DNA of 64,000 nt, from positions 1-64,000 of the forward strand of contig JAVKFU010000017.1 in assembly GCA_040223695.1 (NCBI GenBank), given 5' to 3'. A program made the translations under genes and the position numbers. This DNA is from Deltaproteobacteria bacterium (lineage in GTDB: Bacteria; Desulfobacterota_D; UBA1144; Nemesobacterales; UBA2774). The notes under the pieces were generated by a model, which made no database searches, was not told the DNA's origin, and saw only the letters and a list, made by a program, of their open reading frames with translations. Of the stretch, positions 1 to 64,000 are shown one piece after another (the first letter of the stretch is position 1; each line of letters starts with the position of its first letter).

Positions 1-85
1 GCGCAAGGGGCGTGCCATCTCCCTTGAATTTATAAAATATCAATAGCAACAGTGTGTTATATACAAAGAAGTAAAGACTGAATGG

Positions 86-119
86 TAGCGGTATCCCGCT
101 AGTAGCGACTTGTCGCTAG
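86..119. repeat. Tandem pair of 17-nt hairpin units
   Basis: Two adjacent 17-base units, TAGCGGTATCCCGCTAG and TAGCGACTTGTCGCTAG, share the same ends (TAGCG and CGCTAG) but differ in the middle. Each folds on itself: 6 bp with a 4-base loop, and 7 bp with a 2-base loop. They lie just beyond the 3' end of the minus-strand regulator gene. The form is that of a REP-like intergenic element, but no second copy was seen in this window. The remaining bases from 1 to 161 show no recognisable gene. Confidence 0.45.
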
Positions 120-161
120 TCTGTCCGGTGAAATCTCGATAGTAAGGTGGAATTTATCTTA

Positions 162-2105
162 TCAGGAGGGAGGTTTTATTCCGAAAGATTTAATTTTTGA
201 ATTGAGGGTTGATGTCGGAAGGCCCAGAAGCGAAGCCGCGCCGTTTTTACCTGCCACTTTCCATCCTGTCCGCTGGAGAGCCCTTAGAATGTTATTTTTC
301 TCAAGCTCTTTTAATTCTCTGTCTGACAGAACTGTATCTTTCGCCTCCATTGACTGTGATGTTTTGCCCGAATCCGCATCGTTTGCGCTACCGGGAAGCG
401 GCCCTTCCAGATTCAAGTGCCCGTCGGTCGAAGTAATTACGGCGCGCTCGATAACGTTTTGAAGCTCCCTGATATTCCCGGGCCAGTTGTAAGATTTGAG
501 ACGGGAGACATCTTCATCCCTTAGCGGGCTTAATGCAATACCGTTCCTCTTTGAGAATTTATCAATGAAGGAGCGCGCAAGTTTTTCTATATCATCGGCG
601 CGTTCTCTGAGCGGAGGAAGCTCCAGCTGAAAGACATTAAGCCTGTAGTAAAGGTCTTCCCGGAACCTGCCCTCTTTTATCTCTCTTAAAAGATCACGGT
701 TTGTAGCCGCAATTACCCTGACATCGACTTTAACTGTCTTCGAGCTTCCCACAGGCTCGAACTCCCCTTCCTGAAGCACCCTGAGGAGTTTGGATTGAAG
801 GTCAACAGGAAGCTCCCCTATCTCGTCCAGGAATATTGTCCCGCGGTCGGCTACGGAGAAACGTCCTTCGCGTTTTCTTGTCGCTCCCGTGAAAGCGCCC
901 TGCTCGTGGCCGAAGAACTCGCTCTCTATTAGGTTGGATGGAATTGCCGGGCAGTTCACCTTTATGAAAGGTTTATCAGAGCGGCGGCTTGAGGAGTGTA
1001 TGGACCTGGCGATAAGCTCTTTTCCCGTCCCTGTCTCACCCTGTATCAAGACCGTGGCTTCGGTACCCGCCACTTTCCTCACGTCCCCCAAAACCCTGAG
1101 CAAAGATTTACTGTCCCCTATTATGCCGTCCGACTCGGTCAGCGATTTAAGTTCTTCCTTCAAATATTCCGATTCTATTGTAAGAGACCGTATTTTTTGT
1201 TCAGCCTGAAGCCTCTCATTCACGTTTCTCAATATGAGCGTGTAAAAGCGTTCTTTCCCCATCTGAAAACTCGACAGTGTGGCTTCGGCGGGGAATTCAG
1301 CGCCCTTTTCGCTTACTGCCCTCAATCCCTCGGGTATCCAGATAAATTTCTCCCCCTCCGGTTTTGCGTCCAGAAACTCTGAAAGCTGAAGGAGCTTTCC
1401 GCTGCTCTCTTTAGTGAGCAGGCGATTAAAGAGCCTTCCCGTCACTTTTTCGCTTGCCGAGCCGAATAATTTGGATGCCGCGGGGTTCAGACGAGTTACT
1501 TTAAAATCCTTATCGAGCTCGATTATTGCATCCATTGCGCTGTCGAAAAGTCTTCTCAGCTTCTCTTCCCTTTCGAGAGTATCCCTCTCGGCACGCAAGC
1601 GTCTCATCTCGGCGCTCGCCCTGTTTGCGAAAATGCGGAATATGTTTACCACTTCCTGGTCTTCGGGAATCGGCTCCCGATCGATTACCGAAAGGTGTCC
1701 GAGAACCCTTCCATCCGTGTCCTCAAAGGGGATGCCGAGGTAGCTTACGGCGTTTGTCTGACGAAAGTCCTTCAGCTCCGGATTTCCTTTAAACTTACTG
1801 AACAGCTCGTCACGCACATGGACGAGTCTCTTTTCCTCTACAACCAATTCACAGGGCGTGCCGATAAGCGGATACTCAAAGTCCTTTATCCAGTGGTCGC
1901 CGAGATAAAAGGCCATGGAACGGAGACGCTTCGTCTCTTCCAGATACTCTGTCACCCATGCGCCGTAGGTATGGAGCACTTTAGAAAGGTTCTCGACAAG
2001 GGAAGCGAAGAATGCCTCTCCTATCGCTGTCGATGTGCCTTCCAGAATCGACCGTATAGCCTCGTTTTCCTCTACACCCTTAAAAGGGACTCTTCCTTTT
2101 TGCAT
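162..2105 (-). CDS. Sigma-54 activator with GAF and PAS domains, FhlA-like
   Basis: A 647-residue enhancer-binding protein that should open sigma-54 RNA polymerase promoters in response to a ligand or redox signal. Seen in order: a GAF-type sensor domain (about 20-170), a PAS domain (about 186-300), a short coiled linker, and an AAA+ ATPase with Walker A GETGTGKE (356-363), the sigma-54-contacting GAFTGA loop (403-408), Walker B TIFLDE (423-428) and an intact WPGNIREL sensor segment. A C-terminal Fis-type helix-turn-helix (about 605-645) has the GAASLLGL and STL pattern typical of FhlA/NorR-type activators. It has no receiver domain, so it probably does not depend on a kinase. It stands alone, divergent from aroF across a tRNA, so its target genes cannot be read from context. 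The family call is secure; the signal is unknown. Confidence 0.9.
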   Translation of the reverse strand: MQKGRVPFKGVEENEAIRSILEGTSTAIGEAFFASLVENLSKVLHTYGAWVTEYLEETKRLRSMAFYLGDHWIKDFEYPLIGTPCELVVEEKRLVHVRDELFSKFKGNPELKDFRQTNAVSYLGIPFEDTDGRVLGHLSVIDREPIPEDQEVVNIFRIFANRASAEMRRLRAERDTLEREEKLRRLFDSAMDAIIELDKDFKVTRLNPAASKLFGSASEKVTGRLFNRLLTKESSGKLLQLSEFLDAKPEGEKFIWIPEGLRAVSEKGAEFPAEATLSSFQMGKERFYTLILRNVNERLQAEQKIRSLTIESEYLKEELKSLTESDGIIGDSKSLLRVLGDVRKVAGTEATVLIQGETGTGKELIARSIHSSSRRSDKPFIKVNCPAIPSNLIESEFFGHEQGAFTGATRKREGRFSVADRGTIFLDEIGELPVDLQSKLLRVLQEGEFEPVGSSKTVKVDVRVIAATNRDLLREIKEGRFREDLYYRLNVFQLELPPLRERADDIEKLARSFIDKFSKRNGIALSPLRDEDVSRLKSYNWPGNIRELQNVIERAVITSTDGHLNLEGPLPGSANDADSGKTSQSMEAKDTVLSDRELKELEKNNILRALQRTGWKVAGKNGAASLLGLPTSTLNSKIKSFGIKPPS

Positions 2106-2226
2106 TTTTAAATCTCAGCCCCGACTATTAAGTGCAGTGTGAAACCGCCCACGTGTCTATATTACAATAAAACAGGAGAAAATTACAAAGAGAGTGCCGG
2201 TGACTACAAGAAAGAAAATAAGGGAC

Positions 2227-2310
2227 TGGGCAGGGGGGGAGTCGAACCCCCACGGGCGTGAGCCCAACGACTTTTGAGGCCGTCGCGTCTGCCGATTTCG
2301 CCACCTGCCC
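2227..2310 (-). tRNA. tRNA-Leu (CAA)
   Basis: The minus strand folds as a long-variable-arm tRNA. The acceptor stem GGGCAGG pairs with CCTGCCC, the D arm contains the AAATCGGCAGAC pattern usual in leucine tRNAs, and the T arm has GGTTCGACTCC. The anticodon stem ACGGC/GTCGT closes the loop CTCAAAA, giving anticodon CAA, which reads UUG. A variable stem of about five pairs (GGGCTCACGCCC region) fits class II. The 3' CCA is not encoded, unlike tRNA-Ala later in the window. Confidence 0.93.
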
Positions 2311-2432
2311 TCTGGAGTAGGAACATTATTATTCTATGCAATACAGAAAGAATCAATAGTATAAGGACAAATACCGCTTAGACATAATACATTCGGTGGA
2401 ATATTAACGGTTTTCCGGTACTTTCAGGGCTG

Positions 2433-2460
2433 TTGACAACATTAGCCCTTCATGTAACAT
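2433..2460 (+). promoter_or_regulatory. Sigma-70-type promoter for aroF
   Basis: TTGACA at 2433-2438 and TAACAT at 2455-2460 are separated by 16 bp. They lie about 50 bp before the aroF start codon. The GAGGAG ribosome binding site at 2498-2503 is correctly placed for ATG 2513. Confidence 0.6.
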
Positions 2461-2512
2461 AAGCTTTTTATTCAACGTTATCGGGCTTTGAAAAGCCGAG
2501 GAGAATTTAGAA

Positions 2513-3532
2513 ATGATAGTTGTAATGAAAAGCGGCGCTTCGAAGGATCAGATTGAAAAGGCCGTCGCCACACTCGACGAGCTTGGCTACCAGGCTCATC
2601 TTATCGAGGGAATGCTGAGAACCGTTATCGGAGCCGTAGGGGACGAAAGGGGTAAACCCCAGGATATAGAAACACTGAGCGTGCTCGAAGGCGTCGAGAA
2701 GGTTGTCCCGATTCTTCAACCCTACAAACTGGCAAGCCGCGAATACAAACCTGAAAACACTCATATTAACATCGGCAATACGGTAGTCGGCAACAATAAA
2801 TTAACTGTAATCGCGGGACCCTGCTCTGTTGAAAACGAAGACCAGATTATGCAGGTAGCGCGGGCCGTGAAGGAAGCGGGGGCAAGCATGCTTAGGGGCG
2901 GAGCGTATAAACCCAGGACTTCACCGTATACTTTTCAGGGATTAGGAGTCGAAGGACTCAAGCTTCTCGCAAAAGCAAAGGAAGAGACCGGACTGCCAAT
3001 AGTTACGGAGATACTCGACCCTCATGATCTCGACGACGTAATCGAGTATGCGGATGTATTGCAGGTCGGAGCCAGAAACTCTCAAAACTACTCATTACTA
3101 AAGCAGATCGGTAAATCGCGTAAGCCCGTTCTTCTGAAAAGAGGCATGTCCACTACCATAAAAGAGTTCTTGATGAGCGCAGAGTACATACTATCCGAAG
3201 GGAATGAAGATGTAATGCTCTGCGAGAGGGGAATCAGGACGTTCGAGACCGCAACCAGAAATACATTTGACCTGAACGCGATTCCTGTGCTCAAGGAAAA
3301 AACCCATCTTCCCATAATAGCCGACCCCAGCCACGGCACGGGGTACTGGCAGTATGTCACCCCTATGGCTCTGGCCGCGATAGCCGCAGGAGCTGACGGG
3401 CTTATTATAGAGGTTCATAATAATCCTGAAATCGCTATAAGCGACGGGGGGCAATCACTCAAGCCCAAGAAGTTCTCAATTTTGATGGAAAAGGCGGCCC
3501 CTGTCGCCCGCGCTGTAGGAAAGGAAATATAA
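2513..3532 (+). CDS. aroF: 3-deoxy-7-phosphoheptulonate synthase (DAHP synthase, type I beta)
   Basis: This enzyme condenses phosphoenolpyruvate with erythrose 4-phosphate, the first step of the shikimate pathway. The 339-residue protein has the two-part structure of the I-beta class: an N-terminal ferredoxin-like regulatory domain (about 1-70, starting [10 protein letters not shown]) and a TIM-barrel catalytic domain (about 80-339) with the [26 protein letters not shown]-type ([10 protein letters not shown]) and DPSHGTG segments. In this class the ferredoxin-like domain commonly carries feedback control. The ATG is supported by GAGGAG upstream. It is transcribed alone and ends 15 bp from the convergent purN. 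Confidence 0.96.
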
Positions 3533-3547
3533 AAAGCCCTCTGAATC

Positions 3548-4150
3548 CTAAGTCTTTTTGAGTACCCTTCGGCCTTCGATACTAATCATCCCTCCGGCGA
3601 CAAGCCTTATTGCTTCGGGATAGATCCTGTGCTCCTCCTCATGAATCCTTTCAAGAAGAGCGTCTTCCGTATCGTCTTCGTGTACCGGCACCACTGACTG
3701 GAGTATTATGGGCCCGGTATCGACTCCTTCGTCTACGAAATGAACCGTTACGCCTGTGTACTTCACACCATACTCGAGCGCCTGCCCGGCAGCGTTTATT
3801 CCGGGAAACGAGGGGAGAAGCGCGGGGTGCAGATTTATAATCCTGTTCTTATAAGCCCTCACGAAAACGGGGGAAAATATTCTCATAAAACCCGCAAGCG
3901 CTATCAGCTCGATTCCGTAGGGTTCGATCGCGCTTAAAACGTCCCTGTCGTACTCCTCCCTGTTCTTATAACCCCTGTGGTCGATCACCTCACACTGAAT
4001 TCCATGCTTTTTAGCCCGCTCCAGGGCATAGGCGCCGGGGTTGTTACTGAAAACAAGCGCAATTTCTACACAAGGAATATCGGCATCGATTATCGCCTGA
4101 AGATTTGTGCCGCTTCCGGAAACAAAAACGGCGAGTCTGGTCTTTTTCAC
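3548..4150 (-). CDS. purN: Phosphoribosylglycinamide formyltransferase (10-formyl-THF dependent)
   Basis: PurN transfers a formyl group from 10-formyltetrahydrofolate to GAR in purine biosynthesis. The 200-residue protein is normal in length. It shows the N-terminal phosphate-binding segment VSGSGTNLQAI, the catalytic-loop region INLHPALLPSFPG (Asn and His of the active site present) and the VHFVDEGVDTGPI signature with the active-site Asp. The start is GTG at 4150 with a GAGG about 9 bases upstream. The gene lies downstream of the 5S rRNA on the same strand, but the T-run after the 5S gene makes cotranscription unlikely. Confidence 0.96.
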   Translation of the reverse strand: MKKTRLAVFVSGSGTNLQAIIDADIPCVEIALVFSNNPGAYALERAKKHGIQCEVIDHRGYKNREEYDRDVLSAIEPYGIELIALAGFMRIFSPVFVRAYKNRIINLHPALLPSFPGINAAGQALEYGVKYTGVTVHFVDEGVDTGPIILQSVVPVHEDDTEDALLERIHEEEHRIYPEAIRLVAGGMISIEGRRVLKKT

Positions 4151-4303
4151 CTGCAGGGCCTCATTGATAAAAGAATTAAAACGAGAAAGATACTACACAA
4201 CAGCCTGGGACAAAACAAACAATCATTAAATTTTGAGGAGGCCGGTTCGGTATAATGAATCGAGTATGTTATGGAAAGTCTCGAGCAGGGAATCAAAAAC
4301 GGC

Positions 4304-4318
4304 AAAAAAAAAAAAGAA
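4304..4318 (-). terminator. Poly-T terminator of the 5S rRNA gene
   Basis: On the minus strand the 3' end of 5S rRNA is followed directly by TTC and twelve T residues (A-run at 4304-4315 on the plus strand). The terminal 5S helix can serve as the hairpin. This would stop transcription before purN. Confidence 0.6.
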
Positions 4319-4319
4319 C

Positions 4320-4436
4320 CAAGGCAGCTACCTACTTTCCCACTCCCGTACAGGAGCAGTATCATCGGCCTTGAAGAGCTTAACTTCCGGGTTCGGAATG
4401 GGACCGGGTGTTCCCTCTTCAGCATTGCCACCCAGA
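4320..4436 (-). rRNA. rrf: 5S ribosomal RNA, solitary
   Basis: The minus strand carries the conserved 5S core: GAGGGAACACCCGGTCCC, CCATTCCGAACCCGGAAGTT, AAGCTCTTCA and GGGAGTGGGAAAGTAGG. Helix I forms between GGTGGC at the 5' end and GCTGCC at the 3' end. The length of about 117 nt is normal. No 16S or 23S sequence lies on either side: purN is downstream and a recombinase gene upstream. It is therefore an unlinked copy with its own promoter and terminator. The ends are approximate by a few bases. Confidence 0.93.
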
Positions 4437-4447
4437 TTCTGCGATAT

Positions 4448-4475
4448 AAATTACATCAGATATCAAATATGTCAA
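4448..4475 (-). promoter_or_regulatory. Sigma-70-type promoter of the solitary 5S rRNA
   Basis: On the minus strand TTGACA (4470-4475) and TAATTT (4448-4453) are 16 bp apart. The predicted transcript start is within a few bases of the 5S 5' end. This supports the 5S gene as an independent, active transcription unit. Confidence 0.6.
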
Positions 4476-4521
4476 TACTCGAATTTGAATAAAAACAATA
4501 AAAATGCTTTAATTTTTATGA

Positions 4522-5379
4522 ATGGATAAACTTGTTGACAGCTTCATAGAATCGCTCAGGAGAAGAGAGACAACAAAGGAAACATACAGAAAGGCGCTGC
4601 GCGAGTTTTCAAAGTGGCTTGGCAATGTTTCCCCTGCGGGTCTCAACTCAAACGACATACAGCGCTACAAGGACTACCTAATCTCTAAAGATTTATCCCC
4701 GACGTCGATGTCCGCATATTTAACCGCGGTGAGGAGATTCTATGAATATTTAGTCTCGACGGGAAAAATAAACGAGAATCCGGCCAGAAGCGTCAAGGGA
4801 AGCTCGCGTCCCCAAAGGCATCTCACCGATTCGATTTCGCGCGAAGACATCGCAAAACTATTCAGCGTGATCGACCTTAATTCGCCTCTGGGGGTAAGGG
4901 ACGGGGCTATATTAAATCTGATGGCGAGGTCCGGATTGAGCGAAATTGAAATAGTGAGGGCGAACCTCCAGGATCTTAAATCAAGAGACGGCACCAAAGT
5001 GATATACGTACAGGGCAAGAACAAGGATAAAAAAGATGAATAAGTAAGTCTCAGTCCGGGTGTAGAGCAGTCGGTTGAGAGTTATCTGGAGCAAAGAGGA
5101 GACTCGGGCGGGGAGGAACCGCTCTTCTGGGGGATCGGAAACAGGTCGATCAAGGAGAGAATTACGACCCGCGGGATCAGGGCGCGCGTGAATCATTACT
5201 TCGAGCTTTCGGGAATCAAAAAGGAGGGGATAAAACCGGTAAGCCTGAGGCACACAGCGGCAATGCTTGCGATCGAAGAAGGCGCTACCGTTTCGGAAAT
5301 AAAACAGATGCTAAGGCTGAAGACTACCGAATCCGCTCTTGTCTATTTTGAAGAAGCAAAAGAGCTGATGAGAAAGTAA
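4522..5379 (+). pseudogene. Xer-like tyrosine recombinase with an in-frame TAA and lost catalytic residues
   Basis: The reading frame encodes a XerC/D-like protein of about 285 codons: a SAM-like N-terminal core-binding domain (about 1-90) and a tyrosine recombinase catalytic domain. TAA at 5041-5043 (codon 174) stops translation, yet the same frame continues without further stops to 5379 and supplies the rest of the fold, so a single sense codon seems to have become nonsense. Independently, three residues of the catalytic set are missing: the first Arg is Ser (S140 in ARSGLSEIE), the His of the H-x-x-R box is Val (VSLRH), and the third-box His is Leu. The beta-hairpin Lys (K166), the second Arg and the Tyr nucleophile position (ALVYFEE) remain. 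A restart at 5188 would yield only the last 63 residues. A sequencing error could explain the stop but not the missing residues. Confidence 0.8.
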
Positions 5380-5436
5380 AAGATTCCTTGTAAACTATCA
5401 GGCAAAAAGAGCGCCGCCGGCTGTAAAAATCTGACG

Positions 5437-7029
5437 TCAAGCCTTTTCAAGATAGCTTTTTATCGGATAGACCCTGCCCGCGCGCTTTAATTTCTTTATA
5501 GCCTTTACCTCTATCTGCCTTATCCTCTCACGCGTAACGTTAAACTCATGGCCCACCTCTTCAAGCGTGTGCTCTTTTTCATCGTCTATCCCGAACCTGA
5601 GCCTCACAATGCTTTCTTCTCTCGTGTTGAGCACGGAAGAAAGGGCGTTGCTTATTATCTCCTTAAGCTCGCTCATTTCGAGCACCTTGACCGGAGAAGT
5701 GGTGTTTGAGTCCTCTATAAGATCAACGAGCTTACTGTCCTCTTCGTCCCCTATAGGAGTCTCAAGCGAAATGGGGTCTTTTGAAATTTTAAGCACGCGC
5801 GCGACCTTATCAGCGTGTATACCGACCTTTTCAGCTATCTCTTCAGGCAGCGGCTCTCTTCCAAGCTCCTGCACAAGGAGCCTCGAAGTCCTGACAATCC
5901 TGTTAATAGTCTCAGTCATATGGACCGGGATCCTAATTATTCTGGACTGATCAGCAAGGGCTCTGGTTATCGCCTGCCTTATCCACCACGTGGCATAGGT
6001 TGAAAATTTGTATCCTCTGTTATGTTCGAACTTTTCAACCGCTCTCATGAGTCCCATATTCCCTTCCTGTATCAAATCGAGAAACGGAAGGCCGCGGTTT
6101 ATGTACCGCCTGGCGATACTGACTACAAGACGCAAATTTGACTCTATCAGCTTCCGCCTCGCACTTTGGGTCATATGCTCCCCCAGATCGATTCTTCTAA
6201 GAGACTTCTTGAGCATTAGGGTATTCGCTTCCGCTTCGGCAAGTAAATCCTGCATATTGTCCTGTAATTCCTTTTTTGCCCTCGAAGCCGGGGAGAGCTT
6301 CTTTTTACGGGGTCCTGCATACTGGTTCTTTACCCCTTCCAGCTTGTCTATGTGACTGCGGGCTACCGAGACAATTCTTTCCATCTGAAATCCGTTCAGG
6401 TTTATTTCTTCCATATAAGCCAGCATTTTGTTGTTATTTCTCTTTATTCTCTGGAGGAGGACTTTTTTCTTCTTTTCGCTAACGCTTTCCAGTTCCTTTC
6501 TGAATTGCTCGTTCTCTTCAAAGAGCCTGGTTATAGAGTTTATGGAGTTTCTTATGCCAAGATCCACCTCTTCCTCGACGGAATTATCGGCATCGTCGAG
6601 TGAACTCGTGATATCCCTTATATCCAAACTCCCTTTTTCGAGCTCTTCCGCAAGACTTATTATTTCCTTCAACAAAAGAGACGAACTCAATATCGCTCTT
6701 GCGACGATTCTCCTGCCGGTCTCAATTTCTTTGGCAATACGTATTTCCTGCTCCCTGGTCAGAAGGGAATGGTCGGCTATTTCATGGAGATAAAACCTTA
6801 TTAAGTCATATTCGTTAGCGTTTTCCCTGGCGTTCTTTAAGTTAAAAACGTATTTATTCCCCTTCTCACTTATTTCCTCATCTTCGTCCGCGTTTTCATT
6901 CTCACTGTCCTTAAGGTAAACATTATCGCCCTTTAGCTTTTCGTCCTCTGAAGGTTCGACCGCCGAATCGGATAGCCTGTCCTCCGTGACGCTATCGATT
7001 TGAAAGTCGTTCTTTTTATTCTTTCCCAT
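5437..7029 (-). CDS. rpoD: RNA polymerase primary sigma factor RpoD
   Basis: This is the housekeeping sigma factor. The 530-residue protein has an acidic, low-complexity N-terminus of about 70 residues in place of a clear region 1.1. Region 1.2 follows ([20 protein letters not shown]), then a charged non-conserved insert and region 2 with the core-binding and -10-melting segment ([15 protein letters not shown]). Region 3 ([19 protein letters not shown]) and region 4.2 with the -35-reading helix-turn-helix ([20 protein letters not shown]) are intact. It overlaps the end of dnaG by 14 bp, implying translational coupling in the rpsU-dnaG-rpoD operon. Confidence 0.97.
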
Positions 7030-8791
7030 TAGGCTCTCCCTTCTTCCGGTTTTTTTGTTTCATTAAGTCCGAGTATTCCTTCAGAAGCTCTTTCTCAAGT
7101 AAAGAGTCTTTATTTTTCACCGCTTCATCCATCTTAAGACGTAGACCTTTTAACCCCTCTTCGAGCTTTAGCAGTTTTAATTTGCCTATGCATGAATCGA
7201 TCATTTTGCCCGCCGTTTTCTCATCGGATATTCCCGAAGATGAAAACAGCGCTTCCGAAATAAGACTCTGCGCAGGATTGCCCTGAAAATTTTGTAAAAG
7301 TGACGACGGGTCGTGCACGCCTTTTTCGACAATTTCATCCAGTACGGACTTTACTTCAACGTTGGAAATCAAACCGTGCCAATCATATCCGGCGATTATC
7401 GAAGACAGTTGAGGAAACTTCAAGAGGATGGTAAGCAGCAATCTTTCATGGTTATTCGCTGCGCTGACGGCCCTGGCGTCCCCTATCCCGCCGGGCGCTT
7501 TTTTCCGCTTAATAAGCGAAGAAACCTCGTTTTCCCTGAGCCCGAGCCTTTCGGCTGTTTTTTTAATATAGCTGCTTTTGAGGAGAGGATCATTCACCAT
7601 CATAAGTATAGCTGCAATTTCTCCTACACCGCTTTTTAAAGACATATTGCCGTTTCTGCATTCTCTTATTGTATTTTCTATGTAGAAATCAAGAAGACTC
7701 GGCGAGTTTTCCACCAGGCGAATAAATTCGTCCCCGCCATCCTCGGATAGGAAGGAATCAGGGTCTTTTCCCCCGGGCAATAAAACCACATTAGGCAACA
7801 GACCTTCTTCAAGAAAAATATCAAGCGACCTTACCGCGGCCTTAGTGCCGGATTCGTCCCCGTCGAACACAACAACAAATCTATCGGTATAACGCCTCAA
7901 AATCACCACATGATCGCGCGTGAGCGCAGTTCCCAGCGTGGCAACCGCATTTTTTATTCCTGCCGAGTAAAGAGACAAAAAGTCCGTATAACCCTCGACT
8001 ATTATTGCCCTATTGTTTTTCCTTATGTGGTCTCTCGACTTATCCAGTCCGTAGAAATTCCTTCTTTTGTGATAGATTTCGGATTCGGGAGAATTTATGT
8101 ACTTCGGCTGGTCGCCTTCGCCTTCCACAGTACGGCCGCCAAAACCTATAACCCTGCCTTCGACATTACCGATAGGGAACATTATTCTGTCTCGGAACCT
8201 GTCATAATAACCCTCGCCGTTATTCTTCTTTACGACAAGACCTGTCTTTTCGGCAAGCGTTAGCGGAATGTTGTGCTTTTGCAAATATTTTACAAGATGG
8301 TCCCAGCCCTCGGGTGCATAGCCGAGATTAAATTCTTCTATAGTTTCCGACGGGATTTTTCTGGATTTCAAATAATCCCTCGCAGCCCCGGCTTTCCCGC
8401 TTTTCAGTAAAACCCTTTTATAGAATCCGGAAACCACGGAATTAATTTTTAATAAGGCGCCGGCCTGGGATTTACGCTTGGGACCGACAGTGGGCTTTTC
8501 AACTTTTATATTCGCACGCTTTGCGAGCTCTGATACCGCTTCGGGAAATGTGATGGAGTTATATCTCATGTAAAATGCCAAAATATCTCCGCCGGCTCCG
8601 CAGCTGAAACAATGGAAAAAACCTTTTTCTTCATCCACATGCATAGAAGGATTGTGGTCGTCGTGGAAAGGACAAAGCCCTACGTAACCCTTTCCCACCT
8701 TTTTAATAGATGTGTAATTTTCTATGAGGTCTAAAATGCTCAACCTCCTTTTTATCTCTTTAACAACACCGTCATTGTTAAAATTTACCAT
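7016..8791 (-). CDS. dnaG: DNA primase
   Basis: DnaG makes RNA primers for replication. The 591-residue protein has the CHC2 zinc-binding domain (C40, H43, C61, C64), the RNA polymerase core with the [10 protein letters not shown] and VIGFGGR segments, a TOPRIM fold ([13 protein letters not shown], then [14 protein letters not shown] carrying the metal-binding acidic residues), and a C-terminal helicase-interaction region of weaker similarity. The ATG at 8791 lacks a good Shine-Dalgarno sequence, which fits low primase expression. It is the middle gene of the macromolecular-synthesis operon and overlaps rpoD. Confidence 0.97.
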
Positions 8792-8831
8792 CTATAAGTA
8801 ATGCGGTTTCTTTCGTGATGTTCGGATTCTC

Positions 8832-8852
8832 AAAGGAAAGGGCCCCGGCCCT
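8832..8852 (-). terminator. Intergenic terminator between rpsU and dnaG
   Basis: The palindrome AGGGCCCCGGCCCT (8839-8852) gives a 6-bp GC-rich stem. On the minus strand it is followed by TTCCTTTG, an imperfect T-tract. In E. coli a partial terminator sits at the same place and lowers dnaG/rpoD transcription relative to rpsU; the same role is inferred here. Confidence 0.5.
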
Positions 8853-8926
8853 GATCTCGTGGAATATTGCATACAAAGTAGTGTCCCCCCTACCGGTATT
8901 GATCTGTATGTATATTTATTAAGATG

Positions 8927-9118
8927 CTAGTTTCTTCTCGAGCGTTTTACAATGCGCTTTTTCGCGGCGAAAAGCTTTTTCTTTTTCTTCTCGCTCGGCT
9001 TTTCATAGAACTCCCGTCTTCTGACCTCGGACAGAACACCTCCTTTTTCAACCTGCTTTTTAAATCTTTTAAGCGCACTGTCTATGCTCTCATTGTTTCC
9101 GACCACAATTCCTGGCAT
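8927..9118 (-). CDS. rpsU: 30S ribosomal protein bS21
   Basis: A 63-residue, strongly basic ribosomal protein of the small subunit. It has the conserved family pattern: a start resembling [18 protein letters not shown], then [15 protein letters not shown] and a Lys/Arg-rich tail. The start has a strong CAGGAGG 8-10 bases upstream. It heads the rpsU-dnaG-rpoD operon, with its own promoter just upstream and a probable attenuating terminator downstream. Confidence 0.96.
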
Positions 9119-9157
9119 TAATAAATCCCTCCTGATATTCGAAACTCTAACTAAAAC

Positions 9158-9186
9158 AAGCTAAAGGATTAGCGCTAAATTGTCAA
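9158..9186 (-). promoter_or_regulatory. Promoter of the rpsU-dnaG-rpoD operon
   Basis: On the minus strand TTGACA (9181-9186) is followed after 17 bp by TAGCTT (9158-9163), a weak -10. The spacer contains the palindrome TAGCGCTA, which could be an operator. The transcript would carry a leader of roughly 30 nt including the rpsU ribosome binding site. Confidence 0.45.
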
Positions 9187-9213
9187 GTGCGCTAGACGCA
9201 GAATCTGATCCGT

Positions 9214-9390
9214 TCAGTCGTCCTGATCCTTTTTGGGAAAGACCCCGACTTTTCTCCGGTTTTCCATGATCCTTTTCTCTTCCTTTTCCGGGTCCGTGTT
9301 ACTGTCTGTCTCATATTCTTCCTGACGGTGTTCCTCGAATCTCTTTATCCAGGAATCCCGTCTCTTTCTTACATCGTCAACAAGTCCCAT
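9214..9390 (-). CDS. Hypothetical 58-residue charged protein
   Basis: A short gene starting MGLVDDVRKRRDSWIKRFEE and ending KVGVFPKKDQDD. It is supported by a strong GGAGG about 10 bases before the ATG and by its position: 32 bp after the polysaccharide deacetylase and before rpsU, all on one strand. The protein is rich in Lys, Arg, Glu and Asp and probably forms one long amphipathic helix; it has no signal peptide, membrane segment or cysteine. I do not recognise the family. The reading is plausible rather than proven. Confidence 0.6.
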   Translation of the reverse strand: MGLVDDVRKRRDSWIKRFEEHRQEEYETDSNTDPEKEEKRIMENRRKVGVFPKKDQDD

Positions 9391-9422
9391 TGTTATTATC
9401 CCTCCGGGGAGAATATATTGTT

Positions 9423-10736
9423 CTATCTTTCACTGACCTCTCTCCTGTCGTCTAAAATATTGGAAACTGTCGTTAATTCAACCTTGTTTTTAATTTGGGG
9501 AAGCATCTCGGAAAGCGCTTTTATCGTATCCGGATACGGGTGACAAATTCCGATCGCGTAACCCTTTTTTTCGGAAATCTTTACCAGTTTCTCAATCTGG
9601 GATTTAACGTAACCGGACCCCTTGGATGAATCATCCAGGAACAGGTCTCTTTTTGTGGTTTTCATCCCCATTTTTGCCGCTGTTTCGTAACCCACGCTGT
9701 CGCTCGAAGTCATACTGTCCACAAAAAACAGCCCCTTGCCCTTTATTTCCTTCAGAACCAGCTTCATGAGTTCTTCACTTTGCATGAACTTTGACCCCAT
9801 ATGGTTATTGACTCCTCTGACATAAGGCACGGATGACAGATTCTCATTGAGCTTTGCCAGAATATCCTTCTTTGAGACACCAACAAGCAGAACGCTCTCC
9901 CCGGCGTCTGCTGCGACGTAACCGGAAGACTCCTTTGGCTCCATGGGCAAATGAAGAATCACTTCCCAACCCTCGTTCCTGGCCATTTCCGCCGCATAAT
10001 CCGAATAAGAGAGATTGGGCAGAACGGCAAACGTGACGGGTCCCGGCAATTCGAGAAGCGCGTCGATCTGCTTTTTGTTTACACCGATATCATCAACTAT
10101 AATTACGACCTTGGGCCTGATTGACGTACTGTATGGCAGCACTTTCGAGCTATCCGGGGTCTCCCCGACGTCCGCACTTTTCGGCTCGGGAATCGCCCCG
10201 TCTTTTACAATCTTTTCCGGTGCAGGTTTCTGCGCGGGAAACGCAAATGTGATTCGGTGGGTGTCGTAATCATTAATTTTTATTTCGGCAGTCAGCGAAT
10301 TTCCGGCACTGCCGAACTTCTGCTGCAAAGCAGGCGTCTTCGATAGATATTTACTGAAAACTGATTTTAATTCCTCTTCGGAAGGCCCCTGCGGAACCCC
10401 TACTCTAATTTCTTTATATTCCCAGCTGACCCCTTCCTTCTCTTTTTTATAAACCTTTTTGGATTTGACGTCTTTGAGGGAAATCCCCAAATCGAAAAAA
10501 GCTCCGGCTATGTTGTCGTCGGCATCGCCTATAAGTCCGCTGATTTGTGAAGCGGAAGGCCCTCCGGGATCGGAGGACGTATTATTTTTTAGATAATAAA
10601 ACCCGTATAAGCTGAGCGAGATCAGGACGATAAATCCGAATGTGAGCGCGAATATTCTTCCGGTTCGGCTACCCTTGCTTCTTCTCCTTTTGTACGGTCT
10701 TGTTGTCTTATTCTTCTTTTTGGGCGTTTTAGGCAA
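9423..10736 (-). CDS. Divergent polysaccharide deacetylase family protein (YibQ-type)
   Basis: A 437-residue membrane-anchored periplasmic protein. A basic, Lys/Arg-rich cytoplasmic start (about 1-25) leads to one transmembrane helix (about 27-48), a low-similarity linker, and then the deacetylase-like domain (about 210-430). The domain begins KVVIIVDDIG and contains ILHLPMEP, NNHMGS and ICHPYP, the positions where this family keeps its metal-site His and Asp residues. The start is probably TTG at 10736. It follows ctpA by 14 bp, as in many proteobacteria where the ctpA-yibQ pairing points to cell-envelope or peptidoglycan work. The substrate is unknown for most of the family. Confidence 0.85.
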   Translation of the reverse strand: MPKTPKKKNKTTRPYKRRRSKGSRTGRIFALTFGFIVLISLSLYGFYYLKNNTSSDPGGPSASQISGLIGDADDNIAGAFFDLGISLKDVKSKKVYKKEKEGVSWEYKEIRVGVPQGPSEEELKSVFSKYLSKTPALQQKFGSAGNSLTAEIKINDYDTHRITFAFPAQKPAPEKIVKDGAIPEPKSADVGETPDSSKVLPYSTSIRPKVVIIVDDIGVNKKQIDALLELPGPVTFAVLPNLSYSDYAAEMARNEGWEVILHLPMEPKESSGYVAADAGESVLLVGVSKKDILAKLNENLSSVPYVRGVNNHMGSKFMQSEELMKLVLKEIKGKGLFFVDSMTSSDSVGYETAAKMGMKTTKRDLFLDDSSKGSGYVKSQIEKLVKISEKKGYAIGICHPYPDTIKALSEMLPQIKNKVELTTVSNILDDRREVSER

Positions 10737-10750
10737 TATAGGGGAGCTCC

Positions 10751-11899
10751 CTATCCCTTGGGAATCGCTGTATTTACACCGGAGGTTTTTAAAATATTGA
10801 CCGCGCGCTCAAGCTGCTTGTCGTGGTCGTTGTCATTCTGGACGGTGATATCGGGCGTAACTCCCACTTCATTTATCGATCTACCGCTCGGCGCGTAAAA
10901 CTTAGCCGTCGTGAGTTTAAGTCCCGAGCCGTCTTCGAGCTTGATTATCGTCTGAACGGACCCTTTCCCGAATGTTTTGGTGCCGAGGATTACCGCCCTT
11001 TTGCTGTCCTGAAGGGCTTCAGCGACAACTTCGGATGCGCTCGCGCTGCCTTCGTTTACGATGACGACAATCGGAAACCGCTGGAAACTGCCGTTTTTAG
11101 TCGCAAAGTATTCTCTTGACTGATTCTCATCCCTTCCTTTAACGCTAACTATAAGGCCCTTGTCTATGAATTCATCAACTACGTCAATTGCTTCTGCAAG
11201 CAGTCCTCCGGGATTGTTCCTGAGGTCAAGTATTATACCGTTTAAATCCCCGCCGTTCCGAGCTTGAAGCTCATCGATCGCAGACTTCAATTCCTGTGAT
11301 GTATTCTCCTGAAACTGAGTAAGCTTTATATAGCCGATGTTGTTCTCGAGAAGCTCGGGCTTTACACTCTTAACCGTAATTTTGTCCCTTACAAGGGTGA
11401 CAACCCTCGGCTCGGGTTCCCCTTCCCTTCTTATGGTAACGTTGACCGGGGTTCCCTTTGGCCCTCTGAGCAGCTTTACCGCCTCCTGAACGACCATACC
11501 CTCTGTAGGCTTGCCTTCGATTTCTATTATCTGATCCCTGGGCTTTATACCCGCCCTTTCGGCAGGGGTTCCCTCTATGGGGGCGATTACGGTAAGCACG
11601 CCATTCTCGACCGATACCTCCATTCCCACTCCGCCGAACTCACCGGAAGTGCCTATTTCAAGCTCTCTGTAACGCTCCGGACTCAGATAAGCGGAATAAG
11701 GGTCGAGTGTCTTCAGCATACCGTCGATGGCGCTGTTTGTAAGCTCCTCGGAACCGACTTCCTCGACGTAGTTTCTCTGGATCAGGTCCAGAACCCTTGT
11801 GAAGTTTGAAAGTCCTTTATACGTTGCGTCATCCGCAAAAGCCCCGGTATAGCCAAAGACGAGCAAGAGCAGAACAATTATGATTCTGTTTATTTTCAC
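10751..11899 (-). CDS. ctpA: S41 family C-terminal processing peptidase
   Basis: A periplasmic serine protease that trims or degrades proteins from the C-terminus. The 382-residue sequence has a signal peptide (cleavage near AFA at about 22), a PDZ domain (about 80-170, FGGVGMEV and GTPAERAGI segments), and the S41 catalytic domain. In the latter NEGSASASE carries the Ser nucleophile and KTFGKGSVQ the catalytic Lys. The start is GTG with AAGAGG upstream. It is the first gene of the minus-strand run ctpA, deacetylase, small protein, rpsU. Confidence 0.95.
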   Translation of the reverse strand: MKINRIIIVLLLLVFGYTGAFADDATYKGLSNFTRVLDLIQRNYVEEVGSEELTNSAIDGMLKTLDPYSAYLSPERYRELEIGTSGEFGGVGMEVSVENGVLTVIAPIEGTPAERAGIKPRDQIIEIEGKPTEGMVVQEAVKLLRGPKGTPVNVTIRREGEPEPRVVTLVRDKITVKSVKPELLENNIGYIKLTQFQENTSQELKSAIDELQARNGGDLNGIILDLRNNPGGLLAEAIDVVDEFIDKGLIVSVKGRDENQSREYFATKNGSFQRFPIVVIVNEGSASASEVVAEALQDSKRAVILGTKTFGKGSVQTIIKLEDGSGLKLTTAKFYAPSGRSINEVGVTPDITVQNDNDHDKQLERAVNILKTSGVNTAIPKG

Positions 11900-12113
11900 T
11901 CTATTTATTCCTCTTATATTTAGAGATTAACCAAACATATAATAAGTGGCAACTTGCGGTTAGGGAATCGCCGACTGTTTTGAGTTTCGGTATAATTAGC
12001 CCGCCGCCTGGTTGTTGTGGTTGAGACGATTAACCGGCCCAAACAAATATTGCCGTTTTTCAATAATTTGAACTGAGGATAGGAATTGTATAAATTAGTT
12101 GCGGGGATCAAAA

Positions 12114-12338
12114 ATGTTTGAAATGGTATTCACGGTTTTGAGCAGGTTTATCCAAAGTTACAGCTCGGTTGTTCTCCAGCTCTCAAAGGACTGGTTTATC
12201 CTGTATAAAATTGTATTTATTCCCGTTTCATTTTTTATCTACTGTCTAACTTTTCTGGTTATATCCACGGTGCTGCTGATAGTAGTTTTTATCGCGTTCC
12301 CTCTATCCTACCTTTCAAAATTAATGTTTAAACAGTGA
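12114..12338 (+). CDS. Small hypothetical membrane protein
   Basis: A 74-residue protein with one long or two short hydrophobic helices (about 28-65), an aromatic-rich amphipathic start and a short basic tail (LSKLMFKQ). ATG 12114 is preferred over an upstream TTG because CGGGG lies 7 bases before it. A plausible promoter (TTTGAA at 12067, TATAAA at 12089, 16-bp spacer) precedes it. It is divergent from ctpA and 73 bp before uppS. I do not recognise the family. The position beside lipid-carrier and envelope-protease genes suggests an envelope role but does not establish one. Confidence 0.55.
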   Translation: MFEMVFTVLSRFIQSYSSVVLQLSKDWFILYKIVFIPVSFFIYCLTFLVISTVLLIVVFIAFPLSYLSKLMFKQ

Positions 12339-12411
12339 GTTTTCGACCCGAATTCCCGCATAAGTATTTCCACTTTTTTAATGAACCTGAAGTGTTATAA
12401 TTACATACCTT

Positions 12412-13164
12412 ATGAAGGGGAAGCTCGAATCATCCATCGATGAAGATAAACTCCCGTCACATATCGCCGTAATAATGGACGGCAACGGGAGGTGGGCGGA
12501 AAAAAAGAATCTCGACCGCATAAGCGGGCACAGAGAGGGCATGAAATCGGTGCGCTCGGTAGTAAAAGCGGCCAGGGATCTGGGTATCGGACATATTACA
12601 CTCTATGCGTTTTCAGCCCAGAACTGGAAAAGGCCCCGCGCGGAAGTAAACGCTCTTATGGAGCTTCTGAAACATTACCTTCTAAACGAGTGCGGAAAGC
12701 TTGTTGAAAACGGGATAAGACTAAAAGCCATCGGAAGGCTATGGGAGCTTCCACGCGACGTGCACGAAGTGCTCACGGATACGATTGAAAAAACGCGGGC
12801 ATGCCGGGATTTGACATTAACTCTCGCACTGAGCTACGGCGGGAGGGAAGAGATTGTGGACGCGGTCAAACAGATTGCATCGAGCGACAAAGTCAACCCT
12901 GAAAATATAAATCAGTCTAATTTCTCCCAATTTCTCTCTACTGTGGACTTACCCGAGCCTGATCTTCTTATCCGTACGAGCGGCGAAATGAGGCTCTCCA
13001 ACTTTATGCTTTGGCAGATCGCCTATACGGAAATCTATGTCACAAAAACGCTCTGGCCCAACTTCAGGAAAAGGCATTTTATAAAAGCGATACTTAACTA
13101 CCAGGCAAGAGAGAGGAGATTCGGTCTCACGGGAGACCAGGTAAAAAAAAGGGAAGTGATTTGA
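12412..13164 (+). CDS. uppS: Undecaprenyl diphosphate synthase (isoprenyl transferase)
   Basis: It condenses isopentenyl diphosphates onto farnesyl diphosphate to make the C55 lipid carrier for peptidoglycan. The 250-residue protein shows the cis-prenyltransferase signatures: IMDGNGRWA with the catalytic Asp, GHREGMK, LYAFSAQNW, LSYGGREEI and LIRTSGEMRLSNF. There is no clear Shine-Dalgarno; TATAAT lies 10 bases before the ATG. It overlaps dxr by 4 bp. The usual neighbour cdsA is absent between uppS and dxr. Confidence 0.97.
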   Translation: MKGKLESSIDEDKLPSHIAVIMDGNGRWAEKKNLDRISGHREGMKSVRSVVKAARDLGIGHITLYAFSAQNWKRPRAEVNALMELLKHYLLNECGKLVENGIRLKAIGRLWELPRDVHEVLTDTIEKTRACRDLTLTLALSYGGREEIVDAVKQIASSDKVNPENINQSNFSQFLSTVDLPEPDLLIRTSGEMRLSNFMLWQIAYTEIYVTKTLWPNFRKRHFIKAILNYQARERRFGLTGDQVKKREVI

Positions 13165-14312
13165 AAAACATCTCCGTGCTCGGCTCCACAGGCTCCATAG
13201 GAAGACAAACCCTCGAAGTAATTTCCCGGCATCCCGAGAAATTTAACGTACTGGCGCTTTCAGCCGGAGAAAATATAGATACGCTCGGCGAACAGATTCT
13301 GAAATTCAAGCCCGAGGCGGTTTCAGTCAAAGAGAAAAAACTTGCCGACACTTTATATCGCAATCTGAGCAATCAAAAGGTGGAAATACTTTACGGTGAG
13401 AAGGGAGCCTGCGATATAGCGGCGTGGGAGGGGACGGAGCAGGTAGTCTCAGCCATGGTCGGGGCCTCAGGGCTTATGCCTACTTTATCGGCCATAAAAG
13501 CCGGGAAAGACGTAGCGCTCGCGAATAAAGAGACTCTGGTTGTCGCGGGGGAAATCATAACAAACGCGGCTCAGGAAAAAGGGGTGAGGTTAATTCCTGT
13601 CGACAGCGAGCACAGCGCCATCTTTCAGGCGCTCGAGTGCGGCGGAACCAAATATGTAAAAAGGCTTATAATTACCGCGTCGGGCGGGCCTTTCCTCGAT
13701 ACCCCCATAGAAAAATTAAAAAATGTTACGGTTGAAGTGGCCCTCAATCACCCCACATGGAAAATGGGGGACAAAATCACTATAGATTCGGCTACACTAA
13801 TGAACAAGGGATTTGAGATCATAGAGGCCAAATGGCTCTTCGGATTTAACCCCGGGCAGATAACAGTATGGATACATCCGCAAAGTATAATACACTCTAT
13901 GGTAGAATATATAGACGGTTCCATTATCTCGCAGATGAGCGAGCCGGACATGAAAATACCAATCGCGTATGCACTTTCATATCCGGAGAGAATCTCGATT
14001 AACGGGGATAAAGTAAGGCCGGAGAGCTTCGGGGAGCTTACCTTCCGTGAAGTCGATTACGAGAAATTCCCTTCGATCCGAATGGCATTCAGAGCGCTCG
14101 ACGAAGGGGGTACGCTGCCTGCGGTAATGAACGGGGCTAACGAAGTGGCGGTTCGCGCCTTTCTATCCCAGGAAATCGGTTTCACCGATATAGTAAAAAA
14201 TGTGCAAAAGGTAATGGACCTTCATAAGAACCAGGCGGCTGACTCACTCGACAGCGTGCTCGAAAGCGACGCCTGGGCAAGAGAAACGACCTTATCATTA
14301 ATCAGAAACTAG
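13161..14312 (+). CDS. dxr: 1-deoxy-D-xylulose 5-phosphate reductoisomerase
   Basis: Dxr makes 2-C-methyl-D-erythritol 4-phosphate with NADPH, the committed step of the MEP isoprenoid route. The 383-residue protein contains GSTGSIGRQTLEV (NADPH binding), ANKETLV, the metal-binding DSEHSA, SGGPF, MGDKITIDSATLMNKG and MNGANEVAV, all as expected. It starts at TTG within the end of uppS (4-bp overlap), so expression is probably coupled. The substrate flow toward isoprenyl units also links the two genes. Confidence 0.97.
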   Translation: MKNISVLGSTGSIGRQTLEVISRHPEKFNVLALSAGENIDTLGEQILKFKPEAVSVKEKKLADTLYRNLSNQKVEILYGEKGACDIAAWEGTEQVVSAMVGASGLMPTLSAIKAGKDVALANKETLVVAGEIITNAAQEKGVRLIPVDSEHSAIFQALECGGTKYVKRLIITASGGPFLDTPIEKLKNVTVEVALNHPTWKMGDKITIDSATLMNKGFEIIEAKWLFGFNPGQITVWIHPQSIIHSMVEYIDGSIISQMSEPDMKIPIAYALSYPERISINGDKVRPESFGELTFREVDYEKFPSIRMAFRALDEGGTLPAVMNGANEVAVRAFLSQEIGFTDIVKNVQKVMDLHKNQAADSLDSVLESDAWARETTLSLIRN

Positions 14313-14325
14313 GAGAATTGAATAG

Positions 14326-15924
14326 ATGACGGCAATAATTGCTTTTATTTTTGTTATAGGAATTCTGGTATTCATACACGAGCTCGGACACTTTCTCCTC
14401 GCTAAATGGAGCGGAGTAAGAGTGGAGAAGTTCTCTCTCGGCTTCGGCAAGAAGCTGTTCGGCTTCAAGCGCGGGGAAACGGAGTACCTCGTATGCGCGC
14501 TGCCTCTCGGCGGATACGTAAAAATGTACGGTGAAGGATCGGAGGGCAATTTTATTGTGGATAGGGTGATGCCCGGCTCGGAAGCTGAAAAAGCGGGATT
14601 CAGATCAGGAGACAGAATTGTTAAAATTGACGGAGAAGAGCTCACGTCCTACCCGAAGTGGAAACAGCTGGAAGCCAGCCTTGAAAAGCAGCCGGAGAAA
14701 GAATATACCTTCGAGATTGAAAGAGAGGACAAGAAAATCGAACTTAATTCCAGGGCTGCGAATCTCGAGGGCACTGAAACGTATTCCGAGAAGGAATACC
14801 CCAGGGGGTTCTCGAATCAACCCATACTTAACAGGCTGTTGATAGTGGTTGCGGGTCCTTTTATGAATTTCCTGCTCCCGTTCGTATTTCTGCCTATTGT
14901 TTTCATGATCGGTATTACGGTCCCGGCATATCTCGAAAAAGCCCCCGTTATCGGCTATGTCAGGCCGGACTCCGCGGCTGCCGAGGCCGGATTTGAAAAG
15001 GGTGATAAAATCCTTGAGATCGAGGGCAAAGAGGTTTCGAACTGGAAAGACGTGAACATACAGTTACAGACAAATCCCGACGCTACGCTGAACATCAAGG
15101 TAGAACAGAACGGTCAGACAAAGACAATTCCGGTAAAGGCGGAAGCCTCGCCCGAAGGAATAGTGGCCATAGGGTTCGGTGAGCCAATCAAGGCTAAAGT
15201 GGGATCGGTGCTCGGCGGGACCCCCGCAGACAAGGCAGACCTTCAGAGGGGCGATGAAATACTGGAGATAGACGGCGTAAGCGTAACGGATTGGGACCAA
15301 ATGGCATCGACAATAAAAGAGAATTCCGGCAAAGAGATAACTCTCCTAATCGAGAGACAGGGAAATGAGCTTACAAAAAATATAACCCCCGAGGAATCAG
15401 CCGAAACGGGAAAGGGAGCCATCGGAATATCCCCCTATCAGGAGGAGATCGTAAAAAAATACGGGTTCTTCGAGGCGATAATAAATGGAATAACGGAAGC
15501 CGCGAAAATGATAGTGGAAGTCGTGGTACTGCTGTTCGGTTTCCTCTATAAACTCATCACAGGAAAAATCGCGCTGGGTACGGCGGGCAAGAGCCTTGCG
15601 GGCCCCATACTGATAGCCAAGGTATCGGGGGCGGCAGCGGAAAGCGGCATTGCGCAGCTTCTTCAGTTCACATGTTTTATCAGCATCAATCTGGCGGTTA
15701 TCAATCTGTTTCCCATTCCGATGCTCGATGGCGGGCATGTGGTCTATCTCACAATTGAGGGTATCAAGAGAAAGCCCCTAAGCCCGAGGAGTCTCGAAAT
15801 AAGTCAGCGGATAGGACTCACGATTCTCATCTTTATAATGTTTCTCGCAATCTACAACGACATATCCAGGGTCAAGGGGGATATCATAAACTCCCTCGGC
15901 CGGTTACTGGATATGTTCAAATAA
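14326..15924 (+). CDS. rseP: RIP metalloprotease RseP/site-2 protease with three PDZ domains
   Basis: An intramembrane zinc protease that releases membrane-bound regulators such as anti-sigma factors. The 532 residues exceed the usual 350-450. HELGH (18-22) in the first helix and MLDGG (466-470) in a late helix supply the zinc ligands; the GGYVKM hairpin is intact. Three PDZ domains can be read: residues about 75-140 (GSEAEKAGFRSGDRI), 205-280 (SAAAEAGFEKGDKI) and 290-365 (TPADKADLQRGDEI). The second and third lie between helices 2 and 3, the normal periplasmic place. The first lies between the active-site helix and helix 2 (about 165-198), on the predicted cytoplasmic side. It follows dxr by 13 bp with AGGAG upstream. 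Confidence 0.95.
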   Translation: MTAIIAFIFVIGILVFIHELGHFLLAKWSGVRVEKFSLGFGKKLFGFKRGETEYLVCALPLGGYVKMYGEGSEGNFIVDRVMPGSEAEKAGFRSGDRIVKIDGEELTSYPKWKQLEASLEKQPEKEYTFEIEREDKKIELNSRAANLEGTETYSEKEYPRGFSNQPILNRLLIVVAGPFMNFLLPFVFLPIVFMIGITVPAYLEKAPVIGYVRPDSAAAEAGFEKGDKILEIEGKEVSNWKDVNIQLQTNPDATLNIKVEQNGQTKTIPVKAEASPEGIVAIGFGEPIKAKVGSVLGGTPADKADLQRGDEILEIDGVSVTDWDQMASTIKENSGKEITLLIERQGNELTKNITPEESAETGKGAIGISPYQEEIVKKYGFFEAIINGITEAAKMIVEVVVLLFGFLYKLITGKIALGTAGKSLAGPILIAKVSGAAAESGIAQLLQFTCFISINLAVINLFPIPMLDGGHVVYLTIEGIKRKPLSPRSLEISQRIGLTILIFIMFLAIYNDISRVKGDIINSLGRLLDMFK

Positions 15925-16014
15925 CGGAAGAAATACTCCGGTTAGAGCTATATAATTAATGCATGCGGCGGGCGGAGATATAAAGAAGATGCCTCCGTCT
16001 TTCCGTCCCTCATT

Positions 16015-16923
16015 ATGAGTCTTCTTAAACTGGGTAAAGACAATTGGGCGAGAACCAGTCCGACGAGGGAAGGAGTGACCTTCATCGGCCTGAGCCTGTT
16101 CGTGGGTTTTGCGGCCATTAATACGGGTAACAATCTGCTCTACCTGACCTTCGGGACAATGATGAGCTTCGTCGTGGCTTCAGGAATAATCTCGATGGCA
16201 AACCTGTCGCGGATTGAGGTCAATCTGCTGCCCCCCCGAGACGCGTTCGCCTTAACGCCTGCCCCGCTAAAATTCTCGCTCAGTAACCGAAAATTCCTTA
16301 TACCCTCCTATTCCCTGACAGTAGAGATAGAGGGGAAGAAGGGATATATACCCTATCTGCCGACCGGCACTGTAAAGACAGCGACTGTGAGATATCTTTT
16401 CAGAGAGAGGGGATGGAACAGGATTCCGGAAGCAAGACTTTCGACCAGATTCCCGTTCGGCTTTTTCAAAAAATGGATAAAAGTAGACATCGGAGACGAC
16501 GAAATACTTGTATTCCCAAAGATTGACGATGCAGTCGCGGGGGCGGAAACGCGTGAGGACAGATCAGGCGAAAGGGAGCCGGAGAAAACAGGATTCGGGG
16601 ACGACCTGAGGTCAATCAAAGAATACAGCGAAGGGGATAATCCGAGGCTCATTCACTGGAAAACGACCGCCAAAACCGGGAGGCTGATGGTGAGGGAGAT
16701 GCAGGGCGACGACGAGATGACAGGGGCGGTAATTGAGTTTACCCCGGACAGTGACAAGAATAGACTGGAGCATCAGATTAGCGGGATTGCGGCCCTTCTT
16801 GTGGACCTTCTCGGAAAGGGGGTCCGGGTTGAATTCATCGCGCCCGACAGGAAATTTTCTCCGTCTCAAATCGGCGGTTCGCCCAGGCCCGTCCTCACCT
16901 ATCTCGCGCTTTTTGACAGATAA
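16015..16923 (+). CDS. DUF58 domain-containing membrane protein
   Basis: A 302-residue protein with two hydrophobic helices near the N-terminus (about 22-65, including GVTFIGLSLFVGFAAINTGNN) and a C-terminal DUF58 domain marked by the RSIKEYSEGDNPRLIHWKTT stretch and LMVREMQ. The family usually sits with a MoxR AAA+ ATPase and a transglutaminase-like protein, where it is thought to assist protein complex assembly in the envelope. Neither partner is adjacent here, so its role is open. No Shine-Dalgarno is obvious before the ATG. Confidence 0.85.
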   Translation: MSLLKLGKDNWARTSPTREGVTFIGLSLFVGFAAINTGNNLLYLTFGTMMSFVVASGIISMANLSRIEVNLLPPRDAFALTPAPLKFSLSNRKFLIPSYSLTVEIEGKKGYIPYLPTGTVKTATVRYLFRERGWNRIPEARLSTRFPFGFFKKWIKVDIGDDEILVFPKIDDAVAGAETREDRSGEREPEKTGFGDDLRSIKEYSEGDNPRLIHWKTTAKTGRLMVREMQGDDEMTGAVIEFTPDSDKNRLEHQISGIAALLVDLLGKGVRVEFIAPDRKFSPSQIGGSPRPVLTYLALFDR

Positions 16924-17058
16924 GAAAAGTGTTTCTCCGGGAACGCCTCGAATACAGTAAAGTCTCAACACGCAGCCTGCGATTTAAACCCTGAAAAAAC
17001 AGAATCGAAGAGCAAAAGAAATCTTTTCAATTTTCAGGTATAAAATAGCTGGAATAAA

Positions 17059-17493
17059 ATGACTGAAAGCTCCGACAAAGAAAAAGTACTCGAAGTTAAC
17101 AAAAGGTTTTACGAGGCTCTGGGATCGAGAGACCTTCAGCTGATGAGCACAGTATTCGTCCATGACGAAAGGGCCGGATGCACTCATCCGGGCTGGATAA
17201 TGCTTCAGGGCTGGGAAGCGATCAGACAGAGCTGGGAGAATGTATTTGATCCTGAAGACAAGCTCGGCATCAAACTCCACAATGTAACTGTAGACATATA
17301 CGGCGACGCCGCGTGTGTCACATGTATTCAGGAACTGACCTATATAAGAAGGGACCCAGTTATGATGAACGTTTCCGTATCGACCAATATATTTGAAAAA
17401 ACCGAAGACGGCTGGAGGATGGTGATTCACCACGCCTCGCCGATACCCTTTAAGATACAGGAAGAAGAGATAGAGGAAGAGAATATTCAGTAA
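17059..17493 (+). CDS. NTF2-like (SnoaL/DUF4440-type) protein
   Basis: A 144-residue soluble protein with the cone-shaped NTF2 fold pattern: a helix with FYEALGSRDLQLMSTVF, a GWEAIRQSWENVF segment, and beta strands ending DGWRMVIHHASPIP. The tail is acidic. Such proteins may be small enzymes or ligand-binding or stabilising domains, and nothing here identifies a substrate. It is a single-gene unit between the DUF58 gene and the convergent cysH. The interval 17494-17694 after it holds no gene I can support. Confidence 0.75.
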   Translation: MTESSDKEKVLEVNKRFYEALGSRDLQLMSTVFVHDERAGCTHPGWIMLQGWEAIRQSWENVFDPEDKLGIKLHNVTVDIYGDAACVTCIQELTYIRRDPVMMNVSVSTNIFEKTEDGWRMVIHHASPIPFKIQEEEIEEENIQ

Positions 17494-17694
17494 GCCGTTG
17501 TAAAAATATCTTCTTTTCAAACCGCCGGGCATAAATCACGGACCAGGCTGCGAATGACAAGTTATTTCCTGCCTATCATAGAGAAATACACCATGCCTAA
17601 GCACGCCATAAGAATGAAAACTCATCCATGTTTATAGACGATAGATGCTTGAGATGCTGATAATGGGCTTTATTAGTTGCGGACGGCAAACGCA

Positions 17695-18402
17695 TCATGA
17701 ATTTTCTTCATGGTTAAAGTGAAGACCGCACTCCTTGTCCGAGTCGTTTTCCCACCACCAGCGCCCTGCCCTCGGGTCTTCTCCGGGTTTTACGGCTCGC
17801 GTACACGGCTCGCAGCCGATGCTCGGATAACCCATGTCGTGGAGCTTGTTATAGGGAACTTTATATTCACGTATATAGTCCCAGATCTGCTCGCTCGTCC
17901 AGTCGACCAGGGGATTTACCTTTAGTATCCCTCCGTGAAGCTCGTCAAGCTCGAATCTCATCGCCCCCGCCCTGTTCTCAGTCTGGTCCCGCCTGATGGA
18001 CGTAATCCAGCCGTCGAGACCCGCGAGATAGCGTTTAAGCGGCCTTACCTTCCTTATATCACAGCAGAGGAGCCTGTTGTCTCTCCCCTTATAGAACAAA
18101 TTGACCCCGCGCTCACGCACCATTTCCTCGACCTCGTTTTTATCGGGGAAAACCACCTCTATTTTCGTTCCGTACTTATTCCTTATAGCGTCCATAACAT
18201 CGTAGGTTTCTTGATTAAGCCTTCCGGTATCGAGAGTAAATACCCTGGCTTCTCTGTTAATCTTCATCAGCATGTCGATAGCCACGACTCCCTGGGCCTG
18301 GAAGCTCGACGCAAGAGCCAAGCCGGGGTGCAAATTATCGACAGCCCACTCAAGCACGTCCTGTGCGCTTTTGTCCGCGAACTCAAGGTTGAGTTTTCTC
18401 AC
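17695..18402 (-). CDS. cysH: Phosphoadenylyl/adenylyl-sulfate reductase, [4Fe-4S] type
   Basis: It reduces activated sulfate (APS or PAPS) to sulfite in assimilatory sulfur metabolism, using thioredoxin. The 235-residue form keeps SSFQAQGVV and TLDTGR for nucleotide binding, the cysteine pair C113-C114 plus C197 and C200 that bind a [4Fe-4S] cluster, and the catalytic ECGLH Cys (C225). The cluster cysteines suggest APS as substrate. GTG 18402 is the only usual start codon in the open frame, but the frame remains open and coding-like upstream (RRFDPEEV), so the real N-terminus may be longer or use a rare start. It is downstream of the PiT-family permease on the same strand. Confidence 0.92.
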   Translation of the reverse strand: MRKLNLEFADKSAQDVLEWAVDNLHPGLALASSFQAQGVVAIDMLMKINREARVFTLDTGRLNQETYDVMDAIRNKYGTKIEVVFPDKNEVEEMVRERGVNLFYKGRDNRLLCCDIRKVRPLKRYLAGLDGWITSIRRDQTENRAGAMRFELDELHGGILKVNPLVDWTSEQIWDYIREYKVPYNKLHDMGYPSIGCEPCTRAVKPGEDPRAGRWWWENDSDKECGLHFNHEENS

Positions 18403-18524
18403 CTCTTCAGGGTCGAATCTCCTTTTCCCGACCCCGCGTTCCTCAGGCCCCCTGGTTACTGAAGATGAAGTAGTTATTGCTAATTACCTCCCGTATAAGT
18501 CAATCGGCATTGCGGCACGTTATT

Positions 18525-19538
18525 TTAGTAACCGAAACTCTTTGTAATAATAGCCGCCACGTCGTATCTGAAATAAAGCGAAGACATCGCATACCCCATT
18601 CCCACTGCAACAAACGGTATTACAAACCAGAAGAAAGCTATACGAACCACGTGCCTGTTCCGCGCTGTCACCGTGAAACCCTGCTGCGCGATAGAAAAAC
18701 CTATTATACCTGATGTCACTATCTCGGCTAAAGAGACAGGCACTCCGAAGAAAGAAGCTACCAGAATCAATACGGCGGCTATGAATTCAACCGATATTGC
18801 CCTCAATATACAGATTTCGGTTATTTCCTTGCCTACGCTCTCCAGTACCCTGCCCCCGAGCAGCAGCGCGCCGGCCCCCATCGCAACGCCCGCCATAACT
18901 GCACCGATACCCGGAGACATGAGACCAAGCCCGACCAGAGGTCCCACAGCATTCGCCGAATTGTTAGCCCCGGCGGAAAAGGCTATAAAAATACCGGATA
19001 CGGTAATTAAAACAGACAATATCGTATTAATCCGCCCTTCGGAGAAATGATCGGTTAAAAAACTCAGTGTCCTGATGTATAAAAATCTCGCTATCATGTA
19101 ATTTAATACGAGAGCCACAAGCGGGGTCAACACCCACCAAATGACAATCTCGAAGAACTTCTCAGCGTTCAAGGACCTTGAATAAAGACCTACGCCTACT
19201 ATAGCGCATACAATCGCGTGAGTCGTTGCCACCGGAACGCGGGCAATATTCGCCCAGGACACGAAAAAAGTCGCAATTATGAAAATTATTAATACGAGAC
19301 CTATATGGGAAGAAAGTATCTCGCCCGGCACGAGTCCATTGCCAAGCGTCTTTACAACCGGAGCGCCTGCCAGCACAGCCCCCAGCAACGCAAATATAGC
19401 TATGATTACGGTCGCTTCCCTCTTGGTCCTTACCCCCGCCCCATAGGCGGTGGCCATCGACGCGGCTGAATTGTTTGCGCCGATGTTCAGAGCGAGAAAA
19501 GCCGATAGTACAATAGATAACGGAAGAATTAAATCCAA
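18525..19538 (-). CDS. PiT-family anion permease, probably sulfate uptake (CysP-like)
   Basis: A 337-residue integral membrane protein with about ten transmembrane helices and the duplicated family signature, GANNSAASMATAYGAG near the N-terminus and GANNSANAVGPLVGLG in the second half. PiT proteins move phosphate with a cation, but the family includes the Bacillus sulfate permease CysP. The cysH gene lies 122 bp downstream on the same strand, and there are no phosphate genes nearby, so sulfate is the likelier substrate. The start is TTG with AGGAGA 8 bases upstream. The family is certain; the substrate is inferred. Confidence 0.85.
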   Translation of the reverse strand: MDLILPLSIVLSAFLALNIGANNSAASMATAYGAGVRTKREATVIIAIFALLGAVLAGAPVVKTLGNGLVPGEILSSHIGLVLIIFIIATFFVSWANIARVPVATTHAIVCAIVGVGLYSRSLNAEKFFEIVIWWVLTPLVALVLNYMIARFLYIRTLSFLTDHFSEGRINTILSVLITVSGIFIAFSAGANNSANAVGPLVGLGLMSPGIGAVMAGVAMGAGALLLGGRVLESVGKEITEICILRAISVEFIAAVLILVASFFGVPVSLAEIVTSGIIGFSIAQQGFTVTARNRHVVRIAFFWFVIPFVAVGMGYAMSSLYFRYDVAAIITKSFGY

Positions 19539-19724
19539 AAATTATCTCCTGAAAAATATGGATATAACGGTTTTGATTATAAAAGTAGTGGCTATGATGC
19601 AATTAAAATGCCAGGATACTATTTACAGGGTTTTAAGCACTTTAATCGGGTTTTTTGGCTACCTGTTGATTATTATATAATCAACCCGTATATTTTTGTT
19701 ACAGCATTCGGAGATAATATACGT

Positions 19725-21131
19725 ATGAAAGGAAAAGTTGCAATACTTACAAAAGATTCCGACTTAATCGAGGAGGTCGGCAATGTACTCGGCAGAAAAG
19801 AGATTCTAGTCTGCGCCGAGCCGGACGAAGTAGTCGAAGTAAAAGATATAGACGTGTTACTGCTTGACATAGACAGCTCCGGTATAAGCAATCTCGGCAA
19901 GTTAAGAGATAAATGTTTCGTGATAGTTATCACCTCCGAAAAAGGGACGAGGTATTTGATAGAATCAATGACTTTCGGCGCGTTCGACTGCGTCTTCAGG
20001 CCGCTTGAGAGCTCGAACCTCGCCGAATCGGTAAACCGGGCTCTCGGAATAAAGTCCGAAATCAGCGGGCACCTTATAAATTTCCCCGGAGAATCCGTGG
20101 GAAGCAGCGTCACCTGCGCAATCGTCGGAGACTCGCCTATGCTTCAGGAGGTATGCAAGCTCATCGGACAGGTGGGACGTGTCGATGTCCCCGTCCTGAT
20201 CACAGGCGAGAGCGGCACCGGCAAGGAGCTTGTAGCTGAATCTGTATGGAAGGTCAGCACCAGATGGGAGAGACCTTTCGTGGTGCTCAACTGCGCGGCA
20301 ATCCCGGAGAATCTTCTCGAAGCCGAGCTGTTTGGGTACGAAAAGGGCGCGTTTACGGGCGCCGTTTCGTCTCGGACGGGGAAATTCGAGGAAGCGGACG
20401 GGGGTATTATCTTCCTCGACGAAATCGGGGATATGTCGCTGCCGCTTCAGGCAAAGGTCCTCAGGGTGCTGCAAAGCGGCACATTTCACAGGTTAGGCTC
20501 TAACAAGGAGATATCCGTCGATGTCCGAATAATCACCGCTACGAACATGGACCTCGACAGGATGGTTCAGGAGGGGAAATTCAGGGAGGACCTTTTTTTC
20601 CGTATCAACGTCGTGAGGATTCATCTCCCGGCGCTTAAGGAGAGAAAAGAGGACGTTCCGCTCCTGTCCGAGTGCTTTACGCGCAGGCACAGCAGTCAGA
20701 TCGGGAAAGGGATAAGAGGGGTCACGAGCAAGTTTCAAAACAGGCTCATAGAGTACGATTGGCCCGGAAATGTAAGAGAGCTTGAAAACGTTATTAGAAA
20801 AGCGATTGCGTTCACAAAAACCCCTTATTTAACCTCCTACGATCTGGAATTGGGAAACAAGCGGCGCTCGAGTGGGGAAGAGGAAAACACATCCCTCGAG
20901 CAAGCGCTCAGAAGCTCCGTTAGAGATCTTCTTAACTCGAGCGAAGATGAGAATATATACGGCAGAATAGTCAGAGAGGCTGAAATTATTCTGTTGCAGG
21001 AGGCCCTCGATGCAAGCGGCTGGAATCGCTCGCAGGCGGCTAGAACGCTGGGTATCAACAGGCTGACATTGAGAAGGAAGCTCGAAGAATACGGCCTCGG
21101 CATAAAAGATCCGAATAATCAGGCGAAATAG
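19725..21131 (+). CDS. Sigma-54 response regulator with degenerate receiver
   Basis: A 468-residue NtrC-family activator. The receiver-like domain (1 to about 115) keeps the phosphoacceptor-like Asp (LLLDIDSSG) and a Thr/Ser (VITSEKG), but the paired acidic residues after strand 1 are replaced (ILTKDSDL) and the conserved Lys is Arg (FRPLESS). The AAA+ domain is intact, with GESGTGKE, EKGAFTGA, GIIFLDEIGD and WPGNVRELEN. A C-terminal Fis-type helix-turn-helix (NRSQAARTLGINRLTLRRKL) follows. ATG 19725 fits the domain start; the open frame before it is unlike protein. No sensor kinase is adjacent. It is divergent from the permease/cysH pair, which it might control. Confidence 0.9.
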   Translation: MKGKVAILTKDSDLIEEVGNVLGRKEILVCAEPDEVVEVKDIDVLLLDIDSSGISNLGKLRDKCFVIVITSEKGTRYLIESMTFGAFDCVFRPLESSNLAESVNRALGIKSEISGHLINFPGESVGSSVTCAIVGDSPMLQEVCKLIGQVGRVDVPVLITGESGTGKELVAESVWKVSTRWERPFVVLNCAAIPENLLEAELFGYEKGAFTGAVSSRTGKFEEADGGIIFLDEIGDMSLPLQAKVLRVLQSGTFHRLGSNKEISVDVRIITATNMDLDRMVQEGKFREDLFFRINVVRIHLPALKERKEDVPLLSECFTRRHSSQIGKGIRGVTSKFQNRLIEYDWPGNVRELENVIRKAIAFTKTPYLTSYDLELGNKRRSSGEEENTSLEQALRSSVRDLLNSSEDENIYGRIVREAEIILLQEALDASGWNRSQAARTLGINRLTLRRKLEEYGLGIKDPNNQAK

Positions 21132-21148
21132 GTTGATCTACTCAGAGC

Positions 21149-21694
21149 CTATAGAAGCTCCGATATTTTGAAAATGGAGTAAAAATCGATTCCCATATCC
21201 GAAAACTTTCTGTCCGCTCCTTCCTCTCTGTCAACTATTACCATAACCTTTGAAACCTCTGCCCCCATTTCCCTCACGGCGTCTATGGCCTTAAGCACGG
21301 ACCCCCCTGTAGTAACCACGTCCTCGACTATAGCCGCTTTGTCTCCGGATTTCAGATTCCCCTCTATGAGCTTGCCCGTTCCGTGACTCTTCTCCCGCTT
21401 GCGAACGAGAAACCCTCTCAGGGGATAATCATTAAGGTGGCTGGCACAGAGTAAAGACCCGACAATCGGGTCCGCCCCCATAGTGGGGCCTCCAACCGCG
21501 TTTATCCCGGAATACTTTTTAATCTCTCCGAGCAAAATTTCCCCGATCAGATATACGCCTTCGGGATGGAGCGTTGTAAGCCTCGCATCTATGTAGTAAT
21601 CGCTCTCTTTTCCCGACGCGAGCGTGAATTTTCCCCGAAGAATCGAGTTCTGTCTCAGGATTGTATTTAATCTTTCCCTAGCGTCCCCTGTCAT
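21149..21694 (-). CDS. pyrE: Orotate phosphoribosyltransferase
   Basis: PyrE joins orotate to PRPP to form OMP in pyrimidine biosynthesis. The 181-residue protein has GKFTLASGKESDYYID at the start, the GPTMGADPI loop, the catalytic RKREKSHGTG loop and the PRPP-binding IVEDVVTTGGS. I chose the ATG at 21694; the frame is open for 28 more codons upstream, but these are unlike the family and include repeat-like sequence. No good Shine-Dalgarno precedes the chosen start. It is convergent with the sigma-54 regulator, 17 bp apart. Confidence 0.93.
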   Translation of the reverse strand: MTGDARERLNTILRQNSILRGKFTLASGKESDYYIDARLTTLHPEGVYLIGEILLGEIKKYSGINAVGGPTMGADPIVGSLLCASHLNDYPLRGFLVRKREKSHGTGKLIEGNLKSGDKAAIVEDVVTTGGSVLKAIDAVREMGAEVSKVMVIVDREEGADRKFSDMGIDFYSIFKISELL

Positions 21695-21817
21695 TGCGAG
21701 AGAATCTAACCTCACCCGCGTGCGGTTGTCAATCCGAAAACGCAAGAGAAGAGGGGATTGCAGGAAGCGGCCTGTCATTGATATAAAAGACAGGAAGTGA
21801 GCGGCGACAGTTTTAGA

Positions 21818-24304
21818 TCAGGTACGAAAACCCTTTACGTTCCAGATGTCAGCGGCATATTCCGAGATAGTCCTGTCACTCGAGAACTTGCCTATACGGG
21901 CGACGTTTAATATGGCCTTTCTGGCCCACTCATCAGTATTTTTATACTCGCTGCCGACCGTTTCCTGAGTCCTGACGTAGGACTCGAAATCCGCTATATG
22001 GAAATACGTATCGCCGTTTAAAATTAAGGCCTCGTAAATCCACTTGAACAACCCCGGCTCATCCTTGCAAAAAACATCCGATTCGAAAGAATCTATTACA
22101 CGCCTTACAATAGTACTCGTGTCATATATTTCCTTTGGATTATAGCTGTGGGATTTTTTCATCTCCATTATTTCTTCCGCCCGGAGTCCGAAAATGAATA
22201 TGTTCTCTTCCCCGACTTCCTCTCTTATTTCAATATTCGCTCCATCCATCGTGCCGATCGTGAGGGCGCCGTTAAGCGCGAGCTTCATGTTGCCGGTACC
22301 GGAGGCCTCTTTCCCCGCCGTCGAGATCTGTTCGCTCAGATCGGCTGCGGGAATTATTCTTTCCGCAAGCGTGACTTTATAATCCGGTATAAAGACCACC
22401 TTGAGCTGATCGCCGACCCTCGGGTCGTGATTTACGACATTGGCGATATTATTTATGAGCTTGATAATCTGCTTCGCGGCCCAGTATCCGGGAGCGGCTT
22501 TCCCGGCGAATATGTACGTTCTCGGTACCTCCAGCTCTACTCGGTCTTCGACTATACTCAGGTATTGATGAATAATATGCATTATATTGAGCAATTGACG
22601 TTTGTACTCGTGAATACGCTTTATCTGGACATCGAACAGGCTTTCGGGGTCCACCACGATGCGATTCGTCTTGTGAATCAGCTCCGCAAGCTCTTCCTTG
22701 TTTTCCCTTTTGACCTTTATGAACTCATGCTGAAAATGCTTGTCTTCCGAGTAAGGCTCGAGTAATTTGAGCTTGTAGAGATCAGTAACCCATTCCCCGC
22801 CGACTGTACCGTTTATTAATTCCGTGAGTCCCTTGTTGCAGTCAAGCAGCCACCTTCTCTGTGTAATGCCGTTGGTTTTATTGTTGAATTTCCCGGGCCA
22901 GAGCTCGTAAAAGTCCGGGACCAGGGTCTTCTTTATAAGCTCTGAATGAAGCTCGGCTACGCCGTTTACGGAATGACTTCCCACTATCGACAGATGAGCC
23001 ATGCGGATATGTTTTGGATGCCCCTCCTCCACGAGCGACATTCTTCTAACGCGGTCGGAGTCCCCGGTCCATTTCGACTTGATCTTTTTAAGGAACCTGT
23101 CGTTTATGTCGTATATTATCTCCAGGTGTCGGGGTATGACGCGTTCGAGCAATGATACAGGCCATTTCTCCATCGCTTCCGGAAGTAGTGTATGGTTAGT
23201 AAAACCGAAAGTGGATTCGGTGATTTTCCAGGCCCGGTTCCAGGCAAATCCGTTTTCATCCACGAGTATCCTCATAAGCTCTGCTATTGCCAGCGCGGGG
23301 TGAGTATCATTTAGCTGTATGGCCACTTTGGAAGCGAAATTCCCCAGACCGCCGTGCTTTCGCACAAAGCGTCTTACAATATCCCTCAGCGCGCACGATA
23401 CAAGAAAATACTCCTGAATGACCCTCAACTCCTTGCCCTGCTCGACAGTATCCGAAGGATAAAGCACCTTGGATATTGTTTCCGAGGTCATCTTCTTCTC
23501 CACCGCCTTCATGTAATCTCCGCTGTTAAATATCCTCATATCGAACTCATTCGATGACCTGGCCGAATAAAGCCTTAAAAAATTCACAGTCCTTGTGCCG
23601 TAACCTACAATCGGCATATCGTACGGAACTCCGTAAAGGAATTTCCAATCCCTCCAGAACGGTCTGTAATTCCCGTCCACGTCCTTCTCGATCTTAACCT
23701 GGCCGTAAATAGGAACGACGCAAATATCATCAGTCCTCTCAATGAGCCAGGGCGATTCTTCCCCGAGCCAATGGTCGGGCTGCTCAACCTGATAGCCGTT
23801 TACGATATTTTGTTTGAATATTCCGAAATCATAATTTATGCCGTAGCCGAATCCCGGAATGCCGAGCGTCGCTATTGAATCCAGAAAGCACGCCGCAAGC
23901 CTGCCGAGGCCTCCGTTCCCGAGCGCCGGGTCCGATTCCGCCTCGACTATTTCCGTAAAATCGACGCCTATCGATTGAAGCGCCCTCAGGCAGAGATCGT
24001 AGATCCCCAGGTTAAGGAGATTATTTGTAAGAGACCGTCCGATAAGATATTCCAGGGAAAGATAAAAAACCTTCTTCGGGTCCTTTTTATCGTAAAATTC
24101 CTCTGTCTCGAACATTCTGTCTATTATCAGCTCTCGTATGGCAAGAGAGATGGAGTAAAAAAAGTCGTGACCTGAGGCCTCGGAAACCTTTTTGCCCATC
24201 GAGTATCTGAGGTGATAGAGAATCCTGCCTGCGAAGGCCTGAGGATCGTCCGATTTTTTTAACGAAGAATTTAGATCAACCACTATATGAGGTTCCTTCC
24301 ACAA
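21818..24304 (-). CDS. glgP: Glycogen/alpha-glucan phosphorylase
   Basis: It releases glucose 1-phosphate from the non-reducing ends of glycogen using inorganic phosphate and pyridoxal phosphate. The 828-residue, full-length GT35 protein has the N-terminal YFSLEYLIGRSL-like region (KVFYLSLEYLIGRSLTNN), ESDPALGNGGLGRLAACF, and the PLP-lysine segment EASGTGNMKLALNG with the following GTMDGANIEI. It is divergent from glgB, with about 180 bp between the start codons, so breakdown and synthesis arms are transcribed apart. Confidence 0.97.
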   Translation of the reverse strand: MWKEPHIVVDLNSSLKKSDDPQAFAGRILYHLRYSMGKKVSEASGHDFFYSISLAIRELIIDRMFETEEFYDKKDPKKVFYLSLEYLIGRSLTNNLLNLGIYDLCLRALQSIGVDFTEIVEAESDPALGNGGLGRLAACFLDSIATLGIPGFGYGINYDFGIFKQNIVNGYQVEQPDHWLGEESPWLIERTDDICVVPIYGQVKIEKDVDGNYRPFWRDWKFLYGVPYDMPIVGYGTRTVNFLRLYSARSSNEFDMRIFNSGDYMKAVEKKMTSETISKVLYPSDTVEQGKELRVIQEYFLVSCALRDIVRRFVRKHGGLGNFASKVAIQLNDTHPALAIAELMRILVDENGFAWNRAWKITESTFGFTNHTLLPEAMEKWPVSLLERVIPRHLEIIYDINDRFLKKIKSKWTGDSDRVRRMSLVEEGHPKHIRMAHLSIVGSHSVNGVAELHSELIKKTLVPDFYELWPGKFNNKTNGITQRRWLLDCNKGLTELINGTVGGEWVTDLYKLKLLEPYSEDKHFQHEFIKVKRENKEELAELIHKTNRIVVDPESLFDVQIKRIHEYKRQLLNIMHIIHQYLSIVEDRVELEVPRTYIFAGKAAPGYWAAKQIIKLINNIANVVNHDPRVGDQLKVVFIPDYKVTLAERIIPAADLSEQISTAGKEASGTGNMKLALNGALTIGTMDGANIEIREEVGEENIFIFGLRAEEIMEMKKSHSYNPKEIYDTSTIVRRVIDSFESDVFCKDEPGLFKWIYEALILNGDTYFHIADFESYVRTQETVGSEYKNTDEWARKAILNVARIGKFSSDRTISEYAADIWNVKGFRT

Positions 24305-24482
24305 TAACCGGGCGCGCAGATCCCGAATGAAAACTATCCGTAATGCTTCGATATTCTTTAAGCATGAACATTATAATTATACTCGAACCGGACTGCTCGG
24401 ATAAATATTGCCTGTAATCTTTTTATTCCAAGAGTGTATAATAAAAATCGGAACAGTGACAGACAAATTTCTTAAGAATCCT

Positions 24483-26399
24483 ATGACGAAAAATGAGACA
24501 ATGAATGAGAGCTCGAAAACCATAAGCGATTACGACATTTATCTTTTTAAACAGGGCGCTCATGCGAAAATGTATAAAAAACTCGGGTCACATGTCACGG
24601 AGAAAGATGGGGAAAAGGGAGTCCGTTTTGCCGTATGGGCCCCAAACGCCGAGTTTGTATCGGTGATAGGAGATTTCAACGGCTGGAACGACGGAGCCAA
24701 CCCGTTAACTCCGAGAGCGGACGAGTCCGGCATATGGGAAACTTTCCTCCCGGAAATAGGGAAAGGCACCGTCTACAAATATCACATAGCCTCACGATAC
24801 AAGGGATACCGGGCTAACAAAAGCGACCCTTACGCGTTCAGGGCGGAAACCCCTCCTAAAACGGCATCCATAGTCTGGGAGCAGGATTACAGGTGGAATG
24901 ACGGCTCATGGATGGAAAAAAGGCGCGAATTCAACTCGCTCGACTCCCCGATTTCCGTATATGAAGTGCATATCGGCTCATGGATGAGGGTGCCGGGGGA
25001 AAACAACAGACCGCTAAAATACACGGAATTGGCAGAGAAGCTCGCCGCGTATGTGAAGGACACGGGTTTTACGCATGTAGAGTTTCTTCCCGTTATGGAG
25101 CATCCGTTTTACGGCTCATGGGGGTATCAGACAACGGGATATTTCTGCCCCACCGGGCGTTACGGGAGCCCGGAGGAGTTCATGTATCTTATCGACACCC
25201 TCCATCAATACGACATCGGCGTTATACTCGACTGGGTGCCTTCCCATTTCCCGACCGATGAGCACGGACCGGGGTTTTTCGACGGCACTCACCTCTACGA
25301 GCACGCGGACCCGAAAAAGGGTTTTCATCCCGACTGGAGCTCTTTTATATTTAATTACTCCAGAAACGAGGTCAGGTCATTTCTTAAAAGCAGCGCAATG
25401 TTCTGGTTCGATAAATATCACATAGACGGCATCAGGGTGGACGCGGTCGCATCCATGCTTTACCTCGATTACAGCAGGAAAAACGGGGAATGGATACCGA
25501 ACGAATATGGAGGAAACGAGAATATCGAAGCGATAAGCTTCATAAAGGAAATGAACCAGTCCATATATTCCGGTTATCCAGATGTTCAGACAACGGCGGA
25601 AGAATCCACCGCGTGGCCGATGGTTTCGAGACCCACTTACGTGGGAGGCCTGGGCTTCGGAATGAAATGGAACATGGGGTGGATGCACGATACGCTTGAG
25701 TATTTCTCTCAAGAGCCCGTGCACCGGAAATACGACCACAACAAGCTCACATTCAGCATTATTTACGCCTTCACCGAGAACTTTATGCTTCCGTTTTCCC
25801 ACGACGAAGTGGTTCACGGAAAGGGCTCCCTTCTGAACAAAATGCCGGGCGACGTATGGCAGAAGTTCGCAAACCTTAGGGCGCTCCTCGGATATATGTT
25901 CGGGCACCCGGGCAAGAAGCTGCTCTTCATGGGAGGGGAAATCGGCCAGTGGAACGAGTGGAATCATGAGAACAGTATCGATTGGCACCTTCTCGACAAT
26001 TCACTGAACCGCGGAGTGAGAAACTGGGTCGCCGATCTGAATAAATTTTACAAAAACGAACGCGCCCTCTATGAAATCGATTTTTCTTACGAAGGTTTTG
26101 AGTGGGTCGACTTCAAGGATTATGAGCAGAGCGTAATAATTTTCCTACGGAAAGACAGGAAGCAAAAAGAACCTGTGCTCGTAGTATGCAATCTTACCCC
26201 TGTGCCGAGGATGAACTATAGAATCAGGGTGCCGCTCGGCGGACATTGGGGCGAGTGTTTGAACAGTGATGCGGAAATTTACGGCGGAAGCGGCGTCGGA
26301 AATTACGGCGGCGCGAGGTCTAAGAAAGACGGAAACTTTGAAGCTATCGACCTTAATCTCCCTCCGTTAGGAGTGCTTTTCTTAAAATTCGAGGGGTAA
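24483..26399 (+). CDS. glgB: 1,4-alpha-glucan branching enzyme
   Basis: It moves glucan segments to make alpha-1,6 branches in glycogen. The 638-residue protein has an N-terminal CBM48 carbohydrate-binding domain (about 30-130, VRFAVWAPNAEFVSVIGDFNGWN) and a GH13 barrel. The barrel motifs are intact: ILDWVPSHF, GIRVDAVASMLY with the nucleophile Asp, TTAEEST with the acid Glu, and PFSHDEVVHGKG. The frame is open 25 codons upstream, but ATG 24483 gives the normal length. No strong Shine-Dalgarno is visible. It leads the plus-strand run glgB-glgX-malQ-glgA. Confidence 0.97.
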   Translation: MTKNETMNESSKTISDYDIYLFKQGAHAKMYKKLGSHVTEKDGEKGVRFAVWAPNAEFVSVIGDFNGWNDGANPLTPRADESGIWETFLPEIGKGTVYKYHIASRYKGYRANKSDPYAFRAETPPKTASIVWEQDYRWNDGSWMEKRREFNSLDSPISVYEVHIGSWMRVPGENNRPLKYTELAEKLAAYVKDTGFTHVEFLPVMEHPFYGSWGYQTTGYFCPTGRYGSPEEFMYLIDTLHQYDIGVILDWVPSHFPTDEHGPGFFDGTHLYEHADPKKGFHPDWSSFIFNYSRNEVRSFLKSSAMFWFDKYHIDGIRVDAVASMLYLDYSRKNGEWIPNEYGGNENIEAISFIKEMNQSIYSGYPDVQTTAEESTAWPMVSRPTYVGGLGFGMKWNMGWMHDTLEYFSQEPVHRKYDHNKLTFSIIYAFTENFMLPFSHDEVVHGKGSLLNKMPGDVWQKFANLRALLGYMFGHPGKKLLFMGGEIGQWNEWNHENSIDWHLLDNSLNRGVRNWVADLNKFYKNERALYEIDFSYEGFEWVDFKDYEQSVIIFLRKDRKQKEPVLVVCNLTPVPRMNYRIRVPLGGHWGECLNSDAEIYGGSGVGNYGGARSKKDGNFEAIDLNLPPLGVLFLKFEG

Positions 26400-26449
26400 A
26401 ATATAATTAATTTTCATTCTGAACAGGGATTTTTCGTTAAATTAGCATC

Positions 26450-28612
26450 TTGAATACATCCGCGACAGAATCCGGTAGAACGATAAAGACTTTACCCGGC
26501 AGTCCGGACCCCCTCGGCGCAACCTGGGACGGGAAGGGAGTGCATTTTGCCATCTATTCGGAAAATGCCGAGCGCGTGGAGTTATGCCTTTTCGGAAGGG
26601 GTAAGCCCGAGCCGGAGGTGGCAAGGATACCGGTTTACTCTAAGACGGGGAACATCTGGCATGTATACGTTCCGGGTTTGGAACCCGGGCAGTTGTACGG
26701 CTACAGAGTGCACGGCCCTTACGATCCGGAGAGGGGCCTCAGGTTTAATCACAACAAATTACTCCTTGACCCTTACTCAAAGGCAATCGCGGGAATAGTA
26801 AGACTGAATGAAATTCATCTTGACTACAGTCCCGGTCAAGATACCGCTCCCGATTCGAGGGACAGCGCGGCCTATATGCCCAAATCTATCGTCACCGATA
26901 CGTCATTCGACTGGGGAGACGACTCCCATCCGAGGATTCCATGGGGCGAAACAGTCATTTACGAGCTGCACGTAAAAGGATTCACCGCGCTTCACCCTGA
27001 AGTGCCTGAAGAGCTCCGGGGCACCTATTCCGGTCTTACGGCTCCGGCTGTTCTCGATTACCTCCATACCCTCGGCGTCACCTCCATAGAGCTGATGCCG
27101 GTACACCAAAGCGTGTCCGAAAGGAGACTGTTAGAGTACGGGCTCAGCAATTACTGGGGTTATAACACAATCGGATTTTTCGCCCCTGACCCCCGATTTT
27201 CCGGCGCGGGCGTAGAGGGCGAGCAGGTGAGGGAATTTAAAAATATGGTAAAGGCCCTCCACAGGGAAGGCTTCGAGATAATACTGGATGTCGTATATAA
27301 TCACACCGCCGAGGGAGGAGGGAGAGGGTCTACACTCTCGTTCAGAGGCATAGACAATCCCTCATACTACCGTCTGGACGGTAAAAATAAAGCCCGTTAT
27401 ATAAACTACACCGGCTGCGGCAATACCGTTAATTCTACCAATCCGGCTGTGAAGAGGCTTATTATAGACAGCCTTAAGTACTGGGTATCTGAAATGCACG
27501 TCGACGGATTCAGATTCGACCTCGCGACAGCGCTTTTCCGGGAAGACCCTGACTACCACAGGTTAAGCCCACTCTTTGAAGCCATTAACAACGAGCCCGA
27601 ATTATCCGAAACCAAATTCATAGCCGAGCCCTGGGACCTCGGACCCGGAGGTTACCAGCTGGGCAATTTTCACGATCCCTGGTCGGAATGGAACGACAAG
27701 TACCGTAACACTACGAGGCGCTTCTGGCGGGGAGACGAGATGCAGGTAGCCGATATGGCGTACCGTATCAGCGGATCGAGCGATCTATACGAACTGAGGG
27801 ACAAAGGCTCTTTTACCAGTATTAACTATTTCGCGTCCCATGACGGTTTTACGCTTGAGGACATGGTTACGTATGAAAAAAAACATAATCAGGCGAATAT
27901 GGAAAAAAATATGGACGGTAACAATTACAATTTTAGTTTTAACCTGGGCACGGAAGGCCCTACCAATAATCCGAATATAATCGAAAAGAGGGAAAGGCAG
28001 AAAAGGAACTTTATTGCGACGCTATTTGTGTCCCAGGGAGTTCCTATGCTTCTTTCGGGAGATGAATTCGGAAGAACACAGAAAGGGAACAACAACTCCT
28101 ACTGTCAGGATAACCCGATTTCATGGATTGATTGGGGACTGGACAAGCCGCAAACCGGGCAGCTCGAATTCACCCGCTTCCTAATACAACTGCGGAAGCA
28201 GTACCCCGTACTGAGACAGGGGAAGTTTTTTCACGGACATCCGATCAACGGTAACGGATACAAAGACCTAACCTGGCTCAGAGCGGACGGAGGCGAAATG
28301 ACCGAAGACGACTGGAAAAACCCGAAGCTCCGCTCTCTCGGATTTGTCAAGTCAGGCGACAATATAAAGGCCATAAAAACAAGAAAGAATCCCGAATTTG
28401 AAAATACGGTCATGATCCTGCTTAACGCGGGCCCCGAGCCGCTTGATTTTAATATCCCGGCCACAGCGATCTCGACCACGTGGCGGATAATTCTCGATAC
28501 CGCATACAGGGATACCTCGGGAAACCTGGGAGAGAGAAGCTCCGGCGAAAAATACAGTATGGCCGACAGGTCGCTCGCAATCTTAAAGCCTGTATATACC
28601 GGACAATTATGA
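26450..28612 (+). CDS. glgX: Glycogen debranching enzyme
   Basis: GlgX hydrolyses alpha-1,6 linkages of limit dextrins left after phosphorylase action. The 720-residue GH13_11 protein has an N-terminal CBM48-type domain (GATWDGKGVHFAIYSENAERVELCLF) and the barrel motifs DVVYNHTAEGG, GFRFDLATAL (nucleophile Asp), KFIAEPWDLG (acid Glu) and NYFASHDGFTLEDMV. A likely TTG start lies 50 bp after glgB. It sits with malQ, which acts on the released maltodextrins. Confidence 0.96.
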   Translation: MNTSATESGRTIKTLPGSPDPLGATWDGKGVHFAIYSENAERVELCLFGRGKPEPEVARIPVYSKTGNIWHVYVPGLEPGQLYGYRVHGPYDPERGLRFNHNKLLLDPYSKAIAGIVRLNEIHLDYSPGQDTAPDSRDSAAYMPKSIVTDTSFDWGDDSHPRIPWGETVIYELHVKGFTALHPEVPEELRGTYSGLTAPAVLDYLHTLGVTSIELMPVHQSVSERRLLEYGLSNYWGYNTIGFFAPDPRFSGAGVEGEQVREFKNMVKALHREGFEIILDVVYNHTAEGGGRGSTLSFRGIDNPSYYRLDGKNKARYINYTGCGNTVNSTNPAVKRLIIDSLKYWVSEMHVDGFRFDLATALFREDPDYHRLSPLFEAINNEPELSETKFIAEPWDLGPGGYQLGNFHDPWSEWNDKYRNTTRRFWRGDEMQVADMAYRISGSSDLYELRDKGSFTSINYFASHDGFTLEDMVTYEKKHNQANMEKNMDGNNYNFSFNLGTEGPTNNPNIIEKRERQKRNFIATLFVSQGVPMLLSGDEFGRTQKGNNNSYCQDNPISWIDWGLDKPQTGQLEFTRFLIQLRKQYPVLRQGKFFHGHPINGNGYKDLTWLRADGGEMTEDDWKNPKLRSLGFVKSGDNIKAIKTRKNPEFENTVMILLNAGPEPLDFNIPATAISTTWRIILDTAYRDTSGNLGERSSGEKYSMADRSLAILKPVYTGQL

Positions 28613-28649
28613 AGGGGCAAAATATTTTTGATCAGCACCGCGGGAAAAA

Positions 28650-30149
28650 ATGAACGAGAGAAAAAGCGGCATACTGCTGCATATAACGTCGTTACCTTCA
28701 AAGTTCGGAATCGGTGATTTCGGGCCCGCCGCCCGGGAGTTCATTGACTTTCTCTCCCGGACGGGGCAGAGATACTGGCAGGTGCTGCCGCTTAACCCGA
28801 CCGAGCTTATATACGGGAATTCACCCTACAGCGGCCCGTCGTCGTTTGCCGGCAATCCCATTCTTATAAGCCCCGAACTGATGATAGACAAGGGATACTT
28901 GTCCTTTGAAGAGCCGGGAGAAAAGCCCAGATTTGAAAACAACCGGGTTCATTACGAATCCGTTTACAAGCACAAATCATTGCTGTTAAAAAAAGCTTTC
29001 CATAACGTGAGGGACAGGATGGAGCTCGATCCGGATTTCAAAAAGTTTTGCACCCGGAACGAATTCTGGCTTGAGGATTATTCCCTTTACAGCTCGGTGA
29101 AAACGAATTTAAAATGCGGCACATGGAAAGATTTCCCTGAGGATTTGAAAAACAGAGACCGTAATGCCCTTGATAAATGGCGCGAGAAGATCGCTTCCGA
29201 AATTCTCTACACTCAGTTCACGCAGTACGTATTCTTCGAGCAGTGGTATTCGCTTAAGTCTTACGCGAACGAGCGGGGGATTGAAATAATAGGGGACATT
29301 CCCTATTACATTAATTACGACAGCTCGGATGTCTGGACTAACCCCGGTATGTTCAAGCTCGACGATGAAAAAAATCCCAAATTCGTCGCCGGCGTCCCCC
29401 CGGATTATTTCAGTGAGACGGGCCAGCTATGGGGTAATCCCGTTTATGACTGGAAGAAATTGAAAGAAACGGGGTATGAATGGTGGATCAAACGCATAGG
29501 GCATAATTTATCCATGTTCGACATACTCAGGCTCGATCATTTCAGGGGGTTCGTATCTTACTGGGAAGTCAGAGCGGGCGAGAAAACAGCCCTCAACGGC
29601 AAATGGGTTGACCCGGGCGCGGAAGACTTTTTTGATACCCTGTTCAACCGCTACGATACATCAAATTTTATAGCGGAGGACCTGGGCTATATAACCCCCG
29701 ACGTTAAGGAAATAATCAGACGATACGGCCTTCCGGGGATGAAGATACTGCTGTTCGCATTCGGGGAAGATTTCCCCTACGGCGACTACCTGCCAGAGAA
29801 TTTCGGCGAGAACTGTGTCGTCTACACGGGAACTCACGATAACAATACAGTCACGGGCTGGTGGAATACCGAGGCCGGGAATGTGGAGAAGGAGCGGTTC
29901 CGTAAATACATCGACAGGGAAATAGAGGGGAGGGAAATTCATTGGGAATTTATCAGGCTTGCGATGGAGTCTCCCGCCCGGACCGCGATAATACCCATGC
30001 AGGACGTTCTGGGACTGGGCGCGGGGGCCAGGATGAACAAACCCTCTACATCAAGAGGCAACTGGGAATGGAGGCTGAAACCAGGATATATAACGCCTGA
30101 GATAAAAAGCAGGTTGAAAGAAATTACGGAAATAAACCGCAGGGATTAA
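28650..30149 (+). CDS. malQ: 4-alpha-glucanotransferase (amylomaltase)
   Basis: A GH77 enzyme that transfers glucan segments between maltodextrins. The 499-residue length is typical of the compact bacterial form. Motifs seen: GILLHITSLPSKFGIGDFG, the RYWQVLPLNPT segment, the DIPYYINYDSSDVW stretch, ILRLDHFRGFVSYWEV (nucleophile Asp), AEDLGYITPDV (acid Glu) and YTGTHDNNTVTGW. The start is 37 bp after glgX. With glgP and glgX it completes maltodextrin recycling. Confidence 0.96.
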   Translation: MNERKSGILLHITSLPSKFGIGDFGPAAREFIDFLSRTGQRYWQVLPLNPTELIYGNSPYSGPSSFAGNPILISPELMIDKGYLSFEEPGEKPRFENNRVHYESVYKHKSLLLKKAFHNVRDRMELDPDFKKFCTRNEFWLEDYSLYSSVKTNLKCGTWKDFPEDLKNRDRNALDKWREKIASEILYTQFTQYVFFEQWYSLKSYANERGIEIIGDIPYYINYDSSDVWTNPGMFKLDDEKNPKFVAGVPPDYFSETGQLWGNPVYDWKKLKETGYEWWIKRIGHNLSMFDILRLDHFRGFVSYWEVRAGEKTALNGKWVDPGAEDFFDTLFNRYDTSNFIAEDLGYITPDVKEIIRRYGLPGMKILLFAFGEDFPYGDYLPENFGENCVVYTGTHDNNTVTGWWNTEAGNVEKERFRKYIDREIEGREIHWEFIRLAMESPARTAIIPMQDVLGLGAGARMNKPSTSRGNWEWRLKPGYITPEIKSRLKEITEINRRD

Positions 30150-30256
30150 AATCTGGTAAGTTTATCATTCAAAATCCAGTATTATTCCATCATGAATATA
30201 AAACAGCCGAATAATCATCTAATTACAAGCTTCTACAAACGAAAAGGAGATGCCAC

Positions 30257-31729
30257 TTGATAAAAGTTCTTTTCATAGCATCTGAAATGGAGCCCCTCGC
30301 AAAGACAGGCGGGCTTGCCGATGTAATCGGGGTGCTCCCCAAGAAATTACGGGAAACAGGATGCGACGCGAGAGTGGTTCTACCCTACTACGGCGAGGTC
30401 AGAAAAAACCTCGAACGCCTTAAATACAATACCGTTAACACGGGAAAAGAGGTAACAGTTGTAATCGACTGGCTCCCCTACAAAGCAAATATAAAAGAGA
30501 CCGAGGTCGAAGGGGTGCCGGTTTATCTCCTCTGTAACGACGAACTTTTTGAGCGTGAATACGTGTATACGACCCCTGCCGGGGATTATAAGGATAACGA
30601 CGTCAGATTCGGGTTTTATTCTCTGGGGGCGTTGGAAACGGCAAAAGCGCTAAATTTCAAGCCGGACATTATCCACTGTAACGACTGGCAGGCTGCAATG
30701 GCGCCGATTTCCCTCAAGTGGAAAAGGCACTACAACGATGACCCGTTTTTTCAAAGCTCGAAGCTTGTCTTTACGATTCACAATATTTCGTATCAGGGGC
30801 TATTCGGACAGGGGTTTCTGGACAGATTCGGGCTTGACAGATCCCTTTTCAATCCCGAGCAGCTAGAATTTTACGGCATGGTCAATCTCTTGAAAGGCGG
30901 AATAATCACATCCGATCTGGTAACCACGGTGAGCCCGACATACGCAGAGGAGATACAAACTCCCGCGTACGGCTACGGTCTCGACGGCGTCCTCCAGGCT
31001 GTTTCGAGCCAGGGGAAATTGAAAGGGATAATAAACGGAATCGATTATGACGACTGGGACCCGGAGACGGATAATGCGCTTTTTGCAAACTACAACCGGG
31101 ACGACCCCGGAGGAAAAATTGAGAATAAAGCTAAACTAAAGGGTCTTCTCGGATTAAACGGTAACGGGAGAAGCCCGCTGATCGGTGTTGTCGCCAGGCT
31201 CGCACAGCAAAAAGGCATTGACCTGGTGGTCGACTCCCTTGACCGGTTGATGGCCCTGGATGTCGAACTCGTGGTGCTTGGAGCAGGGGATAAAACCTAC
31301 GAGAAATTACTTACTGCCGCGCTTCAGAAATATGGCGGCAATTTCAAAGCGATTATAGGCTACGACGAGACAAAAGCCAGAAGGATATACGCGGGCTGTG
31401 ATATGTTTTTGATGCCCTCAAGGTTCGAGCCATGCGGATTGGGACAGTTAATTTCGCTCAGATACGGCACGATCCCCATTGTGAGGGGAACCGGGGGACT
31501 CCTCGATACAATCGTCGACTACAGCGCGGATAAGAAATACGGGAACGGCTTTGTGTTCAACGAGTTCGATGAAGACGAGTTAATCAGCACGGTCAAAAGG
31601 GCAATTTCAATCTATAAAAACACGCGGGAATGGAACAACCTGGTGAAAACCGTAATGAAAATAGATTTTTCATGGCGCAAATCGAGCAGGGAGTATTTAA
31701 AAAGTTATCAAGATTTGCTTGAAGACTGA
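30257..31729 (+). CDS. glgA: Glycogen synthase (ADP-glucose type)
   Basis: A GT5 glucosyltransferase extending alpha-1,4 glucan from ADP-glucose. The 490-residue protein starts with the donor-binding KTGGLAD segment (EMEPLAKTGGLADVIGVLPK) and contains DIIHCNDWQAA, FTIHNISYQG, GIINGIDYDDWDP, VARLAQQKGIDL and the C-terminal PSRFEPCGLGQL motif. The start is TTG with AAAAGGAGATG upstream. No glgC gene for ADP-glucose supply occurs in this locus. Confidence 0.97.
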   Translation: MIKVLFIASEMEPLAKTGGLADVIGVLPKKLRETGCDARVVLPYYGEVRKNLERLKYNTVNTGKEVTVVIDWLPYKANIKETEVEGVPVYLLCNDELFEREYVYTTPAGDYKDNDVRFGFYSLGALETAKALNFKPDIIHCNDWQAAMAPISLKWKRHYNDDPFFQSSKLVFTIHNISYQGLFGQGFLDRFGLDRSLFNPEQLEFYGMVNLLKGGIITSDLVTTVSPTYAEEIQTPAYGYGLDGVLQAVSSQGKLKGIINGIDYDDWDPETDNALFANYNRDDPGGKIENKAKLKGLLGLNGNGRSPLIGVVARLAQQKGIDLVVDSLDRLMALDVELVVLGAGDKTYEKLLTAALQKYGGNFKAIIGYDETKARRIYAGCDMFLMPSRFEPCGLGQLISLRYGTIPIVRGTGGLLDTIVDYSADKKYGNGFVFNEFDEDELISTVKRAISIYKNTREWNNLVKTVMKIDFSWRKSSREYLKSYQDLLED

Positions 31730-31952
31730 CAGCCCGGGAAAGTTATAAAGTATCCGGGGCTTACGAACTACGGTCTTGTTATGAGCTTAATCCGGGGCGA
31801 GCGGGCAATTATTAATCTTGAATCCGGATCCAACGAGTGTAATTCTGTCTTATGTGAAAAGAATTATCCCGCATTTTAAGCAAATTTAATTTTCCAATAC
31901 CGGTTTCGATGTTATATTAATACCTTTTACTCACTAAAAGGAAGGATTTAAT

Positions 31953-33206
31953 ATGAGAAAATACGAATCTGCAGTCAGGGGAAACGTGCACTGGTGGGTC
32001 GACGAGATAAAATCCGTAGATATTCTTGTGGGCATACCATGTTACAATTGCGAGGACTCAATCGGGTTTGTAGTCGAACAAGTTGCAAAAGGATTATCAC
32101 AATACTTCCCCCAGCATAAATCCGCTATATTTATAAGCGACGGCGGGTCTCTCGATGATACGCGTGAACACGCATACGAAGCAAAGATCCCGGAAAATAT
32201 TCACAGAAGGGTGACTATTTACAGAGGTTTTCCGGGGAAAGGAACGTCTTTCAGGGCTGTTTTCGAGCTTGCTTTAATGCTTAAAGTCAAGGCAATAGCC
32301 GTCTTTGACGCCGACCTCAGGAGTATCACCCCGGAATGGGTAAAGTTCATAGTCGAGCCTATTCTGGACGGTTCCGCGGGATTCGTAGCCCCTTTTTACA
32401 GAAGACATAAATTCGACGGGACCATCACGAACCAGATCGTGTATCCCTTAACGCGCGCCCTTTACGGCGTTGACGTGAGACAGCCTATAGGCGGGGATTT
32501 CGGTTTTTGCCCCGAGCTTGCCGCTTTTTATGTAAAAGAAGACGTATGGGAAACAGATGTCTCGAGGTTCGGCATAGACATATGGATGACCACGTGCGCT
32601 GTAAACGAAGGCTTCAAAGTGGTGCAAACCTACCTCGGCACCAAGATACACGGGGCCAAAGACCCTGCTTCCGATCTGGGCCCTATGTTCCGTCAGGTAG
32701 TCAGCACGGTTTTTTACCTGATGAGCAAATATGAGCGCAACTGGCACAGGGAGAACCCTTTCCAGGCAATACAAATAAACAATAAAATTGATGAAGAGCC
32801 CAAGCTAGAGGCGATATCGGTAAGCATGAACGATCTTCATGAAGAATTCGTTGACGGCTTTCCTCATTTCAGACCTATGTACGATGAAATTCTGAACGGC
32901 GATAATCTTTCCAGGCTCGATGAAATATATGAACTATGGAAGTCGAACAAAGAGGCCGAATTCGATACCGAGCTCTGGTGCAGGATTCTCTATGATTTCG
33001 CTTATGTCTACCAGCAGTGGGAAAGAAACAAGAGAAGGCTTGTGGATATAATAACTCCTCTTTATTTCGGAAGAACCAAGAGCTACTGTCAGCAGGTAAT
33101 GAACATGTCGAGCGATGAAGCGGAGCAGGTAGTTCAGGATCAGGCAAAAACATTCGAACAGAACAAGTCCTACTTATTGAAAAGATTCGACATCTGGAAT
33201 GATTGA
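31953..33206 (+). CDS. GT-A glycosyltransferase, GT81-like (glucosylglycerate/phosphoglycerate synthase type)
   Basis: A 417-residue retaining-type glycosyltransferase. It has VGIPCYNCEDSIG at the sugar-nucleotide site, ISDGGSLDDT, a PGKG loop (RGFPGKGTSF), the metal-binding VFDADLRSITPEW, FYRRHKFDG, a QPIGGDFGF acceptor segment and RFGIDIWM, followed by H and MFRQV elements. This order matches glucosyl-3-phosphoglycerate and glucosylglycerate synthases, which make the compatible solute glucosylglycerate. The C-terminal third is helical and less familiar. It stands 223 bp after glgA with its own AAGGAAGG ribosome binding site and is followed by a terminator. The exact donor and acceptor are inferred, not seen. 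Confidence 0.65.
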   Translation: MRKYESAVRGNVHWWVDEIKSVDILVGIPCYNCEDSIGFVVEQVAKGLSQYFPQHKSAIFISDGGSLDDTREHAYEAKIPENIHRRVTIYRGFPGKGTSFRAVFELALMLKVKAIAVFDADLRSITPEWVKFIVEPILDGSAGFVAPFYRRHKFDGTITNQIVYPLTRALYGVDVRQPIGGDFGFCPELAAFYVKEDVWETDVSRFGIDIWMTTCAVNEGFKVVQTYLGTKIHGAKDPASDLGPMFRQVVSTVFYLMSKYERNWHRENPFQAIQINNKIDEEPKLEAISVSMNDLHEEFVDGFPHFRPMYDEILNGDNLSRLDEIYELWKSNKEAEFDTELWCRILYDFAYVYQQWERNKRRLVDIITPLYFGRTKSYCQQVMNMSSDEAEQVVQDQAKTFEQNKSYLLKRFDIWND

Positions 33207-33229
33207 TTAAATCGAACGAAGGAAGCCCT

Positions 33230-33259
33230 GAGCCCGGCGCACCGCGCCCGGGTCTTTTT
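33230..33259 (+). terminator. Rho-independent terminator after the GT81-like gene
   Basis: A GC-rich stem (CCCGGCGC against GCGCCCGGG, one bulged C, loop ACC) is followed by TCTTTTTG. It starts about 24 bp after the stop codon and closes the glycogen and compatible-solute region. Confidence 0.7.
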
Positions 33260-33401
33260 GTGGCTTTAACAATTCACAAAATCGCCCGCTACAGGCCAGA
33301 TTACGGGAAAGCTTATACAAAAGACTGTTAGAGAAACTCTGCTGAGAAGAGCAATAATTTCGTTCAAAATCTCCAGAAACTTTATCGGTATTCATTTTCA
33401 A

Positions 33402-33429
33402 TTGACAATTCCATCATTCTTAACATACT
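33402..33429 (+). promoter_or_regulatory. Possible sigma-70 promoter for the APC-Usp permease
   Basis: TTGACA (33402-33407) and CATACT (33424-33429) are 16 bp apart. The -10 matches poorly. Between it and the start codon at 33516 lies a very AT-rich run (33465-33500). The gene-free stretch 33260-33515 holds nothing else I can support. Confidence 0.35.
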
Positions 33430-33515
33430 TCAAATTAGCGAAATATCCTTTGTCACCCTAATAATATATATGGTATATATAGAATATTATATTATACAAC
33501 TGAGTACAGGTAGCA

Positions 33516-35741
33516 ATGGAAAATAAAACAGAACGGACTATGGGCCTCTTCGGCGCGGTAGGAGTCGGGGTAGGGGCAATTGTAGGAGGCGGGATACTGG
33601 CTCTGGCCGGCGTTGCCTTCGCAACCACAGGCCCGAGCGCCATACTGGCCTTCACGCTAAACGGTATAATCGCTTTAATAACCGCACTCAGCTTTGCCGA
33701 GCTATCAGCCGCATTCCCCGAATCGGGAGGCACGTATGTCTTCTCGAAAAAGGTTTTATCCATAAGGGCCGCTTTCGCAGTGGGATGGGTCGTATGGTTC
33801 GCCTCCATCGTGGCCGCTGTCCTTTACGCGCTCGGTGCCGGGCTTTTTATAACAATACTTCTGGAGGGCGTGGCGGAGCAATTGCCCTGGGAATTCGTTA
33901 ATTGGGACAAGGCGGAATGGCCGGCTCTAGCAATAGCCATAATATCAATAGTTGTTTACACCGCGAGCCTTGTGAGAAGACCGGGCGGGGGGGGCAGTTT
34001 TGCAAATATCGGAAAGATTACCGCTTTCGCCATATTGATTATCGGCGGCCTGTGGGCGCTTCCCGAGGAGTCCCTGTCGAGCATCAGAACGGACTATTCA
34101 CCGTTCTTCGCTTTAGGTGCTCTGGGCCTGATACAGGCTATGGGATATACGTTTATTGCGTTTCAGGGATTCGATCTGATCGCGGCAGTAGCGGGAGAGG
34201 TGAAAGATCCGGGGAAAACCATCCCCAGAGCAATGATAATTTCTCTCCTGATTGCGCTTTCCATATATATCCCGCTCATATTTATAATAACCGTAGCCGG
34301 AACAGACATAGGGGAGTCGATCACTGCTTTGAGTAAGGAGGATCCCGAGGCAATCATCGCGGTTACTGCAGAGAACTATCTGGGAAAATTCGGATTCTGG
34401 CTCGTTGTGGCGGCTGCGATTCTTTCCATGCTTTCCGCACTCTACGCGAATATACTCGCAGCATCCCGTATAGCCCAGAGCATGGCAAGGGACAGAACCC
34501 TGCCCAGGTCCCTCGGGAGTATATATGAGAAACGGGGAACACCCGCGGCGGCCATTATCGTAACCGCGGCGATAATTGCGGCTACACTGCTCGTGATACC
34601 CGATGTGGGCTCCGCCGGCGCAGCGGCGAGTTTGATTTTCCTTCTGACATTCGCACTTGCCCAATGGATGACACTACTTGCCAGAAAGAGAAGAAGCAGC
34701 ACCTCAAAATCATTCCGCACCCCGTTATTCCCGTATATCACGATTCTGGGTATCGCAGCCTGTATCGGACTCGCAATGTTTCAAGGCATAAAGGTCCCGG
34801 CCGCGGGGCTTATCGCTCTGGTCTGGCTGCTCATAGGCGGGGTATTGTATTTAATCCTGTTCGCGAGGAGCGCCCGAATCTTCGACGCGTCCTCGGAAGG
34901 GTTCGACCCGGAGCTTGTCAGGTTAAGGGGAAGAAGCCCGCTCGTGCTAGTCCCGATTGCCAATCCGACGAACGCGGCGCCCATGGTGGCCGTAGCCAAC
35001 ACGCTCGCTCCGCCCCATTACGGTAAAGTGCTACTTCTATCGGTTGTCACTACCGATGAGGAGTGGAATCAGGACCGGCACACCGGACTTGTAATTAACG
35101 CCCAGGAAGTGCTGAGGGAGGCGGTAACCGCCTCGCTCGATATCGGGCTATCTCCCGAAGCCCTGATTACAATAGCGAAAAGGCCGTGGCCCGAGATCAT
35201 TCGTGTGGCCGAGACCCACCGGTGCGAGAGTCTCCTGGTGGGACTTACCGAATTTACGGACAAGGAGACAGAAAAAAATCTCGAAAAGCTCATAAACAGC
35301 GTCAATTGCGACGTCGTAATACTGCGCGCCCCCCATGAGTGGCACATCTATGAAGCCGAGCGGATACTGGTTCCCGTAGGGGGAAGAGGCGTCCACGGCG
35401 AGCTATTGGCCAGGGTTCTCGGAAGCATAAGCCGCGCCGGAAACGCGGAGATTACCTTCTTAAGGGTCCTGCCGGAAAAAACCGACTGGAAAACCCTGGA
35501 CAGAGCCAGGAAAGAACTTTTTCTATTCGCGGCGGACCAGGCAGTCAAAGGCAACCTGAAAATCAAAGTGGAAAAAGCGGATGACATAGCGAATCAGATT
35601 ATGAGCCACGTAGTCGAAAGCGATCTCGTGATTCTGGGGATTCAGAGCAGGGGAAGATATAAAAAATCCTTCGGGGAGCTGACCCTCCGAATCGCGCGTG
35701 AAACGAATTGTCCGATTCTGATGATTAGCAGGCAGAGTTAA
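33516..35741 (+). CDS. APC-family amino acid permease fused to two universal stress (Usp) domains
   Basis: A 741-residue protein. Residues about 1-450 form twelve transmembrane helices of the APC superfamily, with the N-terminal GVGAIVGGGILALAG motif and the GFDLIAAVAGEVKDPGKTIPRAM loop characteristic of amino acid permeases. After residue about 465 come two cytoplasmic Usp-like domains, the first starting PLVLVPIANPTNAAPMV, the second ERILVPVGGRGVHGELL and ending with the ILMIS strand. Usp domains often bind ATP or cyclic AMP and may gate the permease. It is a single-gene unit. Confidence 0.9.
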   Translation: MENKTERTMGLFGAVGVGVGAIVGGGILALAGVAFATTGPSAILAFTLNGIIALITALSFAELSAAFPESGGTYVFSKKVLSIRAAFAVGWVVWFASIVAAVLYALGAGLFITILLEGVAEQLPWEFVNWDKAEWPALAIAIISIVVYTASLVRRPGGGGSFANIGKITAFAILIIGGLWALPEESLSSIRTDYSPFFALGALGLIQAMGYTFIAFQGFDLIAAVAGEVKDPGKTIPRAMIISLLIALSIYIPLIFIITVAGTDIGESITALSKEDPEAIIAVTAENYLGKFGFWLVVAAAILSMLSALYANILAASRIAQSMARDRTLPRSLGSIYEKRGTPAAAIIVTAAIIAATLLVIPDVGSAGAAASLIFLLTFALAQWMTLLARKRRSSTSKSFRTPLFPYITILGIAACIGLAMFQGIKVPAAGLIALVWLLIGGVLYLILFARSARIFDASSEGFDPELVRLRGRSPLVLVPIANPTNAAPMVAVANTLAPPHYGKVLLLSVVTTDEEWNQDRHTGLVINAQEVLREAVTASLDIGLSPEALITIAKRPWPEIIRVAETHRCESLLVGLTEFTDKETEKNLEKLINSVNCDVVILRAPHEWHIYEAERILVPVGGRGVHGELLARVLGSISRAGNAEITFLRVLPEKTDWKTLDRARKELFLFAADQAVKGNLKIKVEKADDIANQIMSHVVESDLVILGIQSRGRYKKSFGELTLRIARETNCPILMISRQS

Positions 35742-35791
35742 CGCCCCCTATATTTTGTATCAAATCAATTACGGCTCATCGTGTTTCCAGC

Positions 35792-35851
35792 CCTCGGAAC
35801 CGAGGACAAAAACTTTCTACGGCAATTGACCTGAATTCCGGTCCGGAATTC
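35792..35851. promoter_or_regulatory. Two palindromes upstream of an NTF2-like gene
   Basis: CCTCGG-AA-CCGAGG (35792-35805) is a short hairpin without a T-run. GAATTCCGG-T-CCGGAATTC (35833-35851) is a perfect 9-bp inverted repeat around one base, followed by another GAATTC. The second begins 5 bp after a TTGACC. Either could be an operator, but no protein partner is identifiable. Confidence 0.35.
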
Positions 35852-35920
35852 GAATTCAATTAAGCTTAGTATTTTTTTCTAATCTGCTACACTCACTCTA
35901 AAAAACCGTGAGAGGCAGTA

Positions 35921-36334
35921 ATGAGAAACGGAAATCTGGCTGGAATACAGATATTGGATTCCGGAAAAACCGAGCTGAGCGGGCGCAACATACAAATTAC
36001 AACCTCCGCTTTCCATGAGCTGATTGAAAAGAAAAACATCTCGCTGTTTTCCAGACTTATGAGCCCCGAGCTTAAAATTCGCAAAAACAACGAGCTATGG
36101 AATTATGACCAGACGCTCGGTTACATAGAGAGGTTAAATTCCGTGTATAAAAAGGTCACATTCCTTCCCTTCGAAATGATTATCGCCACCGGAGATTACG
36201 TCACGGTTAAATACACGGAGAGACTGTATCCTGACGACGGACCGGTGGAGTCACACAAGTTCATCTCCATCTTTGAAATCAAAGACGGCAGGATTCGTAA
36301 TATTTGGGAGCTGGCCGTTCCGGAAGAGGAATAA
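35921..36334 (+). CDS. NTF2-like (SnoaL-type) hypothetical protein
   Basis: A 137-residue soluble protein with an NTF2-like pattern: a helix followed by LFSRLMSPELKI, the Y-x-x-x-L helix of QTLGYIERLNSVYKKV, and C-terminal strands VESHKFISIFEIKDGRIRNIWEL. The KF-x-x-I-F-E-I-K-D-G-R-I ending is the usual SnoaL strand pair. No catalytic residues can be assigned. GAGAGG lies before the ATG. It is a second NTF2-like gene, distinct in sequence from the one at 17 kb. Confidence 0.7.
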   Translation: MRNGNLAGIQILDSGKTELSGRNIQITTSAFHELIEKKNISLFSRLMSPELKIRKNNELWNYDQTLGYIERLNSVYKKVTFLPFEMIIATGDYVTVKYTERLYPDDGPVESHKFISIFEIKDGRIRNIWELAVPEEE

Positions 36335-36378
36335 CATCCAGGCTGAAACAACGCAAACTAGATTCTAAATTGTGATAG

Positions 36379-36454
36379 TGGTGGAGCCGAAGGGATTCGA
36401 ACCCTCGACCTCATGAATGCCATTCATGCGCTCTCCCAACTGAGCTACGGCCCC
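36379..36454 (-). tRNA. tRNA-Ala (GGC)
   Basis: The minus strand folds as a 76-nt tRNA. GGGGCCG pairs with CGGCTCC (one G-U pair), followed by discriminator A and an encoded CCA. The D arm is GCTCAGTTGGGAGAGC; the anticodon stem CATGA/TCATG encloses ATGGCAT, giving GGC, which reads GCC/GCU. The T arm is GAGGGTTCGAATCCCTT. Confidence 0.96.
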
Positions 36455-36561
36455 GCGGAACGGTATTAATTTAAGGCCTCCTTCGTTTAAAGTCAAATAA
36501 AATAATGTATAATTCCTAGCTTAAACTTGCTATAGCTTCCAAGGGTTAAGGAGAAATATTT

Positions 36562-37863
36562 ATGAGCGTTATAAATGTCGGTCTGATCGGAGCGGGCACC
36601 GTGGGATGCGGGGTCATCAAGGTAATTAATCAAAATAAAAGTCTAATAGAGAAGAGGACCGGTATAAGTCTAAATTTAAAGAAGATAGCGGACGTGGACC
36701 CCGGGAGGAAAAGACCCGTAAGAATCCCGAAGAGTAAACTTACGACGGACGCTCTCGAGCTGATAGACGACGACTCGATACAGATAGTGATCGAGCTTAT
36801 AGGGGGCACTACCGCGGCAAAGGATTTTGTGCTCCGCGCGATAAAAAACGGGAAGCACGTAGTTACGGCGAACAAGGCCCTTCTCGCGCACCACGGCAAG
36901 GAAATTTTCGGCAGCGCAAGCCGAAAAGGGGTTGATATAGGATTCGAGGCAAGCGTCGGTGGGGGAATTCCGATAATAAAATCCACTCAGGAGAGTTATG
37001 CCGCAAACAACATACTCTCTATTCACGGGATTATGAACGGCACTTCAAACTACATACTCTCAAAGATGACCGAGGAAGGATCCGAGTTCGAGGATGTGCT
37101 CAAACAGGCCCAGAAAGAGGGATACGCGGAAGCCGACCCCTCGTTTGACGTCGATGGCGTCGATGCGGCCCACAAGCTGTCCATATTGATTATGCTCTCG
37201 TTCGGCACTTTTATAAAATTCAAGAAAATCCATGTCGAGGGGATAAGGGGAATTACCCCACTCGACATTGCCTTCGCAGACGAGCTCGGATACAAGATAA
37301 AACTGCTGGCAATAGCGAAATCAAGGGAAAACGGCCTCGAAGCGGGAGTTTATCCCACGCTTGTGAAAAAGGGCACCCAGATGGCGGATGTCTCAGGCGC
37401 CTTTAACGCAATTTACGTTGTCGGGGACGCAGTGGGTCCGACTATGCTCTACGGTATGGGAGCTGGAATGATGCCGACGGCAAGCGCCGTTGTAAGCGAC
37501 GTAATTCAAATCTCAAAACACCTTTGTCTCGGGAACACGCATTCATCCCCTCCGAGGCTCTACGATGAAAAAATATCCCCGAAACTCATACAGTTGACCG
37601 ACACTACGAATAAATATTACTTAAGATTCGAGGCCGAAGACAAACCCGGGGTCCTCGGGAAAATCACGGGCAGCCTGGGAAAACACGGTATAAGTATCGA
37701 GTCGGTGATTCAGAAAGGAAGGCATCTCGGGGGAGGAGACGTGCCTGTAGTGATTATGACCCATGAGGCGAAAGAAAAGAACCTGGTTTCGGCGCTTAGA
37801 GAAATAGGAAGATTCTCAACGGTCAGCTCCAAAACGAATTTTATCAGGATAGAAGAACTTTGA
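36562..37863 (+). CDS. hom: Homoserine dehydrogenase
   Basis: It reduces aspartate semialdehyde to homoserine for threonine and methionine synthesis. The 433-residue monofunctional protein has an NAD(P)-binding fold (GLIGAGTVGCGV), ANKALLAHHG, the GIMNGTSNYILSKM and EADPSFDVDGVDAAHKL catalytic segments, and a C-terminal ACT domain (about 350-430, YYLRFEAEDKPGVLGKI), the site of threonine feedback in this family. AAGGAG precedes the ATG, and TATAAT with an AT-rich upstream region lies about 55 bp before it. Confidence 0.97.
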   Translation: MSVINVGLIGAGTVGCGVIKVINQNKSLIEKRTGISLNLKKIADVDPGRKRPVRIPKSKLTTDALELIDDDSIQIVIELIGGTTAAKDFVLRAIKNGKHVVTANKALLAHHGKEIFGSASRKGVDIGFEASVGGGIPIIKSTQESYAANNILSIHGIMNGTSNYILSKMTEEGSEFEDVLKQAQKEGYAEADPSFDVDGVDAAHKLSILIMLSFGTFIKFKKIHVEGIRGITPLDIAFADELGYKIKLLAIAKSRENGLEAGVYPTLVKKGTQMADVSGAFNAIYVVGDAVGPTMLYGMGAGMMPTASAVVSDVIQISKHLCLGNTHSSPPRLYDEKISPKLIQLTDTTNKYYLRFEAEDKPGVLGKITGSLGKHGISIESVIQKGRHLGGGDVPVVIMTHEAKEKNLVSALREIGRFSTVSSKTNFIRIEEL

Positions 37864-38015
37864 TGTCGATCACGGGCAAGCGGAATCTTAAGCGCGGCGA
37901 GGGGGTAGAATAAATAAACGCGCCTTACGCGTGAAATAAATCATGGCTCCCCAGACTAAAAATAACCGGTTGAATTCCATTCTTTTCTTGAGAATTGATT
38001 GATATTTATACGCAT

Positions 38016-39074
38016 ATGGCTAAAAAGGTTAACTTCAAAGAGATATTCGACTCCCTTCCCGAGTGCATAATAATTATCGACAAAAAATTCACCGTACTGG
38101 ATATGAACGACAATGCGGAGTCAACATTCAGGATTGCAAGACAGAATGCACGGGGAAAATATTCCAGGCAATTTTTACCCGAAGAGGTCGAGCATGTAGC
38201 CGTTATGGCTATGGATGAGGGAAGGACGATATTCGGTGAAGAGGTTAACCCGGTTCTCAGAAGCGGTGAAAAAATCTCCATTCAGACCGTGGCTTCTCCC
38301 ATATTCACCAAAAATGGAAACCTCAAAGGGGCCATATTGCAGATAAAAGACCTTTCCGGAACAAAATTTCTTAACAGCAAAAGCATACAGGAAATATCGG
38401 CATCGAAATTCGAGCATCTTATTCTCGGGCTCGCGCATGAGCTCAAGAATCCCCTCAGCGGAATACGGGGAGCCGCGCAGCTGCTGGCAGGAGATACGAC
38501 TAATAAAGAGACTATCAAATGCGCGGAAATTATTACCAAGGAAGCCGACAGACTGAGATCACTGCTCGACACACTGAAGCAGCTTGAGCCCTTTCCCAGG
38601 GAAGTTTTCGAGCACATAGACATACACGAGATTCTCATGGAAATCATTTTCCTTGAATCAATGTCTAAACCGGAAAAGCGCGTTCAGATAAAACAGAACT
38701 ACGATGTGACGATCCCCCCTTTGAGCGGCAACAGGGACGCTCTTAAACAAGCATTATTGAACCTGATAAAAAACGCGTCTGAGGCAGCAGGGGATAATGG
38801 CACCGTGGAAATCTCCACACGATGGATAACCGAACACAAACTCAAGGGCCAGAAGTCAATGTCGGTCGAGATAAAAGACGACGGGGACGGCATTCCGCGG
38901 GGATCTGTGGAAAAAGTATTCAGCCCCTTTTATACTACCAAGAAGAAAGGCTCGGGACTGGGATTATTCCTGGCTTATCAGATCGTAGCAAAGCACGGAG
39001 GGGCAATCATCGTCGATAGCGAACCCGGACAAGGCGCGACCTTCAAGGTTTACCTCCCGATTTTAGATGTTTAA
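38016..39074 (+). CDS. PAS sensor histidine kinase, NtrB-like
   Basis: A 352-residue soluble kinase. It has a PAS domain (about 5-115, LPECIIIIDKKFTVLDMNDNAESTF), a dimerisation/phosphoacceptor helix GLAHELKNPLSGIRGAA with the His in the NtrB-type H-E-L-K-N-P context, and an HATPase domain with N (NLIKNASEAA), DDGDGIP, PFYTTKKKGSGLGLFLAYQI. ATG 38016 is preferred over a TTG seven codons upstream. It is followed after 76 bp by an NtrC gene, so the two form a nitrogen-regulation-type pair. Only PAS sensing and no membrane segment is seen, consistent with a cytosolic signal such as PII protein. Confidence 0.93.
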   Translation: MAKKVNFKEIFDSLPECIIIIDKKFTVLDMNDNAESTFRIARQNARGKYSRQFLPEEVEHVAVMAMDEGRTIFGEEVNPVLRSGEKISIQTVASPIFTKNGNLKGAILQIKDLSGTKFLNSKSIQEISASKFEHLILGLAHELKNPLSGIRGAAQLLAGDTTNKETIKCAEIITKEADRLRSLLDTLKQLEPFPREVFEHIDIHEILMEIIFLESMSKPEKRVQIKQNYDVTIPPLSGNRDALKQALLNLIKNASEAAGDNGTVEISTRWITEHKLKGQKSMSVEIKDDGDGIPRGSVEKVFSPFYTTKKKGSGLGLFLAYQIVAKHGGAIIVDSEPGQGATFKVYLPILDV

Positions 39075-39150
39075 TATTAATCGGAATTACGTGTATCATT
39101 ATACATCCTGCCGATATGCGGATTCTCGCGCAAGAAACCACAGAAGATAA

Positions 39151-40587
39151 ATGAAAAGAAAAATATTAATAGCGGACGACGAAGAAAGCATCAGATGGGT
39201 ACTCGGCAAATGCCTTGAAAAAGCCGGTTATTCAACGGAGTATGCCGAAAACGGGAAAGAGGCAATCGATAAAGCCCTGTCAAAAGATTTTTCCTCAATA
39301 ATACTTGATATTACCATGCCTGATACAAGCGGGTTTGAAGCCCTCAAGGAACTCCGAGCCCGGGGCATAGACCCGCCGGTAATAATAATAACCGCTCAGA
39401 ACACCGTCAAAAACGCTATAGACGCGATGAAACAGGGGGCTTATGACTACATTGCCAAGCCCTTTGACCTGGACGAAGTAAAGATAACCGTCCAGAGAGC
39501 AATCGACAGCTATGAGAATTCCAAGAAGCTCGAGATACTCAGGTCAGATACCGGGGAAACGGAAACCCTGCAGGATATAGTCGGGAGCTCTCAGGCGATG
39601 CTCAACATATACAAAATGATAGGCAGAGTGGCCGAGCGCGACATAACGGTTTTGGTCGTGGGAGAAAGCGGGACGGGAAAAGAGCTTGTTTCCAGAGCCA
39701 TACACTCGAACAGCATGAGAAGGGATGGAAAGCTCGTAGCCGTTAACATAGCGGCAATTCCGAAGGAGCTCCTCGAAAGCGAGCTTTTCGGGTACGAGAA
39801 AGGCGCATTTACAGGCGCGTCTCTACCCAAGCAGGGACGGTTCGAGGAGGCGCACAAGGGCACTCTCCATCTGGACGAAATAGGAGACATGCCGGCCGAG
39901 CTTCAGACAAAGCTCCTCCGCATACTGGAGGAGAGGAAATTTTACCGACTGGGAAGCGAAAAACCCACCCCTGTGGATGTGAGAATTATCGCATCGACAA
40001 ATAAGGACCTGGAGAAAGAGGTCGGCGAAGGCAGATTCAGGGAAGACCTTTACTACAGACTCAACGCGATTACGATTCAAATACCCCCTCTCAGGAAGAG
40101 AATCGAGGATGTTGTGCCGTTGATGGAGCACTTTCTCGATAAGTACTCCAGAGAGCTCGGCGTGGGTAAGAGAACAATATCCGATGAGGCAAAAGAGATG
40201 GTTTGCGGCTACGACTGGCCGGGAAATGTAAGGGAGCTGGAAAATATAATAAAACGCTTACTGGTACTGACGTCGGACAGTGTGATTACCAAAGAGACAC
40301 TGACAGAAGCCGCCCCTAACCTCGAAGGTAAAACCAGGAGGGGTGACGGATCATTGGAGCAATTTGTAGCAAATGAATTGAAATACATGCTCGAAGCCAC
40401 AGGCGACAGTCCTTCCGGTAAAATCTATGACGAAATAATCAAGAAGGTCGAAAAACCTCTTATAGAATCCGTTCTTCTTCTCACAGGGGGAAATAAGAAG
40501 AAAGCGGCGCAGCTACTGGGAATCAACAGAAACACGCTCTCTAAAAAAATCGAGGATTTAGGCCTTCGGGAAAAAGGTAATGATTAG
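39151..40587 (+). CDS. NtrC-family sigma-54 response regulator
   Basis: The 478-residue partner of the preceding kinase. The receiver domain is complete: paired acidic ADDEE, phosphoacceptor Asp in IILDITMPD, T in IIITAQ, and the Lys in YIAKPFD. The AAA+ domain has GESGTGKE, YEKGAFTGA, GTLHLDEIGDMP (Walker B with His in place of the usual Ile or Phe) and WPGNVRELENI. The Fis-type helix-turn-helix (GNKKKAAQLLGINRNTLSKKI) ends the protein. Nitrogen assimilation is the likely regulon by family; no target operon is in view. Confidence 0.94.
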   Translation: MKRKILIADDEESIRWVLGKCLEKAGYSTEYAENGKEAIDKALSKDFSSIILDITMPDTSGFEALKELRARGIDPPVIIITAQNTVKNAIDAMKQGAYDYIAKPFDLDEVKITVQRAIDSYENSKKLEILRSDTGETETLQDIVGSSQAMLNIYKMIGRVAERDITVLVVGESGTGKELVSRAIHSNSMRRDGKLVAVNIAAIPKELLESELFGYEKGAFTGASLPKQGRFEEAHKGTLHLDEIGDMPAELQTKLLRILEERKFYRLGSEKPTPVDVRIIASTNKDLEKEVGEGRFREDLYYRLNAITIQIPPLRKRIEDVVPLMEHFLDKYSRELGVGKRTISDEAKEMVCGYDWPGNVRELENIIKRLLVLTSDSVITKETLTEAAPNLEGKTRRGDGSLEQFVANELKYMLEATGDSPSGKIYDEIIKKVEKPLIESVLLLTGGNKKKAAQLLGINRNTLSKKIEDLGLREKGND

Positions 40588-40601
40588 TTTGATCATACAG
40601 A

Positions 40602-41270
40602 CTAAATGTTGAGTTCGACACTCTTAAGCCCCTCTTTGGCCGCAGCCTGTTCTGCCTGCTTTTTATTTCGGCCGATTCCCTTACCCAGAGATTTTCTGCC
40701 CAGCTTCACCTCTACGTGAAAGCACTTGTCGTGAGGAGGCCCTTCCTCCAAAACCACCTTGTACTTGGGAACCTTTTTAAACTGCCTTTGTGCGACTTCC
40801 TGGAGCGTGGTTTTATAATCCTTAAATATCTCCTCTTTACCGTTAAGACAATTCTTAAGCAGCTTTGATACTATGGAATAAACCTTTTTGTAACCGCCGT
40901 CTATGAATATCGCCCCTATGACAGCCTCAAAAGCGCCTGCCAGATTGGATTGTCTCTTCCTCCCTCCGGTATTCTCCTCGCCCTTCCCCAAAAGTAACTG
41001 CTTGTCTATTTTAAGCTCCCTGGCGAAATGCGCGAAATTCATCCTGCTTACAATAGAGCTTCGCATTTTTGAAAGCTTTCCCTCCGCGGCGTCCGGGAAA
41101 AGGTCGTAAAGTACCCGTGCGACTATAAACCCCAGAACGGCGTCACCCAGAAATTCGAGTCTCTCGTTACTCTCAACAGAAGTTTCGTTCGCAAAAGAAC
41201 TGTGAGTAAGCGCGGTTTTAAGAATCTTGCGGTCTTTGAATTTATATTCTAGCTTCTTCTCGATCATCAA
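40602..41270 (-). CDS. rnc: Ribonuclease III
   Basis: It cleaves double-stranded RNA, including rRNA precursors. The 222-residue protein has the catalytic domain with HSSFANE, the ERLEFLGDAVLGFIVARVLY signature carrying the metal-binding Glu and Asp, and AFEAVIGAIFIDGG. A C-terminal double-stranded RNA-binding domain (about 155-222, TTLQEVAQRQFKKVPKYKV to KKQAEQAAAKEGL) follows. It is convergent with the NtrC gene. Confidence 0.97.
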   Translation of the reverse strand: MMIEKKLEYKFKDRKILKTALTHSSFANETSVESNERLEFLGDAVLGFIVARVLYDLFPDAAEGKLSKMRSSIVSRMNFAHFARELKIDKQLLLGKGEENTGGRKRQSNLAGAFEAVIGAIFIDGGYKKVYSIVSKLLKNCLNGKEEIFKDYKTTLQEVAQRQFKKVPKYKVVLEEGPPHDKCFHVEVKLGRKSLGKGIGRNKKQAEQAAAKEGLKSVELNI

Positions 41271-41555
41271 TCAAAAAATTATCATCAAGGAAATTGAAAA
41301 TCAATAATGGATATGGTTGTAAGGTTTCTAATTATATGCAATTTCAGGGTTTTTTTCAAAGTACCCGGATAAATTGAACGAACGGCCAGAGCCGTACCGG
41401 GACTCTACGGGAGGCCGCGCTTATAAATAGAAGGCACCAGGCATGAAAGAGGCATTTGTAAATAGAAATAAATCTTTTCCTGAAATTGATCGTAAAGGTA
41501 AGTATAATACCAAAAAAATCATATTTGACGGCGAGAAACAAAAAAGAGGTGAATT

Positions 41556-42275
41556 ATGAAAATGAAATCTGTAATAGCGGTCGCGTTTTTAGCGCTCATA
41601 TTCGGAGCGCTTTCCGTTAGCCGGGCCCAGGACGGCGGGGATCAGAAAAGGACGCTGAGCGTAAACGGAAGGGGCGAGGCAAGCGCAGAGGCTGACGTTG
41701 CGTATTTGAGACTTTCAGTCGAAACCATGGCAAAAAGCGCCTCCCAGGCGGTAAAAGAAAACGCAGAGAAGACGAACAAAGTGATGGAAACAATAAAAGC
41801 CCGGCTTGGCGAGGACGACAAAGTCTCAACCGCCGGATACAGCCTGTCCCCAGTATATGAGTACAATAATCAAGCCAATAAATCGGAATTCAAAGGATAC
41901 ATGGCCGGCAATCAGATAGTAGTCGAGGCGCATAACCTGAAGGAGATAGGAAAAATAATCGATTCGACCACGGAAGCGGGCTTGAACAAAATCGAAAGTT
42001 TATCATTCGATACCACGAAAAGAGCAAATTACAGGAGAGAGGCGCTCCGCGCGGCAGTAGAGGACGCCAGGGCGACGGCGGAAACGGTCGCAAAGGCGGC
42101 GGGCGTAAGCATAACAAAAATAGTTCAGCTATCACCCTCTTACGATTACCCTACTCCCGTATACAGGGATTACGCCTTGAGTAAAACAGCGGTCGAGGAA
42201 TCCGCACCAACACCTATCGAGCCCGGAGATATCACCGTGAGTGCCTCGGTTAATATGGTATTTGAAATAGAGTAA
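41556..42275 (+). CDS. SIMPL (DUF541) domain periplasmic protein
   Basis: A 239-residue exported protein. It has a signal peptide (cleavage near SRA-QDGG at about 24-25) and the SIMPL fold: LSVNGRGEASAEADVAYLRLSVET, the KVSTAGYSLSPVYEY segment, and a C-terminal strand GDITVSASVNMVFEIE. Family members oligomerise in the periplasm or outer membrane; function is mostly unknown. AAAGAGGTGA supports the ATG, and a TATAAT lies about 50 bp upstream. The 285 bp before the gene (41271-41555) contains no other feature I can support. Confidence 0.85.
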   Translation: MKMKSVIAVAFLALIFGALSVSRAQDGGDQKRTLSVNGRGEASAEADVAYLRLSVETMAKSASQAVKENAEKTNKVMETIKARLGEDDKVSTAGYSLSPVYEYNNQANKSEFKGYMAGNQIVVEAHNLKEIGKIIDSTTEAGLNKIESLSFDTTKRANYRREALRAAVEDARATAETVAKAAGVSITKIVQLSPSYDYPTPVYRDYALSKTAVEESAPTPIEPGDITVSASVNMVFEIE

Positions 42276-42279
42276 CGGA

Positions 42280-42621
42280 TTAATCAGCTGTACGGCAGTC
42301 CTCGCAGCTGCATAATCCCCTTAAAAACTCAAAGGTGTAAATCCCTGTATCGTGTTTATCGTTCCAGCCGAACCTGTAGGCGTACTTCCCCACAGGCTCA
42401 ATCCGGAGCGGTTTTATGCCCCGGGGCTTAACCTGTAACGGAATGGTTTTCTTGAAAGGAATTTTGCCTGTCTTGCTTGTTTTTCTCTGCTGTCTGCATG
42501 TTGCGCAGGGACATTCGTGCCTCAGGTCCTCATACAGATAAATGCTTTCATGACCGTCGTCCCATACCACCATCAAAGCGGTGTCGCTGAATTCCGTTAT
42601 TTCTACAGGTTTATATTTCAA
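42280..42621 (-). CDS. DUF971 domain protein
   Basis: A 113-residue protein of the DUF971 family (the domain also found at the N-terminus of gamma-butyrobetaine hydroxylase). It has the LYEDLRHECPCATCRQ segment and a C-terminal FEFLRGLCSCEDC, giving two cysteine clusters that probably bind zinc or an iron-sulfur centre. In other bacteria DUF971 proteins occur with Fe-S cluster carriers, which is suggestive only. The start is probably TTG with AAAGGGGA upstream. It is convergent with the SIMPL gene. Confidence 0.85.
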   Translation of the reverse strand: MKYKPVEITEFSDTALMVVWDDGHESIYLYEDLRHECPCATCRQQRKTSKTGKIPFKKTIPLQVKPRGIKPLRIEPVGKYAYRFGWNDKHDTGIYTFEFLRGLCSCEDCRTAD

Positions 42622-42740
42622 GTTGTTTCCCCTTTCTGTACTTCTATCAGTCTGTCCCTAGTATTGTACCTAAAACTATCGGCACTCAGGGCCGCCTTCT
42701 ATACCAACCGGTAAAACAATTTCGCGGAGGCGCCGTTTCG

Positions 42741-42770
42741 TTGACACGGTTCAGATGAAAATTGTATAAT
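42741..42770 (+). promoter_or_regulatory. Strong sigma-70 promoter giving a nearly leaderless sirtuin-like mRNA
   Basis: TTGACA (42741-42746) and TATAAT (42765-42770) both match consensus fully, 18 bp apart. The ATG at 42780 lies nine bases after the -10, about where transcription should start. No ribosome binding site can fit between. Confidence 0.75.
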
Positions 42771-42779
42771 CCATAGCGT

Positions 42780-43532
42780 ATGAAAAACGACGCGGCGGGG
42801 ACGGTTGCAGAGTGGCTAAAAGAGGCCCAAAAGATTGTAGTGCTCACGGGCGCCGAACTATCGGCGGAAAGCGGACTCCCGGATTTTTCGGATCCCAGAC
42901 TCAATCCGCATATCAGGAACTTCAGGGAGAACAGAGACGTCAGGGCCGACTACTGGAGGAAAATCAGGGAGGTTTACCCCGCACTCGCCAATGCGGAACC
43001 CGGCCCCTCGCACATAGCGTTGGCAGAGCTTGAATTCCTCGGAAACCTCGACTGCATATTTACACAGACGACGGACGGGCTTCACCACCGTGCGGGAAGC
43101 TCGACCGTGATAGAGCTTAACAGCAGCGTGCTCTGGGTTACCTGCACAAGCTGCGGGAAGGACTATTCGCTCGATGAAATAATAAACAGCCTTGAAAAAG
43201 GGGCTGAAATACCCGTATGCATGCAATGCGGGAGCGACCAGTTAAAACCTCCTGTCTCCTTTCCCGGACAGCCTCCTCCTCATTGGGAGGCCAGGGAGGC
43301 CTGGATAAGACTCCATAACGCCGACCTCTTCCTTATTGCCGGAGCGTCCCTAGAGAACGAACCTGTCGCTTCTTTTCCGTTCCTGGCCAAGGAGAGAAAC
43401 GCCAGGGTTGTCGTCATAAGCGAGAAGGAAAGCCCCGCAGATGACTATGTAGACGCGGTAATATACGGCAAGCCGGGACGGGTATTGACATACATTTTAA
43501 AAAAGATGAAAGAAAGCATTACCATTACCTAG
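42780..43532 (+). CDS. Sir2-like (sirtuin-fold) protein with altered active site
   Basis: A 250-residue protein with the sirtuin layout. The NAD-binding start reads LTGAELSAESGLPDFSD, where the family has GAGxSxxSGIPDFR. TQTTDGLHHRAGS (96-106) stands for QNxDxLHxxAG, so the conserved Asn is Thr. The catalytic His of the ELHG motif is Asn (IELNSS, N114). The structural zinc site is complete (C122, C125, C147, C150), as is a Rossmann-like ending (LIAGASLENEPVASFP). It may bind NAD or ADP-ribose without normal deacylation, or do different chemistry. It precedes thyX by 71 bp on the same strand. Confidence 0.82.
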   Translation: MKNDAAGTVAEWLKEAQKIVVLTGAELSAESGLPDFSDPRLNPHIRNFRENRDVRADYWRKIREVYPALANAEPGPSHIALAELEFLGNLDCIFTQTTDGLHHRAGSSTVIELNSSVLWVTCTSCGKDYSLDEIINSLEKGAEIPVCMQCGSDQLKPPVSFPGQPPPHWEAREAWIRLHNADLFLIAGASLENEPVASFPFLAKERNARVVVISEKESPADDYVDAVIYGKPGRVLTYILKKMKESITIT

Positions 43533-43603
43533 CTCATAACGGTATAATAAAAAACCCTGAATCCCCTATTGGTATTTTATAGCCTGAATTCCGAGGAGAG
43601 CCC

Positions 43604-45088
43604 ATGGCTGAGGAAAAATCGCTCCAGACTGAAGTTGAAAAATACGTATCCAACGTGGATAGGGACATATACACGGTAAGCAATATTCCGGAAGAGGTAA
43701 TCGCCGTGATCTTCGCCTACGTCAGCAGAAGCCCCAAGAGCTTCAGGGATAACATTGGTGTGGTTATACAGGAAGAACAGCTCGGGCAGGAAAGAGCGTC
43801 CAAGTTCCACGAAAAATGGGTTCTCAACTACGGACACGCCTCGGTGGCCGAGCACGCAGCGGTCCATGTGGGCATCGAGAGGGTCTCCCGGCTTTTTTCG
43901 TCCCTTCTTGAGCTCTCAAACGAGTACATATCCTTTACGGAATACTCACAGCGTTATCAGAAGCCACGGAAGGGAGATTTTTACATGCCGGGCGAGCTTG
44001 ACGGTCTACCTTCACTAAAAAAAGAATACATATCGTTAAACGAGTATCAGTACGACATCTATGCAGAGCTTAACGACAAACTGTTCGCGTTTTTAAAAGA
44101 GACCGTACCGGTCCCGGACGGCATGGAGGAAAAAACACATTACAGGGCGCTTGAGAAGATCGCATTTGAAGACGCCCGGTACGCGCTCAATCTGGCTACA
44201 TTCACCAACCTCGGCATGACGGCAAACGCAAGGGCCATAGAGGACTCCCTGACCGGGCTTCTTTCCAGCAAATACGCGGAGGTAAGACAGAGGGCTCAGG
44301 AAATAAAAGACGAGGTGAGGTTTTCGGTTCCCACCCTCGTAAAATACGCGAACGAAAACGAATACATCACCGGGACACGCCGGAGGCTCGTTTCCGCGGC
44401 AAGCTCAATCTTCGGCGAGAACGCGGGAAAACCATCTGAAACGGGCTGCGGCGTAAAGCTTCTCGACTGGACGGGTAAAGATTCCCCTGACCCGGAAGAA
44501 GCAGCCATCGATAAGATGATAGGCGCGATACTTTTCGAGCACTCGGATGCAGCTTACGACGACGTAGACAGGGAATTGAGCAAATCCGATTTAACCGGCA
44601 AGCTTGATATATTAAAAAACTCTCTAGAAAGACTGGGCAAATACGACAATCCGATAAACGCGCTTAAGCTCGTGAGTTACGAAGCCGAGTTTGTAATAAG
44701 CGAGGCATGCTGGCATCAGCTTCTCCGACACAGGAGAACCAACTGGATATACAAGGACCCCTCCGTCTCACACGGGATAACGATTCCGCCCAATATAGAA
44801 AAATCCGGTGGAGCCGACCTGCTCTTGAAAGCAACCGAGAAAAGCGAGGAACTTTACGTGAAGCTCATGAACGAAAAATTACCCGGGACCGCGAGTTATG
44901 TGGTGACGAACGCTCATAACAGGCGGGTTCTCGGGAGCTTTGACCTGTGGGAGCTATATCATCTGATTAATTTAAGGATGTCAGAAGGGGCGCAGTGGGA
45001 CATTAAAAATATTACGGGGATGCTGGCGGACAAAATCGGCAAGTATCACCCGAATCTTGTAGCTCCTGCCCTGAAAAGGATAAAATAG
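43604..45088 (+). CDS. thyX: FAD-dependent thymidylate synthase, tandem (double-length) ThyX
   Basis: ThyX methylates dUMP to dTMP using methylene-tetrahydrofolate, NADPH and FAD. This 494-residue protein has two ThyX-like halves. Half 1 (about 30-235) has GHASVAEHAAVHVGIERVSR and EYSQRYQ (113-119) but LLELSNE where RHRxxS should be. Half 2 (about 345-490) has WHQLLRHRRTN with RHR at 375-377 but lacks the S-x-R end, and keeps NRRVLGSFDLWELYHLINLR and AQWDI. The usual protein is about 220-250 residues and forms a tetramer with shared active sites. GAGGAG precedes the ATG. No thyA is in view, so this may be the cell's thymidylate source. Confidence 0.85.
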   Translation: MAEEKSLQTEVEKYVSNVDRDIYTVSNIPEEVIAVIFAYVSRSPKSFRDNIGVVIQEEQLGQERASKFHEKWVLNYGHASVAEHAAVHVGIERVSRLFSSLLELSNEYISFTEYSQRYQKPRKGDFYMPGELDGLPSLKKEYISLNEYQYDIYAELNDKLFAFLKETVPVPDGMEEKTHYRALEKIAFEDARYALNLATFTNLGMTANARAIEDSLTGLLSSKYAEVRQRAQEIKDEVRFSVPTLVKYANENEYITGTRRRLVSAASSIFGENAGKPSETGCGVKLLDWTGKDSPDPEEAAIDKMIGAILFEHSDAAYDDVDRELSKSDLTGKLDILKNSLERLGKYDNPINALKLVSYEAEFVISEACWHQLLRHRRTNWIYKDPSVSHGITIPPNIEKSGGADLLLKATEKSEELYVKLMNEKLPGTASYVVTNAHNRRVLGSFDLWELYHLINLRMSEGAQWDIKNITGMLADKIGKYHPNLVAPALKRIK

Positions 45089-45096
45089 AATAAATA

Positions 45097-45279
45097 ATGA
45101 AAACAACGAAATGTGAACATTGTGGTTATGAAATCGGCATGAAGATCGACAGGTGCCCTAACTGTGGTGAGCGGATAGGAATAAGTGTCGGCGGGGTCAA
45201 GAGACTTCTGACGAGGATTATCCTCCTGCTGATCGCTCTTTACATCATCTACTCCGCTGTGAAAGTTTTCGACCAATAA
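45097..45279 (+). CDS. Small zinc-ribbon membrane protein
   Basis: A 60-residue protein with an N-terminal zinc ribbon (KCEHCGYEIGMKIDRCPNCGERI; C6, C9, C20, C23) and a single C-terminal transmembrane helix (about 37-56). It begins 8 bp after thyX and may be cotranscribed. Such ribbon plus anchor proteins are common and mostly uncharacterised. Confidence 0.7.
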   Translation: MKTTKCEHCGYEIGMKIDRCPNCGERIGISVGGVKRLLTRIILLLIALYIIYSAVKVFDQ

Positions 45280-45313
45280 AAAAATCAATCGAGCTTCCGG
45301 GAAAACTGTACGC

Positions 45314-45811
45314 ATGGCGAATCAGGAACATGTGGCATTAATAAAGAAGGGTGTGGACGGGTGGAACAGGTGGAGAGAAGAAAATCCGGATGTGAAGCCG
45401 GACCTGGCCTGGGCGAACCTCGTCGGAACGGACCTTCAGGGGGCAAACCTCCAAAACGTAAACATGAAGCTTGCCTTCTGCAGGGGCTGCAATATGAAAG
45501 GGGCGAATTTGAAGCAGGCTACTCTCTACGGGACAAATTGTGAAGGCGCCAACCTGGAAGACGCTAATCTTGAGGGCGCGACGCTAGAGGGGGCGCACTT
45601 GATCGGCGCGAATCTTGCGCGCGCCACTCTAAGGCAAGTTAACTTTAGACTGGCGAACCTTCAGAACGCCGACCTCGAAGGCGCGGATTTAACGGACTGC
45701 GCGAAGCTCACCCCGGAGCAGATATCATCTGTAAAGACTCTCGGCAATGCAAAACTGGACCCTCGGATTAAAGAGCAGATTTCCAACAGCCACCCGAACC
45801 TGACCGAATAA
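45314..45811 (+). CDS. Pentapeptide-repeat protein
   Basis: A 165-residue protein with a short helical start (LIKKGVDGWNRWREENPDVKPDL) followed by about 18 A(D/N)LxG-type pentapeptide units (about 34-130), which form a right-handed quadrilateral beta helix. The tail resembles those of many stand-alone repeat proteins. No signal peptide is present. Some family members mimic DNA and protect gyrase; there is nothing here to show such a role. Confidence 0.85.
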   Translation: MANQEHVALIKKGVDGWNRWREENPDVKPDLAWANLVGTDLQGANLQNVNMKLAFCRGCNMKGANLKQATLYGTNCEGANLEDANLEGATLEGAHLIGANLARATLRQVNFRLANLQNADLEGADLTDCAKLTPEQISSVKTLGNAKLDPRIKEQISNSHPNLTE

Positions 45812-45825
45812 CCGGACCATAATCC

Positions 45826-45854
45826 TTGACTAATGAACCCCTATCCAAAATACT
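45826..45854 (+). promoter_or_regulatory. Possible promoter immediately before xseA
   Basis: TTGACT (45826-45831) and AATACT (45849-45854) are 17 bp apart. The -10 ends eight bases before ATG 45863, which would again give an mRNA starting at or next to the start codon. Confidence 0.4.
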
Positions 45855-45862
45855 TCTAGGAT

Positions 45863-47032
45863 ATGGAAGAAACCCCGTCTTTTCAGGACATTCTTAAAAG
45901 CCGGATTTATACCGTTTCCGAGCTCAACACTAGGATCAAGGAGACGATCGAGGAGGAAATCGGGTTCGAATACGTCTGGGTCACGGGCGAAATCTCCAAT
46001 TTCAGAGGCAACTACGCAAGCGGGCACTGGTACTTTTCCATAAAGGACGAAAATAGCCAGATATCCGCCGTTTGCTTTAAATGGTCCAATCAACACATAA
46101 AATTCCTGCCTGAGAACGGTATGGAGGTCATTTGCTGCGGGCAGATAGGGGTCTATGAAAGGCAGGGCGTCTATCAGATAAACGTCAGGGACATGGAGCC
46201 CAAGGGCGTGGGAGCTCAGGCAATCGCGCTAGAGCAGTTAAAGGAGAAGCTGCTCAAAGAGGGGCTCTTCAATGAGGACAGGAAACGCCCTCTTCCATTC
46301 CTGCCGGGAAAAATTGGCATAGTGACCTCGCCCACAGGGGCCGCAATCAAGGACATACTCAAGGTTCTGGACAGGAGATTCCCCAATCTCGAGATACTGA
46401 TTTCCCCCGCTAGGGTTCAGGGAGACTTCGCGCCCCGAGAAATTATCGCCGCGCTCGATAGACTGTACCGGATTGAGAATCTGGATATGATCATACTCGC
46501 GAGGGGCGGAGGGTCGAAGGAAGACCTCTGGGCTTTCAACGACGAGGCGCTCGCGAGGAAAATCGCCGAATCACCCGTCCCTCTGGTATCCGCGGTGGGG
46601 CACGAAATTGACTTTACAATCGCCGACCTGGTAGCCGACATGAGGGCCGCAACGCCTTCCATGGCCGGAGAGATAGCGGTCAGGGAAAAAGCCGAGCTGC
46701 TTCAGTACATAGCTGAGCTTAAAGCCAAGATCGCGCTTGCGCTCCAGAACCGCATCGAGATACACGCAAGGGAGGTAGATCAGATACAGTCAGACCTTAT
46801 AAGACTTTTCCGGACAAAGCTCGATACGGCGGAATCCGAGATGGCCGCTCTCTCCGGAAAACTGGATGCGCTCAGCCCTCTTAAGGTTCTTGGCCGCGGT
46901 TACTGTATTACCTATAAGCTCCCTTCGATGAAGATCGTCAAAGACTCCGGTGAGCTTAAGCGAGGGGAGGAGATACTGATAAATTTCAACAGGGGAAAAG
47001 CAACGTGTTCGGTGAATGAAACTGAAGATTAG
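45863..47032 (+). CDS. xseA: Exodeoxyribonuclease VII large subunit
   Basis: The catalytic subunit of the ExoVII single-strand nuclease. The 389-residue protein has an N-terminal OB-fold (VTGEISNFRGNYASGHWYF), the conserved GKIGIVTSPTGAAIKDIL, the catalytic ARGGGSKEDLWAFNDE, the SAVGHEIDFTIADLVAD segment, a coiled-coil arm and the C-terminal LSPLKVLGRGY. It is somewhat shorter than the 440-460 residues of E. coli, mainly in the coiled coil. The small subunit xseB is not adjacent. Its last 4 bp overlap the convergent acyl-CoA synthetase fragment. Confidence 0.96.
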   Translation: MEETPSFQDILKSRIYTVSELNTRIKETIEEEIGFEYVWVTGEISNFRGNYASGHWYFSIKDENSQISAVCFKWSNQHIKFLPENGMEVICCGQIGVYERQGVYQINVRDMEPKGVGAQAIALEQLKEKLLKEGLFNEDRKRPLPFLPGKIGIVTSPTGAAIKDILKVLDRRFPNLEILISPARVQGDFAPREIIAALDRLYRIENLDMIILARGGGSKEDLWAFNDEALARKIAESPVPLVSAVGHEIDFTIADLVADMRAATPSMAGEIAVREKAELLQYIAELKAKIALALQNRIEIHAREVDQIQSDLIRLFRTKLDTAESEMAALSGKLDALSPLKVLGRGYCITYKLPSMKIVKDSGELKRGEEILINFNRGKATCSVNETED

Positions 47033-48042
47033 GGGACAAGCCCGGTCAATTCGGGAATCTCTGCCAAATTAACGCCTGCTTTTCTCAGAAGAATCTCAAA
47101 ATCACTTCCTGGCATATAATCAACGAATATATGGTTTATCCTGCCTCCCAGCTCCGCCCTGATCATCTTCTCCGGGGACTGGCCGTTGAGTTCTGAAAGG
47201 ACGTTTTCGCATATCTTCTCCAACCCCCCCTTCGTCTCGAACAGTATGGTAGGCATTACCTCCGGCATGTCCTCGTAAAAATCCTTTCTGGTCTCAGCCA
47301 CAGCCGCCCTGTTGGCATTATACAAGGTCAAATAATTGATGAATTTGGCAAAGGGGCTCGCTGCCGTCAGGCAGGAAAAAGACTGGTCTTCAGCCTTCAA
47401 ATAGGAGTGTTTATTCGAGGTCTTCTCAAGAGCGGTCAATATTTCGTTTTGGGATATCTCTTTTACCCCTGTTTTATCGGAGCCGGGCAGGACAAAGAAA
47501 GCGGCGGCAGCGTCGGGATCGATATTATTCGATACCTGCGTGAGCTCATCCTGAAGTTTTTTCCTATGCATAAGGCCGAATTTGAGAATATTTTTAAAAT
47601 TGATAATACGCTCGTTCTTGATTCTGGCATCCGGGAAAACCGCGATCCTCTCCACGTTCGGTATTCGGTCGAGAGAACCTAATAGGCCCTCGAGAGCATC
47701 CCCCTGCTCGATAAAAATAAGTTTTACATTCAGCTCATTGGCCACCTGAGTTATTTTTTCGACGCTTTCGTCGATTGAAAGAGGCACGATTACGCCCCCC
47801 AGATGGAATATAGCCATCTCCGCCGAAATGGCTTCGAGACGGCCCGAGGATACGATTAACGCTCTGTCGCCCCTCCCCAGACCGAGATGCATCAGGAAGG
47901 ACGCTATATTCTTTACTTTACGGTCAAAGTCGAGCCAGGTAATTTGTTTCCAGCTCCAGCCGTCGCGTCGCTGGAAGAGTAACCTCGTTCCGTGTTCTTT
48001 TACCCGCTTATGAAGGAGTTCCGGTATAGTTTTTTCGCTCAT
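47029..48042 (-). CDS. Truncated, degenerate long-chain acyl-CoA synthetase-like protein
   Basis: A 337-residue protein that follows the N-terminal half of FadD15-type AMP-binding enzymes: PELLHKRVKEHGTRLLFQRR, SWKQITWLDFDRKVKNIASFL, HLGGVIVPLS and a PEVMPTILFETKGGLEKI stretch corresponding to the NLxEVxPTxxxxVPRxxEK region. The P-loop-like TSGTTGxPKG is replaced by LPGSDKTGVKEI. The protein stops after VNLAEIPELTGLVP, where complete enzymes have the A5 motif GYGLTE, so the rest of the adenylation site and the C-terminal domain are absent. The frame is otherwise clean. It is either a decaying gene or a repurposed half-domain. ATG 48042 is preferred over TTG 48048. Confidence 0.7.
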   Translation of the reverse strand: MSEKTIPELLHKRVKEHGTRLLFQRRDGWSWKQITWLDFDRKVKNIASFLMHLGLGRGDRALIVSSGRLEAISAEMAIFHLGGVIVPLSIDESVEKITQVANELNVKLIFIEQGDALEGLLGSLDRIPNVERIAVFPDARIKNERIINFKNILKFGLMHRKKLQDELTQVSNNIDPDAAAAFFVLPGSDKTGVKEISQNEILTALEKTSNKHSYLKAEDQSFSCLTAASPFAKFINYLTLYNANRAAVAETRKDFYEDMPEVMPTILFETKGGLEKICENVLSELNGQSPEKMIRAELGGRINHIFVDYMPGSDFEILLRKAGVNLAEIPELTGLVP

Positions 48043-48124
48043 ATGCAAACACCGTCTTTATCATTTAGGATATCCTTTGCAGGATAGTGTGTAAAATATA
48101 CAATAAAAGTTACACATTAAAACA

Positions 48125-49498
48125 ATGAAAAAAGTTATAAAAGTCAAACCGTTTCTTAGCGAGCTGTTTTATCTGGCCAAAAACGTGGTTACCCGGCTGA
48201 GGGATTCGGGTCATAAGGCGTTTTGCGTGGGCGGCTGCACAAGGGACATGATCATGAACATCGCGCCCGTGGAATACGATATAACCACGAGCGCAACCCC
48301 TGAAGAAGTTTCCGGAATATTCGAGCATACGGTGCCAGTAGGCGCGAGCTTCGGCGTAATACTGGTTCTGGTAGGCCACTGTAAGTTCGAGGTGGCTACG
48401 TTCAGAAAAGAGGAGAGTTATTCGGACAGCCGCCACCCCGATACGGTCACATACAGCATGGACGAAGAGGAAGACGTCCTCAGGCGCGACTTCACCATAA
48501 ACGGAATGCTCTACGACCCCCTGAGCGAGGAAGCAATCGACTATGTGGGGGGAATGGATGATATAACCAATGGAATAATAAGGGCTATAGGAGACCCGTA
48601 CGAGCGTTTTAACGAAGACAAGCTGAGATTGATGCGCGCCGTTAGATTCGCGTCGAGATACGGCTTCAAACTCGAGGAGAAAGCCCTGGACGCCCTGACA
48701 AAACTCGCTCCGGAAATAACCCGGGTAAGCGAAGAGAGAATAAGGGACGAACTCCTAAAAATAATATCACAGAACAACCCCGGAGCAGGTCTCGCGCTCC
48801 TTAGAGAAAGCGGTCTACTTAAATACATACTGCCCGAAGTCGATGAAATGCACGGTGTCGAGCAGCCCCCGGAGTTTCACCCCGAAGGGGACGTATTCAC
48901 TCACACATGCATGGTGCTGGACAACATCTACGAAAAAACCTCAGGCATTGTGTCGCCGGAGCTCGCCATGGGAGGTCTCCTGCACGACGTCGGCAAACCC
49001 CCCACTTTCTCGGTTTCCGACAGGATAAGGTTCAACGGCCATGACAAGGTGGGAGCCGAGATGTCTAAAAAAATCTGCAGAAGGCTCAAATTTTCAAATA
49101 AACAGATCGATATAGTTTATCAGCTGGTGAGAGAGCATCTTAAATTCAAAGACGTTTTTAATATGAAGAAAAGCACGCTTAAAAGATTTATCGGAATGCC
49201 GAATTTTGAGGAACACCTGGTCCTCCACCTATCCGACTGTCTCGCGAGTCACGGCTCCACCGACGCCTACGACTTCATTATGAAGAAGTTCGATGAATTC
49301 GAGGACGAGGAGATAAAACCCGCGCCGCTCATAGGAGGAAAAGAGCTTATAGAGATGGGCTATAAACCGGGCCCATTGTTTTCCGAAATTCTCAACTTTG
49401 TGGAAGAGGCGCAGCTTGAGGGGGAAATAACAAACGGCAAGCAAGCGAAAGAAATAGTATCAAAAAAATACCCGCTCGAAAGCCTAATCGATAGCTAA
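48125..49498 (+). CDS. CCA tRNA nucleotidyltransferase/poly(A) polymerase family protein with HD domain
   Basis: A 457-residue class II nucleotidyltransferase. It has the CVGGCTRDMIMN loop, the metal-binding EYDITTSATPEEV (E-x-D in place of the usual D-x-D), RRDFTINGMLYDP, FNEDKLRLMRAVRFASRYGF and EERIRDEL. An HD domain (about 250-370) carries GGLLHDVGKPPTF and continues to the C-terminus. One tRNA in this window lacks an encoded CCA, consistent with need for CCA addition, but family membership alone cannot separate CCA addition from poly(A) polymerase activity. It is divergent from the acyl-CoA synthetase-like gene. Confidence 0.9.
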   Translation: MKKVIKVKPFLSELFYLAKNVVTRLRDSGHKAFCVGGCTRDMIMNIAPVEYDITTSATPEEVSGIFEHTVPVGASFGVILVLVGHCKFEVATFRKEESYSDSRHPDTVTYSMDEEEDVLRRDFTINGMLYDPLSEEAIDYVGGMDDITNGIIRAIGDPYERFNEDKLRLMRAVRFASRYGFKLEEKALDALTKLAPEITRVSEERIRDELLKIISQNNPGAGLALLRESGLLKYILPEVDEMHGVEQPPEFHPEGDVFTHTCMVLDNIYEKTSGIVSPELAMGGLLHDVGKPPTFSVSDRIRFNGHDKVGAEMSKKICRRLKFSNKQIDIVYQLVREHLKFKDVFNMKKSTLKRFIGMPNFEEHLVLHLSDCLASHGSTDAYDFIMKKFDEFEDEEIKPAPLIGGKELIEMGYKPGPLFSEILNFVEEAQLEGEITNGKQAKEIVSKKYPLESLIDS

Positions 49499-49511
49499 CT
49501 ATAAAAGCGAA

Positions 49512-49958
49512 TTACTCGAATGTTCCTTTTTCGTAATCGGAAGAAACATACCAAATTTTACCGTTCCGCACCCAATTATCCTGGACCATCACGCTCTTTT
49601 CCGAGACTGAGGGATATTTGTAGTAGGTGTACGATACCCTCACCAGACACTCTTTGGATTCCTTCCCGGTGCCTGTTCCCTCCGGCTCGCCGTCAACGAG
49701 ATACACGATTTCCTTAATCTGGTAACTCGTTATATTCAGATCCTTCTCGTTTCTCAGCACGAAGCCTTCGTAATCCTTTAATTTCGCAGGATCTACGAAC
49801 CGGGCGGCCTTGTCATAATACTTCCACATTATGAGTTTGTAATAAAGGTCGGTGGATTTGGACAGGGATTCCTGGTCGTCCTTCTGCATTATTCCCGAGG
49901 CCGCCCCGCACCCCGAAAGCAGAAAGCCCAGCAGAAGAGCTATAACTATATTCTTCAT
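49512..49958 (-). CDS. Hypothetical lipoprotein
   Basis: A 148-residue protein with a lipoprotein signal peptide and lipobox LLSGC (Cys at 17). The mature part has a helix-rich start (STDLYYKLIMWKYYDKAARFVD) and then strands ending VQDNWVRNGKIWYVS, a layout common in small lipoproteins with an NTF2-like or DUF4878-type fold. I do not recognise a named family. It lies downstream of atpE on the same strand, beyond a hairpin. Confidence 0.7.
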   Translation of the reverse strand: MKNIVIALLLGFLLSGCGAASGIMQKDDQESLSKSTDLYYKLIMWKYYDKAARFVDPAKLKDYEGFVLRNEKDLNITSYQIKEIVYLVDGEPEGTGTGKESKECLVRVSYTYYKYPSVSEKSVMVQDNWVRNGKIWYVSSDYEKGTFE

Positions 49959-50022
49959 GTTAGAAGGGTAATGCCGTCTTTATATTATATCAAATTCTGG
50001 ATATAAGCGGCGGCATAACTGC

Positions 50023-50054
50023 CATGCAGGGAGTTATAGGAAACTCCCCGCATG
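50023..50054 (-). terminator. Long hairpin just after atpE
   Basis: CATGCAGGGAGTT and AACTCCCCGCATG form a 13-bp stem (one G-U on the minus strand) with a 6-base loop, 9 bp after the atpE stop. There is no T-run on the minus strand, so it is either a 3' stabilising hairpin or a weak terminator for the F0 operon. Confidence 0.45.
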
Positions 50055-50063
50055 CGTTATAGA

Positions 50064-50387
50064 TTAAATTTTTCCCTGTAGCAGGAATGCTATAAGAAGA
50101 GCATAAATAACGAGAGATTCGATAAGAGCAAGACCGATAATCATCGGTGTGAGAATCTTCGAGCTTGCGCCGGGATTTCTGGCAATACCGCTTAAAGCAG
50201 CCGCGGTCGCACGCCCCTGACCCAAACCTGCTATACCTGCCGCAATCCCTATTCCCAATCCGGCTCCCAGAGCAAGACCGAGCTTTGTCAACTCTCCTCC
50301 GCCCTCAACCGCAAAAGCCGTATCAGGCACAAAAAGAGCAAGCACTGCCACTGCGAATACTGACAGAATCGAAACAGCCTTATTCAT
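50064..50387 (-). CDS. atpE: ATP synthase F0 subunit c
   Basis: The proteolipid forming the rotor ring. The 107-residue reading starts at the ATG behind a strong AAAGGAGG. It has an N-terminal signal-peptide-like extension ending DTAFA (about 26), then helix 1 with the Gly-rich GAGLGIGIAAGIAGLGQG, the polar RNP loop, and helix 2 with the ion-binding Glu (E90) in LALIESLVIY. Q57, E90, S91 and Y95 match positions that coordinate Na+ in known sodium rings, but the residue after the Ser is Leu rather than Thr. It is the last gene of the operon. Confidence 0.95.
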   Translation of the reverse strand: MNKAVSILSVFAVAVLALFVPDTAFAVEGGGELTKLGLALGAGLGIGIAAGIAGLGQGRATAAALSGIARNPGASSKILTPMIIGLALIESLVIYALLIAFLLQGKI

Positions 50388-50440
50388 TTGTTTACCTCCT
50401 TTAGTAGAGTAGGTCATTGTTTTATTCATTTTTGTTTATT

Positions 50441-51139
50441 CTATTCAATTTCAGCTTCATGCGCCGTCGCGAGGGAAATATAGATCGCAGACAGCACGGT
50501 AAAAATAAACGCCTGAAGAAAAGATACAAAGATCCCGAGTCCTATGAATATCGCGGGTATTATGTAATGCACAAGGTTTGTAAAAACACCCAGAACCATG
50601 TGATCCCCTGTAATATTCATGAAAAGCCTGAGCGATAGAGATACGGGACGTACGAAATGGCTTATTATCTCTATTATGAACATCAGCGGCGCCAGGAATA
50701 ATACGGGTCCGGCGAAATGTTTCAGATACGAAATGCCGTTTTCTTTGAACCCATAATAGTTGTACATTACGAAAATAACCAGAGCGCAGGCAACCGGCAC
50801 GTTGAAATTCCCGGTGGGGGGCAGGAATCCCGGAATAATCCCAAGAAAATTAGCAAATAAAATAAAGAAGAAAGACGCGCCAAGCAGCGGGAAATATTTT
50901 TTGGCCTGTTCCCTTGAGCCGAGCATATTCGTGAACAGATCGAAAAGGAAGTCAATTGTAAGGATTTCAAATATAGTCCTCAGGGAAAACTTCTCGTCCG
51001 GCATTACCGAATCTTCTTTTGACAGGGTTTGTTTAATCTTGTACCCGGCAAAAGCTAAAAAGAGCAATACCAGAATCGAGCCCAGAATGTAATCATATTT
51101 ACCCAATCCTATGAGCGTAAACCAGCTAAAGTGTTCCAT
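50441..51139 (-). CDS. atpB: ATP synthase F0 subunit a
   Basis: The stator channel subunit next to the c ring. The 232-residue protein has about five to six transmembrane helices. It shows PGFLPPTGNFNVPVACAL, the essential Arg in VSLSLRLFMNITGDHMV, and a C-terminal FVSFLQAFIFTVLSAIYI. It overlaps atpI by 14 bp and precedes atpE by 53 bp, the normal F0 order. The F1 genes and subunit b are not in the window. Confidence 0.96.
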   Translation of the reverse strand: MEHFSWFTLIGLGKYDYILGSILVLLFLAFAGYKIKQTLSKEDSVMPDEKFSLRTIFEILTIDFLFDLFTNMLGSREQAKKYFPLLGASFFFILFANFLGIIPGFLPPTGNFNVPVACALVIFVMYNYYGFKENGISYLKHFAGPVLFLAPLMFIIEIISHFVRPVSLSLRLFMNITGDHMVLGVFTNLVHYIIPAIFIGLGIFVSFLQAFIFTVLSAIYISLATAHEAEIE

Positions 51140-51515
51140 CTTTGCTCCCTCTTAAACTTTCTCCGATAATTACCACCACAACCCCCGTAACACCGATAAA
51201 AAATCCGTACAAATCTACTTTAGCAAATAAAAATATAGAAATGACTATAGCGATAAAAACAGCCATCTTGATAACAAAAGCGAAAATTGCGAAAGCCTTG
51301 GGAGCAGATTTGGAAACCAGCGCATTTACGAGAAATCTGATTGCCATGAAATTAGCGACAAATAAAATGCCGCCCGCAGCCGTACCCAGCGCAAATTCTC
51401 TTGATCCCAAAAAATAATTCACCGCGAACAAAATCGCGGTAACTACAAGACCGCTTTTCTCTACACGCCCTATAGTCGGTATGCTAAACAGACTTGCTGT
51501 CCTTTCCGTTATCAA
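51126..51515 (-). CDS. atpI: ATP synthase assembly protein AtpI-like
   Basis: A 129-residue membrane protein with four predicted helices, starting RVEKSGLVVTAILFAVNYFLGSR. Proteins of this family occur just before atpB and are thought to assist c-ring assembly or Mg2+ supply. It overlaps both neighbours, atpZ by 32 bp and atpB by 14 bp, so translation is probably coupled. The family is weakly conserved and the name rests partly on position. Confidence 0.8.
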   Translation of the reverse strand: MITERTASLFSIPTIGRVEKSGLVVTAILFAVNYFLGSREFALGTAAGGILFVANFMAIRFLVNALVSKSAPKAFAIFAFVIKMAVFIAIVISIFLFAKVDLYGFFIGVTGVVVVIIGESLRGSKDGTL

Positions 51516-51687
51516 TTCTTTTAATCATCCTTAGAAGCAAACTAAATCCGGTAAATACACCCGCTACCAGCCCTAACATCGTAAACCAGGGTGTAGAGGT
51601 TCCAACCCACTTGTCTACATATTGCCCGAGCATTATTCCGGCTATGACAGAAAATCCAAGCTCAAAGCCGATGGCAATAAACATCAA
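51484..51687 (-). CDS. atpZ: AtpZ/AtpI-family F0F1 ATPase accessory protein
   Basis: A small protein of about 67 residues with two transmembrane helices and the family pattern FELGFSVIAGIMLGQYVDKWVGTSPWF-like (AGIMLGQYVDKWVGTS). It shows no usable upstream ATG: the frame is open back to a TAA at 51718 and the extra residues (RKQQKYKW) resemble the family's start, so the true start may be upstream at an unusual codon. I give the TTG at 51687; ATG 51684 is next. It follows hemL by 45 bp. Confidence 0.8.
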   Translation of the reverse strand: MMFIAIGFELGFSVIAGIMLGQYVDKWVGTSTPWFTMLGLVAGVFTGFSLLLRMIKRIDNGKDSKSV

Positions 51688-51732
51688 CCATTTATATTTT
51701 TGTTGCTTTCTAAACGCTTAGCCCTCTATTAT

Positions 51733-53025
51733 TTACTGGATCTTTTTTAGAGATCCGTATACCGCATCAAGCGTCCTCTTGATGTCCCTTTCAGTATGAG
51801 CGAGTGAAAGAAAAACCGCCTCAAACTGAGAAGGCGGAAACATAATACCAGCCCTGAGCAAATTTTCAAAAAATTTGGAGTACTTTTTTGTATCACTCAT
51901 CAGCGCCGACCGGTAATCAACCGGTTTTACATCTGTAAAGAAAAGCGTGAACATGGATCCGATCGAATTTATTTGCGCCTTGACCCCGAGTTTCTCGATT
52001 ATTTCTGTGATCCCCTGAACCAGCTCAACCGTCAGGCTTTCGAGCTTTTGGTAGTTCCCTTTTTCAAAAAGTTTAGTCAGAGTCGCGCGCCCCGCGGCCA
52101 TAGCAAGGGGGTTTCCGGAAAGTGTTCCGGCCTGGTACACCGGACCGACCGGCGCGACCATTTTCATTATTTCCTTACTTGCGCCGAACGCGCCCACCGG
52201 CAGACCTCCTCCTATTATCTTTCCCAGGCATGTGATATCCGGCACAACTCCGAAAGTCCCCTGAGCGCCGCCTCTTCCCAGTCTGAACCCGGATATTACC
52301 TCGTCAAATACAAGCAGCGCGCCTGAATCGCGTGTTATCTCTCTCAGGCCCTCAAGAAACCCCTGTTGCGGGGGCACCACTCCCATATTGCCCGCAACGG
52401 GCTCAAGAATTACCGCTGCTATCTTGTCCCCCTTCTTTTTGAAAAGTTTTTCAACCGATCCCAGATCGTTATATCCGGCCAGTAATGTCCTATCAGTGAA
52501 AGCCTTTGGCACACCGGGGCTGCTGGGAGTGCCGAACGTCGTTGCTCCGGAGCCCGCCTGTACCAGAAGATAATCGGCATGTCCGTGATAACACCCCTCG
52601 AACTTGACTATATAGTCCCTTTTCGTATAAGCGCGGGCCAGACGCACGCCGCTCATCGTCGCTTCAGTGCCGGAACTCGTCATTCTCACCATTTCTATGG
52701 AAGGAAAAGATTTTACGATTAGCTTGGCAACCTCGATTTCATTTTCACAGGGGGCCCCGTAGCTTGTGCCCCTTCCCGCCGCTTTCTTTACCGCAGCTAC
52801 TACATCGGGCGCCGCATGTCCCAGTATGAGAGGTCCCCAGGAGGACATGTAATCAATATATTTATTCCCGTCCTCATCATAAACGTACGCTCCTTTTGCT
52901 TTGGAAACAAAAACAGGGGTGCCGGATACGGCATTGAACGACCTTACGGGGCTATTAACCCCTCCCGGCATAAGGCGCTCCGCTATTCTATAAAGTCTTT
53001 TCGAGTTCGTAAACCGGATATTCAT
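51733..53025 (-). CDS. hemL: Glutamate-1-semialdehyde 2,1-aminomutase
   Basis: It makes 5-aminolevulinate, the C5 route to tetrapyrroles. The 430-residue PLP protein has GGVNSPVRSF near the start, CYHGHADYLLVQAGSG, the cofactor-binding LLVFDEVISGFRLG, the PLP-lysine in CLGKIIGGGLPVGAFG and VYQAGTLSGNP. It is first in a minus-strand operon with atpZ-atpI-atpB-atpE, headed by a good sigma-70 promoter. Linkage of haem supply with the ATP synthase suggests co-expression for respiration. Confidence 0.97.
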   Translation of the reverse strand: MNIRFTNSKRLYRIAERLMPGGVNSPVRSFNAVSGTPVFVSKAKGAYVYDEDGNKYIDYMSSWGPLILGHAAPDVVAAVKKAAGRGTSYGAPCENEIEVAKLIVKSFPSIEMVRMTSSGTEATMSGVRLARAYTKRDYIVKFEGCYHGHADYLLVQAGSGATTFGTPSSPGVPKAFTDRTLLAGYNDLGSVEKLFKKKGDKIAAVILEPVAGNMGVVPPQQGFLEGLREITRDSGALLVFDEVISGFRLGRGGAQGTFGVVPDITCLGKIIGGGLPVGAFGASKEIMKMVAPVGPVYQAGTLSGNPLAMAAGRATLTKLFEKGNYQKLESLTVELVQGITEIIEKLGVKAQINSIGSMFTLFFTDVKPVDYRSALMSDTKKYSKFFENLLRAGIMFPPSQFEAVFLSLAHTERDIKRTLDAVYGSLKKIQ

Positions 53026-53061
53026 TTACTTGACAAGGTGGAGATCAATAAGTCAGGGAGT

Positions 53062-53090
53062 ATTAAACATGGATGATAAAAAGCTGTCAA
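53062..53090 (-). promoter_or_regulatory. Sigma-70 promoter of the hemL-atpZIBE operon
   Basis: On the minus strand TTGACA (53085-53090) and TTTAAT (53062-53067) are 17 bp apart, 36 bp before the hemL start codon. No other promoter is obvious between hemL and atpE. Confidence 0.65.
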
Positions 53091-53121
53091 GTGCCGAGAA
53101 GATCGGACTTGTCTCTATTAT

Positions 53122-53157
53122 AAAAAAGGAGAGAAACCCCGTAAGGAGTTTCTCTCC
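53122..53157 (-). terminator. Rho-independent terminator of the pal-cpoB-ompA cluster
   Basis: On the minus strand GGAGAGAAACTCC pairs with GGGGTTTCTCTCC (13 bp, one G-U) around TTAC, and is followed by six T residues. It lies 80 bp after the OmpA-like gene and just upstream of the hemL promoter, separating the two operons. Confidence 0.88.
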
Positions 53158-53237
53158 ATGATTTAATTTCTCATCTACACTTAATTCTTAAAATCGATGA
53201 GATAATTATCTATATGCAATCAGGACAAAACTTATAA

Positions 53238-54008
53238 TTAGTTAGCGTACTGAAATATAAGTCTTGCGCCCACTTTTGCTGTCGGCGATGTAACGATGAA
53301 GTGAGCCCTTCTGTTAAGCTGATAGGCTTCTTCGGTTGTTCCCGCGCCGAACTGCGTTGTTTCACCACCGCTTGCAGTCGTGATCCTAGCCGGGTCTATT
53401 CCCATCTGGACCAAGAAGGCCTTTGTTGAATCAGCCCTTCTCTGTGCAAGTCTCAGGTTGTATGCAGGAGTACCTCTAATATCTGCATAACCTTCAATCA
53501 ACACTGTCAGATTAGGATCTGCCTGTAAGGTCCCCGCGTTTTCTTCCAATACCGCGGCAGCATCAGGCCTAATGTTGAACTTGTCAAAGTCAAAGAATAT
53601 ATCCTTCAACTCCGGTGCCGGTGCCGGTGGCGGTGGCGGTGGTGGGGGTGGGGGTACCGCACATTTTAACTTAGCTTCGTCTGCCTTTGCTTTGGCATCG
53701 ATAAGCATTCTGCGAGCTTCAAGCTCACTGCAAAATTCGCCTGCAAGGGCCTTACCTTTGGCCAAAGCTGACTCAGCAGCTGCCAACTCTGCCTCACCAC
53801 AAGGAGCTCCACAATAATCTCCTGTTGTGGGATCATCACCACATACTCTTTGCTTACACTGCTCACAGGTAGCTTTCGCTTCAGCTGTTGCCGATTCAGC
53901 AGCCGCTAGCTCTTGCGTCGGCGGGGGTGTCGCGCAGCTTGCCAAATAGAGCAATGCAACAACTAATAAGGGGATACCCAAAAACACAACTTGCTTATCC
54001 CTTTTCAT
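53238..54008 (-). CDS. OmpA-family lipoprotein with cysteine-rich insert
   Basis: A 256-residue Pal-like protein. It has a lipoprotein signal with lipobox YLASC (Cys about 25), an Ala-rich helical region containing a repeated ELAAAESA unit and seven further cysteines (including CEQC, VCG, YCGAPCGE, EFC and KLKC), a run of ten prolines (about 119-128), and a C-terminal OmpA peptidoglycan-binding domain (IFFDFDKFNIRPDA, GYADIRGTPAYNLRLAQRRA, NRRAHF). It should tether the outer membrane to the cell wall. The cysteine-rich part is unusual for Pal. AAAGGAGGTG lies before the ATG. It is the last gene of a three-gene cluster. Confidence 0.88.
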   Translation of the reverse strand: MKRDKQVVFLGIPLLVVALLYLASCATPPPTQELAAAESATAEAKATCEQCKQRVCGDDPTTGDYCGAPCGEAELAAAESALAKGKALAGEFCSELEARRMLIDAKAKADEAKLKCAVPPPPPPPPPPAPAPELKDIFFDFDKFNIRPDAAAVLEENAGTLQADPNLTVLIEGYADIRGTPAYNLRLAQRRADSTKAFLVQMGIDPARITTASGGETTQFGAGTTEEAYQLNRRAHFIVTSPTAKVGARLIFQYAN

Positions 54009-54067
54009 TCTACTGCACCTCCTTTAAGAGTTTTTTAGTACTCAACGAGTACATAATAATAAACAGT

Positions 54068-54802
54068 TTAACGCTCAACTGCAAGTTCCGTAATTTTTTC
54101 TTTCGCTGTCTTGGCCTCATCCGAATTCGGATACTTGTCAATCAGTGTCTGGAAGAACAATGTCGCTTCTTCCTGTTTCCCGATTTCAACAAGAGAAAGC
54201 CCCTGTTTTAAATATCCGAGAGGCACCCTGTCATCCTTGGGATATGTATCGATGAATCTCTGATATTCCAGAATAGCTTCCTCGAATTCGCCTTCCCTGT
54301 AATAGGACTCCGCAATCCAGTACATCGCGTCATTTGCTTTCGAGGATTTGGGGTATTTAGACAAAAACTTCCTGAATTGAATCCTGGAAGCCTCGAAATC
54401 ACCCTCACCGAGTTCCGTGTAGCCCTGATTAAATATCGAGGCTTCGTCATCCACCGGGGCTGTGCCAACCGAGGCAACATCCATAGGTTCGGATTCCGGT
54501 GTAATCGGGGCAGTCCCCAGACTGAGCTGATTAACCCTGGACTCCAGTTTCGAATAGGATTGGTTAAGCTCTCTCATAGCGGCTTCAAGCTGATAAACCT
54601 TTTCCCTTAGCTCAACGTCGGTTGAAGACGAGCCCGGAGTAGTTTTCAGTGTCTGCACCTCTCTTGAAAGACGGTCCATCTTGCCCTCAAGCCTCGTCTG
54701 TCTTGCATACACACTACTTACATCCCCCTGGGTAGCCACGCATCCTAACGACATAAGACAACTTACAGCCAGTACAAAATTGATTACGACTTTAGCATTC
54801 AT
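54068..54802 (-). CDS. cpoB: Tol-Pal system protein CpoB (YbgF)
   Basis: A 244-residue envelope protein with a signal sequence (possible lipidation at SLGC, Cys 21), an N-terminal coiled coil (about 35-95, RQTRLEGKMDRLSREVQTL and later) and C-terminal TPR units (about 125-240, YTELGEGDFEASRIQFRKFLSKYPKSSKANDAMYW onward). CpoB coordinates Tol-Pal constriction with peptidoglycan synthesis during division in E. coli. It lies 13 bp after pal on the same strand; tolQ, tolR, tolA and tolB are not in the window. Confidence 0.9.
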   Translation of the reverse strand: MNAKVVINFVLAVSCLMSLGCVATQGDVSSVYARQTRLEGKMDRLSREVQTLKTTPGSSSTDVELREKVYQLEAAMRELNQSYSKLESRVNQLSLGTAPITPESEPMDVASVGTAPVDDEASIFNQGYTELGEGDFEASRIQFRKFLSKYPKSSKANDAMYWIAESYYREGEFEEAILEYQRFIDTYPKDDRVPLGYLKQGLSLVEIGKQEEATLFFQTLIDKYPNSDEAKTAKEKITELAVER

Positions 54803-54815
54803 AGATCATTCCTGA

Positions 54816-55526
54816 TTAAAAGCTGGGAGAAGATACCGCCGGAACGAAATGGGCTCTTCTGTTCTGCTGATAGTCATATTCCGACGTACCTACCGCGAAT
54901 TGCTCGGTTTCTCCCTTACTAACAGCCTGAACCATAGATGGCGGAACTCCGCGTCCGATAAGGTAATTCACAGCGGACTCAGCTCTCCTTTGACCCAATG
55001 CCAAGTTATATTCCTCCGTACCTCTCACATCGCAGTACCCTTCGACGACGACAACCTGGAATTTATTTGCGCCCCCTCTGATTATATTCGCATTCTGATC
55101 AAGAACGGGTTTGGAGTCGAAAGTAATGGCAGACTGGTCAAAATCAAAGAATACGTCTACAAGACCGTAATTCGACCCTGCCGGGCTCAAGCCCTGCAAA
55201 CTTTCCTCCATGGCTTCAACATCAACACTCGAAGCGAAGGCCTGGTTTTTAGCTTTTCCCTCCGCCTCTATAGCTTTAAACCTGGCTTCCTCAAGCAGCT
55301 GACGAGCAGCAGCCGTGTTGCCTGCCGCCATCATTTCCCTGGCTCTTTCGATCAACTCTTCGGCGGCCTGATACTCAGGAAGACCCTCAGCGCCTGCATC
55401 CTTCGCAGCCTGTAAAGCCGCTTCGGCATCAGCCATTTCTTTGTCGACATTAGACCCGCAACCTGCGGCAATCAGCAGTGTAAAAACTAAACATATACCT
55501 ATAGCAATAAACCAAGGCCTGTGCAT
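54816..55526 (-). CDS. pal: Peptidoglycan-associated lipoprotein Pal-like (OmpA family)
   Basis: A 236-residue lipoprotein with lipobox LIAAGC (Cys 23), an Ala/Glu-rich helical segment (about 30-110) longer than in typical Pal, and an OmpA domain: VFFDFDQSAITFDSKPVL, VEGYCDVRGTEEYNLALGQRRAE and QQNRRAHF. The conserved Asp and Arg residues that bind diaminopimelate are present. AGGAGG precedes the ATG, and a sigma-70 promoter lies about 40-65 bp upstream. It leads the cluster with cpoB and the cysteine-rich OmpA-like protein. Confidence 0.9.
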   Translation of the reverse strand: MHRPWFIAIGICLVFTLLIAAGCGSNVDKEMADAEAALQAAKDAGAEGLPEYQAAEELIERAREMMAAGNTAAARQLLEEARFKAIEAEGKAKNQAFASSVDVEAMEESLQGLSPAGSNYGLVDVFFDFDQSAITFDSKPVLDQNANIIRGGANKFQVVVVEGYCDVRGTEEYNLALGQRRAESAVNYLIGRGVPPSMVQAVSKGETEQFAVGTSEYDYQQNRRAHFVPAVSSPSF

Positions 55527-55564
55527 TAAGCTCCTCCTGAATTAAATGAAACTTCTACCTGAGA

Positions 55565-55593
55565 TAATTACATTATTTTAATTGTGAAGTCAA
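55565..55593 (-). promoter_or_regulatory. Sigma-70 promoter of the pal cluster
   Basis: On the minus strand TTGACT (55588-55593) and TAATTA (55565-55570) are 17 bp apart. The leader of about 35 nt contains the AGGAGG site of pal. Confidence 0.6.
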
Positions 55594-55720
55594 GGGATTT
55601 TAATCTAAGACTCACTAACGTACACGTAAGAAAAGAGAAAAATTTTGAGGACAATAAACTCTATTCAAATCCCTGTATGAGTGTTATCATTAAAGTGAAT
55701 GCATTTGAGCGGCGTATCCT

Positions 55721-56497
55721 ATGAATATTTCAACATTTATTAGCGTTTTTGTCATTCACCTGACCCTCTCCTTATTACTATTGAGCCCAAATTCATACTC
55801 TCAGACCATATACGGCGAAGATCCTCCGATATTGATGAGTCCGGTAAACGACTCCGTATTTATAGACATAAGGGAATACAGAAAACCCGATATCGTATTG
55901 GAAAAAGAAGCCAATGACAAGTCCCTTGCCGACTTTAACGATTTTCTCCGCAATACCAGAAACGTCTATTTCACCCTTTGGCTCGTACGCATCGTACAGG
56001 TCAATATGCTTGATATAAACAGAAAGGAAGACCAGGTTTTTATTAATCCTTTTACGTGGTGGAAAAACTTCTTCGGATTCCAGAACAAGGGAAAAAGAAG
56101 AGGGGATTTCGAATGGAAAGACGGCGACAGGTTTAAAACGAACTGGGTCGCTCACCCGGCGTTTGGCGCATATTCATATCTATATTATCGGGCAAAAGGC
56201 TATAACAGGTACACATCGGCCCTCGGCTCGGTTATTCAGAGCACTCTATTCGAATATACGATTGAGGGAGTAATTCAGTCTCCGTCCATTCACGATTTGG
56301 TTATTACGCCCGGAATCGGCGTCCCGCTGGGAATAGTTCTTGAAGAGACCTCCGACTGGCTCGAGTCGAGAGATAACGGATTTCTGCACGCTGCAAGTTA
56401 TATTGTAAACCCATTGAAGATAATAGTTCCCGATGAAGAGAACGTGAATCTGAGCCCGATAGTGAGCGGTCAGGTCGTGATCGGATTTCAGTGGTGA
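55721..56497 (+). CDS. DUF3943 domain protein, probably outer-membrane-associated
   Basis: A 258-residue exported protein with an N-terminal signal peptide (about 1-27, cleavage near SYS-QTIYG). The DUF3943 core is recognisable: NWVAHPAFGAYSYLYYRAKGY, then SALGSVIQSTLFEYTIEGVIQSPSIHDLVITPGIGVPLG. The C-terminus ends in alternating hydrophobic residues and Phe-Gln-Trp, as in outer membrane beta-strand proteins. Function of the family is unknown. It is divergent from pal. Confidence 0.75.
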   Translation: MNISTFISVFVIHLTLSLLLLSPNSYSQTIYGEDPPILMSPVNDSVFIDIREYRKPDIVLEKEANDKSLADFNDFLRNTRNVYFTLWLVRIVQVNMLDINRKEDQVFINPFTWWKNFFGFQNKGKRRGDFEWKDGDRFKTNWVAHPAFGAYSYLYYRAKGYNRYTSALGSVIQSTLFEYTIEGVIQSPSIHDLVITPGIGVPLGIVLEETSDWLESRDNGFLHAASYIVNPLKIIVPDEENVNLSPIVSGQVVIGFQW

Positions 56498-56564
56498 TCA
56501 CTATTACATAAAATTAGATGCCCTAAGGATCAAATAAATTTTCTCGAACCGAGGGATATGAAAA

Positions 56565-57146
56565 ATGAGCAAGGAAGAAGGATCGGCTGTAGCCGGCATA
56601 TTCTGGTCTCTATCGCCTGTGGTTGCGATAACGAGTTCCTGGGACGGAGAAGTGAACGGGCAAATCGCGGTAACGGCGGTTACGTCCTCGATAGTTCATA
56701 CCGTGCCAAGGCTTCTGGTCGGCATATGGAAAGGCAATTATACGCACGGATTCATAATAAACAGCAGGGCTTTTACGATACACCTTTTAAGAAAAGATCA
56801 GTTGAGCCTCGTTAAAAACTTCGGTTTTTATACTGGCAGGGAGAGGGACAAATTCAAGGATATCGGTTATAAGACCGGCGTTACCGGAAGCCCCGTGCTC
56901 GAGGACGCCCATTCATACGCTGAGTGTGAGGTGCTGAACGCAATGGACGGGGGGGATATGACAGCGTTTCTGGTAAGAGTCGTGGACGGACGAATAATCT
57001 CAAGGGGAGAATGGATGACCCTTAACGACTTTTATTCCGAGGCCCCTCCCGACTGGATCGCCGAGTACGGTGAAAAGCTTTCACGGTCGGTCGCTTATTC
57101 GCTTGATCAAATCCATAAAATCGACTATAGCCCCTGGAAACCCTGA
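56565..57146 (+). CDS. Flavin reductase-like (FMN-binding split-barrel) protein
   Basis: A 193-residue soluble protein with the flavin reductase-like pattern: FWSLSPVVAITSSWDGEVNGQIAVTAVTSS near the N-terminus, then RLLVGIWKGNYTHGFIINSRAFTIHLL, the FGFYTGRERDKF motif and AYAECEV-type (SYAECEVLNAM) strands before a GDMTAFLVRVVDG segment. The family binds FMN and may act as a reductase or as a flavin component of an oxygenase. No partner oxygenase is adjacent. A weak GAGGGATATG lies before the start. Confidence 0.8.
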   Translation: MSKEEGSAVAGIFWSLSPVVAITSSWDGEVNGQIAVTAVTSSIVHTVPRLLVGIWKGNYTHGFIINSRAFTIHLLRKDQLSLVKNFGFYTGRERDKFKDIGYKTGVTGSPVLEDAHSYAECEVLNAMDGGDMTAFLVRVVDGRIISRGEWMTLNDFYSEAPPDWIAEYGEKLSRSVAYSLDQIHKIDYSPWKP

Positions 57147-57246
57147 CGGATGCATTCGCTTCTTCTCACATTTTCTATAGAGCGGAATCACGGATACACG
57201 ATTTGCGGCATAATAAAAAATTCAGATATTTGCAAGATAAAAATAA

Positions 57247-59055
57247 TCACCGCTTCTCCGGTACGGCGTTGAGCTTTATACGTTTCCCTTCCCTGATAAT
57301 TACAATTTCCGCAGGGACACCGGGCGTGAGGCTTTCAAGCGCACGGCCAAAATCATATATGCTCTCTACTTCAATCCCGGCCAATCCGACAATCCTGTCA
57401 CCGGCCTCAAGACCCGCCCCGGCGGCTGGGCTGCCCGCCCTTACGCCTCTTATGCTCACCCCCTTTCCCGCCCCGGCGTAATCCGGAATAGTGCCGAGAT
57501 ACACCGAAAACCCGGAAGCAGCAACCCCTGGGATTTTTAATCCGGAGAAAGTTATTTTATCCTTGCGGTCACCCAGCTCCATAATCAGATTTGAAATCAG
57601 AGCCAGAACCCGCTTCTCACCCTCAGAGTTAATCAATTGCCAGTCGTCACCCGGGGTGTGGTATTCATCGTGGAGACCCGTGAAAAATTGGACGGCCGGT
57701 ATTTCATGCTCATAAAACGGCAATTGGTCACTCGGTGCGAACACCGAATCCTCTAATGTCAACTCCAGATTCAAGCCTGAACCCGCCTGAGCGATGAGAC
57801 TTTGCCATTCGGGGGAGGATGAGACTCCGAACACGATCAGTTTATTTTCATTAAGTCTTCCCATCATATCCATATTAATCATGGCGACAGTATTTTCATG
57901 TGAGACGGCAGGGTGATCGATATAATAAGTCGAGCCCAGGAGCCCGAGTTCCTCTCCCGAAAACGCTATAAACAGGAGGCTCCTCTTCATGGAATTATCC
58001 GCATCTGAAAAGTATTCGCTCAGCTCCAGCAGTCCCGCAACGCCGGAGGCGTTATCGTCCGCGCCGTTAAATATCTCTCCCTCCGCAGCCCTCTCCGGGT
58101 CTTTGTACTCCCATATGCCTCTGCCCAGATGATCATAGTGAGCGCCTACGACAATCACCTCATCTTTCAAAGCCGGGTCGTTACCGGGTATAAAACCCAG
58201 CACGTTTGCGCTTGCTCTCTTCTCCTCTATCAGCTCCGTGCTGATCTCCGCCTCGGCCCCTCTAATAGCGAAAGGACCACCTTTTTTTCCCGAGAGCGTT
58301 TCTTCAAGCTCGCCAAGCTCCTTTCCCGCTGCGGATAATATTTCTTCGGCTATCCCGCTTCTTACTATCACCGCCTGAATCCCCGCTCGCGGCGCCGGGG
58401 TTCGAAAAAGAGAAGAACTCAATTCATCCTCCGAATCTTCCGAATCGGGGGTGGTAAATATAACTGCGGCCGCCCCCTTTTCCTCGGCATTGGAAACCTT
58501 GTAACGGAGGTCCGCGTAATCGTAAAAGGGGCTCTCGATGTCGAGCCCGTCGGGTGTAAAGCGGAGGACAAGTACAATTTTCCCCTCCACATCGATGCCC
58601 CTGTAATCATCGTAATCAAGCTCGGGGGCGGTAATCCCGTATCCGGCGAATATTATCCCGCCCGCGGCCTCGCCGTTTGCCGAAAAGCCGAGAGGAAAGT
58701 AATCCTTGCCCGGCTCAAGCTTTTTCTTGTCGCCGCTAATAGTAAGCGCAAGGGAGTTTAACTTCCCGGGCTCAACCCCGCCTGAGAGCGGGAATCCTTG
58801 AAAGTACGTTCCGTCATCCCCGAAAGGCAAAAGTCCCGATTCCTTGAAACACCCGGCAATGTAGTGCGCAGCCCTGTCGCCCCCTATGGCGCCGGTCATC
58901 CTCCCCTCAAGCTCATCGGAAGCAAGATACTTAATATGCGAGAGGATTTCCCGAGGTGTAATGTCCGTCTCTCTGTAATCCGCACATCGCTCACCGGACA
59001 GCGAGTGAATAGGCAGAGCTATCAATAGCAGGATAACGGTCAAACTGATACGCAT
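57247..59055 (-). CDS. Secreted M28-family aminopeptidase with PA and PDZ domains
   Basis: A 602-residue exported zinc peptidase. It has a signal peptide (MRISLTVILLLIALPIHSLSG), a short N-terminal M28 segment, an inserted PA domain (about 125-260), and the main M28 domain with all five metal ligands in context: GAHYDHLGRG (His), NGADDNASG (Asp), FSGEELGLLGS (Glu-Glu), INMDMMGRL (Asp) and HDEYHTPGDDW (His). A PDZ domain (about 505-600, GSPAAGAGLEAGDRIVGLAG) ends the protein. The open frame extends 57 codons upstream, but the signal peptide fixes ATG 59055. It is likely a peptide-scavenging enzyme. Confidence 0.92.
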   Translation of the reverse strand: MRISLTVILLLIALPIHSLSGERCADYRETDITPREILSHIKYLASDELEGRMTGAIGGDRAAHYIAGCFKESGLLPFGDDGTYFQGFPLSGGVEPGKLNSLALTISGDKKKLEPGKDYFPLGFSANGEAAGGIIFAGYGITAPELDYDDYRGIDVEGKIVLVLRFTPDGLDIESPFYDYADLRYKVSNAEEKGAAAVIFTTPDSEDSEDELSSSLFRTPAPRAGIQAVIVRSGIAEEILSAAGKELGELEETLSGKKGGPFAIRGAEAEISTELIEEKRASANVLGFIPGNDPALKDEVIVVGAHYDHLGRGIWEYKDPERAAEGEIFNGADDNASGVAGLLELSEYFSDADNSMKRSLLFIAFSGEELGLLGSTYYIDHPAVSHENTVAMINMDMMGRLNENKLIVFGVSSSPEWQSLIAQAGSGLNLELTLEDSVFAPSDQLPFYEHEIPAVQFFTGLHDEYHTPGDDWQLINSEGEKRVLALISNLIMELGDRKDKITFSGLKIPGVAASGFSVYLGTIPDYAGAGKGVSIRGVRAGSPAAGAGLEAGDRIVGLAGIEVESIYDFGRALESLTPGVPAEIVIIREGKRIKLNAVPEKR

Positions 59056-59270
59056 AGTTAAATAAATTACCACAACACGCGAGCTCAGGTCCGGGAATAT
59101 TTGAAATATCCGGTACCAATCAGGGACTAACGAAACTTCATTTAAGGGCGCGCCTATGCCCGAACCGAAAATATTCCGATTAACCGGCCTTCCCGGGTTT
59201 GTTTTAGTGTTTGCGGATGGGTGCAAACCATGTAAGACTTATCTTCCACAATAACGCAAGGGAGCAAAAT

Positions 59271-60035
59271 ATGTACCCCACTCTATTCAGAATAGGAGAT
59301 ATATACGTTTCTTCATTTTCAGTGATGGTTCTGATTGCCTTTCTGGCTGCGTATATACTGGGAGAATCGGAATTCAAGCGAAAAGGCATGAACGGCAATC
59401 TGAACGATTTGCTTCTGATAGCATGCGTAGTCGGGGGACTCGGAGGCGCGAAGCTTCTTTTCCTCTACCAGCAGGTGAGCTTTTCAGACTTTATAGGCGA
59501 CCCCGTAAGATACATGGCATCCGGATTTACATTCCTGGGCGGTCTCCTGGGAGCGTTGATTCTGATATGGCTCGTAACGCAGATGAAGCGCGTCAGCTTT
59601 TTGGAAGTAACGGACACTATAGCCCCTTTACTCGTAATCGCATACGCTATAGGGAGAGTCGGCTGTCTCCTGGTCGGAGATGATTACGGAATTCCCTCGA
59701 ATCTCCCCTGGGCCATATCCTTCCCCGACGGCTCCCCTCCTACATACGAAAGAGTCCACCCTACTCAAGTGTACGACACAATAAGCATGACGATTATATT
59801 CATATTCCTCTGGAGCATTCGGAAGAAGAATTATCCGACCGGCTGGCTGTCGGCTGTTACATTTATTATTTTAGGAGTTCAGCGATTTCTTATAGAGTTC
59901 ATCAGAAGCACCACTCCAAGCTTCATACCGGGATTCTCGCAGGCTCAGCTAATTTCAATCGGGCTTGTGCTGCTGGGCCTTGTAATGCTCTACAAGATAA
60001 AATCACGCCCCGCTGAGGCCGGAGAGACTATATGA
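59271..60035 (+). CDS. lgt: Prolipoprotein diacylglyceryl transferase
   Basis: Lgt adds diacylglycerol to the lipobox cysteine of prolipoproteins in the inner membrane. The 254-residue protein has about seven transmembrane helices and the family segments FTFLGGLLGAL, the signature GRVGCLLVGDDYG with its essential Arg, and HPTQVYD. ATG 59271 is chosen because GGGAG precedes it and the protein then begins MYPTLFRIGDIYVSSF, as in the family. Its clients in this window include Pal, the OmpA-like protein and the lipoprotein near 49.7 kb. Confidence 0.95.
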   Translation: MYPTLFRIGDIYVSSFSVMVLIAFLAAYILGESEFKRKGMNGNLNDLLLIACVVGGLGGAKLLFLYQQVSFSDFIGDPVRYMASGFTFLGGLLGALILIWLVTQMKRVSFLEVTDTIAPLLVIAYAIGRVGCLLVGDDYGIPSNLPWAISFPDGSPPTYERVHPTQVYDTISMTIIFIFLWSIRKKNYPTGWLSAVTFIILGVQRFLIEFIRSTTPSFIPGFSQAQLISIGLVLLGLVMLYKIKSRPAEAGETI

Positions 60036-60054
60036 TCGTGAGGTTTGAGCATAA

Positions 60055-61380
60055 ATGCGCATAGTAATAATCGGCGCGGGCCAGGTCGGATCTTTCCTTG
60101 CCAGAAATCTCTCGCACGAGCACGATATAGTGATTATAGAAAAGGACTGGGAGACGGCCGACAGGTTCAAGGAATCTCTCGACGTGCTTATCATAGTAGG
60201 TGACGGCGATAACCCCAAGGTGCTGAAGGAAGCCAGAATAGAGAAAGCGGACGTTATGCTCGCCGTTTCAGGGGACGACAAGACCAATATACTTGCTTCT
60301 ACCTATTCGGCATACGTAGGGGTCCCGAAAATTATCGTGCGAATCAGGGATAAGGATTATCTTGAGTATCCGGGTACCCTTGAGAAGTCGGAAGTCGATA
60401 TAGTCAATCCGGGCTCCATCATATCGGAGAAAATTACGAGCCTTATAAGTTCACCCTTCGCATGGAAATCCGAAACCCTTGCCAGGGGCAGGATTAAACT
60501 CTTTAAACTTAAGGTGGAGGAAAATACACCCATAGTGGGACAGAGGCTCGCGGACCTTGGTCCGGCAAGGGCCTGGATATTCGTCGCTATTTCGAGAGAC
60601 GGCAGAATAACTATCCCGACAGGAGAAACCAGGCTCAGGAGCGATGACTACGTCTTTGCCCTCGGGAATACAGACGTACTCGATAAACTTAAGCAATTGT
60701 TCGGCGTGGAAGAGGAATATATAAAATCCGTGGTAATAATGGGCTGCGGGAGGCTGGGGATGGGGGTTGCAAAAACACTTTCGGATAACGGGATAAAGGT
60801 AAAGCTAATCGACCACGATCCGAAAAGGGCGCAAAGAGCGGCAGAGGAGCTTCACAAGGTTCTGGTGTTCAAGGGGGACGCCACGGACTCGGAGACTCTA
60901 AAAGAGGCGGGAGTCGAGTCGGCGGACTATTTCCTGGCCCTTACTGGCGATGATGAAAAAAACGTCCTCAGCGCGTTACTCGCAAAAAACCTGGGAGTCA
61001 AAAGAACAACGGTTCTCTACACGAAACCGGACTATATCGACCTGATTGAGGTCATAGGTGTCGACAGGGCTATAAGCGTGAGGCTTGCTTTAGCTAATGA
61101 AATTCTGAGTCTCCTCCATATAGGAGGGGTGGCGCACGTCGCTCTTGTGGAGGAGGGCAGGGCTGAAGTTCTCGAATTCAACATTGACGAGAATACTAAA
61201 ATTCTTGGGAAAGCGCTAAAGGACGTTCACTTCCCCGAGGGATCGATAGTGGGAATCGCGCTCAGAGACGACGAGATCATCATACCCAAAGGAGACTATA
61301 TGCCCGAGTTCAATGACAGAGTGATTATATTTGCTCTTCCGGAAGCTATAAAAAAAGTCGAGAATATCCTAGGCCAGTGA
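60055..61380 (+). CDS. trkA: Trk potassium uptake regulatory subunit TrkA
   Basis: The NAD-binding gating subunit of the Trk potassium transporter. The 441-residue protein contains two RCK units, each a Rossmann fold followed by a TrkA-C domain. The first begins MRIVIIGAGQVGSFLARNL, the second (about 222) VVIMGCGRLGMGVAKTL, giving two dinucleotide-binding G-x-G-x-x-G sites. It overlaps trkH by 4 bp. Weak GTGAGG precedes the ATG. Confidence 0.96.
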   Translation: MRIVIIGAGQVGSFLARNLSHEHDIVIIEKDWETADRFKESLDVLIIVGDGDNPKVLKEARIEKADVMLAVSGDDKTNILASTYSAYVGVPKIIVRIRDKDYLEYPGTLEKSEVDIVNPGSIISEKITSLISSPFAWKSETLARGRIKLFKLKVEENTPIVGQRLADLGPARAWIFVAISRDGRITIPTGETRLRSDDYVFALGNTDVLDKLKQLFGVEEEYIKSVVIMGCGRLGMGVAKTLSDNGIKVKLIDHDPKRAQRAAEELHKVLVFKGDATDSETLKEAGVESADYFLALTGDDEKNVLSALLAKNLGVKRTTVLYTKPDYIDLIEVIGVDRAISVRLALANEILSLLHIGGVAHVALVEEGRAEVLEFNIDENTKILGKALKDVHFPEGSIVGIALRDDEIIIPKGDYMPEFNDRVIIFALPEAIKKVENILGQ

Positions 61381-62831
61381 ACTTAAGATTCACATTGCAC
61401 ATATTCGGGAATATTTTGAAATTTCTGGGGCTATTGATGCTCGTCCCGGCGGTATTTCCGCTATTTTACCGTGAAGACGATCTATGGGCATTCGTGGTCT
61501 CGGCTCTCATTACATCTTCTCTGGGCTTTACACTGGAGAAACTGACCAGACCCTCAGACGCAGCAAATGAAATAGAGAGAAAAGACGGTTTTCTCATAGC
61601 CACCTTAGCATGGTTCGGTGCGAGTGTTTTCGGCGCCATCCCTTTCATGCTTTACGGGGCATTGACAAATCCTGCGGACGCTTTTTTTGAGTCGGTCGCG
61701 GGATTTACCACAACAGGGGCAAGCGTAATCACCGATATAGAGTCCCTACCTCACGGAATCCTCTTCTGGAGAAACTTCAGCCAGTGGCTGGGCGGTATGG
61801 GAATAATAGTTCTCGCAATAGCGATTCTTCCGAGGCTCGCGGTGGGCGGCATGCAGCTTATGGGGCTTGAAGCACCCGGTCCTACAACTGAAAAAATCAC
61901 TCCGAGGGTCACTGAAACGGCAAAAAAACTGTGGGTTGTATATCTGGGATTATCCATGGCGCTTGTTCTGTTTCTCGCACTTGCGGGAATGCCGGTATTC
62001 GATTCCGTGCTTCATTCGTTCAGCACAATGTCAACCGGCGGCTTCTCACCGAAAAATCTCAGCATCGCCTCTTACAACAGCTCTCTTATAGATGTAATTA
62101 TTACTGTTTTCATGTTTATCGCAGGCATAAACTTCGTCCTGCTCTACTGGCTTTTACACGGAAATTTCAGACGGCTGACACAAAACTCCGAATTCAAGTT
62201 CTATCTTCTCCTCAACGTAACCGCGATCCTGGTAATCTCCCTTGAGCTCTGGCGGTCGGTTTATATGAGTTTCTTCGAGTCCCTCAGATATGTCGGTTTT
62301 CAGGTCCTTTCCATAAGCACGACAACCGGATTCGCAACCGAGAATTTCGACCTATGGCCCTCATTCGCTAAATGGTTTCTTCTGCTCCTGATGTTTTTCG
62401 GCGGGTGCGCCGGCTCCACGTCCGGCTCAATAAAAATTATCCGAATGATGGTTCTTGCCAAAAAGGGCTACAACGAGATGCATAAAATTATCTATCCGAG
62501 AGCGGTCGTGCCTATCAGAATTGACAAAAAACCTGTCAGTGGAGACGTACTATCAAGTATTACGAGCTTCTTCCTGATATACCTTTTTATATTTTTAGTC
62601 GGCACTCTTGTAGTAATGGCGGCCGAGGATCTCCCCATTATTACGGCAATTTCGGCTTGCGCTGCGACTCTTGGGAATGTAGGCCCGGGTCTTGGAGAGG
62701 TCGGCCCGGCGGGGAATTACGCCAACCTTAGCAACGTTACCAAGGTTGTCTTTTCATTTCTCATGCTAACCGGAAGGCTCGAGCTGTTCACCGTGCTCGT
62801 TCTTATAACGCCCGCGTTCTGGAGAAAGTAA
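61377..62831 (+). CDS. trkH: Trk potassium uptake transmembrane subunit TrkH
   Basis: The 484-residue channel-like subunit of the Trk system, with four M1-P-M2 repeats. Selectivity-filter segments include FTTTGASVITDIE, FSTMSTGGFSPKN, STTTGFATENFDL and LGNVGPGLGEVG. The start is GTG within the end of trkA. Together trkA and trkH form a complete potassium uptake system used in turgor control, consistent with the compatible-solute enzyme inferred at 32 kb. Confidence 0.96.
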   Translation: MNLRFTLHIFGNILKFLGLLMLVPAVFPLFYREDDLWAFVVSALITSSLGFTLEKLTRPSDAANEIERKDGFLIATLAWFGASVFGAIPFMLYGALTNPADAFFESVAGFTTTGASVITDIESLPHGILFWRNFSQWLGGMGIIVLAIAILPRLAVGGMQLMGLEAPGPTTEKITPRVTETAKKLWVVYLGLSMALVLFLALAGMPVFDSVLHSFSTMSTGGFSPKNLSIASYNSSLIDVIITVFMFIAGINFVLLYWLLHGNFRRLTQNSEFKFYLLLNVTAILVISLELWRSVYMSFFESLRYVGFQVLSISTTTGFATENFDLWPSFAKWFLLLLMFFGGCAGSTSGSIKIIRMMVLAKKGYNEMHKIIYPRAVVPIRIDKKPVSGDVLSSITSFFLIYLFIFLVGTLVVMAAEDLPIITAISACAATLGNVGPGLGEVGPAGNYANLSNVTKVVFSFLMLTGRLELFTVLVLITPAFWRK

Positions 62832-63113
62832 GCGTCCGCTTAAATTACGATGCCTATTAATTCTGAATTTATTCGTCCGGACTAAAACTAATCACAAATT
62901 ATCCGTGAATATTCCACTTTGAGTACGTTATGGTAATATTTTCCACATTTATAAATCGGCGAAATTTAAATAAATCTGCCGAGTTGAGCATTTCCCCCGC
63001 ACAAAAAGCTCAGAAAATGGAGATTACGGACTAAGAACCCTCTCACGCAAACCATTTACATAAAGCGTGTATTGATATGAAATGAATCAGTATCTTTTCC
63101 GATAATTAACGCT
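62832..63113. other. Intergenic region before ribF
   Basis: AT-rich gap of 282 bp with no gene I can support. GATAAT at 63101-63106 lies seven bases before the ribF ATG but has no convincing -35. No FMN riboswitch consensus was recognised. Confidence 0.5.
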
Positions 63114-64000
63114 ATGAAAGTAATATTCGACCCTGAAGAGCCAATAGACGACCATACATCCGCTACCATAGGAAACTTCGACGGAGTCCATGTCGGGCAT
63201 AAGAAGATTATAAAATCGATAAAGGATATAGCGGGGAAAAAGGGCCTCAGCACCTGCGTTATAACATTCCATCCTCACCCTCAGAAGGTGCTTCAAAATA
63301 TCGACGTACCATTATTGGTTCCTATCAGGGAAAGACTCAAGCTGCTTGAAAAAGAAAGTGTGGACTACACCGCGTGTTACACATTCACCAAAGACGTCTC
63401 CAAAATACCGGCAAAAGATTTCATAACGGATATACTGGTCGGCAAGCTCAACGTAAAACATCTGATCGTAGGACCCGATTTTTCCTTCGGCAACAAAAGA
63501 GAGGGAAACGCCGAGCTTCTTCAGAAATTAGGAAAAGAGAACGGGTTCGAAACAGAGGTCATAGGACCCGTGCTGATAGACAATGAAATAGTGAGCAGCA
63601 CCGCTATCAGGAATCTCCTTTTGAACGGAGATACAAGAAAGGCGGCCAAGTTTTTGGGCTATGACTTCTACATCGAAGGTCAGGTAAAAGAAGGCGAAAA
63701 AAGGGGAAGGAAGATCGGCTTTCCAACAACCAATCTGGAAACGGATTGGGATATACTCCCCAAAACAGGCGTTTACGCGACACACGCGTTTATTGATAAT
63801 AAGAAATTCGACAGCATAACAAACGTAGGATTCAGGCCCACTTTCGGGGAAAATAAACTCCTTATCGAAACACACATTTTCAATTTCAATTCCGATATTT
63901 ACGGCAAACGCATCAAGGTCGAGTTCGTGGAGAGGATAAGAGACGAAGAGCGCTTTGAAAGCGTGGACGCGCTGGTGGCTCAAATAAAAAGAGATGTGGA
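63114..64000 (+). CDS. ribF: Bifunctional riboflavin kinase/FAD synthetase (3' end outside window)
   Basis: It phosphorylates riboflavin to FMN and adenylates FMN to FAD. The frame is open from ATG 63114 to the window edge, giving 295 residues. It has the FAD synthetase nucleotidyltransferase domain (SATIGNFDGVHVGHKKI, ITFHPHPQKVL, VGPDFSFGNKREGN, VSSTAIRNLL) and the riboflavin kinase domain (GQVKEGEKRGRKIGFPTTNLE, GVYATHAFI, TNVGFRPTFGE, ETHIFNFNSDIYGKRI). The usual length is about 305-330, so only the last residues are missing. No Shine-Dalgarno is visible. Confidence 0.95.
   Translation, partial: MKVIFDPEEPIDDHTSATIGNFDGVHVGHKKIIKSIKDIAGKKGLSTCVITFHPHPQKVLQNIDVPLLVPIRERLKLLEKESVDYTACYTFTKDVSKIPAKDFITDILVGKLNVKHLIVGPDFSFGNKREGNAELLQKLGKENGFETEVIGPVLIDNEIVSSTAIRNLLLNGDTRKAAKFLGYDFYIEGQVKEGEKRGRKIGFPTTNLETDWDILPKTGVYATHAFIDNKKFDSITNVGFRPTFGENKLLIETHIFNFNSDIYGKRIKVEFVERIRDEERFESVDALVAQIKRDV

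Follow-up and report, generated by a model that had tools for sequence, protein, structure and literature searches.

A conserved and apparently catalytically dead tyrosine recombinase of Candidatus Dadabacteria, encoded between the 5S rRNA gene and rpoD

Judged by the residues at its active site, the gene that we call dXer encodes a conserved, catalytically dead tyrosine recombinase in Dadabacteria. All the genomes that carry it, the one studied here included, belong to Candidatus Dadabacteria, an uncultured bacterial group. The gene lies at 4522–5379 on the plus strand of the window (the whole 64-kb stretch of DNA that was analyzed) and has 285 codons plus a stop; here it is split by one in-frame TAA, and 18 intact orthologues were found in other genomes. 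We propose that dXer is probably a domesticated, vertically inherited protein that binds specific DNA sequences and does not cut them, and that it most likely regulates transcription in the manner of MrpR. What was observed directly for dXer are its residue changes, its vertical inheritance in a fixed synteny, selection, a predicted fold, and an empty site in relatives; from its match to MrpR in fold and residues, and from what is described for Cre R173A, Flp R191A, and TnsF, we infer site-specific, non-cutting DNA binding.

The initial annotation held that the reading frame continues past the TAA at 5041–5043 (plus strand), and 4522–5379 does contain this single in-frame stop only. The stretch that can be translated from the normal start, 4522–5040 (plus strand), gives 173 aa, which cover the core-binding domain and the beginning of the catalytic one. 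The stretch past the stop, 5044–5376 (plus strand), encodes the rest of the catalytic domain, including Arg II and the Tyr nucleophile, and is without decay. In profile searches the first half alone matched Phage_int_SAM_1 (2.8e-10), and the second half alone matched Phage_integrase at 2.3e-5 and 24.7 bits, below the cut-off of 27.1. The read-through protein scored 50.5 bits with Phage_integrase (PF00589), above that cut-off, and so has the fold of the tyrosine recombinase superfamily. Because each half matches a recombinase model separately and the read-through score is this high, the frame is far beyond chance.

The break had also been placed at a variable residue. This was wrong, as the column is Tyr in 18/18 intact orthologues. 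We rejected a recoded stop, since TAA is also dXer's own terminator and a Tyr codon stands at that column in every orthologue. An in-frame restart was rejected as well: the only in-frame ORF of at least 60 aa past the stop begins at GTG 5188, and its 63 aa fall far short of what the fold would require. No second copy of dXer was found in this genome (3.03 Mb, 23 contigs, 95.6% complete), where PF00589 gave five places, namely a XerC-like gene, a XerD-like gene, two integrases, and dXer.

The active-site positions were read by alignment on the XerD-like protein of the same genome. That protein has R-K-H-R-H-Y at the six positions, and dXer has S-K-V-R-L-Y. This agrees with the earlier assignment of Ser, Val, and Leu to Arg I, His II, and His III, and Lys, Arg II, and the nucleophile Tyr are kept. 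Arg I is Ser in 19/19 dadabacterial copies, 18 of which are intact, and Lys, Arg II, and Tyr are retained in all 19. The His II column holds Tyr in 13 copies, Ala in three, and Val, Leu, and His in one each; the His III column holds Leu in seven, Val in seven, and His in five, the last being all the copies of family f4. Both His positions are replaced in 13/19 copies. Of the three substitutions whose conservation the initial annotation wished to have checked, Ser is therefore universal, Val occurs in this genome alone, and Leu is shared by 7/19. From this distribution, the loss of Arg I is common to all dXer and the loss of His III is restricted to family f1. Set against the six catalytic residues of an active tyrosine recombinase, dXer keeps Arg I in 0/19 copies, His II in 1/19, and His III in 5/19.

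An AlphaFold2 model of an intact dXer orthologue (L065) had a mean pLDDT of 87.6 and a pTM of 0.64, and its best Foldseek matches were XerA and Cre. With VIA-align the model matched XerH over 273 residues (Z 18.8, rmsd 8.5), DNA-bound SroF of phage phi3T over 258 (Z 16.6, rmsd 6.8), and MrpR of SPbeta over 255 (Z 13.2, rmsd 15.9); the large rmsd values come from differing domain angles, as expected in two-domain proteins. MrpR (YopR) is described as the DNA-binding master repressor of the Bacillus prophage SPbeta, with a tyrosine recombinase fold and no recombination activity; its Arg I is replaced by Val/Ser, its His II by Asn, and its His III by Val, Lys and Tyr remain, and the Tyr is important for DNA binding (PMC10516654). 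As far as this description goes, MrpR and the dXer of our genome share a recombinase fold, the replacement of Arg I and of both His, and the retention of Lys and Tyr. They differ in that MrpR is phage-borne and has a repeated operator of its own, whereas dXer is chromosomal and vertically inherited. The likeness is one of fold and residue pattern only, since a search of PDB sequences with the dXer profile matched seven at E 0.001 and MrpR was not among them. SroF (PDB 9rd5, 9rgl) is called a repressor in the titles of its entries; its fold resembles the dXer model over the full length, but it is a phage regulator and has 14% identity in the structural alignment.

Single changes of Arg I have been described in Cre (R173A) and Flp (R191A): the sites are still occupied and synapsed, and recombination is absent (PMC4381057). 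These variants bear on whether dXer could still be an enzyme that cleaves and joins DNA by a non-canonical chemistry without Arg I. The retained Lys, Arg II, and Tyr nucleophile, together with His III in the f4 copies, would suit such an enzyme. Arg I is, however, replaced in all copies and His II in 18/19, the Cre and Flp variants bind without recombining, and MrpR keeps the same Lys and Tyr yet is reported to be without recombination activity, so we regard this chemistry as improbable. The initial annotation suggested a DNA-binding or scaffold protein, and by analogy with MrpR this would be the best reading here too.

Two other proteins are comparable to dXer. TnsF of Tn6022 is described as an inactivated tyrosine recombinase domain that is reused for DNA targeting and has a known active relative (PMC10293859). 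In that description TnsF has 498 aa, N-terminal zinc fingers, and an operon with tniQ, and most of its catalytic chamber is missing; dXer has none of these features, its N-terminal recombinase domain beginning at residue 3–8 and its neighbors being the 5S rRNA gene and rpoD. The streptococcal XerD-like protein is a chromosomal Xer-like protein without catalytic residues. The match of dXer to the NCBIfam XerD model that we take to be the streptococcal one was weak (E 0.0058).

In a search of 41 genomes (our own and those of its family and order), dXer was present in 19, and the 18 copies besides ours were 60%–71% identical to it and all without the stop. Across the phylum it occurred in 19/57 genomes, that is, in 14/16 of family f1, 5/7 of family f4, and none elsewhere, and a scan of named genomes gave 15 records that match dXer at ≥60% identity. 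The f1 genomes without the gene, G003 and G012, both also lack a 5S match, so the locus is probably absent from these assemblies.

Selection was estimated as NG86 dN/dS in 12 genome pairs, three of which were saturated at synonymous sites. The value for dXer was 0.096–0.159 in eight of the nine measurable pairs, which answers in the affirmative the earlier question of purifying selection on the orthologues; in the ninth it was 0.312 at a dS of 0.06, and rpoD gave 0.349 in the same pair. Where measurable, dN/dS was 0.043–0.349 for rpoD and 0.076–0.215 for dnaG, with dXer slightly above rpoD in most pairs. Despite the loss of Arg I, the dXer protein is nearly as well conserved as the products of these housekeeping genes. 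With Ser at Arg I in every copy and the intact copies under purifying selection, the earlier inference that recombination activity was lost before, or independently of, the stop stands. The view that the gene is now breaking down applies at most to our genome and fails for the group, given its 18 intact orthologues. A plain pseudogene remnant of an integrase, functionless throughout the group, would fit the one stop and the absence of the gene from two f4 genomes (G022 and G028). The intact orthologues, the low dN/dS, and the fixed synteny contradict it, and we consider it highly improbable.

Several measures bear on the age of the stop. The dN between our dXer and its two nearest relatives was 0.197 and 0.208 upstream of the stop, against 0.171 and 0.174 downstream. 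At the 94 columns that are invariant in the other 18 copies, ours differs twice, at the stop and by one change of Ala to Ser, and its end branch in a tree of 34 proteins is ordinary (0.16). Under a simple neutral model of the dXer frame that ignores any selection, 4.7% of single-base changes create a stop, so that 0.1 changes per site would give about four stops, and the probability of none besides the one seen is 0.017. Old decay was rejected on these figures. Because dN does not rise past the stop, only two invariant columns have changed, the branch is ordinary, and further stops would be expected, the stop is young or not real; it is either a recent loss on this lineage or an assembly error.

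An error of assembly or consensus, with the gene intact in the living cell, would affect the stop alone and leaves room for a regulatory role of dXer. The dN values past the stop, no higher than those before it, and the near absence of other deviations at invariant columns both fit an error. Against it, dXer was the sole ORF with a single in-frame stop among 99 conserved query ORFs, and the number of frame changes was 0. This survey traced 99 conserved ORFs of genome G002 and covered 371 kb of our genome, whose consensus looks clean since no other ORF had a single stop or a frame change. We give the error serious weight, though short of an even chance. Six other ORFs flagged in the survey, each with 2–7 stops, seem to be shadow ORFs of the antisense or overlapping type; the reverse survey flagged 2/103 ORFs in G002.

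The neighborhood of dXer is the same throughout. In the window, a lone 5S rRNA gene (4319–4435, minus strand), the only 5S found in this genome, is divergent from dXer, and a gene for a purN-like formyltransferase (3548–4150, minus strand) lies on its far side. Downstream, rpoD (primary sigma factor; 5437–7029, minus strand) is convergent with dXer in all 19 genomes, and dnaG (primase; 7016–8791, minus strand) and rpsU (ribosomal protein S21; 8927–9118, minus strand) continue the row. The order 5S(−), dXer(+), rpoD(−) was found in 18/18 orthologue genomes; purN(−), detected in 17 of them, always lies on the far side of the 5S gene, and dnaG(−) and rpsU(−) follow wherever the contig extends far enough. 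No 16S or 23S gene was found in the 64-kb window alongside the lone 5S. Among 43 genomes of the order, 37 had one 5S gene, one had two, and five had none.

Two observations on rRNA genes are recorded here. A second 5S gene lies near rpoD-like matches in genome G026 (contig C85, L121 4146–4258). The 16S match of our genome, at L124 7476–8376 (contig C16), spans model positions 1–1533 in only 901 bases and is shortened or chimeric in this assembly.

We examined nine genomes that lack dXer (G028 and G022 of f4; G020, G039, G029, and G036 of f6; G019 and G023 of f5; G021 of f7). None had a dXer match between 5S and rpoD, and the order and direction of purN, 5S, rpoD, dnaG, and rpsU were unchanged. 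Since dXer-less relatives have the same row with an empty site, the row rpsU-dnaG-rpoD-5S-purN is ancestral, and dXer was inserted into it in antisense orientation. In a tree of six neighboring proteins, G022 and G028 were sister to the remaining f4 genomes. One gain in the ancestor of f1 and f4 followed by one loss would explain the distribution of dXer; two gains by transfer are less likely, because the position of the gene is identical. As the gene was lost from the G022/G028 sublineage or never present there, it is dispensable at least in these bacteria.

The divergent intergenic region between the 5S gene and dXer (4436–4521) is 86 bp long. By our own reading of the alignment of 19, TGTCAA at 4470–4475, a −35-like TTGACA for the 5S gene on the minus strand, is invariant in 19/19. 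A promoter-like pair for dXer, also our own reading, consists of TTGAAT (4485–4490), a 17-bp spacer, and TTTAAT (4508–4513), 8 bp before the ATG; the TTGAA-like and TTTAAT-like boxes, about 17 bp apart, are conserved less strictly across the 19 than TGTCAA. We read this position as leaderless-like, as the TTTAAT-like box ends about 8 bp before the ATG, a distance that a leaderless mRNA would need. A consensus promoter scanner, which applies built-in spacing and base rules, listed none of the TGTCAA, TTGAAT, and TTTAAT sites. The start of dXer lies 82–91 bp from the 5S end in 17/19 genomes and 124–125 bp from it in two.

This arrangement, divergent from a single-copy 5S gene, fixed in 19/19, and so closely spaced in 17, raises the idea that dXer is a dedicated regulator of the 5S rRNA gene and of itself. 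TGTCAA is, however, also present in the four dXer-less relatives whose 5S–rpoD gap was inspected, so the 5S −35-like element is unchanged there and nothing points to a special operator. Moreover, no operator-like element was recognized beyond the promoters in the alignment of 19, and the Calditrichota relatives of dXer lie at a different place, after dapF and a TPR gene. We find such a dedicated role quite improbable.

The origin of dXer was approached through the tree of 34 recombinases, in which the active-site columns were kept in the alignment and for which the program warned of long branches. With this warning, dXer was split from the eight XerC/XerD rows at 100/99. It also fell below both equivalog cut-offs (XerD, 121.8 vs. 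329.6 bits; XerC, 111.7 vs. 335.15), and by tree and score an identity as XerC or XerD was rejected. Of the earlier label of a Xer-like paralogue, the recombinase fold holds; a strict XerC/XerD paralogue it is not, as it groups with plasmid-type integrases.

An alternative to a regulator is a protein of chromosome architecture or an accessory of recombination, that is, a non-cutting partner on paired half-sites that would, for instance, modulate XerC/XerD or organize the chromosome. Active XerC-like and XerD-like genes in the same genome speak for it, as do Xer proteins that act in chromosome organization without catalysis. It is also favored by the description of Cre without Arg I as still synapsing its sites (PMC4381057). 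Against it stands the position of dXer outside the XerC/XerD clade, and we rate it as unlikely.

The tree joined dXer, whose dadabacterial clade had 90/86, with two Calditrichota proteins at 99/97, and placed this group at 97/94 with three integrases, two from plasmid records and one from a Bacteroidales locus, in which every catalytic residue is present. Active plasmid-type integrases (for example that of pSMQ-316 of Streptococcus thermophilus) and the Bacteroidales locus L082 are thus the closest sampled active relatives; they are about 30%–37% identical to a dXer orthologue and, unlike dXer, have all six catalytic residues intact. Matches of dXer in phage and plasmid records were all below 60% identity. 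It matched 825 plasmid records, and the four examined (H1, H2, H3, and H10) all had intact catalytic residues. No viral relative was found: a viral_contigs scan with alignment A2 gave eight pattern matches and no relative. The sequence of PDB 9i5v chain 14, named RaiA, matches the dXer recombinase profile; because the matched part is recombinase-like, we took the chain as probably a fused or misnamed XerC-RaiA entry and set aside a link of dXer to the ribosome.

The Calditrichota relatives occurred in two of nine genomes searched (L080 5923–6858 and L081 5935–6879), in both within the same row of a dapF-like gene, a TPR gene, and the recombinase, the two neighbors being named from their translations. 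Arg I is Gly and Cys in these proteins and His II is Leu and Met, and one has Lys at Arg II. A single loss of Arg I common to both phyla is no more than a possibility, because the Calditrichota stem is long (2.06) and Arg I has given way to differing residues. A wider reading is that the two phyla have in common a single ancient chromosomal family of dead tyrosine recombinases without Arg I, vertically inherited and not phage-borne, that would serve as DNA-binding regulators or chromosome organizers of the host, and that in Dadabacteria the divergent single 5S rRNA gene may be under the control of dXer; we hold this to be doubtful.

Under the reading that we prefer, a non-cutting DNA-binding regulator, a plasmid-type integrase would have entered the chromosome of the ancestor of the two dadabacterial families, between the 5S rRNA gene and rpoD. 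The change of Arg I to Ser would have abolished the chemistry of strand cleavage, and the gene would have been kept by purifying selection, its retained Lys, Arg II, and Tyr serving DNA binding and folding. In our genome, the nonsense codon would cut the protein to its first 173 residues and remove most of the catalytic-fold domain.

In the collection of papers covered by our literature search, no publication pairs Dadabacteria with a tyrosine recombinase. As far as our searches reached, dXer is new as a family, and its kind is already known from phages and transposons. The authors of the MrpR study suggest that such recruitment of recombinases is more widespread than thought (PMC10516654). 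In the accounts cited, the dead recombinases of proven function, MrpR and TnsF, belong to phages or transposons, and dXer is a host gene at one chromosomal spot in two families. It also cautions that genes of this sort should not be annotated xerC or xerD. With intact active relatives, an empty site in sister lineages, an invariant loss of Arg I, a stepwise drift of the His residues, and a possible natural nonsense allele, the dXer series would allow residue-by-residue tests of how an enzyme that cuts DNA evolves into a protein that binds it.
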